Source: Flammeovirgaceae bacterium
GTDB taxonomy: Bacteria > Bacteroidota > Bacteroidia > Cytophagales > Cyclobacteriaceae
Reading direction: 5' to 3'
NCBI GenBank assembly: GCA_023251155.1
Contig: JAHEZH010000006.1
Coordinates: 27,950 to 71,110, forward strand
DNA length: 43,161 bases
The position numbers were made by a program, and so were the translations under genes. Shown here piece after piece: positions 1 through 43,161 of this stretch (its first letter is position 1; each line of letters starts with the position of its first letter). The notes under the pieces are model-generated. The model was not told the origin of the DNA, did no database searches, and saw only the letters and a list, made by a program, of their open reading frames with translations.

Positions 1-1104
1 GTAAAATGCTTCCGCGATGAGGATTTGCGTGCCGATCGTCAGCCGGAATTTACCCAGATCGACTGTGAGATGTCATTCATCACACAGGAAGACATATTGA
101 ACACCTTTGAAGGACTGGTGCGACACCTCTTCAAAACAGTAAAAGGAATAGACCTGCCATCGGTACCACACATGCAGTATGCCGAGGCAATGAAATATTA
201 CGGATCGGATAAACCGGATACACGCTTCGAAATGAAGTTTGTGGAGCTGAATGACCTCGCTAAAGGAAAAGGCTTCCAGGTATTTGATGATGCGGAATTA
301 GTGGTGGGGATCAATGCCAAAGGCTGCGGTGCATATACCCGCAAGCAGATTGATGAGCTGACCGAGTTTGTAAAACGCCCGCAGATCGGAGCGAAGGGGC
401 TGGTGTGGGTACGCTGTGAAGCGAATGGTACATTCAAATCATCGGTGGATAAATTCTTTGACGAAACAGAGTTAAACAGCTGGGCAAAGAAATTCCATGC
501 CGAGCCAGGCGATTTGCTCTTGATCCTCTCCGGAGTAGAAGAGAAAACCCAAAAGGCACTGGGCGAACTGCGCCTTCATATCGGAAGCTTGTTGGGCTTA
601 CGCGATAAGAATACGTTCTCTGCACTATGGGTACTTGACTTCCCGCTATTGGAATGGAACGAAGAAACCCAGCGCTACCACGCCATGCACCATCCGTTCA
701 CTTCACCCAAGCCGGAAGACATCGCTTTGCTGGAGACCGCTCCAGGTAAAGTAAGAGCAAATGCGTATGATATGGTCATCAATGGTACTGAAGTCGGTGG
801 TGGCTCTATTCGTATCCATGACAGACCCACACAAGCCATGATGTTCAGTCACCTGGGCTTTAGTGAAGAAGAAGCGAAGAAGCAGTTTGGTTTCTTACTG
901 GATGCATTTGAATTCGGAGCACCTCCACACGGTGGTATTGCTTTTGGCTTCGATCGCTTATGCTCCATCTTCGGTGGTGCTGATTCCATCCGTGACTTCA
1001 TCGCCTTCCCCAAAAACAACTCGGGTCGCGATGTGATGATTGATTCGCCTTCTACTATCTCTGATGAGCAGTTGAAAGAGTTGGGGATTGCTGTGAAGGG
1101 GTAA
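1..1104 (+). CDS. aspS: Aspartyl-tRNA synthetase, C-terminal part (5' end outside window)
   Basis: Charges tRNA-Asp with aspartate in the cytosol. The frame is open from base 1, so the start codon lies outside the window; 367 residues are visible of a protein usually near 590. Class II motif 2 is at the very start ([19 protein letters not shown]). Motif 3 is near the C-terminus ([10 protein letters not shown]). The bacterial GAD-type insertion falls between them, roughly residues 95-220. The missing part is the anticodon-binding OB fold and motif 1. A strong hairpin follows the stop codon. Whether the enzyme is discriminating or also charges tRNA-Asn cannot be judged without the N-terminus. 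Confidence 0.97.
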
Positions 1105-1131
1105 GTGAATTTTTATTAATGATTTTTATAG

Positions 1132-1161
1132 ACAGCGAATCAATTTTGGTTCGCTGTTTCT
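1132..1161 (+). terminator. Probable terminator after aspS
   Basis: Ten-base-pair stem (1132-1141 with 1148-1157, one G-T pair) and a 6-base loop, followed by a short T-rich stretch. It lies 28 bases after the aspS stop and fits an intrinsic terminator. Confidence 0.65.
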
Positions 1162-1175
1162 ATTTGGTGAATACG

Positions 1176-1236
1176 GATGCCGCTCCTACGGAGTTGGGCA
1201 CAAATCTTCTAATAAGATCACGCTCCGCTGGAGCTT
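1176..1236. repeat. Small palindromic intergenic element
   Basis: Three short palindromes lie in a row: CTCC-TAC-GGAG (1183-1193), ATCTT-CTAAT-AAGAT (1204-1218) and GCTCC-GCT-GGAGC (1222-1234). The first GCTCC can also pair with the last GGAGC, closing the whole element. It resembles interspersed GCTCC/GGAGC elements of Bacteroidota, but no second copy is seen in this window, so the assignment is an inference. Confidence 0.35.
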
Positions 1237-1297
1237 AATGTGAAACAATTAAAATAATGCAAACCTGGATTGAATAATTCTAAAACCTCAATTTAAA

Positions 1298-2074
1298 TCA
1301 CTTCAACACCCTCATCGTACCCTCCACATCAATGGAAATATCGTCCTCTCCTACTTCATCAAACGGGTTTTCCAGATGATCCTGGATATTATCGAGGCTT
1401 ACCAAGATGAAGCTGTACAGCACAGGCATGACATATTCAAGATGAGCAGAATAATCTTTGAAGGTGCTGGCAAAATACGGACCGTAGATGATCGGGAAAA
1501 TGTAGATGAATACTTTGCTGTACGTGCGCAATGTGATGGGCGTACGGTAATTATGAATCACCTTCATGTTATCAAAAGCAATAATCATTTTGCTGATGTA
1601 CTGACTGGCGCGTGATACTTCGGTAGCTTGTACTCCATAGTTGCGCATCTCTATCACCACTTTGGAGAGCTGTGAAAAGATATCGTACATTTTGGCTTCG
1701 TTCTGTGCAAACTCGGCATTGTGTTCACTCTTCAGACTGTCTTTGATGAGTAGCATCATTTGCTTGATCAGCTGCCGTGTGCGTTCAGGAATGTCGTTCG
1801 CTTTATCGGTGGGCCAGTCGCGCGTGGCATAATAGATCGCAATGGCGTGACCTTTAAAATCAGCGAGGCGCTGCAAGGCAGTTTCTCTTCTGTTGTAAGC
1901 CGAGCCAATGGAGAATACCACCGGAAACACAATCGCTACCCCCACAAGCATATCGGGAAACTTGGCGATCAGGCCATTGTGATAACAAACATAGGTAGAT
2001 ACCACCGAAAGCGCGGTGATGATAAATGTCTTATAGTTGATAATAAGTGAGAAACTGCGCAGTGTGCGTTTCAT
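1298..2074 (-). CDS. Bestrophin-like (UPF0187/RFP-TM) membrane protein
   Basis: A putative anion channel of the inner membrane. From the chosen start MKRTLRSF the protein has 258 residues, with two hydrophobic segments near residues 15-60, a long helical middle, and a second hydrophobic pair near 185-225. The C-terminus (LDNIQDHLENPFDEVGEDDI) matches the NPF-acidic ending of bestrophins. The frame is open further upstream, to 2185, but that extension runs through a hairpin that looks like the terminator of the neighbouring gene, so ATG 2074 (or 2092) is preferred. Family assignment is good; ion selectivity cannot be read from the sequence. Confidence 0.75.
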   Translation of the reverse strand: MKRTLRSFSLIINYKTFIITALSVVSTYVCYHNGLIAKFPDMLVGVAIVFPVVFSIGSAYNRRETALQRLADFKGHAIAIYYATRDWPTDKANDIPERTRQLIKQMMLLIKDSLKSEHNAEFAQNEAKMYDIFSQLSKVVIEMRNYGVQATEVSRASQYISKMIIAFDNMKVIHNYRTPITLRTYSKVFIYIFPIIYGPYFASTFKDYSAHLEYVMPVLYSFILVSLDNIQDHLENPFDEVGEDDISIDVEGTMRVLK

Positions 2075-2137
2075 GTTTTCTATTGGTATCATGTAAAAGA
2101 GGGAAGCTGCCAACTTCGGTAACCTATACACCTCTAT

Positions 2138-2170
2138 AAATAGAGAGAGGCTCGGTTGAGCCTCTCTCTG
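2138..2170 (-). terminator. Probable terminator after the OmpA-family gene
   Basis: Perfect 12-bp stem, 2142-2153 with 2158-2169, and a 4-base loop. It lies about 20 bases beyond the stop of the minus-strand gene that ends at 2191. The tract after it on the minus strand is AT-rich rather than pure T. It also argues against the longest possible start for the next minus-strand gene. Confidence 0.6.
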
Positions 2171-2190
2171 CCTATAAAAGTACATCTTTT

Positions 2191-3459
2191 TTAATCTTCT
2201 ACCAGCTCTACTTCTACCCGCACATTCTTTTTAGCGTTTACACTGTGCTTGTCGTGAATCATTTTTCCACCACCCCATGCTTTGATTGCCACACGATTTT
2301 CAGCAATACCCTTCGACACCAACCATTCTTTGATGGTCTTTGCTCTTTCTTCGGAAAGTTCTTTGGATGAGCCGAAGCCCTCTTTCACATCACCATTAAT
2401 AGAGAAGAAGTCTTTACTGTTTCCCATCGTAATGATCTTCCCACTTGCATTACCATTGGTATGACCATGAAGGATAATCCTGCTGGTTGGTTTTTCTTCC
2501 ATCAACGCAAGTAAACTATTCAGTTCATTTTGAGAATCGGGCTGCATGATCGCAGCGTCATTGTAGAAGTACACATTGTATAAAGTAGCAATGTCTCCTT
2601 TCTGTATGCGTACCAGGTCAAACTCTACCAGTATGAAATTACCGAACATCTCTTTATACGCCTCTGTGCCCTGCGCGATCTGATCTTTGTAGTTCATTTC
2701 TTTCTGCACTTTGCGGTAGCCAAATACGTCGGCCACCAGGCTGATCTTTCCTGTCTTGCTTTTAGGATCGGGAAGCGTGAGGTAGTCATTACCTTTTACC
2801 TTTTTGATCAGCGCATTGCGGTCTACATCAATCACCTGTACTTCGCCTTTCACCACTTTATTATTGCGCGCATTAAATAAACTCAGAAACACAGGAGTGT
2901 TGGACATGGAGTGTGGTATTTTCACCGGATCCATTTTAGGCTGAACACCAATTTCTTCATCTGTCAGCTCATTGCTCTTTTTCTCTTCTTTCGGTTCCTC
3001 TGCTTCCTTCAGCCCTTCCTGTTTTACCTCAGCTTTCTTTTCCTCGGCTACAGGTCCTGCCTTTTCAGTACTCTTTTTGGCAGGGGCTTCTTTTACGGCG
3101 GCTACTTCTTCATACTCTTGTACTACGCCTGTTTTTAATACTCTTACCCACGCTCCTCCAAAGCCTGCATCCTTACGTGCTTTCAGCATTTCATCAACAG
3201 ACGTATTGAATTCACCATAGCGATCGAGGTACACGAAATACATTTTTTTGTGTTCATCGAAGCCATAGCTGGCGTGGAGTTCAGCATTTTTTGTATTCAG
3301 CTCGTTCACGTATTTCTGAGCAAAATTTTCCTGACCTGTACGATAAGCGGCTACTACTACATAGTAGCCAGCAGGAAGAAGTTTTTGTGGAGCGATGTCC
3401 TGGGCAAAAGAAGTGGCCGAAATGAGCGCAAGACCAGCCAGCAATAGACGTAGGTTCAT
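2191..3459 (-). CDS. OmpA-family protein with N-terminal SPOR-like region
   Basis: An envelope protein expected to hold peptidoglycan through its C-terminal OmpA domain. A signal peptide ends after residue 19 (SATSFA|Q). Residues about 28-110 look like a SPOR fold (AGYYVVVAAY, then FVYLDRYG). Residues about 120-170 are a Lys/Glu/Pro-rich linker, low in complexity and probably flexible. A beta-rich segment follows at about 190-260. The OmpA C-terminal domain fills the last 120 residues (IILHGHTNG, ELSEERAKTIKEWLV, NVRVEVELVE). It seems to be a single-gene unit, with its own terminator downstream. The SPOR call rests on pattern only. Confidence 0.85.
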   Translation of the reverse strand: MNLRLLLAGLALISATSFAQDIAPQKLLPAGYYVVVAAYRTGQENFAQKYVNELNTKNAELHASYGFDEHKKMYFVYLDRYGEFNTSVDEMLKARKDAGFGGAWVRVLKTGVVQEYEEVAAVKEAPAKKSTEKAGPVAEEKKAEVKQEGLKEAEEPKEEKKSNELTDEEIGVQPKMDPVKIPHSMSNTPVFLSLFNARNNKVVKGEVQVIDVDRNALIKKVKGNDYLTLPDPKSKTGKISLVADVFGYRKVQKEMNYKDQIAQGTEAYKEMFGNFILVEFDLVRIQKGDIATLYNVYFYNDAAIMQPDSQNELNSLLALMEEKPTSRIILHGHTNGNASGKIITMGNSKDFFSINGDVKEGFGSSKELSEERAKTIKEWLVSKGIAENRVAIKAWGGGKMIHDKHSVNAKKNVRVEVELVED

Positions 3460-3558
3460 GTAAGGTTTAGGTTAACTTTTAGCCAAATATTGGTTAAAAA
3501 TCTACAAAAACCAATTTCAAACGATACGGATTGATTTACCGGAGTATTATTTCATGTA

Positions 3559-4518
3559 CTATTTGAGCTTCTCTTTGAGAAAACCAAGCCCATATCCCAC
3601 CATCTGAATGAATGCAGAAGGAATGCTCAGTAGCGCAACGGAAAGCGATCGGGTAACACGAAATGCATCCATCGCAATCGCTGTAAAGTAGGAGGCGTAG
3701 ATGAGCACAGCGGTCATAAAAAGGTGATCGCTGATGATCCATAACAACGGGGTACAAAGCATACCCGATGTAAACACAGTCGGGAACCAATGGGTAAGCT
3801 TTACCATGCCTTTATGCAAACGCCCTACCATAATCCGGCCACGGCCGAAGTTAAAAACCTGTTTATAAAATTGAGAAAGCGAAGTTCTCCGTTTATGAAA
3901 CACGTAAGCTTCAGGTATCAGGCCAACTTTAAAGCCAGCGTCTTTCATACGGATGCTAAACTCAATGTCTTCGGCGTAACGATCGAAACGAAAGCCCCCT
4001 GTTGCCTCGTACACCTGGCGACTGATGCCCATATTAAAGCTGCGCGGCTGAAACCACCCCACATGCTTCTTACCTCCGCGAATACCACCGGTAGTTAAAA
4101 TGGAGGACATCGTATAGCCCATCGCCTGCTGTAAGGGAGTAAAGTTTTGATGACCACGATCGGGGCCACCCCAGGCATCAAAAGCAAATTCAGCTAATGC
4201 CTTTTCAACCGCTTCAAAATAATGATCAGGTATAATACAATCACTATCGAAGATTACCATGTATTCACCTCTCGCTTTTGCGAAACCAAAGTTGCGACTG
4301 GGTCCAGGTCCGGAGTTGGGCTTGAAAAAATACTGAAGCCGCAACTGCGAGCTGTATTTTTCAAAAACCGTTTCGCTGGTGAGTGTTGATCCATCTTCGA
4401 TCAGCACCACTTCAAAGTGGGTATACGTTTGCCGGGCAAGGCTGGCCAGCAGTTCCTCTACTTCCTGCGGACGATTATAAACCGGAACGACAACAGAATA
4501 CTTGGGCGTAGAACTCAT
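3559..4518 (-). CDS. Family 2 glycosyltransferase, membrane-anchored
   Basis: Transfers a sugar from a nucleotide-sugar donor, probably for a surface glycan. The 319 residues begin with the GT-A fold (YSVVVPVYNRPQEVEELL, residues 7-24). The metal-binding DxD is DSD at 91-93, and the acidic pair that often holds the catalytic base is ED at 183-184 (RYAEDIEFSIRM). Two or three membrane helices follow after residue 235. The order matches exopolysaccharide/LPS GT2 enzymes with C-terminal membrane anchors. The acceptor is unknown. The next sugar-linked genes, at 5809 and 6903, hint at an outer glycan or LPS role, but they are not in one operon with it. Confidence 0.9.
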   Translation of the reverse strand: MSSTPKYSVVVPVYNRPQEVEELLASLARQTYTHFEVVLIEDGSTLTSETVFEKYSSQLRLQYFFKPNSGPGPSRNFGFAKARGEYMVIFDSDCIIPDHYFEAVEKALAEFAFDAWGGPDRGHQNFTPLQQAMGYTMSSILTTGGIRGGKKHVGWFQPRSFNMGISRQVYEATGGFRFDRYAEDIEFSIRMKDAGFKVGLIPEAYVFHKRRTSLSQFYKQVFNFGRGRIMVGRLHKGMVKLTHWFPTVFTSGMLCTPLLWIISDHLFMTAVLIYASYFTAIAMDAFRVTRSLSVALLSIPSAFIQMVGYGLGFLKEKLK

Positions 4519-4630
4519 GTAGCTGTAAAAGTAATAAAAGGTGTTTCAATTATTTCCGCTGACTTACAGCAATGATTAAAAGCAATCCTGCTCCGATTTT
4601 TTAATTAACTTTCTGCAAAGTGCGCACCTG

Positions 4631-5137
4631 ATGACAAAATATAGTACAGCTGTACTGCTGATCATAACCCTTATTGCATCGGCCCAAACAAAAGATTATT
4701 CAAAAGATGTGGTTTCTGTTGATGCTACTATTGCGGCTTTGTATGAGGTGATTTCCGGAGACCCCGGTACACCGCGTGACTGGGATCGCTTCCGGTATTT
4801 GTTTCAACCCGAAGCACAGTTATTGCCCACGCGTAAAACTACCGAAGGTACGCTCACTCTGCGCGCTATGAAACCGGATGAGTACATCCAGTTTTTCAGT
4901 ACGCGAATTACTACCGGCTTCTTTGAGCGGGAGCTTCATCGCACCACAGAACAATATGGAACGGTTGTGCACGTATTCAGCACCTACGAAACCAGGGAGA
5001 AAAAAGACGGCCCGGTGACTAACCGCGGCATCAACAGTATTCAATTGTTTTTTGATGGCAAGCGTTACTCCATCGTGAATGTATTCTGGTGTGCCGAGAG
5101 TGCGGGGTTTCCGTTACCTGATAAATATATAAAATGA
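4631..5137 (+). CDS. Exported SnoaL/NTF2-like protein of unknown role
   Basis: The product is 168 residues with an N-terminal signal peptide (cleavage near residue 18, ASA|Q). The rest is consistent with the NTF2/SnoaL cone fold: an N-terminal helix pair (DVVSVDATIAALYEVI), a conserved-looking RFRYLFQPEAQLLP stretch, and strands ending RYSIVNVFWCAE. Such proteins bind or turn over small molecules, but no catalytic set is recognisable here. The stop overlaps the next start by four bases, so the two genes are translationally coupled. Confidence 0.7.
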   Translation: MTKYSTAVLLIITLIASAQTKDYSKDVVSVDATIAALYEVISGDPGTPRDWDRFRYLFQPEAQLLPTRKTTEGTLTLRAMKPDEYIQFFSTRITTGFFERELHRTTEQYGTVVHVFSTYETREKKDGPVTNRGINSIQLFFDGKRYSIVNVFWCAESAGFPLPDKYIK

Positions 5138-5757
5138 TACTTCGTAGCTGGGTTAAAAAAAAGCGATTCTGGTTTTGCCTGTTCTTACTCCCGCTGCCCA
5201 TTCACGTTCTGCCTATGCTGAATTACATTCCGCAATGGGAGGAGAAAAAGCATTCGTTCTACCTGTCGGTGTTCCTTGTTGTAATCAGCACACTGCTTGG
5301 TGCATTAATCCTGCTCTGGACTACTCCTTCTTTCCTATCGAAAGCGAAACGCGTTGTACTCACGATCATCAGTGCCTTCATGATCATGACTCACGGGCTT
5401 GTCTTCTTTTTTATCACTGTATTTTCCGGACTGGATTTGGGATCACGCGAGGTTACACTCACGGAAGAAGTACACGGACGAACTGTTTACGTATTTGAGC
5501 ATTTTGGATTATTCCATATTCATACCAGCTGTGAGGTTGCCTATAAGGTAAGGTTTCTTCCGCTATATAAAACCTACTATTCCACTACCAACCATCTTGC
5601 TTTGAAAAAGAAAGGCACAGATTGGATGCTCTTCACTGAATACGAGAATATACCCATTGAAAAAGAGATCAGGGATGTTTATGATCTTTTCAAGAAGCGC
5701 GGGGTGGAAGAAAGACCAATCAAAGAGATCCTGCTGGAGGTACGCGCGTTGAAGTGA
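5134..5757 (+). CDS. Hypothetical three-helix membrane protein
   Basis: I do not recognise this 207-residue family. Three hydrophobic segments lie near residues 12-30, 42-63 and 72-98. A soluble C-terminal half of about 105 residues follows, rich in aromatic and charged residues (YVFEHFGLFHIH, YKTYYSTTNH) and ending in a basic helix. The ATGA overlap with the upstream exported NTF2-like gene makes a two-gene operon. A membrane partner for that exported protein is a fair guess, no more. Confidence 0.75.
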   Translation: MILRSWVKKKRFWFCLFLLPLPIHVLPMLNYIPQWEEKKHSFYLSVFLVVISTLLGALILLWTTPSFLSKAKRVVLTIISAFMIMTHGLVFFFITVFSGLDLGSREVTLTEEVHGRTVYVFEHFGLFHIHTSCEVAYKVRFLPLYKTYYSTTNHLALKKKGTDWMLFTEYENIPIEKEIRDVYDLFKKRGVEERPIKEILLEVRALK

Positions 5758-5808
5758 CGAAAAGATTTCGATAGCGGAAGAAGGAAAGATCAGAACGCTT
5801 CAGAGTGA

Positions 5809-6630
5809 CTATTCGAGATACGCCGGACTGATCTCCCAATACAAGCTTTGCATCATCAATAGAGATGTCCACACACAAAAGCGCAGTTCCTTTACCAATC
5901 GCTTGAAGAACAATCTGACCTGCGTTTTGCGCGAACCTACTACTTTAAAATGATAAAGTAGCCCTATACTCGTTGTTGCATCTGTCTGGCGAAGGAGCGC
6001 ATATTGCTTTGCCATTACCGTACTATCAACAACCGAAACGGCAAGGCTCACTAAATTCAATATTCCTTTGCGAAGGGATACCGGGCCAAATCTCATGCGG
6101 TTATTATCTACCAATGCAAACTCATACCCATTCGCTTTCTTCTTAAACAGAACATTACCCAATGTATAATCTACATGATAGATATTGCTTTCATGTAAAC
6201 GGTACGTATATTTTACAAAGTCAGCTATCCACTCCGATACACTTTCCGATGCCGGCTTCACTACGGATTGTAATGGTTGAAAATCCAGGTACTCTGAAAT
6301 AAAATAACTCTGACTGATTAGTCCGTAACGCTTTACCTCAATGTAGGCAATGGGTGCAGGTGTATTGAATCCTTTATCCAAAAGTACATTGCCATAATCA
6401 AATGCACGTTGCGCCTTAGATGGATAAAAAAAACTGTAACGAATACGATTGGGGAGATAAATACGCCTGAATGATTTGATCACCAGCGTGACTCCATCCA
6501 CAGTATGTTGCCGTAAAACATTTCTGCGTGCTTCCAGCACTTCGCCCAGTGAATCAAAATTCTCCGGAACAGACTGGATGTATTCCCGGAGATGCTCGTA
6601 CCTGGGGTTAACCACTATTTTCTTTGCCAT
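5809..6630 (-). CDS. Lipopolysaccharide kinase-like protein (WaaP/InaA family)
   Basis: A kinase-fold protein expected to phosphorylate sugars of the LPS inner core at the cytoplasmic face. Numbered from the chosen start (MAKKIVVNPRYEHL, 273 residues), the ATP-anchoring lysine is K52 (VIKSF), the catalytic loop is HVDYTLGN at 152-159 with D154 and N159, and the metal-binding aspartate is D175 (ALVDNN). All three key positions are present. The frame extends upstream to 6687, but the MAKKIVVNP start matches relatives, which begin just before a VxNPxYxxL segment. It is divergent from a heptosyltransferase-like gene 270 bases away, which supports an LPS role. Confidence 0.85.
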   Translation of the reverse strand: MAKKIVVNPRYEHLREYIQSVPENFDSLGEVLEARRNVLRQHTVDGVTLVIKSFRRIYLPNRIRYSFFYPSKAQRAFDYGNVLLDKGFNTPAPIAYIEVKRYGLISQSYFISEYLDFQPLQSVVKPASESVSEWIADFVKYTYRLHESNIYHVDYTLGNVLFKKKANGYEFALVDNNRMRFGPVSLRKGILNLVSLAVSVVDSTVMAKQYALLRQTDATTSIGLLYHFKVVGSRKTQVRLFFKRLVKELRFCVWTSLLMMQSLYWEISPAYLE

Positions 6631-6769
6631 GCCTCTTGTTGAAGTATATCTAATACTACTCAGATATACACGAAACAGCGGATCCATTATTTTGCAATGG
6701 CTAAAAAAGAATTCGACAACCGTTTGTGGTGATGCTGACCGGTAAATTTAGATTGTCCTGGTGCAAAAT

Positions 6770-6789
6770 CGCTTCAAGCGCTTCAAGCG
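6770..6789. repeat. Two overlapping CGCTT-C-AAGCG palindromes
   Basis: The same 11-base palindrome occurs at 6770-6780 and 6779-6789, sharing two bases. It lies in the divergent space between the LPS kinase-like and family 9 glycosyltransferase genes, where a shared operator would be expected. Function is unknown. Confidence 0.4.
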
Positions 6790-6902
6790 AAGGTTCTTTT
6801 CAATTCATAGTGCATTCGTTGAATGAAAGGGAGCACTCATTGATTTTTTTATATATTGATCGGTGAATTGAGTATAACGCTGAAGTAACAGCCTGCGTAA
6901 GT

Positions 6903-7943
6903 ATGGATTTCAAAAGAACAGTCAATCGGTATAGAAGAACACTGATGCAAAAGATGACCCGCAACGTGGGGACATCGTATGCGCATAACCCCACAGCCAT
7001 AAATGCAAATGAGATCAAACATATTCTCATCAGCCGGCCTAATCATCGTCTTGGAAATTTATTACTAATGACTCCACTGGTACAGGAAATTTCAGCATTG
7101 TTTCCGAACGCCACCATTGATTTGTTTATTAAAGGCGGGCTGGGAACAGCTGTATTTAAAACCTACCCGAACCTTCATCTCATTCAGCTTCCTAAAAAGC
7201 CGTTCAAAAATCCAGCTGATTATATCAATGGGTGGCTGCGTACCAGACAGACGCGATACGATTTCGCCATCAACGTGATTAATGGTTCTTCTTCGGGAAG
7301 ATTGTCCGTACAGTTTTCCAATGCCAAACAAAAGTTTTTTGGTGATGATACTGATGGTCTCTCGTCAAAGTATCCCGATTATCAACACATGGCCAAGCAA
7401 CCTGTTTACTACTTTCGTCATTGCTTGGTTAAAATGGGACTGACCTTAAATGAAATCCCCGTTCCTACCCTGAACCTGAAATTAACACCAACGGAAATTT
7501 CAGAAGGGAAAACGAAACTACATGCGGTAACGGGCAACCACAAAAGAGTGATTTGTCTCTTTACCAATGCCACCGGTGACAAATGTTACTCCGCAGAATG
7601 GTGGACTGCTTTTTACGAACGCATCCAAAAAGAATTTCCGGAGTTCAATATCATTGAACTATTGCCGGTGGAAAACACATCCAGAATCGATTTCAAAGCA
7701 CCTACGTATTCCAACAAGGACATCAGGGAGGTGGGAAGTGTACTTGCCAATGTTGACCTCTTTATCGGGGCAGACAGTGGTGTAATGCACCTGGCAGGAG
7801 CTGTCAATGCGCCTACCCTTGGCTTCTTTTCAGTGACGGACGAAAAATCGTATGAACCGTATAATGGAAAGTCGGTGGGGTTGAATACCAATCGTACCAC
7901 GACCGAAGATTACATCCGTACCATGCACTATCTGCTCTATTAA
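6903..7943 (+). CDS. Family 9 glycosyltransferase (heptosyltransferase-like)
   Basis: Adds a heptose or similar sugar from an ADP-sugar to the LPS core, in the cytosol at the inner membrane. The 346-residue protein has the GT-B pattern of the family: N-terminal SRPNHRLGNLLLMTPLVQEI (residues 42-61) and C-terminal nucleotide-sugar site VDLFIGADSGVMHLAGAV, with the GADSG turn. About 40 basic residues precede the first strand. Some relatives start nearer ILISRPNHRLG, so the exact start is open. It is divergent from the LPS kinase-like gene. The acceptor sugar is not predictable. Confidence 0.88.
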   Translation: MDFKRTVNRYRRTLMQKMTRNVGTSYAHNPTAINANEIKHILISRPNHRLGNLLLMTPLVQEISALFPNATIDLFIKGGLGTAVFKTYPNLHLIQLPKKPFKNPADYINGWLRTRQTRYDFAINVINGSSSGRLSVQFSNAKQKFFGDDTDGLSSKYPDYQHMAKQPVYYFRHCLVKMGLTLNEIPVPTLNLKLTPTEISEGKTKLHAVTGNHKRVICLFTNATGDKCYSAEWWTAFYERIQKEFPEFNIIELLPVENTSRIDFKAPTYSNKDIREVGSVLANVDLFIGADSGVMHLAGAVNAPTLGFFSVTDEKSYEPYNGKSVGLNTNRTTTEDYIRTMHYLLY

Positions 7944-7969
7944 TATTTTTCATTATCCCATTTCACCAC

Positions 7970-8026
7970 TGACATAGGGCTGTCACTCACTGGTCGTTAC
8001 TTTGGCTCACGCTCAAAATAACGGCC
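7970..8026 (+). other. Two hairpins just before the cyclase start
   Basis: The first hairpin is TGACA (7970-7974) with TGTCA (7981-7985). The second pairs 7992-7999 with 8019-8026 (8 bp, one G-T), then after a one-base mismatch TTTG (8001-8004) with CAAA (8014-8017). The second ends four bases before the cyclase ATG. It may terminate the upstream gene or be a translated leader structure; it has no T tract, which favours the latter. Confidence 0.4.
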
Positions 8027-8030
8027 TATT

Positions 8031-8759
8031 ATGCAGCTTAAAATATTCTCTCCCCAAGTTTCAAGATCACTTCAGGCAAGGCAACGAAAGAGAAGCACAC
8101 CTGCCGTGAAACCAGATACCTTTTCTTCGGAATGGAATCTGTGGACACAGGGAGCCGATCAGGAAAAAGAGATGGCGTTACTGTTTCTGGACATACGTAA
8201 TTTTACCCCACTGGCAGAAATGCATGAGCCGCAGGATATCATTCACATCGTAAAGAAATTGTTTGTCGCATTTCAAAACATCATTCATCAACATCACGGG
8301 CGAATTATTGAAACGACCGGTGATGGGTTCTATGCGGCATTTGGTTTCAGTCACACGATCAAAAGCGCAGTGAATGCCGCGGTGCAAAGCGGGTTCTCCA
8401 TTCTTACTAATCTTGAACTTCTGAACCGCGCTTCGTTTGAAAGAAATCTGCATCGAAGAATTGAAGTAGGCATCGGTGTGCACGCAGGTAAAGTAGCCAC
8501 TGGTTCAATTCGCCTGGGGGAAGAAGATCGTCTGGTAGTAATGGGCTATGCGGTAAACATTGCTTCGCGATTGCAGGCCGCCACTAAAGAACAGAATAAC
8601 AACTTCATCGTTTCCTCAGCGGTCTATCAACACCTCGATAATCCGCCTGCCTCCAGGCCTGTTTCGGAGGTGAACCTAAAAGGGGTGACGGATGGCTTTG
8701 AACTTCATTTAATTGGCAAGCCCTACCGTGCAGAGCAGATGGAAATCGAATGTGTTTAA
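8031..8759 (+). CDS. Class III adenylate/guanylate cyclase, catalytic domain only
   Basis: Makes a cyclic nucleotide from ATP or GTP. The 242 residues are a cyclase homology domain (about 48-200) with a short N-terminal tail and no recognisable sensor domain or membrane segment. The metal-binding aspartates are D54 (LFLDIRNFT) and D98 (TTGDGF). The transition-state pair is N176 and R180 (AVNIASR). The base-selecting positions are unusual: the usual Lys position is E94 and the Asp/Thr position is V169, so the product cannot be assumed to be cAMP. The start is ATG 8031. Its regulator must be a partner protein, since no sensory part is fused to it. Confidence 0.9.
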   Translation: MQLKIFSPQVSRSLQARQRKRSTPAVKPDTFSSEWNLWTQGADQEKEMALLFLDIRNFTPLAEMHEPQDIIHIVKKLFVAFQNIIHQHHGRIIETTGDGFYAAFGFSHTIKSAVNAAVQSGFSILTNLELLNRASFERNLHRRIEVGIGVHAGKVATGSIRLGEEDRLVVMGYAVNIASRLQAATKEQNNNFIVSSAVYQHLDNPPASRPVSEVNLKGVTDGFELHLIGKPYRAEQMEIECV

Positions 8760-8891
8760 AGCACCGTATCCGGAACATCACCGATCGCGCCCTTTCCATC
8801 TTGGGTATATAAAATTCAGCGCTGTGGATAATCTAAAAAATTGAGAATAAGACATTTAACCAGAAATGTCTCCGATTTTCAAATTTTCAAA

Positions 8892-8921
8892 TTGCCCAAT
8901 TTTCAAATTCAACTATCTTGC
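8892..8921 (+). promoter_or_regulatory. Probable dnaX promoter
   Basis: TTG (8892-8894), a 19-base spacer, then TATCTTG (8914-8920), close to the Bacteroidota -7 box TAnnTTTG. The predicted transcript would start within a few bases of the dnaX ATG at 8927. The region around the -33 element carries three TTTTCAAA(T) repeats. Confidence 0.5.
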
Positions 8922-8926
8922 ACCCA

Positions 8927-10036
8927 ATGGAAAGTTTTGTTGTCTCCGCGCGTAAGTATCGTCCGTTAGGGTTTGATGAAGTTGTTGGTCAGGAACATAT
9001 CACCACCACGCTGAAAAACGCCATTGACAATAATAAACTTGCCCAGGCGCTGCTTTTTTGCGGCCCGCGTGGTGTGGGTAAAACTACCTGTGCGCGTATT
9101 GTAGCCCGGATGATCAACGGTTTCGAAGAGAAGGCAGAAGTCAACTCCCTGAATATTTTTGAACTTGATGCCGCTTCCAACAACTCGGTGGAAGACATTC
9201 GTAACCTCATTGACCAGGTGCGCTATCCTCCTCAGTTCGGAAGATTTAAGGTGTACATCATCGATGAGGTTCACATGCTCTCCAATGCGGCTTTCAATGC
9301 TTTTCTGAAGACACTGGAAGAACCGCCTTCGTATGCCATCTTTATTCTGGCTACTACAGAGAAGCACAAAGTGATTCCAACTATTCTTTCACGTTGCCAG
9401 ATTTTTGATTTCAACCGCATACAGGTATCCGACATCACCAAGCAATTGCAAAAAATTGCCAAGCGTGAAGGTATTGTTGCTGAAGAAGAAGCCTTGCATT
9501 TGATTGCTCAAAAAGCAGATGGGGCATTGCGTGATGGTCTTTCTATTTTCGATTTGATGGTGACGTTCTCCACCGGAGAAAAAGTGACCTTTAAAGATGT
9601 GCTCAACAATCTGCACATTCTCGATTATGACTATTATTTCAAAATCGTTGATGGCCTGCTGGCTGAAAATCCTACACAGCCTTTGTTGTTGTTAGATGAA
9701 ATTCTTCGCAAAGGTTTTGATGGACACAATTTCATTGTTGGTCTGAGTGAGCATTTAAGAAACTTACTGGTATCGCAGGATACACGTACCATTCAGTTAA
9801 TGGATGTGCCTGACAGCATTAAGAAACAATATGCGGCACAGGCTCAGGCTTCACCTCCTTCCCTTTTGCTTTCATGGCTCAATATTGCCAATCAATGTGA
9901 CATCCATTATAAAGGAAGCAAGAACCAGCGATTGTCTGTCGAGTTGGCACTGATGAAGATGGCCAATGTCAACGCTGTATTCAAATCCAATGGAACTGCC
10001 CTCGCACAGGAAGCAGTAAAAAAAAAATTGAACTAG
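8927..10036 (+). CDS. dnaX: DNA polymerase III gamma/tau subunit, 0-frame (gamma-length) product
   Basis: Clamp-loader ATPase of the replicase. The 369-residue 0-frame product holds the complete AAA+ part: Walker A GPRGVGKT (46-53), Walker B IIDEVH (111-116), the SRC motif (ILSRCQIF), and the collar domain. ATG 8927 is preferred to a TTG nine bases upstream. The stop TAG at 10034-10036 comes just after a run of ten A, and the tau tail continues in the -1 frame. The four-cysteine zinc module that usually follows Walker A is missing: between MINGF and LNIFELDAAS there are only a few residues and no Cys. No other dnaX is visible. Confidence 0.95.
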   Translation: MESFVVSARKYRPLGFDEVVGQEHITTTLKNAIDNNKLAQALLFCGPRGVGKTTCARIVARMINGFEEKAEVNSLNIFELDAASNNSVEDIRNLIDQVRYPPQFGRFKVYIIDEVHMLSNAAFNAFLKTLEEPPSYAIFILATTEKHKVIPTILSRCQIFDFNRIQVSDITKQLQKIAKREGIVAEEEALHLIAQKADGALRDGLSIFDLMVTFSTGEKVTFKDVLNNLHILDYDYYFKIVDGLLAENPTQPLLLLDEILRKGFDGHNFIVGLSEHLRNLLVSQDTRTIQLMDVPDSIKKQYAAQAQASPPSLLLSWLNIANQCDIHYKGSKNQRLSVELALMKMANVNAVFKSNGTALAQEAVKKKLN

Positions 10037-10059
10037 AGCCGGAGTTCAGTACTCCGCTC
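10008..10059 (+). promoter_or_regulatory. Probable programmed slippage site in dnaX
   Basis: Ten A at 10018-10027, read GTA-AAA-AAA-AAA-TTG in the 0 frame. A Shine-Dalgarno-like AGGAAG (10008-10013) precedes it. A hairpin follows: 6 bp CGGAGT (10040-10045) with ACTCCG (10051-10056), extended after a one-base bulge by GAG (10036-10038) with CTC (10057-10059), starting 8 bases after the run. The 0 frame stops at 10034-10036 and the +1 frame at 10029-10031; only the -1 frame is open. These are the parts of known dnaX recoding sites. A homopolymer undercall is the alternative. Confidence 0.7.
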
Positions 10060-10671
10060 ACTTTACCCTCCGAGCAGCGCAAAACAGAAACACCTGCTGT
10101 AGAGCAACCAGTTCAGGTTGTTCCACCGGAGCCGCTATTACCATTGGCAGACGTCAAACCAATAAGTAATACACCCTCTTCCACCCCGAAGGAGTCAACA
10201 CGCACCAAGACGACGTTCAACCTGCAGAACATCGGCAAGGCTACCCCTAAGCCTGCGGAAGAAAAAAAAACGGATGAACCTAAGATAGCCACCAGCACCC
10301 CCGTATTCGATAAACCCATCGATATGGATTCGTTGAAGAAGGTGTGGAATGAATTTGCTGAATTGAAAAAAAATAATGTAGCCGAGTACCAGTTGTTGAA
10401 GAGAGGCTTTACGATTCAGGACAGTAAGATCACCATCACACTGAACAATGCTATTGAAGAACCCTTCCTTGCGGGAATACGCACTTCATTAATTGCCTAT
10501 TTACGTGATAAGTTAAGTAACAGTTCCATTCTCGTGAATGGAGTACTCCCTGAATTCACCGAGAGTCGCCCGATGATCTATACCAACAAAGAAAAATTTG
10601 ATTACCTCGTGAGCAAAAATCCTGCGCTGAAAGATTTGCAGGAGCGCTTCGGCTTGGATGCGGACTACTAG
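10018..10671 (+). CDS. dnaX: DnaX tau-specific tail, reached by -1 slippage
   Basis: This frame is open from the A10 run to the TAG at 10669-10671; its first plausible stand-alone start is a TTG at 10144. It begins with a Pro/Glu/Thr-rich linker (about 90 residues), followed by a compact C-terminal domain (SLKKVWNEFAELKKNN, then LLKRGFTIQDSKITITL and IRTSLIAYLRDKL). That order fits the tau tail of Bacteroidota DnaX, which contacts the polymerase and helicase. Joined to the 0-frame part by a -1 shift it gives a 581-residue tau, a normal length. A separate protein from 10144 is possible but unlikely. Confidence 0.85.
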   Translation, partial: KKKIELEPEFSTPLTLPSEQRKTETPAVEQPVQVVPPEPLLPLADVKPISNTPSSTPKESTRTKTTFNLQNIGKATPKPAEEKKTDEPKIATSTPVFDKPIDMDSLKKVWNEFAELKKNNVAEYQLLKRGFTIQDSKITITLNNAIEEPFLAGIRTSLIAYLRDKLSNSSILVNGVLPEFTESRPMIYTNKEKFDYLVSKNPALKDLQERFGLDADY

Positions 10672-10747
10672 TCCATTTGAAAATGAACCGATTTGATAAT
10701 TTGAACATGGAATGCACTTCCTAAGTCGATGTACTCACAGCCACCTT

Positions 10748-10819
10748 CTTCTTCGGTCTGTGTCCTCACAGACCGAAACAAAAAACGTGATCTAAAAGAA
10801 CCCAGACCGCGGTGAGAAG
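10748..10819. repeat. Single copy of the CGGTCTGTG palindromic repeat
   Basis: A perfect 9-bp inverted repeat, CGGTCTGTG (10754-10762) with CACAGACCG (10767-10775), around a 4-base loop. It is followed by GTGATCTAAAAG and a further CAGACCG. The order and sequence match the units of the tandem array at 21535-21867, so this is a dispersed member of that family. The element could also act as a bidirectional terminator between dnaX and the SDR gene. Confidence 0.65.
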
Positions 10820-10897
10820 AGAATTCAATAAGTGAGCTGATTTATAAACAGAATACAACATCACATTTCATTACCCAATCAACACATTTTCAAAATC

Positions 10898-11665
10898 CTA
10901 TAGATTAATTCCGCCGGCTACTTCAATACGTTGTCCGTTGATCCAACGCGCATCTTCCGAGCAAAGAAAAGCAACCACACCGCCAATATCCTCTGGCAAG
11001 CCTACGCGACCTAAAGCAGTGATGCTGGAGAGCTGATCATTGAACTCTTTGCTGTCTCTCACGCGACCACCGCCAAAGTCAGTTGCGATCGGGCCCGGAG
11101 CCACTACGTTCGCAGCAATTCTGCGTGCCCCCAATTCTTTGGCAAGATAACGTGTCAGTACTTCCACCGCTCCTTTCAGCGAACCGTACGCCGATGAACC
11201 CGGATACGAAAAACGGGCTAAGCCGGATGAGATGTTGATGATGCGACCCCCATCGTTAATGAAAGGCAGTGCTTTTTGTGTCAGAAAGAACACTCCTTTG
11301 TAATGAATATTCAAAGCCGTATCAAACTGTTCTTCGGTGGTTTCTGCAAATGGAGAATATAAAGCAGTACCGCCATTGTTAATCAGAAAATCAAATTGCG
11401 TGCTGCCGGTTTGTTCTTTCAAATGTGAAGTTACCTGCTGGATGAAAGTGTCGAATGATTTGATGTTACCTGCATCAAGGTGTAAAGCAAAAGCTTGCTG
11501 ACCTAATGCCTGGACTTCAGCCACTACTTTGTCTGCTTCCGTTTTGTTACTGTTATAGGTAAGCACTACATCGATTCCTTTCTTTGCCAATGCCAACACC
11601 ATATTTTTTCCCAACCCGCGGCTGCCACCGGTTACTAATGCGATTTTATTTTTCGTACTCATCAT
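10898..11665 (-). CDS. SDR-family NAD(P)-dependent oxidoreductase
   Basis: A classical short-chain dehydrogenase of 255 residues, cytosolic. The cofactor loop is TGGSRGLG (12-19), the central motif is NNGG (96-99, in place of NNAG), the catalytic serine is in NISSG (146-147), and the YxxxK pair is Y160 and K164. The C-terminal VAPGPIATDF and the ending WINGQRIEVAGGINL are typical of FabG-like members. Substrate unknown. It lies 95 bases downstream of, and on the same strand as, an AraC-type regulator, a common pairing in Bacteroidota in which the regulator controls the reductase. Confidence 0.93.
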   Translation of the reverse strand: MMSTKNKIALVTGGSRGLGKNMVLALAKKGIDVVLTYNSNKTEADKVVAEVQALGQQAFALHLDAGNIKSFDTFIQQVTSHLKEQTGSTQFDFLINNGGTALYSPFAETTEEQFDTALNIHYKGVFFLTQKALPFINDGGRIINISSGLARFSYPGSSAYGSLKGAVEVLTRYLAKELGARRIAANVVAPGPIATDFGGGRVRDSKEFNDQLSSITALGRVGLPEDIGGVVAFLCSEDARWINGQRIEVAGGINL

Positions 11666-11760
11666 TTTTGTGATTTAATTATGACACAAAAGTGGACTAA
11701 AGTGATACGCCGCGATTTGCGCACATCAATCCATTATTTGCAAAATTCAAATACGCTTTT

Positions 11761-12711
11761 TCAGGCGCGAAACGCCAATGGAGAGAGACCTACCTGCTTT
11801 TTAAAGAAATTGGAGAAGTGTGCGACTTCTTCAAAACCGAGTGAGTAAGCAATTTCTGAAACATTCCAGTCGGTTTGCTTCAGAAGTATTTTGGCTTCCT
11901 GTGATATACGGCCACTGATAAAATCGGAAGTAGTCTTGCCGGTACTCTCCTTTAACACTTTGTTGAGATGATTCACATGAATGGCCAGGCGCTCTGCATA
12001 ATCTTTGGCCGTACGTAGTTCCAGTTGTTGCTGTGGTGAAGTAATGGGAAACTGTCGCTCCAGCAATTCGACAAATAAAGAAGACACACGCGTAGTCGCA
12101 TTATGTGTCGCATAAGCGGCAATACCGGGTTGCAGTTTTTGCCCATAGTGGATTAGTTCCAGCACATAGTTACGAAGCAGATCGTATTTGTAGGCATAAT
12201 CCGATGCTAACTCGGCAGACATCTTCTCAAATAACGTATTCAGCTCTTTGGCTTGTGTACTGCTCAATTGAAAAACCGGATAACCACCGGCTTTAAAGAT
12301 GGGCAATTCATCCAGCAAAAAACCGGTGCGTGCCGAATTCAAAAACTCATCCGTGAAAATGCAGAAATAGCCCGATTGTTTTTCGTTCTGCGGAACGTAG
12401 TTATAAGGAACCTTTGGAGAGGCAAACAACAAACCGTGCTTTTTTATATCAATCACCTTATCGGCATACTCCGCGCGATTATGGCCATTGATAAGACTGA
12501 TCTTGTAATACATACGTCTGTTGTAAGGCATGGTCTTGGTCTCTTTCAGTTGCTTGTGCATTTTGGCGGTACTGAATACATTGAAGTGCCCCATCTCTTT
12601 GCTGATAGTTCCCGGTAGTATGGCCTGCAGTTCGTTTTCATCCACGAAGCCGTGTTCTCTGTAAAAATCCCGAAGTGAACTGGCGTGTTGCATTACTGAT
12701 CTGGTTTGCAA
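11761..12711 (-). CDS. AraC-family transcriptional regulator
   Basis: A DNA-binding regulator of 316 residues. The N-terminal two thirds is a ligand or dimer domain with a cupin-like character (YKISLINGHNRAEYAD, LLFASPKVPYNYVPQ). The C-terminal 100 residues carry the two helix-turn-helix units: AERLAIHVNHLNKVLKE, then VSEIAYSLGFEEVAHFSNFF with the family signature KKQVGLSPLAFR. The SDR gene downstream on the same strand is the probable target. Inducer unknown. Confidence 0.92.
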   Translation of the reverse strand: MQTRSVMQHASSLRDFYREHGFVDENELQAILPGTISKEMGHFNVFSTAKMHKQLKETKTMPYNRRMYYKISLINGHNRAEYADKVIDIKKHGLLFASPKVPYNYVPQNEKQSGYFCIFTDEFLNSARTGFLLDELPIFKAGGYPVFQLSSTQAKELNTLFEKMSAELASDYAYKYDLLRNYVLELIHYGQKLQPGIAAYATHNATTRVSSLFVELLERQFPITSPQQQLELRTAKDYAERLAIHVNHLNKVLKESTGKTTSDFISGRISQEAKILLKQTDWNVSEIAYSLGFEEVAHFSNFFKKQVGLSPLAFRA

Positions 12712-12832
12712 AATTCAAAGGTAGAAAAATGGGAAACAGGTTTGTGCATGTCAAAAGTTCCTATCGAATGGCATTACATTCGTTTATACTTAACTTCTTA
12801 AAACGACACCCCTTGCAAAATCGCACGGAGGC

Positions 12833-13101
12833 ATGAAAGAGAACTACACCGGGTACAACGGCGACTTCTTAACTCAGGCTCACAAGGGTTGTACATCACA
12901 TCAAGATGAAATTCTGTCGGGCGAATGGTGTGGTTGTTTCTATTGTGAACAGACTTTTTCACCTGTTAAAATCGAAGAGTAGATGGAAGAAATACTGCAG
13001 CAAGAGAAACAGCAATTTGTCCTAATGCGGCATTGACGCGGTATTAGTTCAAAATACCTGATCAACTATTCCTGAGAGAAATGAATAAACGCTGGTTGTA
13101 A
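12833..13101 (+). pseudogene. Decayed small zinc-ribbon protein (CGCFYC...CPxCGID family)
   Basis: The first 49 codons are open and read like the N-terminal half of a common small cytoplasmic protein: GEWCGCFYCEQTFSPVKIEE. They stop at TAG (12980-12982) where relatives have Trp, so TGG to TAG explains it. Pieces of the rest follow in other frames: TAICP and CGIDAV around 13017-13045 (one base lost between them), then a piece resembling SGYPI, and finally FLREMNKRWL with a TAA at 13099-13101, the normal C-terminus of the family. One nonsense change and at least three frameshifts make it a pseudogene. The second CxxC of the zinc site is lost in the short product. Confidence 0.8.
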
Positions 13102-13108
13102 GCAAAAC

Positions 13109-13753
13109 TTACTTCTTACCCTTCCCTCTCAACACCTCAATAATCGGAGGAAGAATAGAAACGAAAATGATCCCGAAGATCACGTACGTGAAGTTATTTT
13201 TGATCATGGGTAAGCCACCAAAGAAATAACCCATAAACAAAAAGCTCGATACCCAGGCGATACCTCCGCTTACGTTATATAGTGCAAATCGCTTGTAACT
13301 CATCGTGCCAATGCCTGCCACAAACGGAGCAAAGGTGCGAATGATAGGAATGAAGCGCGCATAGATAATGGTCTTACCTCCGTGTTTGTAATAAAACTCC
13401 TGTGTCTTGGTCAGGTACTCTACTTTTAGAAACCTGAAGCGGCCACTAAAGGCCTGCGGACCAATGTACTTACCTACATGATAGTTGACCAAATCTCCCA
13501 GTATCGCTGCAATGATCAGCAACACCAGCATGAAGCCGATGTTCAGATCGGTTTCCGGTTTGGCAATAATGGCACCGGCAGCGAATAGTAAAGAATCGCC
13601 CGGAAGGAATGGCGTTACCACCAAACCGGTCTCGGCGAAAATGATCAGGAACAGGATGAGGTATGTCCAGGTCTGATAGTCATTCACAATTTCAACCAGG
13701 TGATGATCGATATGAAGAATGAAGTCGATAACCGATTTGATGAACTCAATCAT
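13109..13753 (-). CDS. DedA-family membrane protein
   Basis: An inner-membrane protein of the DedA/VTT family, which is tied to lipid-carrier recycling and membrane homeostasis. From ATG 13753 (MIEFIKSV) it has 214 residues. The family hallmarks are present: ETGLVVTPFLPGDSLLFAAG near residues 40-60, and FARFIPIIRTFAPFVAG-like YARFIPIIRTFAPFVAGIG near 130-150 with its conserved arginines, followed by a final membrane pair. The frame continues upstream to 13888, but that stretch overlaps the next gene and has no family match. It lies 65 bases after the NagX-like gene on the same strand and may be cotranscribed with it. Confidence 0.92.
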   Translation of the reverse strand: MIEFIKSVIDFILHIDHHLVEIVNDYQTWTYLILFLIIFAETGLVVTPFLPGDSLLFAAGAIIAKPETDLNIGFMLVLLIIAAILGDLVNYHVGKYIGPQAFSGRFRFLKVEYLTKTQEFYYKHGGKTIIYARFIPIIRTFAPFVAGIGTMSYKRFALYNVSGGIAWVSSFLFMGYFFGGLPMIKNNFTYVIFGIIFVSILPPIIEVLRGKGKK

Positions 13754-13818
13754 GGGGTTTTGGCTAAATGCTGGCGCGAAATTAAAGAAAAGTGTGTGAA
13801 CCTTAGATTGTGGCTGGG

Positions 13819-14931
13819 TTATACTTTTACGTAGATCTTCTTCTTGTCCAGAAGATACCCCGCCACCCAGCAGGTCAGCATGACCCAAATGGCAAACAGA
13901 GGTGACCCGTTATAATCGCCCGCCCACGATTGAAAGAAGTGGATATAAATCCATCCGTACAACGATCCCTCCCCTACCGGTATCGTATACATGGCAATCA
14001 CAAACAGTTCGGAGAGCAGGTAAATGAAAAGTGTATTGCGACCGAATACCTCGAAGAAGTAGGTCCAGTTTTTCTTTCCTGCTATTTCGATAATGAATAC
14101 AAGGATGGATAGTACGATCATCTGGATACCAACGGTGAGCAACACGTACGAACTGGTCCATAATTTTTTATTGATCGGGAAAAGCAGATCCCACCATACT
14201 CCGCATAGTAAAAGAACAGCACCTACCATGAGTAGCTTGGCAATGGTTTCGTAATTCTTGCCGCTGCGCTGAAGGAACAACCCAGCTGCATACCCGGCTA
14301 TCACATTCACCATCGCAGGCAGTGTACTCAGTAATCCTTCCGGATCAAAAGCAACCCCTTCGCCATGATACATGTGTGATGCGCCTACAAGCCACAGATC
14401 CAGTTTCGTCCCTGCATTACCTTCAACCGAAAGATCGCCAAATACACTGAGGATAATGCGGTAGGCCACCAGGGCAAAAAGGCTGAAAAGCAATGCACCT
14501 TTAATTTTAAAGTAGTGAATAATCAACGAGGCAAACAGGTAGCACAATGCGATACGCTGTAATACGCCAAAGATGCGGGTATCGCTAAAAGGTTTGAAGT
14601 GCCACTCTCCGGACTCTCCCTGTGCAAAGAAGGGAAACCAGTACATGAGATAACCCAGCAGGAAGATGATAACAAAACGCGTGAATACCTTTTTCAGAAA
14701 CGATGCTTCACCATCTGCTTCGTATTTCGCCTGACTGAAACTCATGGCATTACCCACCACAAAAAGAAACGTGGGGAATACAAGATCAGTAAGGGTAAAT
14801 CCATGCCATTGTGCATGAAGCAAGGGAGAGTAGGTGTGAGAGCTGCCTAATGAATTAACAGTAATCATCAGGGCTACGTCCATACCACGGAATACATCCA
14901 ATGACAGGTAGCGGTTTTGGTTAAGGCTCAT
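13819..14931 (-). CDS. NagX/HGSNAT-like acyltransferase, multi-pass membrane protein
   Basis: Related to heparan-alpha-glucosaminide N-acetyltransferase (COG4299), which moves acetyl groups across a membrane onto amino sugars. The 370 residues begin RYLSLDVFRGMDVALMI and have about ten membrane helices. The first-loop histidine H39 (LLHAQWHGFTLTDLVFPTF) sits where the human enzyme has its active-site His. Later segments FGRNTLFIYLLSEL and GSPLFAIWVMLTCWVAGYLL fit the family. In Bacteroidota such genes often serve glycan use or cell-wall sugar recycling. No sugar gene is next to it here. Confidence 0.85.
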   Translation of the reverse strand: MSLNQNRYLSLDVFRGMDVALMITVNSLGSSHTYSPLLHAQWHGFTLTDLVFPTFLFVVGNAMSFSQAKYEADGEASFLKKVFTRFVIIFLLGYLMYWFPFFAQGESGEWHFKPFSDTRIFGVLQRIALCYLFASLIIHYFKIKGALLFSLFALVAYRIILSVFGDLSVEGNAGTKLDLWLVGASHMYHGEGVAFDPEGLLSTLPAMVNVIAGYAAGLFLQRSGKNYETIAKLLMVGAVLLLCGVWWDLLFPINKKLWTSSYVLLTVGIQMIVLSILVFIIEIAGKKNWTYFFEVFGRNTLFIYLLSELFVIAMYTIPVGEGSLYGWIYIHFFQSWAGDYNGSPLFAIWVMLTCWVAGYLLDKKKIYVKV

Positions 14932-15073
14932 ACGATTGGGTTGACCGCTAAAAATAAAGAAAGGAGGGCAGAGTATGTCACTCCGGAAATAAATTTAACG
15001 TAAGTCTTAGCTGTGTAAAATACACAACGGTTACCTCCCTACTTGTAATTACTGTTTTACACTCAATTGTTGG

Positions 15074-15541
15074 CTATTCTTTTTCCGGCACAAACAATCC
15101 CCATCCGTCAGGGTCTTTGGAGCTATCTATTTCAAATCCGGCAATCCACTCCAGGAACAAGAGACGAAAGGCTTCAATTTCATTTCGCAGCAGTTGCAGG
15201 TATTGTATATCCACTAACCCTTCCATCTTGAGGGATGCCGTATGTGTAAGCAAACTCCTCACATGGATCTTAATGATCACGGCATTTTCCATCTTCAAAA
15301 TGTAATCATCCATAGCATGAGCACCCGCCAGTTTCGGCCCGATGATCATGGCATCTTCCAGCATCAGCTGACGGTGCATTTCACTCATGGGGTCTTCTTT
15401 ATCCAGCAGGTCAACAATGCTCTCGGTCACATCCAGTATCTCCATTGCCTTTTGATAGATCGGCAGGGCGTTGAGCTTTTTCATTTCTTCACCCGGGTCA
15501 TAGTCCGGATCAGGCTCGTTATCATCGTCATCTTCCCACAT
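15074..15541 (-). CDS. Hypothetical helical protein with acidic N-terminus
   Basis: I do not recognise a named family. The 155 residues start with a strongly acidic tail (WEDDDDNEPDPDYDPGEE). A mostly helical body follows (LPIYQKAMEILDVTESIVDLL, then AMDDYILKMENAVIIKIHVRSL and YLQLLRNEIEAFRLLFLEWI). It ends in a WGLF segment. There is no signal peptide or membrane helix. A start at Met20 is also possible. The gene stands alone, with non-coding DNA on both sides. Confidence 0.75.
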   Translation of the reverse strand: MWEDDDDNEPDPDYDPGEEMKKLNALPIYQKAMEILDVTESIVDLLDKEDPMSEMHRQLMLEDAMIIGPKLAGAHAMDDYILKMENAVIIKIHVRSLLTHTASLKMEGLVDIQYLQLLRNEIEAFRLLFLEWIAGFEIDSSKDPDGWGLFVPEKE

Positions 15542-15701
15542 AGCATCCTTAATTTGTTCTAATATATTAAAATGATTTTGAAATGATTTGCGTACCCAAT
15601 GAAAAACGCTTAAAGATCAGATCTACTTTTAAATATAATTGATATGGAAATTGTGATTAATTTGCCGTTCTACTCATCGATTGCGTAATCCGTATACAGA
15701 A

Positions 15702-16213
15702 ATGAAGCCGTTATTAACATGGACATTCTTACTTTCTTTGGTGCTCAATACCATTGGAGTACCGAGTACAGACTCGACTAAAACTACACACCAGTCCGTT
15801 CAGAGCGATTCAACCAGCTCAACAACGAGTAGCCAGCCAGGAGCCTGTTGATGATTTCGCCCCCGGGCTTTTCTTCTTATTACTGATCGCCTGTGCTGCC
15901 ATATTGATGCATTGGTATAATAGCCATTGCAATTGTGGTGCTTCTGATCCTATTCGGATTGATTGGGCTCGGTATTTTGTCACCATCAGTTCCTGTGGGA
16001 CTGAATAAGAAGTCATTGGCATAAGGGTTTAAAACTTTCCTGGTTTCGGTTTCAATGATTGGTGGAGTTATACTTAGCAGTGCTTTATGCTGGATACTCA
16101 ATGAGTTTCAGCACTGATGGACGTATCAAACCGCACTTGCAATTGGAGCGGGATTAGGCCTTTTAGGAGGATTGATTTTTGGACTATTCTGTTTTGGGTT
16201 TTGCAACAGCTAA
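15702..16213 (+). pseudogene. Decayed membrane-protein gene
   Basis: The first 46 codons are open (MKPLLTWTFLLSLVLNTIGV, then a Ser/Thr/Gln-rich stretch) and end at a TGA near 15849. Shifting frame restores good sense: EPVDDFAPGLFFLLLIACAAIL, another shift gives IGIIAIAIVVLLILFGLIG, then a stop, GFKTFLVSVSMIGGVIL, another stop, and GLLGGLIFGLFCFGFCNS with a TAA at 16211. The parent was probably a membrane protein of about 170 residues with a signal peptide and several membrane helices. At least two frameshifts and two internal stops are visible. I cannot name the family. The 160 bases before it, and the few after it up to the terminator, hold nothing I can identify. Confidence 0.75.
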
Positions 16214-16261
16214 CTTCATTTTTAAGAAGTCTATTAAAATAAGAAAACAAAAGGTCCGTCA

Positions 16262-16316
16262 TTTAAAAAACAAATCCTGAATGAATTAATGCCTCTGCAT
16301 CATTCACTCAGGATTC
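16262..16316 (-). terminator. Probable terminator of the hmu operon
   Basis: Imperfect 13-bp stem (16273-16285 with 16303-16315, one mismatch) with an inner ATGC-CTCT-GCAT hairpin (16289-16300). On the minus strand it is followed by a T-rich stretch (TTGTTTTTT), as expected for termination of the operon whose last gene ends at 16337. Confidence 0.7.
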
Positions 16317-16336
16317 AAATGGTTACCGATCTTTTA

Positions 16337-17413
16337 CTAAGCTCTCGGTAATGTATCGACCAACGCTTTCCACTTGCCCAACTCAGGAAGACCGGGCTTA
16401 CGCAAACCAAAGAATTGTACGATCATCTCCTTGTTCTTATCAAACATTTCAATACTGGTTACCTCACCATCTTCAGTAGGTTTTACAACTACCCAGGCAC
16501 TGGTGATGTGATCTTCGCGCAAATGCATGTTAAAATCAGGATCCAATATATTCAACCAGTTCTCCATCACCCGCACAGTTTGAATTTTGCCCTGGTGAAT
16601 CTGAATGTTACCCCTGTTACCGGCAAACACCATGATAGGTAAATGTTCCTTAGCTGCTGCTTCCAATACATCTTTCAAGCCGGATTTCTGAACACGATAG
16701 GTGTACTTTCCTTCCGCCAGTTCTACTGCATCCTGACGATTAGCCTGGTGCTTGCGGATCATACCAAAGAAGTCATGGGTATCCTTCATGTTGCTCCAGT
16801 CCGTAAGCAAAGCTTCTTTATTGATTTCACTCAACGGCTTGGTTGGCATTGTTTTTACCACAGCCAACTCAATCTCCTGCTTCTGTTCTGGTGCAGTGAA
16901 GTCAGCTACAATTTTATCGTATGCTTCCTGATTGCTTGCGGCCCGGTTGTTCGATTCGCCTTGTAAAAAGATTTTTGTTACTGCAGTACCTGTTTCATCA
17001 AAGATCTGAAGGCTTTGTTGTAAGCCATGTGGAGTGTGCTGCTTTACGGCAAAACCAAACTTCCATGCAGCAAAAAACACACGGGATTCAATGGGTCCGA
17101 TTACCGTGGCCATCTGATGTGGGGGTGCTCCCATAATGTCTATCTTCTGAAAAGGGCCCTTGTGTTCCAGTACACAGCTATTGTTGCGTGTCAATGACAT
17201 CACCCGGCCAAGCTCAGGAAGACGCAGCATGAACTTGGTCCAGTCACCTTGTAATTGTGTGGTGTAATCGCCAACGGTGGTAGCCAATAGTTCTGCCTCA
17301 CTTACGTTCAGTTCTTCCGCGCAGTCGCGGATACGAAGGGTGGGTTTTATTTTCTTTAACTCTTCCCATGCCGTGCGCAATTCGGCGGCTTTGGATTCAG
17401 CAATCTGGCTCAT
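16337..17413 (-). CDS. hmuS: Hemin-degrading/heme-handling factor, HmuS/HemS family
   Basis: A cytosolic protein that takes heme from the transporter and degrades or hands it on. The 358 residues form the two repeated halves of the family. The proximal heme ligand position is H213 (NMKDTHDFFGMIRKH), matching His196 of Yersinia HemS. The N-terminal half carries the GRVMSLTRN and MGAPPHQMATVIGPIESRVFF stretches seen in relatives. Its start overlaps the stop of hmuV by four bases, so it is the last gene of the tightly packed hmuTUVS operon. Confidence 0.95.
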   Translation of the reverse strand: MSQIAESKAAELRTAWEELKKIKPTLRIRDCAEELNVSEAELLATTVGDYTTQLQGDWTKFMLRLPELGRVMSLTRNNSCVLEHKGPFQKIDIMGAPPHQMATVIGPIESRVFFAAWKFGFAVKQHTPHGLQQSLQIFDETGTAVTKIFLQGESNNRAASNQEAYDKIVADFTAPEQKQEIELAVVKTMPTKPLSEINKEALLTDWSNMKDTHDFFGMIRKHQANRQDAVELAEGKYTYRVQKSGLKDVLEAAAKEHLPIMVFAGNRGNIQIHQGKIQTVRVMENWLNILDPDFNMHLREDHITSAWVVVKPTEDGEVTSIEMFDKNKEMIVQFFGLRKPGLPELGKWKALVDTLPRA

Positions 17414-18219
17414 ACGTTTACAGTTTTTAATGGTGATTGAAAGATATTTCGGTCAGGTACGATATACGGACATTGTGTGCATGGATCATGATAGACATTG
17501 ACCCGGCAACAAAAGGTTTCTTCGATAATGCTCTTGGTAAATACTTCATTGATCTTTCCCCGGGCAACTACAGTACCACTCTTCAGGAAATAAATCGTAT
17601 CCGCAAACTGTGCCACCTGGTTCAGATCATGCACAATGGCCATCACACCGATGTTACGCTCACAGGCATGCTTGACCAGGCTAAAGATCAACTGCTGCTG
17701 CGCAATATCAAGGCTCGATGTAGGCTCATCCAGTAATATATAACGCGGATAGTCTCGTTCTTCCCACACCTGTGCCAGCACACGCGCCAGTTGTACACGT
17801 TGCTGCTCACCTCCCGAAAGTGTAAGATAGTTACGCTCGTCCCATCCTTGTACGCCTGTCAGCGCCATCACTTCTTTCAGCACCTTCCTGGTTTGCCCGG
17901 GTGAGGATTGATAATGCCTTCCCATCGCTACAATCTGCTGTACCGTAAATGGAAACTGTAAATGTGAGCTTTGCGGCAGCACGGAGCGCACTTTAGATAA
18001 ATCCGTAACGCTGTATTGGGAAACAGAGGTACCATTAATGCTCAACTCACCGCTATACTGATTCGATTCGTTTGATAATATCTTTAACAACGAAGTTTTA
18101 CCTGCACCATTCGGTCCGGCGATGGCCGTAAATAGTCCGGGTGCGATATCTAAAGAAACATCGTTCAGCAGTTTTCTACCGTTAACCGATAATGATATGT
18201 TTCGGGCAGTCATCATCAT
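17410..18219 (-). CDS. hmuV: Heme ABC transporter ATP-binding protein
   Basis: The ATPase that powers heme import. In 269 residues: Walker A GPNGAGKT (35-42), Q loop near LPQSSHLQF (81-89), signature LSGGEQQ (134-140), Walker B YILLDEP (160-166), and the H-loop His in MAIVHDLNQV. It starts with three Met codons in a row. It overlaps hmuU by four bases upstream and hmuS by four downstream, so the subunits are translationally coupled. Confidence 0.96.
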   Translation of the reverse strand: MMMTARNISLSVNGRKLLNDVSLDIAPGLFTAIAGPNGAGKTSLLKILSNESNQYSGELSINGTSVSQYSVTDLSKVRSVLPQSSHLQFPFTVQQIVAMGRHYQSSPGQTRKVLKEVMALTGVQGWDERNYLTLSGGEQQRVQLARVLAQVWEERDYPRYILLDEPTSSLDIAQQQLIFSLVKHACERNIGVMAIVHDLNQVAQFADTIYFLKSGTVVARGKINEVFTKSIIEETFCCRVNVYHDPCTQCPYIVPDRNIFQSPLKTVNV

Positions 18220-19289
18220 GAGATCACATTTCTTTTCCTGGCATGAATCAATAAGAAAATAAACACCGGTGCGCCGATCAGTGCCGTCACCACACCTATT
18301 GGTAATTCGGCGGGGGCAACTGCAATGCGCGATACCAGGTCAGCCAACAACAATAATAATGGCCCGCCTAAAAGCGATGCAGGCATTACGAGGCGATGAT
18401 CGGCCTGAAAAGTAGTGCGTATCAGGTGCGGTACTACCAATCCGACAAAGCCAATGATGCCGGATAAGGAAACACTCACACCTACGGCCAGTGCACAGAA
18501 GAAAACGATTCCTCTTTTTACTTTTTCTACATCAATACCCATATGAAAAGCTTCTGCCTCGCCAAGTGCAATGGCATTCAGCGCATGCTGATACGTCAAC
18601 AACCACAAACTGGATAACACAAGGATGGGTGCGGCCACTAGCAAGGCAGGCCATGTGGCACTGCTTAAATCACCCAGTGTCCAGAACGTGAACATGTGCA
18701 GTTGATTTTCATTCGCAAAGAAGATAACGAGTCCCATCAAAGCACCACACATGGTATTGATGGCTACTCCGCCCAGTATAAGCATGGCCATATTTGTTTT
18801 ACCCACCCTACCGCTTATGCGCATCACCAGTAGTGTAGCGATACTACCTCCACCAAAAGCAACGGCAGGCATTAAGAACTTCATGCTGAGGCTATCCGGA
18901 TACAAAGCGATGGAAGACCCGAACACCACTAATGTGACTACCGATACCGCGGCACCGCTGGATACACCGATCAATCCGGGTTCGACCAACGGATTCCTGA
19001 AAAGACCTTGTAATGCTGCACCGCTTATGGATAATGCTCCCCCTATGAGTACAGCCAGCAATACGCGCGGCAGGCGAATACTCCACAACACCGTTTCATG
19101 AACAGCATTGATTTCATATTGAACGGAGAATCCCATCTTTTTTAACAGGATCATGGCCATTTCCAGAATCGGAATAGTGACCTGACCAATACGTAATGCA
19201 AACAGAAACACCACACCCAATGCGACCCCCAGTGAAATGAGGATAACCGGTATCTTCGCTTGTTTCAAGGTGATGGTGCCCGCCTGCAT
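18216..19289 (-). CDS. hmuU: Heme ABC transporter permease, FecCD family
   Basis: The inner-membrane channel subunit. The 357 residues contain about ten membrane helices in the BtuC/FecCD pattern: LPRVLLAVLIGGALSISGA near residues 75-95, NPLVEPGLIGVSSGAAV after it, and the C-terminal GIIGFVGLVVPHLIRT and LPIGVVTALIGAPVFIFLL. Only six bases separate its start from the hmuT stop, and its stop overlaps hmuV. Confidence 0.96.
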   Translation of the reverse strand: MQAGTITLKQAKIPVILISLGVALGVVFLFALRIGQVTIPILEMAMILLKKMGFSVQYEINAVHETVLWSIRLPRVLLAVLIGGALSISGAALQGLFRNPLVEPGLIGVSSGAAVSVVTLVVFGSSIALYPDSLSMKFLMPAVAFGGGSIATLLVMRISGRVGKTNMAMLILGGVAINTMCGALMGLVIFFANENQLHMFTFWTLGDLSSATWPALLVAAPILVLSSLWLLTYQHALNAIALGEAEAFHMGIDVEKVKRGIVFFCALAVGVSVSLSGIIGFVGLVVPHLIRTTFQADHRLVMPASLLGGPLLLLLADLVSRIAVAPAELPIGVVTALIGAPVFIFLLIHARKRNVIS

Positions 19290-19295
19290 GGAAAC

Positions 19296-20126
19296 TTACT
19301 TGACACCGGGATGAAACTGTGCTACCAGCTCTTTCACCGCTTCGCCCAGGCGTGGACCGAAGTTGGAAAGCTTGATACCATCCATGGCAATGATTTGTTT
19401 TTTCTTTCCGGCAGTTGTTTGCCCGACACCGGCAATTTTAAGTACTCCGTCTACACCACCTATGCTTTGAATGCCCGACTCAAACATGAGTATGTAATCC
19501 GGATTAGAGGCCATCAATGCTTCTGTATTCAATGGCTTGTACCCCTCTATCCCTGTAACGGCAGACGTTGCTCCGGCCAATGGAAGAATTTCTGAAAATG
19601 TATGGGTACCTGCAGCACTCACCGAAGAAGCACCCCGATTATATACACATAATACTTTCGGCTGTACTTTCGATTTCTTTATAGTGGACTGTACTTCGGC
19701 CAACTCGCCTTCTATTTTCCTGATGATCTTATCGCCTTCTGCGCTGCGGTTGAGTTCAGCAGCAATTTTTCGAATCAGGTCTCTCGTTCCGTCAAGTGTA
19801 TAAACACGATCAATGATCATGACTTTAATACCTGCCGATTGGATTTGTGTCAACACAGTAGCCTCTACATACTCCTTTTCAGCAATCAATAAAGTAGGCC
19901 GTAAGCTGATGATCCCTTCAGCACTGATACCGGAACGATAACCGATGGAGGGTAATTTTTGAATTTCTGCCGGGTAAAGGCTGGTTTTGTCCGATGCGAT
20001 GATCTTACCGCATTCTCCCAGCGCACAAACTGTTTCCGTTATCGCGCTACCGGCCGTAATGATCCGCTGTGAATAGGAAACCAGGGTCAGAGCAAGTAAA
20101 ACGGAGGCAAGAATTGCTTTTTTCAT
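19296..20126 (-). CDS. hmuT: Periplasmic heme-binding protein of the ABC transporter
   Basis: Captures heme in the periplasm and delivers it to the permease. The 276-residue protein has a signal peptide (MKKAILASVLLALTLVSYS|Q) without a lipobox, so it is probably soluble. The cluster A-type helical-backbone fold is visible. The likely axial Tyr is Y63 (LPSIGYRSGISAEGI), matching the Tyr of PhuT and ShuT. It is the first gene of the operon; a probable promoter and palindrome lie just upstream. Confidence 0.94.
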   Translation of the reverse strand: MKKAILASVLLALTLVSYSQRIITAGSAITETVCALGECGKIIASDKTSLYPAEIQKLPSIGYRSGISAEGIISLRPTLLIAEKEYVEATVLTQIQSAGIKVMIIDRVYTLDGTRDLIRKIAAELNRSAEGDKIIRKIEGELAEVQSTIKKSKVQPKVLCVYNRGASSVSAAGTHTFSEILPLAGATSAVTGIEGYKPLNTEALMASNPDYILMFESGIQSIGGVDGVLKIAGVGQTTAGKKKQIIAMDGIKLSNFGPRLGEAVKELVAQFHPGVK

Positions 20127-20152
20127 GTTTAGACTGTTTCTAAATTGAAAGG

Positions 20153-20188
20153 CAAAAGAATATACTATTTAGAATTAATCCAATTAAT
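20153..20188 (-). promoter_or_regulatory. Probable hmuT promoter with overlapping palindrome
   Basis: Read on the minus strand: TTG (20183-20181), 20 bases, then TTCTTTTG (20160-20153), one change from TAnnTTTG. The palindrome ATTAAT-CCA-ATTAAT (20174-20188) covers the -33 element, where a repressor such as Fur could block it. The palindrome is not a clear Fur consensus. Confidence 0.4.
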
Positions 20189-20317
20189 ATTTAAAAAACA
20201 TGTAAAACATTCAAAAATGGGGATCGCTACTGGTATAACCTGCTGATAGCCATACTCCCTCATTTCGCACCCTATGTACTTTTAATTACCAGGATGAAGC
20301 CATACTCATTTTTTTCA

Positions 20318-20370
20318 TTGCAGGGAACCATAGCGGTTTTAGATTTGTACTGTAACAAATAAAATTACAG
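20318..20370 (+). promoter_or_regulatory. Promoter and operator of the Rrf2 gene
   Basis: TTG (20318-20320), 19 bases, then TAGATTTG (20340-20347), an exact match to the Bacteroidota -7 box. Just downstream is a perfect inverted repeat CTGTAA (20350-20355) with TTACAG (20365-20370) and a 9-base spacer, which ends right before the start codon and covers the expected transcript start. It is a good candidate for self-repression. TTACAG recurs upstream of the next gene (near 20824). Confidence 0.65.
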
Positions 20371-20371
20371 A

Positions 20372-20782
20372 ATGAGCAACGGCCGTTTTTCGATTTCACT
20401 GCACATCCTTACCCTTCTGGATCAGGGAAAGGACGAGTTGCTGTCATCGGAATACCTGGCCGGCAGCATCAACATCAACCCCGTTTTGGTAAGGAAAGAA
20501 ATTGCCAACCTTAAAAAACACGGGCTGGTGGAAAGTAAGGAAGGGAAAGCCGGAGGTTTTACGTTAGGCAAGCCCTCCAGACAAATTTCGCTTGCTGAGA
20601 TCTATAAGGCGGTACAAAAAGCTCCCTTGCTTGGACATCAGAAGAACAAACCCAATCCAAAATGTCTGGTGGGGAAACAAATCGACCAACACCTTGATGC
20701 GCTGTTTATTGATGCCGAAGAGGCATTGGTCAAACGCCTGGGTAAAACCACGCTCGCCGACTTCGCTAAAAAGTTTTACTAA
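20372..20782 (+). CDS. Rrf2-family transcriptional regulator (YwnA-like)
   Basis: A winged-helix repressor of 136 residues. The recognition region is LLSSEYLAGSININPVLVRKEIANLKKHGLV (24-53), followed by the wing GKAGGFTLGKP. Only one cysteine is present (C98), so it is not a three-Cys iron-sulfur member such as IscR; it is more like the redox- or stress-responsive YwnA/SaiR type. The next gene encodes a YwnB-like protein, the same neighbour as in Bacillus subtilis ywnA-ywnB. A palindrome at its own promoter suggests autoregulation. Confidence 0.92.
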   Translation: MSNGRFSISLHILTLLDQGKDELLSSEYLAGSININPVLVRKEIANLKKHGLVESKEGKAGGFTLGKPSRQISLAEIYKAVQKAPLLGHQKNKPNPKCLVGKQIDQHLDALFIDAEEALVKRLGKTTLADFAKKFY

Positions 20783-20863
20783 CTACTCTCCCTTTTTTTG
20801 AACTAAACTGAAACATTTTTTATTACAGTATAAATTTTAAACAACTAATTAAAACCAATCATT

Positions 20864-21517
20864 ATGAAAATTGCATTAATCGGAGCATCAGGTTTTGTAG
20901 GAACGGCTTTATTGAATGAAGCATTGCAGCGTGGCCACCAGGTGACGGCCATTGTACGTCACCCCGAAAAAATCACGGTAAAGAATGACAACCTTACCGT
21001 AAAAAAAGGTGATGCCTTCAATAAAGAAGAAATCAAAGACCTGGTTAAAGGACACGATGTTGTATTGAGTTCATACAACCCTGGCTGGACTAACCCTAAC
21101 ATCTACAGTGAATTTATCAAAGCATCAGAAACACTACAACAAGCTACGAAAGAGAGCGGAGTAAAACGTTTCTTTATTATTGGTGGTGCTGGCAGTCTGG
21201 AAATAGCGCCAGGATTACAACTGATTGACACACCACAATTCCCTGCCGAATACAAGGAAGGAGCATCTGCCGCGCGTGACTATCTTAACATCATTAAAAA
21301 AGAAGACCAACTGGATTGGACCTTCTACAGCCCTGCTATTGAAATGCATCCCGGCATCACTACCGGCCGCACAGGTAAATACCGTTTAGGTACGGATCAG
21401 CCCGTATTCAACGATGAAAACAGGAGTATTCATTCGGCAGAAGACCTGAGCATTGCCGTTATCGATGAGTTAGAGAACAAGAAATTCATTAAGAAGCGCT
21501 TCACTGCTGCTTATTAA
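20864..21517 (+). CDS. NAD(P)-binding protein, YwnB-like (atypical SDR)
   Basis: A Rossmann-fold protein of 217 residues. The cofactor loop is GASGFVGTALL near residues 7-17. The segment VKRFFIIGGAGSLEI near 100-115 and the TFYSPAIEMHPG segment near 160 are typical of the NAD(P)H-binding (NmrA/YwnB-like) group, which lacks the usual YxxxK. Its role is probably in redox or reactive-carbonyl stress, as suggested by the Rrf2 regulator 81 bases upstream, which carries a shared TTACAG motif. The ATG is preceded by an AT-rich leader. Confidence 0.9.
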   Translation: MKIALIGASGFVGTALLNEALQRGHQVTAIVRHPEKITVKNDNLTVKKGDAFNKEEIKDLVKGHDVVLSSYNPGWTNPNIYSEFIKASETLQQATKESGVKRFFIIGGAGSLEIAPGLQLIDTPQFPAEYKEGASAARDYLNIIKKEDQLDWTFYSPAIEMHPGITTGRTGKYRLGTDQPVFNDENRSIHSAEDLSIAVIDELENKKFIKKRFTAAY

Positions 21518-21534
21518 TTCATCAAAAAATTACT

Positions 21535-21867
21535 CATTACCTCGGTCTGTGTCCCCGCAGACCGAAACACATAAGTATATACAATGAATACTGCGATCTG
21601 AAAAGACACAGACCACATTGAGAAGTTCATAAAACCAAATTCTCATTACCCCGGTCTGTGTCCTCTCAGACTAAAACAACATAAGTATGTACAGTAAACC
21701 CTGCGATCTGAAAAGACACCGACCATATTAAGAAACTTATAAAACCAAATTTACTCCATCACCATTACCTCGGTCTGTGTCCCCAATAAGTATGTGCAGT
21801 AAACGCTGCGATCTGAAAAGACACGACCATATTAAGAAGCTTGTAAAACCAAATTTACTCCATCATC
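21535..21867. repeat. Tandem array of three palindromic ~110-bp repeats
   Basis: Units at 21535-21643, 21644-21762 and 21763-21867 (109, 119 and about 105 bases). Each begins CATTACC/T, then CGGTCTGTGTCC, then AAGTATrTrCA, GCGATCTGAAAAGACAC, GACCA and ATAAAACCAAAT or similar. In unit 1 the first arm GGTCTGTGTC (21544-21553) can pair either with the near CAGACC (21557-21562) or perfectly with the far GACACAGACC (21605-21614). Unit 2 has changes in both arms; unit 3 has lost the near arm. It has no open frame and fills the space between the YwnB-like gene and the chitinase. A lone copy lies at 10748-10819. Confidence 0.8.
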
Positions 21868-21969
21868 TGGACGGAATTCGATTGCGTTAAGCTCAATTGA
21901 TCTGTGTGTTTTTCACAGTTGAATTTAATTCTAAAGACAGTTGTGTGTTATTACATCTTAAGCGTTATT

Positions 21970-21988
21970 GAGGAGATAATTTTTCCTC
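21970..21988 (+). promoter_or_regulatory. Hairpin over the ribosome-binding site of the chitinase gene
   Basis: GAGGA (21970-21974) pairs with TCCTC (21984-21988), and the ATG follows directly at 21989. The left arm is part of GAGGAGA, a strong Shine-Dalgarno-like sequence that is unusual for this phylum. The short stem could hide it. Confidence 0.35.
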
Positions 21989-23086
21989 ATGAAACACTTA
22001 CTCCTTCTCTTCTTCCTTCTGTCTGTTCTCACCTCCACCAATGCCCGGCAGAAAAGCATTACAATAATCGCCTATTACTCGGGCGGACCTGAACAAGCAG
22101 CACAACTTCCTGCAGAAAAACTGACACATATCATTTTTTCTTTCGGTCATTTGAAAGGAAATCAATTTGACATCGGCAGTAAGCGCGATTCGTCCACCAT
22201 TAAGAACCTGGTAGCATTGAAGAAACGTAACCCTGCTCTGAAAGTGATCCTATCACTAGGTGGCTGGGGTGGATGCGAAACCTGTTCGGATGTCTTCTCT
22301 ACTGCATCGGCAAGACACGAGTTTGCGCTTTCCGTATTAAAAGCGAATCAGTATTTTAAAACCGATGGCCTTGATCTGGATTGGGAATATCCTGCCATAG
22401 AAGGTCCCCCGGGACATGCCTACAAAGCAGAAGATAAAGATAATTTCACCTCACTCATTAAAGAACTGCGTACTACGCTGGGCAAAAAAAGTGAAATCAG
22501 TTTTGCTGCGGGCGGTATAAAAAAGTTTCTGGATGAATCGGTAGACTGGAAAGCAATTATCCCGCTAATCGACCGTGTCAATATGATGACTTACGATCTG
22601 GTGGGAGGATATTCGATCCGTACCGGGCACCACACGCCATTGTATTCTACGGCTGAACAACCGGCATCAACCGACTATGCCATTCAATACCTGATTAAAC
22701 AGGGCGTTCCGGCTAGCAAACTTGTATTAGGTGCCGCTTTCTATGGAAGAATGTGGGAAGAGGTTCCCTCCGTTAATAATGGGTTATATCAAAGCGGAAA
22801 ATTCAAAGAGTTTATTGACTTTAAGAATTTTGACACCCGCTTTGATGCCAATAGCGGTTTTACTTTTTACTGGGATGAGGTGGCCAAGGCACCTTATCTG
22901 TATAATGCCGAGAAGAAGCTGTATGTCACCTATGATGATAAAAAATCCATGGCACTGAAGACACAATACGCAATCGACAATAAACTGGATGGTATCATGT
23001 TCTGGGAATTGGCGTGTGACAAAGAAAAAGATGGTCTTCTTGATGTAATCGTGAACGTGAAAAATGAAGCCAGGCACAAAAAATAA
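21989..23086 (+). CDS. Secreted family 18 glycoside hydrolase (chitinase-like)
   Basis: Hydrolyses beta-1,4-linked GlcNAc polymers by substrate-assisted catalysis, outside the cytosol. The 365 residues start with a signal peptide (about 1-19, TSTNA|R). A single TIM barrel fills the rest. The catalytic motif DxxDxDxE is at 126-133 (DGLDLDWE), with E133 as acid. VILSLGGW (86-93) is the second conserved strand, and MTYD plus the late GIMFWELACD fit the family. There is no carbohydrate-binding module and no type IX secretion tail that I can see. It is monocistronic, with the next gene convergent. Confidence 0.95.
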   Translation: MKHLLLLFFLLSVLTSTNARQKSITIIAYYSGGPEQAAQLPAEKLTHIIFSFGHLKGNQFDIGSKRDSSTIKNLVALKKRNPALKVILSLGGWGGCETCSDVFSTASARHEFALSVLKANQYFKTDGLDLDWEYPAIEGPPGHAYKAEDKDNFTSLIKELRTTLGKKSEISFAAGGIKKFLDESVDWKAIIPLIDRVNMMTYDLVGGYSIRTGHHTPLYSTAEQPASTDYAIQYLIKQGVPASKLVLGAAFYGRMWEEVPSVNNGLYQSGKFKEFIDFKNFDTRFDANSGFTFYWDEVAKAPYLYNAEKKLYVTYDDKKSMALKTQYAIDNKLDGIMFWELACDKEKDGLLDVIVNVKNEARHKK

Positions 23087-23112
23087 CCAAGAAGAGCGGT
23101 GATGAAACGCAT

Positions 23113-24045
23113 TTACTGATTCATCACCTCTTCCGGTCTGGTTTTCCATCGCTCATGCATCCATATCCATTGTGCCGGGTACTGGCGGATGCGCTGCTCA
23201 ATGAGGGTAGTAAAAACCTGTGTATTGTAATTAATATCTTCTTCTTCGTTACCCGTGATGTGTAATGGAATCTCAGGAAGAATCTCAATGTGCTGCATGC
23301 CATCATCACCTAAGTGACTAAAGGCAGGAAGCACCGCGGCACCCGTCTTCAAAGCCATTAATGCTGCTCCGATAGGCGTGGAAGCAGATCTTCCAAAAAA
23401 ATGAACGAAGGTGCTCTTTACTTTTCTTGTATCCTGATCAATCAGCAAGGCTACCGACCCACCTGCTTTCAATGTTTTCATCATGGGGTAAGTGGCTTTA
23501 TCCCGTTCAACGTAATTTGTACCATTTTTATTCCGGTGCTTCCACATCAGATCGTTGAGCCGTTTATCTTTTAGCGGTGTACCAATCACCATAAAATTCA
23601 GTCCGCGTACGGCCATGCTCGTGATCTGAAACTCAAATGCACCAAGATGACAGGCGACAAACACCACGCCTTTTCCTTTGCGATCAGCTACTTCAAAATT
23701 CTCAAATCCTTTCATGATCACAAATTCATTCAGCTTCTCCAGGGTATCCACCTGGGAGGTGGCTCTCAGTACATCGCCTACATTTTTTCCCAATTGCACA
23801 AACATCTCCGTTGCAAGAGCTTCGATCTCGGCCTTCGATTTCTCCTTGCCGAAAGCAATGGTCAGGTTTTCAATTGAAATTCGCTTGGTCTTCTTTGCAA
23901 AATAAGACGTCAGTTTACCCAATCTTCCACAAAACTTCAGCCATGCCGAACGCGATACGCCATTGGCAATGGCAATCAGGAACCTCACCAAAAAGTAAAG
24001 AAGCGTGTACTTGATTTTTTTTCTGAAAGTCCGGAGTGAGGCCAT
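23113..24045 (-). CDS. LpxL/HtrB-family lipid A acyltransferase
   Basis: Adds a secondary acyl chain to lipid A, or a related acyl transfer, at the inner membrane. From MASLRTF the protein has 310 residues with an N-terminal membrane-anchor helix (about 13-30). The catalytic HxxxxE is H133-E138 (CHLGAFE), followed by the FGRSASTP-type substrate segment (about 220-230). The C-terminus QYPAQWIWMHERWKTRP is a strong family mark. Start codons at 24066 and 24045 are both possible; the second leaves the cleaner N-terminus. Confidence 0.92.
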   Translation of the reverse strand: MASLRTFRKKIKYTLLYFLVRFLIAIANGVSRSAWLKFCGRLGKLTSYFAKKTKRISIENLTIAFGKEKSKAEIEALATEMFVQLGKNVGDVLRATSQVDTLEKLNEFVIMKGFENFEVADRKGKGVVFVACHLGAFEFQITSMAVRGLNFMVIGTPLKDKRLNDLMWKHRNKNGTNYVERDKATYPMMKTLKAGGSVALLIDQDTRKVKSTFVHFFGRSASTPIGAALMALKTGAAVLPAFSHLGDDGMQHIEILPEIPLHITGNEEEDINYNTQVFTTLIEQRIRQYPAQWIWMHERWKTRPEEVMNQ

Positions 24046-24167
24046 ATGTCGTGAATATAAGAACAATTAAAAAAATGCTGCTTATTTATTCCCCTCTTCT
24101 ACGGTATAATTCCATTTCCGATCAACTCTTCTACTTGAGTCATCGTTTCAAAAGCCAAAATGGAAAC

Positions 24168-24719
24168 ATGGCCTATCCAGGAAAATTAATGATGAATTCG
24201 GTCACGGGTCATCAATACAAGTTCATACAAACCAGCCGCGACACCGCAGGAGAACTCCTGGAGATGGAGGTCACGTATAAGGCACATCTGAAAGAACCTC
24301 CTCCACACTATCATCCTTACCAATCGGAAGAGTTTACCATTTTATCAGGAGAATTGACGGTGAACAAGAATGGAAAAACCGAAGTATATAAATCCGGAGA
24401 TCAATTTCGTATCCCAGCCAATGAGATCCACTCCATGTGGAATGACTCGCATCAACCTGCCATCGTAAACTGGAAAATAACACCCGCTTTGAATTCAGAA
24501 TACTTATTTGAAACCACGGTTGGCCTTGCCAACGAAGGCAAAACGAATACAGAAGGCTTGCCATCATTACTTCAACTGGCGGTCATGCTTCCTTATTTTG
24601 AGAGTGTGTTTCGTACAGTGAAGCCGCCCTATGCATGGCAAAAAATAATTTTTAATCTACTGGCCCCGATCGCCCGGATGAAAGGATATGAACCCTTTTA
24701 TAAAAAGTATATCAATTAA
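24168..24719 (+). CDS. Cupin-domain protein
   Basis: A single cupin barrel with a hydrophobic C-terminal extension; no enzyme activity can be assigned. From ATG 24168 it has 183 residues. Cupin motif 1 is HYHPYQSEEFTILSGEL near residues 48-64, with two His and a Glu as likely metal ligands, and motif 2 is DQFRIPANEIHSMWN near 78-92. The last 60 residues (LLQLAVMLPYFESVFRTV, then IIFNLLAPIARMKGYEPFY) are helical and hydrophobic. The frame is open upstream to 24036, but that part overlaps the divergent acyltransferase and looks non-coding. Confidence 0.82.
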   Translation: MAYPGKLMMNSVTGHQYKFIQTSRDTAGELLEMEVTYKAHLKEPPPHYHPYQSEEFTILSGELTVNKNGKTEVYKSGDQFRIPANEIHSMWNDSHQPAIVNWKITPALNSEYLFETTVGLANEGKTNTEGLPSLLQLAVMLPYFESVFRTVKPPYAWQKIIFNLLAPIARMKGYEPFYKKYIN

Positions 24720-24727
24720 AAATTCAT

Positions 24728-24764
24728 AAAAAAAAGCCCTCCATCGCTGAAGAGCTTTTTATTC
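24728..24764. terminator. Bidirectional terminator between convergent genes
   Basis: An A tract, AGCCCTC, a loop, GAAGAGCT, then a T tract: an imperfect stem with A/T runs on both sides. It lies between the cupin gene (ending 24719) and the minus-strand barrel gene (ending 24782), so it can serve both. Confidence 0.6.
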
Positions 24765-24781
24765 TAACTAAACCTAAACTA

Positions 24782-25693
24782 CTAAAAATAGAACAAAAGG
24801 TTGATCGCACCGGAAAGGTTATCCAATGATGCACCTACGAATGTGAAATAGTTGCCTGGTGTACCTACATCTGTCTTCACTTGCTTTACCGAATTGGAAT
24901 TAGCATCCCAACGCTCAGAAGTCATCAACGTGCGGCTTGCTGAACGGAAGGCTACCGAGTAACCAAATTCACCTCCAATAGAAACGCGTGGCCCGATGAA
25001 ATATTCAACGCCGATAAATCCGCGAACGCCAGCATAGTAAGTAGCTCCTGTCTTTTGCTCCACTACACGTGAAGTGGTTGCCGCAGCAGAACCACCAAGA
25101 ATGTTTCCACCAAAGTTGGTAGTAGTTGGAGCATTAAAGTCAATGCTCATGGCATTGCCATACTCGTAAGTTTGTTTGGCACCGGTATAGCCCAATACCA
25201 CTTCACCACCATAAACACCTTGTACACGGCTTTTACCTCTGCGTTTTTCATAACCTGCGGCCAATAAAATTGTCTGGCTGCTCGTCTTTCTGAAGTCTTC
25301 AGTAAAAGCAGGATAGTTAACATCAGGTGCTACCTCATTCTTATTGACTACTGCTTTATCTACTTGTGTACCTACACCTACGTTAAAGCGGACACGGTAA
25401 GCAGTGTTCGCATCAATCATGTATTTACCAAACAAGCCAATGTTGTTAGCCGGGTTAGTCACATAGTTGAATGACGCACTGTTATTAAAAGTATTTCCAT
25501 TGAAGAAATTGCCCGTGTACTGAAGAAAAGGGGTTGCACTCACTCCCAATCCCCACTCACCTGCTTCAGGGAGAATATTGATTCCTCTTTTCGATTTCAA
25601 AACTACCGGCTCTTCGCTGGTCGTTGATGTTTCTTGCGCTTGGATTGCTTTGAAGCAAACCAACGCAAAGAATAATATAATTAATCTTTTCAT
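24782..25693 (-). CDS. Outer-membrane beta-barrel protein, unnamed family
   Basis: A probable outer-membrane protein of 303 residues. A signal peptide ends near residue 19 (FKAIQA|Q). The rest alternates polar and hydrophobic residues in beta strands (TAYRVRFNVGVGTQV, ATYYAGVRGFIGVEYFIG, VSIGGEFGYSVAFRS) and ends LLFYF, with the C-terminal aromatic needed for barrel assembly. About ten to twelve strands look possible. The lipoprotein gene 21 bases upstream on the same strand is probably cotranscribed. Cargo or function unknown. Confidence 0.8.
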   Translation of the reverse strand: MKRLIILFFALVCFKAIQAQETSTTSEEPVVLKSKRGINILPEAGEWGLGVSATPFLQYTGNFFNGNTFNNSASFNYVTNPANNIGLFGKYMIDANTAYRVRFNVGVGTQVDKAVVNKNEVAPDVNYPAFTEDFRKTSSQTILLAAGYEKRRGKSRVQGVYGGEVVLGYTGAKQTYEYGNAMSIDFNAPTTTNFGGNILGGSAAATTSRVVEQKTGATYYAGVRGFIGVEYFIGPRVSIGGEFGYSVAFRSASRTLMTSERWDANSNSVKQVKTDVGTPGNYFTFVGASLDNLSGAINLLFYF

Positions 25694-25714
25694 CTCTTGA
25701 TCTGTAAAGTTGAA

Positions 25715-26173
25715 TTAATAGTTAAAATCCTGAATCTTAGTCTGATTCTTAATCACAGCTACAGTACGTGTACTTCCAGTAAATACCGTAGATACAGGAG
25801 CTGAATTAGTCGTTACATCTGCACGGAAGTCAGGAAAATACAACTTTACAGAAGAACCTCTTGGACCCGCTTCAACCTCAATAGAATATTCTCCTGTAGC
25901 CGATACAGTGGTTTCGTAATACTTATTTGGATAAACTACTGATCCACTAACGTTTGTAGCTAAATCAGCTGTTGATATCTCAGCAATGATTTTAATTCCT
26001 TGTGAAACATTTTCAAGGCCTGTTGTCGTGGTATTCAATTCAGCCTTTACACGACCGGTGATTGTTGCTTTTCCAATGATTTCTTCAGTTGGACGTGGGT
26101 TTACAGAATTTTCATTCTGACAAGCAGAGAAGACAACAGCAACCGCTACGATTAAGTAAAAAATTGTTTTCAT
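25715..26173 (-). CDS. Lipoprotein, probable carboxypeptidase-regulatory-like fold
   Basis: An exported lipoprotein of 152 residues with a clear lipobox: VVFSAC with C18 as the lipidated residue. The mature part starts with a short Asn/Pro-rich linker and continues as a beta-sandwich-like domain (ATITGRVKAELNTTTTGLENV, then YYETTVSATGEYSIEVEAG), similar to the carboxypeptidase-regulatory/PEGA-type modules common in Bacteroidota surface proteins. It probably forms an envelope pair with the barrel protein encoded just downstream. The following space up to 26414 shows nothing I can assign. Confidence 0.78.
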   Translation of the reverse strand: MKTIFYLIVAVAVVFSACQNENSVNPRPTEEIIGKATITGRVKAELNTTTTGLENVSQGIKIIAEISTADLATNVSGSVVYPNKYYETTVSATGEYSIEVEAGPRGSSVKLYFPDFRADVTTNSAPVSTVFTGSTRTVAVIKNQTKIQDFNY

Positions 26174-26414
26174 AATTTGTTAATTGATTTGAGGGATTAA
26201 ATTAAGTGTGCGAAGAAATCACATTTAATGATCTTATAAAAAAAACACTCGCCCAACGAACAGAAAACAAAAGATTACTGCAGGGTTAATCGTCCAAATA
26301 AAATTTTACGTTAACTCAGGTTATCTCTACTTATCCATCGATAAAATGACATTAAGGAAATGTTATGCTAATTGAAAATGTTATCCACAATTGCTATTCA
26401 ATTGATAGTCACCT

Positions 26415-27164
26415 TCATTCTTTTTCAACAACACCCAAGCGAAGGAACAATGGAAATGTGATTGTCCTTATTTCGTCACCCCACAAAGGGGATATGTCAT
26501 TGATCAATACACCAACAGGATTAACGCCATGCTGCTCGATATACTTCACCACGGCTGACCAGGTATGGATATAGCCATAAAACTGGGCTTTGCTCCATTC
26601 AACGGTGATGAACAATGAAGGGGCGGTTATTTCCTTAAAGGGGAAAGCGAGTGTGACATATGCTTCGTCAACAAACTTACGCTCGTTATCCCAATAAGGA
26701 CCAATTACATTTTTATAAAAGTGGTGCAGCTTATCATCGATAGATGGTGTAACACGTAAAAGGCCATACCCCCAAACAGCGAGTACACTACCTGCTTTTG
26801 CTACACGGTTCACTTCCTTATAAAAGGCAGCGGTATCCAGCCAGTGTAATGCCTGCCCTACCGTAATCAAATCAAAAGTATCGTCTGCAAAAGAGGTTTG
26901 CTCTGCCGGGCTTACACTGTAATGAATCGTAAGGGATGGAATTGCATTTTCGATTTGCTTTGCGCTTAGGTCAGTCGCTTCAATTTTAGCAAAGTAAGGT
27001 ACAAGATCGCGTGCTACCTGTCCGTTGCCGCAAGCACAGTCCCAGGCATTGTTTCTTTCTTTGACGTAACCTAAAATAAAATCATACAGTGCTTTCGGAT
27101 AAGTAGGCCGAAAAGAAGCATATTGCCTGGCATGACCGGAAAACAAATCTTTGGGTGGACTCAC
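26415..27164 (-). CDS. Class I SAM-dependent methyltransferase
   Basis: Transfers a methyl group from S-adenosylmethionine; substrate unknown. The 249 residues open with FSGHARQYASFRPTYP, seen in the trans-aconitate methyltransferase-like group. Motif I is AWDCACGNGQV (40-50), motif II is KIEATDLSAKQI, and motif III is FDLITVGQALHWLD. Its start overlaps the stop of the upstream amidohydrolase gene by four bases, so the two are translationally coupled although their roles seem unrelated. Confidence 0.9.
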   Translation of the reverse strand: MSPPKDLFSGHARQYASFRPTYPKALYDFILGYVKERNNAWDCACGNGQVARDLVPYFAKIEATDLSAKQIENAIPSLTIHYSVSPAEQTSFADDTFDLITVGQALHWLDTAAFYKEVNRVAKAGSVLAVWGYGLLRVTPSIDDKLHHFYKNVIGPYWDNERKFVDEAYVTLAFPFKEITAPSLFITVEWSKAQFYGYIHTWSAVVKYIEQHGVNPVGVLINDISPLWGDEIRTITFPLFLRLGVVEKE

Positions 27165-28801
27165 TTCGTAACTATTGGTTTTCTATAACCGGGTCCGCGT
27201 ATTGCCTTGCCGGGGAATGCTCCTGTATGTTCTCCTTCTTTCAGAACATGCGTGCCATTGACAAATACATGAACAACACCCGTTGAGTATTGATGCGGAT
27301 TATCAAACGTTGCCTGATCAATGATTTGCTTGGGATCAAAGACCACGATATCGGCATAATATCCTTTCTTTAACTCACCCCGTTTCTTGATTTTCAGATG
27401 CGATATGGGTAAAGAAGTCATGCGCCTTACACCTTCTTCCATGGACATCAGTTTTTCATCACGTACATATTTACCTAAGAATCGGGCGAATGTTCCATAA
27501 GCACGCGGATGCGTTCCCTGCTCCATAAACTCAGGTGTCAATGCCAATGAGCCTCCATCCGATCCAATACTCACGTACGGCTTCTCCAGCATCTTCTTCA
27601 TGTTCTCTTCCGAAATCAAAAAGAACACCGCGGGTATCGATGATTTATCTGCGACCAATAAATCCAATACTGTTTCATCGGCATTCTTGCCGTGTAATAA
27701 CGCTACTTCAGTCAATCGCTTGCTTTTATATAATCTATTCAATGAATCCTTTCTAAAGCCCAGCAACATCACATTTTTGGGATCTGAATTTTTGGTGGGA
27801 ATACCTTTTTCCATCTCATATAAGATTCGTTTCCGTGTAACAGGGTCTTTGATACGTGCGCGCATTTGAGTAAGCCCTCCCTCCTGCGCCCAGGTAGGTA
27901 CGCGTTCTTTCAAACCGGTTGCGCTTGCTACGTACGGATACATGTTGGCCGTTATCTTTAAACCGGCACGCTGTGCGCTATCAATCTTAGCAAGAACAGA
28001 ATCGATTTTATTCCAGTTACGCTGATGGTTAATCTTCAAGTGATAGATCTCTGCCGGAAGATTTGCTTCTTTGGAAATGCGAAGTGCCTCGTTGATGGCT
28101 TCCAGTATCTGATCGCTTTCACTGCGCAGGTGGGTGATGTAGGAACCTCCATATTTAGCGGCTACCTTACTTAATTCAATCAGTTCTTCGGTAGCAGCAA
28201 AAGTAGCCGGTGCATAAATCAATGAGGTGCCTAAGCCCATAGCGCCCTGTTCCATCGCCTGCTTTACCAGGTCTTTCATTTGTTGCAGCTCTCCGGGATC
28301 AGGTTTTCTGTTTTCCTGATCAAGTACGAACGTGCGCACCGTAGTGGCCCCTACAAAAGACGCAAAGTTGGGACTGACACCTTTCTTTTCAAGATGATCA
28401 AAGTATCCACCCAGCGTAGTCCATAGCTTGTCATTTTTTTTTCGATGTCGCGGGCCAGGGCTCCAGCCTTCACCAAACACTTCCAGTGTCACACCTTGCT
28501 TGATGTCGCTCATGCTTCGTCCATCCGTGAGCAATGTGCCATCCGCCCAACTCAACATGTTGACAAAACCCGGAGCAATAGCCAGGTGGTTTAGATTAAT
28601 TTCAGTCTTTCCTTTGGCTTTAGACAGGTCTCCTATGGCCGCAATGGTATCGGCATTGATACCTACGTCTCCTGTATACGATTTACTGCCAGTGCCATCA
28701 TAGATGATTCCATTACGTAACAGAATATCGTATCGCGTCTGAGCACGGCCAACAGACAAGAACAACACGAAGAAAAGAAAAAGGATAAATCGCATGAACA
28801 A
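27161..28801 (-). CDS. Secreted amidohydrolase, N-acyl-D-amino-acid deacylase-like, with altered metal site
   Basis: An amidohydrolase-superfamily protein of 546 residues with a signal peptide (ending near SVGRA|Q20). The composite beta-sandwich and barrel are typical of D-aminoacylases (DILLRNGIIYDGTG at 25-38). The late metal or catalytic positions survive: H224 (YITHLRSES), H254 (IYHLKINH) and the Asp in YVSIGSDGG. However, the N-terminal HxH that should follow PGFV is NMLSW (81-85), and the bridging Cys region is FGEGWSPGP with no Cys. A reduced metal set or a different substrate is likely. It overlaps the methyltransferase gene downstream. Confidence 0.82.
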   Translation of the reverse strand: MFMRFILFLFFVLFLSVGRAQTRYDILLRNGIIYDGTGSKSYTGDVGINADTIAAIGDLSKAKGKTEINLNHLAIAPGFVNMLSWADGTLLTDGRSMSDIKQGVTLEVFGEGWSPGPRHRKKNDKLWTTLGGYFDHLEKKGVSPNFASFVGATTVRTFVLDQENRKPDPGELQQMKDLVKQAMEQGAMGLGTSLIYAPATFAATEELIELSKVAAKYGGSYITHLRSESDQILEAINEALRISKEANLPAEIYHLKINHQRNWNKIDSVLAKIDSAQRAGLKITANMYPYVASATGLKERVPTWAQEGGLTQMRARIKDPVTRKRILYEMEKGIPTKNSDPKNVMLLGFRKDSLNRLYKSKRLTEVALLHGKNADETVLDLLVADKSSIPAVFFLISEENMKKMLEKPYVSIGSDGGSLALTPEFMEQGTHPRAYGTFARFLGKYVRDEKLMSMEEGVRRMTSLPISHLKIKKRGELKKGYYADIVVFDPKQIIDQATFDNPHQYSTGVVHVFVNGTHVLKEGEHTGAFPGKAIRGPGYRKPIVTK

Positions 28802-28865
28802 AAGTACGGATTATGCAAGGTAAATAGCACGCAAAGACGTAATAGAAATGCTAGGCGCTCTTCGA

Positions 28866-30914
28866 TTACTTCGTGATGACGGGAAACGCCGAGATTCTCA
28901 ATCGTGCTGCCCCCATCGGAATCAACGTAATCTCCTGCACCGCTTCACTTGCAGTAACCGGACTTCCCGGAACTTCTGAACACAAACCATATTGATCGAT
29001 GGTCCAGCCGGGAATCTTCGCACCTTTGGCTTTCAACTCAATGGGAACTGCCGCCTGCGTGAACGGAAAATCATCCGAAGGCCAAGGCTTGCGCTGAATT
29101 GTAAACGATTTTTCCAGATTACTGAAATCATTTATCAAGCCAAAGTTCCACGGCCCCCCAGGAAGTATTTCATACGATGGCCACTTCGCCGGATCCGCAG
29201 TGGGTTGCCATTTGGCATCATGCTGGGCTGTCTTCTTGCTATCTACCTTAATGTATTTCTCATTGATCTTTAACGAAAAAGTAAGTGGTCCATAATTTAC
29301 ACTCACGCTATTCTTATTCTTTTCCCAGGTTCTGATTTTCAGTTTCATAGGAAAATCCAATGTAACCCGGTCTGCATTCTTCCACGTATTCATGATTCGT
29401 ACATAGTGACCGGCTACCGCGTTTACGGCAATCAACTGATCATTGACCTTGATCACAGGCTTATCACACCACGCGGGGATGCGCAGATACAAAGGAAAAG
29501 CAGTCGGGTTCATCATCGACATTTTAAATTTCACCTGCTCTTCAAAAGGATAGTGTGTTTCCTGTTTGATCACTACTTCTGATCCACTTGCCACCTTGGC
29601 TTTCACTTCGCTGTCCGAATAAAGTACGGCTGCCAATCCATTATCGGGCGTAGCCATCCAAAGGTTTTCCACATAATATACCCAGCCGCTGGTATGGTTA
29701 TGCTGGCAGCAACGGCTGCTGAATGGATTCATCATCAGGAAAGGACCATCATTATCAATACCGGGACTATGATTTTTACCATCACTCATTACCATGTTAG
29801 GTGCAGTGAGGTAACGCAGTGATTTATAATCGGGCATAAAAGCTGCGGGGAAAGTATTAAAGGCGACATCTTCCGCATTCTCTGCCCAGAAGGTATCACC
29901 GGTCATGCGAAGCATAATTTCATCGGATGTCATCTGCTCGACCATGCCGCACGTTTCCACCGCCTGACGCGGATCATAAAAACCTTTGCGCGAGTTTTCA
30001 TCTCCACCAAACATGCCCCCGGGCACCTGCCCATACATCTGCCGTATCAAATTCTGGTTATCATAACTTGCCTGCAGATCGGAAGGATCTTTACTCTGCT
30101 GATAATAAGTGGCTGGTTCGCGAAAGCATTGTGCAATGTTTACGTTGTGCCAGTTGGGCAACCAGTTTTTCAATCGCCAGTTGGCAGTGTTACGATGAAT
30201 CTTGGAGGCCAGCTCTAGCAGGTAAGGCTCTTTCGTCATGTTATACAACCAGTACACACTATACAGGTTATCACCACCACGACTGTTCTCCCAATAATCC
30301 GTAAGGAAATCATTCTCAGGTATCGAAAGCTGCCACTTGAAATAGCGGGTCATGTGTGTAATCACACGTGCATCGTTGCTATGTTCATAGTACGATTGCA
30401 GTACAAAGAGCATCAGCATCTGCGCCCACAGATCGCGCTTACCTTTGTTCTTAGCCACCACTACAGGCCCGAAGTCACCATTATCGCGCTGGCTGTTCAA
30501 CGTACCCTCAATCCAGACCATCGCTTCTTCTATCATTTTTTTATCTCTCAATACATAACCAATATTGGCGTAGCCTTTCAGCCAGTACGGCATCTCTTCC
30601 CAGCCCCAGTCACCGGTACCTTCTTTATTGAGCCACGCATTATTTTTTTTGGTGAGCCAGATGCTGATCTCACCCAGCCGACCGGTAAGTCCTTCACGTT
30701 GCAACTCCAGGCTCTTCAGCAACCATCCTTTGGGCTCGATTGCTCCAACGGGCAGCTTTACTAAATGCTGGGGCCGAAGCGGAGATTGATTAGTCAGGTA
30801 AAATGAATTTAATTTATCGTTCGCTGGTTTTTCTACTACCGATGCTTCGCCTTTGAACTGAGCATACGCGACAGTACTAATGATGAATAAAAGAAGCGTT
30901 ACTGTTTTTTGCAT
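28866..30914 (-). CDS. Secreted GH127-family beta-L-arabinofuranosidase-like enzyme
   Basis: A glycoside hydrolase of the DUF1680/GH127 group, 682 residues from MQKTVTLL with a signal peptide (to AYA|Q, about 1-18). The zinc/cysteine active site of HypBA1-type enzymes can be mapped: E320 and C322 (VETCGMVE), and C402-C403 (SRCCQHNH). An (alpha/alpha) barrel precedes, and C-terminal beta domains follow. Substrate is probably an arabinose-containing or related plant glycan; other GH127 activities exist. The ATG at 30914 is preferred because the promoter box lies just upstream, inside the longest open frame. A divergent AraC regulator is adjacent. Confidence 0.9.
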   Translation of the reverse strand: MQKTVTLLLFIISTVAYAQFKGEASVVEKPANDKLNSFYLTNQSPLRPQHLVKLPVGAIEPKGWLLKSLELQREGLTGRLGEISIWLTKKNNAWLNKEGTGDWGWEEMPYWLKGYANIGYVLRDKKMIEEAMVWIEGTLNSQRDNGDFGPVVVAKNKGKRDLWAQMLMLFVLQSYYEHSNDARVITHMTRYFKWQLSIPENDFLTDYWENSRGGDNLYSVYWLYNMTKEPYLLELASKIHRNTANWRLKNWLPNWHNVNIAQCFREPATYYQQSKDPSDLQASYDNQNLIRQMYGQVPGGMFGGDENSRKGFYDPRQAVETCGMVEQMTSDEIMLRMTGDTFWAENAEDVAFNTFPAAFMPDYKSLRYLTAPNMVMSDGKNHSPGIDNDGPFLMMNPFSSRCCQHNHTSGWVYYVENLWMATPDNGLAAVLYSDSEVKAKVASGSEVVIKQETHYPFEEQVKFKMSMMNPTAFPLYLRIPAWCDKPVIKVNDQLIAVNAVAGHYVRIMNTWKNADRVTLDFPMKLKIRTWEKNKNSVSVNYGPLTFSLKINEKYIKVDSKKTAQHDAKWQPTADPAKWPSYEILPGGPWNFGLINDFSNLEKSFTIQRKPWPSDDFPFTQAAVPIELKAKGAKIPGWTIDQYGLCSEVPGSPVTASEAVQEITLIPMGAARLRISAFPVITK

Positions 30915-30934
30915 AATGATGGTCTGAATGTTAT

Positions 30935-30965
30935 CAAATGTAATTTTTGCAATAAGGGAAAACAA
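30935..30965 (-). promoter_or_regulatory. Promoter of the GH127 gene
   Basis: On the minus strand: TTG (30965-30963), 20 bases, then TACATTTG (30942-30935), an exact match to TAnnTTTG. It lies 20-50 bases before ATG 30914 and rules out the longer start at 30965. It is in the divergent space shared with the AraC gene. Confidence 0.6.
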
Positions 30966-30999
30966 ACGTTCATTTTGCGTTTTTTAAGTACCTTGTGCT

Positions 31000-31905
31000 G
31001 TGGCAAAAAAGAAAGATACACGCATATTACCGGTTTATGATATTGAAACGTTCCGCGGAACAGGAAGTAAAAATGAATTCTTTGATATTAAAATTCTGGA
31101 GCAACATCTTCATGAACATGAAGTTACCCTTCAGCCACATCGTCATGACTGCTACCTGATATTGCTGGTAACACACGGTCATGGCAAACACATCATCGAT
31201 TTTGAAACGCACGATATCCAACCTTATTCTGCGTTTTTCCTTACTCCTGGACAAGTCCATTCGTGGAGTTTTACGGAAGATGCCAAAGGCTATGTGATCT
31301 TTTTCACCTCTTCCTTTTATATGCTCTATAAAAGAGAGAAGCACCTCTCCGACTTTCCTTTCTTTCGAACACTGGAAAATCCGGGTACGCTGCAACTGGA
31401 CGAGCATAAGGAAGGGTTGCTGATCACCATGCTGCAGGAAATGGTAGCCGAAAATACAAAGGAAGAATTTGGTCGTGATGAAATGCTGCGCAACTGCCTC
31501 GATATTATACTTACACGGTTATCGCGCTATTACGAACAGAGTACCCCTCTTACGGCTAACTCATCGGTAACCCTGCAAATCCGTCAACTGGAGACATTGA
31601 TCGAAACGCATTTCATAAAACTGAAATCGCCTGCCGAATATGCCGACCTGATGAACGTAACAGCCCGGCACCTGAATGATGTTTGTAAACTGGCTCTTAA
31701 CAAAACGGTGAGCGACCTTATTCATGAACGTCAGTTGCTGGAAGCAAAACGACTATTAGCTTTCACCATGGCGGGAATAAAGCAAATAGCTGATCATCTT
31801 GAATTCAATGACAAATCGTATTTCATGCGTTTTTTCAAAAAGTACATGGGAATAACCCCTGATCAGTTTCGCGAAAACTACCTGAAAGTGCACCGACACC
31901 CGTAA
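31000..31905 (+). CDS. AraC-family regulator with N-terminal cupin
   Basis: A 301-residue activator-type protein. The N-terminal cupin (about residues 30-110) has the LQPHRHDCYLILLVTHGHGKH signature for small-molecule binding. The C-terminal 100 residues carry two helix-turn-helix units (SPAEYADLMNVTARHLNDVCK and IKQIADHLEFNDKSYFMRFF) and end in KYMGITPDQFRENY. The start is a GTG. It is divergent from the secreted GH127 gene, so it probably controls it, with a sugar as inducer. Confidence 0.9.
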   Translation: MAKKKDTRILPVYDIETFRGTGSKNEFFDIKILEQHLHEHEVTLQPHRHDCYLILLVTHGHGKHIIDFETHDIQPYSAFFLTPGQVHSWSFTEDAKGYVIFFTSSFYMLYKREKHLSDFPFFRTLENPGTLQLDEHKEGLLITMLQEMVAENTKEEFGRDEMLRNCLDIILTRLSRYYEQSTPLTANSSVTLQIRQLETLIETHFIKLKSPAEYADLMNVTARHLNDVCKLALNKTVSDLIHERQLLEAKRLLAFTMAGIKQIADHLEFNDKSYFMRFFKKYMGITPDQFRENYLKVHRHP

Positions 31906-31978
31906 TCTGTCCACCTCCTGAGGCGGGGGTATCCCGTATACTTGTATAGTTATTACACAATACAAAATACAGGAAATC

Positions 31979-32356
31979 ATGATCGACAAAGGCACCAAAC
32001 TATACAGCATCGTGCACGAAAAATGCCCACGTTGCCAGGAAGGAAATCTTTTTGCTACGGCTCCTTATAATGTACTTCACTTTTCAGAGATGAATAAGGC
32101 CTGCGCTCATTGTGGTGTTCGGTTCGGAGATGAACCTTCTTACTTCTTCGGAGCGATGTACGTGAGCTATGCGTTCCAGGTGATGATTATGGTTGCCACC
32201 TATCTGGTTTTACGCTTAACCACTAACCCGGAGGCATGGGTCTACATCGTGGTATCGTTAACTGCAACCGTGGCTACAATCCCTTTTAGTTTCCGGCTTT
32301 CAAGAAGTGTATGGATTAACCTGTTTGTTTCTTATCAACCGGAGGGGAGTAAATAA
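31979..32356 (+). CDS. DUF983-family membrane protein with zinc ribbon
   Basis: A 125-residue member of DUF983, function unknown. The N-terminal zinc ribbon is CPRC (16-19) with CAHC (42-45), and FGDEPSYFFGAMYVSYAF after it is typical of the family. Two or three membrane helices lie near residues 55-80 and 85-110. It stands alone, with a small minus-strand gene convergent at only about ten bases. Confidence 0.9.
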   Translation: MIDKGTKLYSIVHEKCPRCQEGNLFATAPYNVLHFSEMNKACAHCGVRFGDEPSYFFGAMYVSYAFQVMIMVATYLVLRLTTNPEAWVYIVVSLTATVATIPFSFRLSRSVWINLFVSYQPEGSK

Positions 32357-32366
32357 TAAGGTGGAT

Positions 32367-32573
32367 TTACTTGCTGGTAACCTGGTACGCTTTCTCACCG
32401 TTCACTTCCGATTCTTTGATCGCACGTAGCTGAATCATTTCGGAAAGCATGGTTTTAATAGTGGCTTCGTTTTCGGCACCCAGATGAGCTACCAGTTCGC
32501 TGTATTTTTTAATGGTATTAGGAGCCTTACGGAAATCGGTGATGAAATTGAGAATGTCGATTTTCTTAATCAT
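32367..32573 (-). CDS. Small helical protein, possible winged-helix fold
   Basis: A 68-residue protein that I do not recognise. It has no signal peptide. The pattern of three helices followed by a hairpin (ILNFITDFRKA, then TIKTMLSEMIQLRAIKES and NGEKAYQVTSK) fits a small winged helix, as in single-domain DNA-binding proteins. The codon use and charge are normal for a real gene. Confidence 0.65.
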   Translation of the reverse strand: MIKKIDILNFITDFRKAPNTIKKYSELVAHLGAENEATIKTMLSEMIQLRAIKESEVNGEKAYQVTSK

Positions 32574-32695
32574 AGATAAAAGCGCTTTTCGCGATTAACG
32601 AAATCACAAAAAAATGGTTGAGTTTTTGGCATTTCATTTTGACAAGTGGTCGTTCATTTATTTCTAAATCCCAAAATCGGGTTGAGCGGAAAAGA

Positions 32696-33079
32696 TTACT
32701 TCTTTTTGGTTTTACGCTTAGCTATATTTTGCTTTACCCGATACTTCACCATTTTAGTAATCAGCCGCAGTGGCATGGGCTCATCCAGCGGAAACTGGAT
32801 GGACCCACGGCCGGTTTTGTAACGGGCAAAATCTTTCCTGAATTCTTCCTTTCCGGTCGGCACAGAATAAAACCCGATGTGTTTTTTAAAGGCGGCAAAA
32901 AATACCAGGTTACCATGAAAAACAAATCCGGGCATGGCATATTTGATAACCTCCTCTGCTTTTGGCGCAGCGTTGACTACCGCTTGACGCACTTGTTTTA
33001 AGGCAGCCTGCGTTTCTTTTGAAAATGCGGCGATATATTCATCCATGTCAGCAGGTAAAGCTTTCCTTGTCGTAGTCAT
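32696..33079 (-). CDS. DUF1801 (YdhG-like) protein
   Basis: A 127-residue cytosolic protein of the DUF1801 family, related to the frataxin-like/YjbR fold group; function unknown. Diagnostic stretches are PAPKAEEVIKYAMPGFVFHG-like AAPKAEEVIKYAMPGF and VFFAAFKKHIGFYSVP near residues 37-73. The ending is strongly basic (KQNIAKRKTKKK). It stands alone. Confidence 0.88.
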   Translation of the reverse strand: MTTTRKALPADMDEYIAAFSKETQAALKQVRQAVVNAAPKAEEVIKYAMPGFVFHGNLVFFAAFKKHIGFYSVPTGKEEFRKDFARYKTGRGSIQFPLDEPMPLRLITKMVKYRVKQNIAKRKTKKK

Positions 33080-33179
33080 AAAGTTGATCGGTGTTTACTT
33101 AACAAATCTAACGGATCATTCAAAAAGGAAGGTGGTGTGATCGCGACTTTATGAGGGCGAATTGCGACTGATGATGAGC

Positions 33180-33219
33180 CACGAATGCACGAATAATGCA
33201 TCTGTTTCGTGTATTCGTG
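33180..33219. repeat. Long CACGAAT palindrome
   Basis: A 14-bp stem, 33180-33193 with 33206-33219 (one G-T pair), with a 12-base loop. Within each arm the CACGAA motif is repeated. It lies just beyond the 3' end of the broken DUF2867 gene. It looks like an interspersed palindromic element rather than a terminator, since no T tract follows on either side. Confidence 0.55.
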
Positions 33220-33225
33220 ACTATT

Positions 33226-33747
33226 TTATTGGGTTTCCAATTGCTGAACAATTCGCTTCATCATTGCCGGCATGTCAAGACGATGAAAAGGTTTAACAGG
33301 AAAGAAATAGAAACGCCCCATTCGGTTGTGAAATTTCACGCTAGTAGAGATGGTCCGCATGCGGGGATGAGATTCATTTTGCTGTGGACTCAATAATAAC
33401 GACACTCTGAAATCAAGATGCATATCATCTTCGCCCATGATCACTTCATTTTCAGTGTGCGCAAATACTTTAAATAATCCGAGTTGCTCACCTGGCTCAT
33501 GATTCAGTTACTCTTGCCGGTTTCCGTTAGGAATTTTTGCCCCAAAGAGAGCAACTGCTTTATTGCGAAAAGAGAAAAGCTTCTCCACCCAACCCGGTGC
33601 GCTGGTCAAGAAGGCTTTGCCAACATCCTGCGAAGTAATCTCATTTTGTGGATCGTTCAAGTCAGCAGTGAAGTTGTCGATATAATCATAAGCGGAATTA
33701 TTGTTGAGTAGGGATTGAGCAGGAAGCGAAAATACTTTGGAAGGCAT
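33226..33747 (-). pseudogene. DUF2867-family gene split by an in-frame TAA
   Basis: Two pieces in the same frame join into one 173-position protein. The 5' piece (79 codons) reads QDVGKAFLTSAPGWVEKLFSFRNK and stops at TAA 33510-33508. The next codons continue in frame with LNHEPGEQLGLFKVFAHTENEV, then IMGEDDMHLDFRVSLLL and RFYFFPVKPFHRLDMPAMM, the normal family C-terminus. No frameshift is needed; a single CAA to TAA change explains it. Function of the family is unknown. It may be a recent inactivation or a base-call error. Confidence 0.8.
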
Positions 33748-33785
33748 TTTGAAACGGAATAGGATACCTCAAAGGTAATTTCTGA

Positions 33786-36155
33786 TTATTCTTCTTTCAA
33801 AATCCGGGCAGGATTCACTCTCGCTGCGCGCCACGCCTGCGAACCAACAGTCAGCCAGGCAATCAACAACGCGGCTATTCCTGCCAAGACAAAGTACCAG
33901 ATAGTGATCTCTGTTCTATAGGCGAAACTACTCAACCACTGTTGCGTCATCCAATAGCTGAAGGGCAAGGCAATCAGCACCGCAATCAAAACAATGCGCG
34001 TAAAGTCGGCGGAGAGTAAATGAATGATTTGCCACTCGGCAGCCCCCAGTATTTTGCGTATGCCGATTTCCTTTCGCCTGCGCTCTGCGGTGAAAGCAGC
34101 AAGCCCTAAAAGACCAAGGCACGAAATAAGAATAGCCATTGCAGCAAAGTAGCGAGACAATGATGCGACTCGTTGCTCCGCTTCATATTGCTGTTGATAA
34201 GCGGTATCCAGGAAATGAACGTCCAACGGCAGACTTGAATGATTTCGTTTATAATATTCATTAAGCAGGGCCACTGTTTCGGCATGGCGCTGCTTTTCTA
34301 TTTTCACCATTGTTACGATCGTTTCGTTAGGTGAAAGGCGAAAGAAGAAAGGTTTTATTTTTTTATGAAGTGATTGAAAATGAAAATCATTCATCACTCC
34401 AATGATAGTTCGTGGTGCGCCATTCACCTGAATTACTTTTCCTATTGGATCCTTAAGTTCCATTGCTCCAATAGCCGTTTCATTAAAAATGACTGCTGAT
34501 GTATCGGAAAGAAAATCGCGCGAGAAACTTCTGCCTGCACTTAGTTTTATACCTAATGTCTCTATGAGATCATAATTAACGGCCATCTGCGAAAAGCGCA
34601 CCTGGTCGTTATCGTTTTTACCATCCCATCGTAATCCTGTCGCTTCCGAAGAAGCGGACACGGGAGTAAACTGTGCGGTAGTAGCATTTACCACACCGGG
34701 TATAGCTTTAAGCCCGGAAAGGAAAGACGTTGTATTCTTTGCTTCCTCTCCTTCCATGTCAAAATAAATCACCTGGTCCGTCTGATAGCCGAGGTTTTTT
34801 GTCTGTACAAATTCAACCTGACGATATACTACAGCGACCGCAACGATAAAAATGATGGAGACCGTAAACTGAAAAATGACCAGGCCTTTACGCGCCCACA
34901 ACGCCCCCGGCGAACTACTGTTCTTTCCTTTAAGCACCGTTGCCGGCTGAAATCCGGATAGGTAAATTGCCGGATAGCTACCGGCAATCAATCCCGTAAG
35001 GAAGGCAATACCCAAAAAGGAAAATACAACCGATGCACCTACTTGCAATGAAAGCTCCTTGCCGGTTATGCTATTGAAAGCCGGAAGCGCAAGATCAACC
35101 ATCAGTAGCGAAACAAACAACGATAGCAAACTCATGACCAGGGCCTCACCCAGGTAATGGGCGATCAGTGTGCCGCGATGTGCACCTACTGCTTTCTTTA
35201 TCCCTACCTCCTTCATTCTTCGGGAAGCCTTTGCGGTAAACAAGTTCATGAAGTTGATGCAGGCTAGCAGAAGAATAAACACCGCTATCATGGAGAATAA
35301 ATTCACATACTCAATCCTCCCGCCCGATTGCTCGCCGTTTTCATAATTGCCATACAGATAACCATCCGAATAGGGTCTCAGGAATAAACGGGAAGTCGCT
35401 TGCGGAAATTTACTCTTGACAAACCCGGAGATACGAGCATTAAAGGCATCGGCATCTGTCCCTTCCTTTAACACAACAAAAGTATTGAAAGGCCCACCCG
35501 GTGATAAACCAGCAGGAGCATTCATGATTTCATTCCAGGCATCGAATGACAAAATAAAATCAAACTGTTGGGTGGAATTTCCAGGAATCGGGCTAAAGAT
35601 ACCGGTAACGGCACATTCCTTTTTAAGATCAAACCATTGCCACTCCATGATTTTACCAATACAATCGGTGGTCTGGAATAATTTCATTGCCAACGACTCC
35701 GAGATAACGATGGCGTTCCTGTCAGCAAGTACTTGTCCTTTATTTCCCTTTACGAGCGGATAAGAAAATACGTTGAAGTAATTCTTGTCAGCAAAATAAC
35801 CGGAGGCATTGAGGTGATTCTCATGACCCGAAACGGTAAACTTCTGAAACCAGGAAGGAGGCGTGATGACGGTAGCCATCTCCACTTCCGGCATTTCATT
35901 CATCCAGATTTCGCCGAGTACACCTGCTGTACCATCACCCGTGATCACCTCATTGTTGATCACCTCATTGCTCATCACCTGAAAAAGTCTTCCCTCCTTT
36001 TCATGAAAAGTATCCACACTCCTCTCATCACTCACCCATAGATAAATCAACAGGGTGCATGCCAATGCGGTTGATAATCCGATAAGATTGATGAAGAACG
36101 TACTTTTATAACGGATAAATCCGCGAAGTATGAGAAGCAGTTGATGTTTGATCAT
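33786..36155 (-). CDS. FtsX/MacB-type ABC permease, copy A
   Basis: A 789-residue inner-membrane permease with two MacB-like periplasmic domains and two FtsX repeats. The first membrane helix is near residues 18-41, and the first periplasmic domain runs to about 280. Three helices follow, with the coupling segment TAKASRRMKEVGIKKAVGA. A further helix and second periplasmic domain come next, then the last three helices with ERRRKEIGIRKILGAAEWQ. It ends ARVNPARILKEE. Of the four paralogues it diverges most in motifs (MNLFTAKA for MNLSTAKA, and Ile for the Cys near the C-terminus). No ATPase gene is next to it, so the partner ATPase must be encoded elsewhere. Confidence 0.92.
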   Translation of the reverse strand: MIKHQLLLILRGFIRYKSTFFINLIGLSTALACTLLIYLWVSDERSVDTFHEKEGRLFQVMSNEVINNEVITGDGTAGVLGEIWMNEMPEVEMATVITPPSWFQKFTVSGHENHLNASGYFADKNYFNVFSYPLVKGNKGQVLADRNAIVISESLAMKLFQTTDCIGKIMEWQWFDLKKECAVTGIFSPIPGNSTQQFDFILSFDAWNEIMNAPAGLSPGGPFNTFVVLKEGTDADAFNARISGFVKSKFPQATSRLFLRPYSDGYLYGNYENGEQSGGRIEYVNLFSMIAVFILLLACINFMNLFTAKASRRMKEVGIKKAVGAHRGTLIAHYLGEALVMSLLSLFVSLLMVDLALPAFNSITGKELSLQVGASVVFSFLGIAFLTGLIAGSYPAIYLSGFQPATVLKGKNSSSPGALWARKGLVIFQFTVSIIFIVAVAVVYRQVEFVQTKNLGYQTDQVIYFDMEGEEAKNTTSFLSGLKAIPGVVNATTAQFTPVSASSEATGLRWDGKNDNDQVRFSQMAVNYDLIETLGIKLSAGRSFSRDFLSDTSAVIFNETAIGAMELKDPIGKVIQVNGAPRTIIGVMNDFHFQSLHKKIKPFFFRLSPNETIVTMVKIEKQRHAETVALLNEYYKRNHSSLPLDVHFLDTAYQQQYEAEQRVASLSRYFAAMAILISCLGLLGLAAFTAERRRKEIGIRKILGAAEWQIIHLLSADFTRIVLIAVLIALPFSYWMTQQWLSSFAYRTEITIWYFVLAGIAALLIAWLTVGSQAWRAARVNPARILKEE

Positions 36156-36212
36156 GAGCTACGTTTTTAATAGTGAAGTTACCCGTTACAGGCATCTGTG
36201 AATGTGACTGGT

Positions 36213-38576
36213 TTACTCTTCCTTCAAACATTGCGTGGGATTAACCTTAGCCGCTCTCAATGCCTGTGCTCCCACTGTGAGCCACGAGATGAACAACGCA
36301 AGTACACCCGCTCCAATAAAGAACCACCACTGTAGCTCAATCCGATAAACAAAATCACTTAGCCACTCACGCATGGCCAGGAAGCTGGCGGGTAATGCAA
36401 TGAAGATAGCGATCAGCACAATTCGCGTGAAATCGCTGGAGATGAGGTACACAATACCCAACTCACTTGATCCTAAAATTTTCCGGATTCCCATTTCTTT
36501 TCTTCTTCGCTCGGCCGTGAAGGAAGCAAGACCAAACAGCCCCAGGCAAGAAATCAAAATAGCAAGGCAGGCAAAGTATTTAGACAAGGTAGCTACGCGC
36601 TGCTCACTCTCATACATGGACCGATAATCGTTGTCCACAAAATCATAATCGAAAGTGAAGTTTGGATTAATTTTCCTGAAGAGGTGCTGAATATTGCCTA
36701 GCGTAGTACGCTCCTCACCGGGCTTTAGTCGCACCATTAAAAAATAAGTGTCGTTGTTATCAAAGCGGATAAAGACCGGCTTTACTTCCTGATGCAGTGA
36801 TTCAAAGTTAAAGTTCTTCGCCACGCCAATGATTTCGCAATCTTTGCCATAAAGTTTTACCTTTTTTCCCACAGGATCCTTCATACCCATGAACTCAATG
36901 GCTTTTTCATTAAAAATAATTCGGGCAGTATCCGGTGCGTACTCACGGGAGAAACTTCGTCCTTCTTTCATCTCCACACCCATGGTTTCAATCATGCCGT
37001 AGTTGACCGTAAAGTTTTCAAACTCTGTACGATCATCCGGGTCTTTACCTTCCCATACCACTCCCGATGTTCCACTGTTATGACCTGTCAGCGAGTGATT
37101 GGAGCTGGACGCATTCACCACTCCGGGAAGTTTTCTGATTTCTTCAATCAGGGTTTCCTGATTGCTCATCTCTGACAAAGCTCCATTCATCGGAAAGTAA
37201 ATCAGGTTTTCCTTTTGATAGCCGAGACTCGCTGATTGCACGTACTCTACCTGTTTGTAGACTACCACTACGGCCACTATGAAAACGATCGACAAGGTAA
37301 ACTGAAATACCACAAGTCCTTTACGCGCCCAGGCTTCACCCAGTGAGTTATTTATTTTTCCTTTCAGCACTTTCGCGGGACTAAAACCGGAGAGATAAAG
37401 GGCCGGATAGCTTCCTGCTAAAATTCCGGTAACCAAAATCACTGCCAGAAAGCTCATCACCATGGTGGCATCTAAATGAAGAGACAGCTGTTTGCCCGTG
37501 ATGACATTGAATTGTGAGAGTAATAGATCGACCAGGAGCAAAGCGACCAGGAAGGATAGAAAACTCAGAAATACTGACTCGCCCAGGTATTGAATTACCA
37601 ATGTTCTGCGTGCAGCACCAATTGCTTTTTTGATACCCACTTCTTTTATTTTACGCGATGCTTTAGCCGTAGAAAGATTCATGAAGTTGATACACGCAAT
37701 CACCAGGATAAAGACAGCGATGAGTGAAAACAACTTCACATAAGTAATTCTCCCACCTACCAGCTTTCCGTTTTCATACTTACCATATAAATAATCCGCT
37801 GAATAGTTTTTCAAAAACACTGTCCGGTGGGTGATCCTGGCTTCTGTTTTTACTTTGACCAGGTCGGCAATCTTAGTGTTGAATGCATTTACATCCACTC
37901 CTGGTTTTAAAAGCACTACGGTAAGCACGCTGGTACTTCCCCATGTTTTCAGGTACGCTCTGTCTTCGGCAAATTTTTCAAAGGATAACACAAATTCGAA
38001 CTGATCGGTAGCATTGACCGGCATGCTTCTGAACACACCTGCTATCTGAAACGAGGAATTGTGCTGAAACTCGATCATCTTGCCAATCAGATGATCGGTC
38101 GTATTGAAAAGCTTCATGGCAAGTACATCGCTGATCACAATGGCATTTCTGTCGTCCATCATACGGGCAGGATTACCCTCAATGATCCTGTAAGAAAACA
38201 TGTTGAAAAAATCCTTGCTCACAAATCGGCCGATAGCGCTCACGTTCTTATCATCCACAGTAAGTTCATAATCACCCGGGCGGGTGGCTTGGCAAACATA
38301 TTCTACTTCCGGCATTTCATCCGCCAGTACATCTGCCAAAGGACCGGAAGTGGTTGGCGAAGTCCATATTCCATCGGCTTTCACACGATGCTCCATCGCA
38401 CGGTACAAGCGCGCATCTTTATCATTAAACTTATCAACCGATAACTCATCGGCTACCCATAAGTAAATCAGCAACACACACGCCAATCCGGTTGATAGCC
38501 CAATAAGGTTGATAATGAAGGCACTTTTAAATCGTAGAATGTTGCGATAAACGAGGAGAAGATGGTGACGTAGCAT
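36213..38576 (-). CDS. FtsX/MacB-type ABC permease, copy B
   Basis: Paralogue of copy A with the same domain order and 787 residues. It has STAKASRKIKEVGIKKAIGA in the middle and GIRKILGSSELGIVYLIS in the C-terminal part, and ends AKVNPTQCLKEE. The N-terminal half has LIYLWVADELSVDKFND after the first helix. Only 57 bases separate it from copy A, so the array is probably one transcript. Substrate cannot be told from sequence; related Bacteroidota arrays are linked to export of, or resistance to, peptides. Confidence 0.92.
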   Translation of the reverse strand: MLRHHLLLVYRNILRFKSAFIINLIGLSTGLACVLLIYLWVADELSVDKFNDKDARLYRAMEHRVKADGIWTSPTTSGPLADVLADEMPEVEYVCQATRPGDYELTVDDKNVSAIGRFVSKDFFNMFSYRIIEGNPARMMDDRNAIVISDVLAMKLFNTTDHLIGKMIEFQHNSSFQIAGVFRSMPVNATDQFEFVLSFEKFAEDRAYLKTWGSTSVLTVVLLKPGVDVNAFNTKIADLVKVKTEARITHRTVFLKNYSADYLYGKYENGKLVGGRITYVKLFSLIAVFILVIACINFMNLSTAKASRKIKEVGIKKAIGAARRTLVIQYLGESVFLSFLSFLVALLLVDLLLSQFNVITGKQLSLHLDATMVMSFLAVILVTGILAGSYPALYLSGFSPAKVLKGKINNSLGEAWARKGLVVFQFTLSIVFIVAVVVVYKQVEYVQSASLGYQKENLIYFPMNGALSEMSNQETLIEEIRKLPGVVNASSSNHSLTGHNSGTSGVVWEGKDPDDRTEFENFTVNYGMIETMGVEMKEGRSFSREYAPDTARIIFNEKAIEFMGMKDPVGKKVKLYGKDCEIIGVAKNFNFESLHQEVKPVFIRFDNNDTYFLMVRLKPGEERTTLGNIQHLFRKINPNFTFDYDFVDNDYRSMYESEQRVATLSKYFACLAILISCLGLFGLASFTAERRRKEMGIRKILGSSELGIVYLISSDFTRIVLIAIFIALPASFLAMREWLSDFVYRIELQWWFFIGAGVLALFISWLTVGAQALRAAKVNPTQCLKEE

Positions 38577-38669
38577 AGATTTTTTTTTAATTGATCAACT
38601 ATTGAAAATGGTCCGTTCAGTTCGTGCCTCTTAATCGTCACATGAACAAATGAATCCCGATGAACTAGT

Positions 38670-41036
38670 TCAGTCCTCTTTCAAGCACGTTGCCGGGTTT
38701 ACTCGTGCTGCTTTGAATGCTTGTGCGCTTACGGTGATCCATGCCATGAAGAGCGCCACAACGCCTGAGCCAGCGAAGTACCACCACTGCAATGGAATTT
38801 TATAGGCAAAGCTGCTGAGCCATTGATGCAGCAATAAGTAACTCACCGGTAATGCAATACAGGAAGACAGCAATACAATCCTTGTAAAATCAGAAGACAA
38901 CAGGTAAATGATGCCCCATTCGCTGGAACCCAATACTTTACGAATACCGATCTCTTTCCACCTTCGCTCAGCGGTAAAGGCTGCCAATCCAAATAACCCG
39001 AGGCAGGAAATCAATATCGCCATGACCGCAAAGTAGTGAGATAATGTAGCTACGCGTTGCTCTGAAGCATAAAGTTGCTGATAGTCTTCATCCAGAAAAT
39101 GATATTCGAAAACCAGACCCGGGTTATACTTGCGATAAAAAACGCTCAGTTGCTTCAGCGTCTCCGCCTCGCTTCCTCCTTGCAGGCGTACCATAATACG
39201 ACTCGGCGTATCGGGCACCATCGGAATCAGAAAAAGAAAACACGGCCCCACCTTTTCATACATCGATTCAAAGTGAAAGTCCTTTACTACACCTACTATT
39301 CGTTTTTCCTCGCCCCATATTTTTATATTCTTACCCACAGGATCTTTCAGTCCCATGCTTTTAATAGCGGCTTCATTAAAAATGATCTGATGGGAAGATC
39401 CGTACTTCTCAGAGAACGGTTTGCCATCCAATATTTTCATTTCCATGGTTTCAATGAGATCATATCCTACCTCCAGGTTGCTGAAATAAGTCGGGTCATC
39501 AACACTCTTTCCCTCCCATTGAATATCCTTAGTTCCACCATGGCCACCCATCAGATCGTGATAGAAGCGTGCCGCATTAATTACTCCGGGAATCGTTTTC
39601 AACTCATTCAATAATCCATCGCTTACTTTCTCGGTATCGAAGTAAACAATGTGATCTCGCTGATATCCCAGATCAGCAGATTGAATGAAGCGCATTTGTT
39701 GATAGACCACCCACACCCCTGCTACCAATAAAATACTGATGGTAAACTGAAACAACACCAGTCCTTTTCGTGCGATTAATTCCCCCATACGTGTAGGCAG
39801 TTTGCCTTTCAATACGGTTACCGGGTTAAATCCAGACAGGTACAGGGCGGGATAACTTCCGGAGACAAAACCGGTGAACAACGCGATACCAACCATCGAA
39901 AGAATTAAGGGTGCCTCTGCGTTCAGTGTCAGGTTCTTTCCTGTAAGGAGATTGAAAGACGGCAGCAAAAGATCCACGATTAACAGCCCTGCCGTCAGCG
40001 ATAAAAAGCTCATGAGCATGGATTCGCCCAGGTATTGAAAAACCAATGTATGGCGTGCAGCTCCCATCGCCTTTTTTACACCTACTTCCTTTATTCTTCG
40101 CGAAGCTTTGGCGGTAGACAGGTTCATAAAATTGACGCACGCGATGGCCAGAATGAATAGGGCGATAATGGAAAATAATTTCACATACTGTATTCGCCCG
40201 CCGGAAGGAAGACCGTTCTTATAGTTTCCGTGTAAATAACGATCCGCATAGGGCTGCGCGAATAACGTACTGGTTGCATGGCTGTTTTTGAATTTTAACA
40301 ATCCCCTTATCTTCGCATTAAACTGATCCACAGAAGTTCCTTCTCTTAGCAGCACATAGGTATCCGGATCGCTGTTTCCCCATTCCTTGATGTACGGATG
40401 TTGTTCGGTGAACAAATCATAACTCATCACAAAATCAAACTGATCGCTTGCATTGGCCGGAGGGGACTGAAAGACACCGGTGATATAATAAGGACGGTCA
40501 GACTCCGATCCATGCCAGTTCAAGGTCTTGCCTACTGCATTGTCCGTTGAGTGAAAAAGTTTCACTGCCAGCACATCAGAGATCACAATACTCTCTTTCG
40601 ACTTCAATACTTCACTGGCATTACCGTAAAGCAAGGGATATGAAAAAACGCGAAAGAAATCGTTTGAACCATAATGACCTTTTACCTGGAAACGGTTGTC
40701 TCCAAAAGTCAGCACCCCCTTACTTGAATTGAAGAAACTGGGAATAGAAGCAGTACTAAATTCAACCTCAGGGAATTCATCGGCCAGTGTTTTAGCCAGT
40801 AATCCCGGAGTGGGAGACATGGTTTCCACTCCTTTATCATGCTCAAAATTTTGCAGTACCTGATAAAGACGATCATCATTTCTGAAAAACTGATCGACCT
40901 GTTGTTCATCGCGCACCCACAGGTAAATGAACAGCACACAGGCAAGCCCGGTGGATAGGCCAATCAGGTTGATAAAAAATGAACTCCTGAAGCGCTTAAA
41001 GTTCCGATAGATGATAAGAAGACTGTGACGTATCAT
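38670..41036 (-). CDS. FtsX/MacB-type ABC permease, copy C
   Basis: The third paralogue, 788 residues, same architecture: helix near 18-41, periplasmic domain, three helices around STAKASRRIKEVGVKKAMGA, a second periplasmic domain, then ERRWKEIGIRKVLGSSEWG (Trp where the others have Arg or Ile) and a terminal ARVNPATCLKED. The 93-base space to copy B has an AT-rich stretch but no obvious terminator. Confidence 0.92.
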   Translation of the reverse strand: MIRHSLLIIYRNFKRFRSSFFINLIGLSTGLACVLFIYLWVRDEQQVDQFFRNDDRLYQVLQNFEHDKGVETMSPTPGLLAKTLADEFPEVEFSTASIPSFFNSSKGVLTFGDNRFQVKGHYGSNDFFRVFSYPLLYGNASEVLKSKESIVISDVLAVKLFHSTDNAVGKTLNWHGSESDRPYYITGVFQSPPANASDQFDFVMSYDLFTEQHPYIKEWGNSDPDTYVLLREGTSVDQFNAKIRGLLKFKNSHATSTLFAQPYADRYLHGNYKNGLPSGGRIQYVKLFSIIALFILAIACVNFMNLSTAKASRRIKEVGVKKAMGAARHTLVFQYLGESMLMSFLSLTAGLLIVDLLLPSFNLLTGKNLTLNAEAPLILSMVGIALFTGFVSGSYPALYLSGFNPVTVLKGKLPTRMGELIARKGLVLFQFTISILLVAGVWVVYQQMRFIQSADLGYQRDHIVYFDTEKVSDGLLNELKTIPGVINAARFYHDLMGGHGGTKDIQWEGKSVDDPTYFSNLEVGYDLIETMEMKILDGKPFSEKYGSSHQIIFNEAAIKSMGLKDPVGKNIKIWGEEKRIVGVVKDFHFESMYEKVGPCFLFLIPMVPDTPSRIMVRLQGGSEAETLKQLSVFYRKYNPGLVFEYHFLDEDYQQLYASEQRVATLSHYFAVMAILISCLGLFGLAAFTAERRWKEIGIRKVLGSSEWGIIYLLSSDFTRIVLLSSCIALPVSYLLLHQWLSSFAYKIPLQWWYFAGSGVVALFMAWITVSAQAFKAARVNPATCLKED

Positions 41037-41143
41037 GATAAACCATTTTCAATGTATCCATTCCGAATTTTAAAAGGAGCATTTCATCCCCAACCTGACC
41101 ACCAACGCAGGAGCACATGGGCAGTTTATAATGAATTAATCGT

Positions 41144-43161
41144 TTATTGTTCTTTCAGGCAATGCACCGGATTTACTCGGGCTGCACGTATAGCTTGCGA
41201 ACCTACCGTGAGCCATGCAATTATCAGAGCAAGCAGGCCCGCCCCGGCAAAATACCACCAGTGCAACGGAATTCTATACGCGAAATTATCGAGCCATTGA
41301 TTAACGAGCAGGTAACTGACTGGCAGAGCAATGACCGTAGATAGCACGACCATTTTGCTGAACTCATACGATAGCAGGTAAACAATGCTAAACTCAGAAG
41401 AGCCTAGCACTTTACGGATACCTATTTCTTTTATTCTGCGCTCGGCAGTAAAGGCAGCAAGTCCGAACAATCCCAGGCAGGAAATAAGAATAGCGATCAC
41501 CGCAAAGTAGCGGGCCAATATCGACACGCGCTGCTCGGCCCGATACTGCGCTTCGTAATCCTGATCAAGAAAGCGATAGTCGAAAGTAAAATCTGGATTA
41601 TATGCTTTATAAAATTCAGCAATACGCTCAATCGTTTCCGTTTCCTTTCCTGCTTCGATACGCGTCATAATTTGTCGTGTGTATTGGGGAGCCAAAATGA
41701 AAAACATCGGCATCACTTTCACATGTAGCGATTCGAAATGAAAGTCTTTTACCACTCCTACTATTTCAAGATGATCATAAGGGCCGCCCAGGCTTACTGT
41801 TTTTCCAATCGGATCATTCATGCCCATGGCTTTAATGCCCGCTTCATTAAATATTACCTTCAGGCTGTCGTGATGCGCTCTGGAAAAGAACCTACCTTCG
41901 GCCAATTGGAAATCAAGCATCTCCATGATATCATAATTGGTGGCACGCATCGCAAAAGGGGTACGGTCGTTCGGATCTTTGCCTGCCCAGGAAATATCAG
42001 CCGTATTCCCACCGCCCACCATGCTTTCCTGTAAACTGGAGGCCGCCACTACACCAGGAATTTTTCTCATCTCCGTTAAAAACGTTTCCCGTGTTTGTTG
42101 GGCTTTCCCCACCATTGGAAAATAGATTACATTCTCTTTATCATAACCTAAGTTTCGGGTTTGCAGAAAGTCGATCTGCTTATAAATCACTGAAACGGCT
42201 ACAATGAAGATGACCGAAATGGAGAACTGAAACACCACCAATCCCTTTCGAGCCCACAACTCGCCTATTGAATTGCTGAATTTTCCTTTTAATACCGTGG
42301 CTGGATTAAACGCAGACAAATAAAGCGCAGGGTAACTTCCGGCAATCAGCCCGGTCACTAAGCCGATAATGAATAACACCATCACCAGCTTACCATCCAG
42401 CTGCAATTGAAGCTGCTTTCCGGTAATCAGGTTGAACTGCGGCAAAAGAAGATCTACGAATAAAACAGCAATGAACAATGAAACAAAGCTCAGCAATAAG
42501 GATTCGCCCAGGTATTGAGCAACCAGTGTTTTACGATTGGCACCTACCGCTTTTTTAATTCCTACTTCTTTTATCCTTCGCGATGCTTTTGCGGTAGATA
42601 AGTTCATGAAGTTGATACACGCAATGGCCAGAATGAATAGGGCGATGAGGGAGAATACGATCACATATTCAATTCTTCCACCGGCTTGCTTTCCGTTTTC
42701 ATAATTGCCGTAAAGGTACGCATCGGTGTAGGGATTAATAATGAGCTTACGATGCGTCTCATTCGTTTTAGTTGTTATGAGGTCGGCTATTTTTTTTCCG
42801 AACTCCTCCACATCGGCACCCGATTTAATCATGACAAATGTTTCAGGACCTGAGTTAGCCCAGTTGAGCACTCCCGGGGTCTGATCTTTATACAGCTCAA
42901 ACGAAATCACAAAATCGAAACGGGTTGATGCGTTAGCCGGAACATCCTTAAACACGCCTGACACGATGAACTCTTTTTCATTTTGAAACAGAATAGTCTT
43001 GCCTATGGCATTGTCAATAGTACCCAGCAGGTTTTTAGCTGTTGACTCAGAGATAACGATACTACTTTTGTCTGTCAATACATTGGCAGCCACACCTTCT
43101 ATGAGGTCATAAGAGAATACATGGAAGTAATCTTTTCCGGCATAAATTCCGGCAGCATCTA
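41144..43161 (-). CDS. FtsX/MacB-type ABC permease, copy D (5' end outside window)
   Basis: The fourth paralogue. The frame runs to the window edge, with the visible first residues DAAGIYAGKDYFHVFSY aligning to about residue 115 of the other copies, so the start is outside. 671 residues are seen. It has STAKASRRIKEVGIKKAVGA, then ERRIKEIGIRKVLGSSEFS and the ending ARVNPVHCLKEQ. A GTG at 43093 is not the start; it is an internal valine. The 107-base space to copy C is open of features. Confidence 0.92.
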   Translation of the reverse strand, partial: DAAGIYAGKDYFHVFSYDLIEGVAANVLTDKSSIVISESTAKNLLGTIDNAIGKTILFQNEKEFIVSGVFKDVPANASTRFDFVISFELYKDQTPGVLNWANSGPETFVMIKSGADVEEFGKKIADLITTKTNETHRKLIINPYTDAYLYGNYENGKQAGGRIEYVIVFSLIALFILAIACINFMNLSTAKASRRIKEVGIKKAVGANRKTLVAQYLGESLLLSFVSLFIAVLFVDLLLPQFNLITGKQLQLQLDGKLVMVLFIIGLVTGLIAGSYPALYLSAFNPATVLKGKFSNSIGELWARKGLVVFQFSISVIFIVAVSVIYKQIDFLQTRNLGYDKENVIYFPMVGKAQQTRETFLTEMRKIPGVVAASSLQESMVGGGNTADISWAGKDPNDRTPFAMRATNYDIMEMLDFQLAEGRFFSRAHHDSLKVIFNEAGIKAMGMNDPIGKTVSLGGPYDHLEIVGVVKDFHFESLHVKVMPMFFILAPQYTRQIMTRIEAGKETETIERIAEFYKAYNPDFTFDYRFLDQDYEAQYRAEQRVSILARYFAVIAILISCLGLFGLAAFTAERRIKEIGIRKVLGSSEFSIVYLLSYEFSKMVVLSTVIALPVSYLLVNQWLDNFAYRIPLHWWYFAGAGLLALIIAWLTVGSQAIRAARVNPVHCLKEQ

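Follow-up and report, generated by a model that had tools for sequence, protein, structure and literature searches.

The window, meaning the whole stretch of 43,161 nucleotides that was analysed, carries a dnaX gene on the plus strand. The first open reading frame (ORF), taken as the 0 frame, starts at ATG 8927 and ends at TAG 10034-10036. It encodes a gamma-type product of 369 amino acids with AAA+ ATPase, lid, and collar domains (8927-10036). The initial annotation had also named the gene dnaX, and profile and structure matches support this assignment. The first ORF scores 376.7 bits against TIGR02397 (dnaX_nterm, cut-off 250); PF22608 and PF13177 are above their cut-offs, and PF12169 (domain III) is slightly below (22.4 vs 24.4 bits). 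The product also matches the E. coli gamma/tau structures, the best stretch being residues 3-343.

Close to the end of this ORF lies a run of exactly ten A (A10, 10018-10027, plus strand). The +1 frame is closed by TGA 10029-10031 and the 0 frame by TAG 10034-10036, the gamma end; these stops end 4 and 9 nt past the run, respectively. The -1 frame is the only one open beyond the run, up to 10671. The run and the fates of the three frames were as first described; the open -1 tail had been put at 200 codons, and measures 214. Re-reading one A joins both ORFs into a single 581-residue frame (tau) ending at 10671. The tau junction reads through EAVKKKIELEPEF, and the gamma product of the 0 frame ends in EAVKKKLN. 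As read from the DNA, gamma is in the 0 frame and tau in the -1 frame, so that a -1 shift is required to reach tau, an order opposite to that in E. coli, as was initially stated. The tau-specific tail (10028-10671, stop TAG 10669-10671) was assigned by translation and by a match (E 3.4e-21) to PRK14971, the NCBIfam model for DnaX, of which it covers positions 418-613 out of 614. A Pfam search of the tail gave no family, and an Rfam search of 8500-11000 gave nothing near cut-off. Neither ORF reaches the PRK14971 cut-off of 685 (628.8 and 75.7 bits); judging from these scores, automatic annotation may call this dnaX broken, or report gamma only.

Conservation of the run and movement of the tau frame

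Seventeen separate tracts of at least ten A were found on both strands of the 6.44 Mb source genome (19 hits, two pairs overlapping). Since such tracts are few genome-wide, and since the run recurs at the same dnaX site in relatives, the A10 in dnaX is more than chance. At order level, a dnaX match (threshold E 1e-60) was present in 92 of 96 genomes, including the source genome. These genomes and the named contigs gave 170 rows, reduced to 152 non-identical loci; L057 ran off its contig, and L051 and L170 fit neither layout. The 152 loci comprise 111 two-ORF genes, 39 single-frame genes, and 2 that were unplaced. Run lengths in the two-ORF genes are A10 (105), A11 (3), A9 (2), and A7 (1). The layout was also found in cultured strains, including Algoriphagus, Belliella, Echinicola, Parachryseolinea, and others.

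The initial annotation had asked for a comparison of run length and frames in relatives. Within the window's own family, 43 of the 48 distinct loci have A10 with tau in the -1 frame. The remaining five are two A11 loci (tau in -1), one single-frame A9 locus, one A9 locus with tau in +1, and one single-frame A8 locus beside an N. Across the run, the single-frame A9 locus (L027) is two bases shorter than the neighbouring loci L025 and L031. Tau is thereby placed in frame 0, and the locus retains A9 together with two close stops. In L048 and L120, A11 was gained at the expense of the next base and the tau frame was kept. The +1 locus of this family (L123, A9) comes from a fragmented draft of 810 contigs and may be an error; it was counted, but given no weight.

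One alternative is that the gene is dead, or that the run reflects a mistake in sequencing or assembly. Homopolymers are error-prone, the source genome is a draft of 333 contigs, and a permease-like gene of the same genome is also interrupted at an A10. The same run, frame, and tail occur in dozens of other assemblies, cultured strains among them, and no second full-length dnaX was found in the 6.44 Mb draft (333 contigs). This explanation is hardly credible. Because the same run, frame, and layout are shared by so many relatives, including cultured strains, the A10 feature is a real conserved recoding site by sequence comparison, and no assembly error.

The permease-like gene (L315, so read from its sequence; G000:C315, about 25879-25888, minus strand) has 324 codons before its A10, and beyond it membrane-protein-like sequence continues in a different frame. 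In two relatives, at 43 and 41% identity, the open frame extends over 433 and 446 codons, respectively. The interruption could be due to slippage, to decay, or to an assembly error.

The comparison was extended to the phylum, where a dnaX match was found in 389 of 392 genomes; the loci examined come from among the matches listed. Matches at 289 loci were reduced to 267 distinct ones (L057 was dropped, and the rest were identical); the paralogues L002 and L003 had been excluded beforehand. Run lengths are A10 in 204 loci, A9 in 24, A11 in 13, A12 in 1, and shorter in 17, with no run of at least five A in 8. Thus 242 of the 267 hold at least nine A at the site; the other 25 were excluded from the frame tests. 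No run of at least nine A was present in the loci seen of 12 of the 39 coded families. Relative to gamma, tau is in the -1 frame in 154 of the 242 loci, in frame 0 in 85, and in +1 in 3; among the 154, the tails of L006 and L051 run off their contigs (L051 after 17 nt). Single-frame relatives without an A run had been named as refuting the initial reading. Single-frame relatives do exist, yet 85 of 108 keep at least nine A.

The tau frame moved repeatedly. More than one layout occurs within eight coded families. A quick tree was built from 140 DnaX proteins (coded loci only, named ones excluded), with 47 of its 136 inner branches open. On it, at least 19 changes are needed to explain the three layouts; when only the label "tau in frame 0" is considered, the starred branches force 9. 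Two of the +1 loci, L209 and L210, are from different assemblies and differ at 120 of 1711 positions.

Two side observations were made in single-frame genes. Single-frame dnaX genes without a run of at least five A were seen in f30 (4 of 4 loci), in f33, f49, and f57 (one each), and in one of two f75 loci; here the signal was either lost or never present. Three Pontibacter genes (L105, L108, and L112) are single-frame with the run down to A7, and have downstream folds of -13.1 to -19.7 kcal/mol. All three carry the arms GGCACC and GGTGCC, and in L105 and L108 the best fold pairs them. In sequence, this looks like a change to ribosomal shifting of the E. coli type.

The mutability of homopolymer runs also suggests phase variation, in which changes of run length in the DNA would switch tau on and off in the population. 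Two close relatives in coded family f23, L180 (A9) and L183 (A10), differ in layout as one A would make. Against phase variation, 43 of the 48 window-family loci share both A10 and frame, and the A11 of L048 and L120 replaces the next base so that the tau frame is preserved. Moreover, tau has essential replisome functions in known bacteria. Phase variation is thus very improbable. As an observation in its own right, the one-A difference between L180 and L183 accompanies a split versus a single-frame dnaX.

Stop codons and run length at the site

Two mechanisms could produce tau from a split gene of this kind: slippage of RNA polymerase on the run, or programmed -1 ribosomal frameshifting on A_AAA_AAA. 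The latter would mirror E. coli dnaX, with the upstream purines, and perhaps the downstream hairpin, as stimulators. The two differ in the stops they need. For ribosomal -1 shifting a single stop is enough, namely the one that ends the short product. Slippage yields transcripts of every frame, and therefore predicts an early stop after the run in each of the two non-tau frames. Such a pair of stops is described for Thermus dnaX (PMC5009743, PMC1088944).

The distances to these stops were compared with later tail positions of the same genes as background, and families were counted once for P values. Where tau lies in -1 (154 genes), the +1 stop follows the run at a median of 5 nt, compared with 26 nt in the background. 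In the 85 single-frame genes, the stop of the frame that -1 shifting would leave unused lies at a median of 17 nt, compared with 35 nt. By family, third-frame closure is significant for the tau-in--1 genes (P 0.00042 within 20 nt and 0.002 within 30 nt) and for the single-frame genes (P 0.0016 and 2.3e-5, respectively); the three +1 loci gave P 0.12 and 0.22, a number without power. Both non-tau frames are closed within 30 nt in 229 of the 242 loci, where the background is 0.33. The closed third frame is thus an observation, as are the run, the three frames, and their conservation. Closure of both frames is what slippage of RNA polymerase predicts from sequence, and is not needed by ribosomal -1 shifting.

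Run length points in the same direction. A ribosomal heptamer needs just seven A, yet ten are kept, and this although AAG makes up 31% of the Lys codons upstream in these genes. The direction of the shift can be read in two ways. According to Antonov et al. 2013 (PMC3711429), a changing direction among orthologues indicates transcriptional slippage, and a single direction indicates ribosomal shifting. Of the 157 split genes with at least nine A, 154 need -1 and 3 need +1, one of these from a fragmented assembly, and this lopsidedness could favour the ribosome. The same lopsidedness would equally be produced by insertion of one A during slippage, and L209 and L210 do need +1. The A10 also includes the slip-prone A_AAA_AAA, and the three named Pontibacter loci, with A7 and a stable downstream fold, suggest that a ribosomal mode may exist in the phylum. 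The initial annotation had noted that slippage by RNA polymerase would fit; on run length, the closed third frame, and the changing direction, it is probably the best reading here.

RNA folds on either side of the run

The proposed stimulators were examined by folding. A downstream hairpin (10036-10059) is present 8 nt after the run, as was first noted. It is probably no signal, since it folds with z -1.2 and 26 of 200 shuffles fold as well. Among representatives, anchored downstream hairpins were not enriched (median -2.65 vs -2.75 kcal/mol, P 0.51). With an ordinary fold and no enrichment in relatives, the downstream hairpin was ruled out as a stimulator on the anchored test, which counts against ribosomal shifting. 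Unanchored downstream folds are below controls, with mean z -0.45 vs -0.22 in two-ORF genes and -0.70 vs -0.13 in single-frame genes; z is below -2 in 16 of 85 single-frame genes and 9 of 170 controls. This may be a weak effect in single-frame genes, and it counts against the slippage reading.

A stem-loop on the 5' side (9995-10017, ACUGC...GCAGU, plus strand) abuts the run, and the 34 nt before the run fold with -7.2 kcal/mol. Its assignment is based on folding, group tests, and covariation counts. The group tests covered 127 of the 242 loci, with at most 14 per layout from f1, f26, and the named group (which overlaps coded families), and 3 elsewhere. In these representatives, hairpins with 0-4 nt between their 3' arm and the run have a median of -6.2 kcal/mol. 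The corresponding medians are -2.05 kcal/mol elsewhere in these genes, -3.3 in dinucleotide shuffles, -1.1 before other runs of at least seven A in the same loci, and -3.8 in synonymous-codon recodings at family usage (P 4e-11). The hairpin is lower than at other places in 24 of 28 groups (23 of 27 coded families and the named group), and lower than the synonymous control in 21 of 27 families (P 0.0035). The best hairpin abuts the run in 67 of the 127 representatives. Unanchored upstream windows agree, with mean z -1.05 and -1.09 compared with -0.41 to -0.02 in controls; averaged by family the value is -0.93, one control window reaching -0.71.

The stem-loop is not equally marked everywhere. 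Six families are opposite to the synonymous control, and in the window's own family it barely exceeds that control (-6.39 vs -5.63); both points count against the slippage reading. Covariation was counted as pair cells with both bases changed. In f26 there are 10, compared with 3.0 in column shuffles (0 of 500), and slid controls reach 9; in 27 window-like loci there are 15, compared with 7.8 (11 of 500), and slid controls reach 14. On this measure the slid controls lie near the named stems, a further point against slippage. The share paired falls on sliding, from 0.84 to at most 0.57 in f26, and from 0.74 to at most 0.59 in the window-like loci. For loci with a TTA codon before the run, three registers, chosen by the analyst, were tried. 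With the first there was no signal (the score was matched in 441 to 483 of 500 shuffles), the second was mixed (36, 8, and 281 of 500), and the third stood above the shuffles in two measures out of three (0, 1, and 187 of 500).

In a Roseiflexus element, slippage of RNA polymerase is brought about by a stem-loop immediately 5' of the run, as described in section 43 of a review (PMC5009743). By analogy, the nascent 5' stem-loop probably raises slippage in dnaX.

The initial annotation had also listed AGGAAG upstream of the run. It is located at 10008-10013, 4 nt from the run, within the 3' arm of the stem-loop. Sequences like the Shine-Dalgarno (SD) sequence (at least 5 of 6 matches) are enriched upstream, in 31% of two-ORF sites compared with 4% of controls, and in 15% of single-frame sites compared with 6%. 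This enrichment speaks for ribosomal shifting, and for AGGAAG as an SD stimulator. Matches of this kind occur in 20 of 47 window-family loci and in 0 of 45 f26 loci. Bacteroidia ribosomes are described as not recognising SD sequences (PMC9976891). Because of this, and because AGGAAG is only 4 nt from the run and belongs to the stem-loop arm, a role as an SD stimulator is unlikely. Taking stops, run length, direction, and folds together, ribosomal shifting as the source of tau is an unlikely explanation, although it is the main rival to slippage.

Proposed mechanism and comparison with known systems

From the sequence analyses, programmed transcriptional slippage is quite likely the means by which this dnaX yields both clamp-loader subunits. 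RNA polymerase would realign on the A10 and produce mRNAs with varying numbers of A. An mRNA with A10, or with multiples of three more or fewer, would give gamma, ending at TAG 10034. An mRNA with A11 (or A8) would be read in the -1 frame to give the 581-residue tau, and one with A9 (or A12) would stop immediately at TGA 10029, giving another gamma-length protein. The nascent stem-loop ending at the run would probably boost the process. That RNA polymerase slips here, in which direction and how often, and what the stem-loop contributes are what we infer from these features. Gamma had been called the default product and tau the slipped one. This holds as a reading of the DNA only; with frequent slippage, neither product would be the default.

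A broader reading is more tentative, and we hold it to be somewhat less probable than its opposite. Stem-loop-assisted slippage may be old in Bacteroidota and frequent enough to reach all frames, so that the genomic frame of dnaX drifts almost neutrally. If so, tau has moved among -1, 0, and +1 many times, while the run, the two closed frames, and the stem-loop were kept. Such loci would be natural replicates of a reading frame moving without loss of function. If slippage is right, the DNA of a core replication gene does not give its correct reading in much of the phylum, and annotation pipelines may take the gene for broken. The few predictions of 2013 are extended to a pattern across the phylum, open to tests in cultured strains, and the sequence evidence here helps to separate slippage of RNA polymerase from ribosomal shifting.

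The reversed layout is not new. It was published in 2013 (PMC3711429) and discussed in a 2016 review (PMC5009743). Of greater interest than this reversal of the E. coli layout are the moving frame and the 5' stem-loop. For these, and for the phylum-wide spread in dnaX, no account was found in the open-licence literature.

Four known systems were compared. Antonov et al. 2013 reported 17 split dnaX genes in 12 genera, nine of them with A10, as a new type for which transcriptional slippage was predicted (PMC3711429). The present gene is of the same kind: it is a split dnaX in which gamma ends at the run, the tau tail is reached by a -1 shift, the run is A10 (as in 105 of the 111 two-ORF genes), and slippage is predicted. 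Compared with the 17 genes described there, the present set is phylum-wide, has tau in three relative frames, and shows the closed third frame and the 5' stem-loop. Thermus thermophilus dnaX also has an A run, near stops in both non-tau frames, and two subunits (PMC5009743, PMC1088944). The run of at least nine A and both non-tau stops are found here as well, whereas the uninterrupted tau frame is absent (TAG 10034-10036). The Thermus run is A9, its tau is one ORF, and its slippage was shown; here the run is A10, tau is out of frame, and slippage is predicted.

E. coli dnaX is the same gene with the same pair of products (PMC3711429, PMC5009743). It uses A_AAA_AAG, an upstream SD sequence, and a downstream hairpin, and there the shift produces gamma. 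In the present gene it is tau that is out of frame, and the case for either stimulator is not convincing. In particular, a downstream stem-loop of the E. coli type was not supported, either in the window (z -1.2) or by anchored enrichment in relatives. The Roseiflexus insertion sequence (PMC5009743, section 43) shares the stem-loop directly 5' of the slippage run, a feature that is present here, enriched across families, and modest in the window's own family. Its T5C5 run loses one C in a transposase gene, whereas the present A10 lies in a housekeeping gene.
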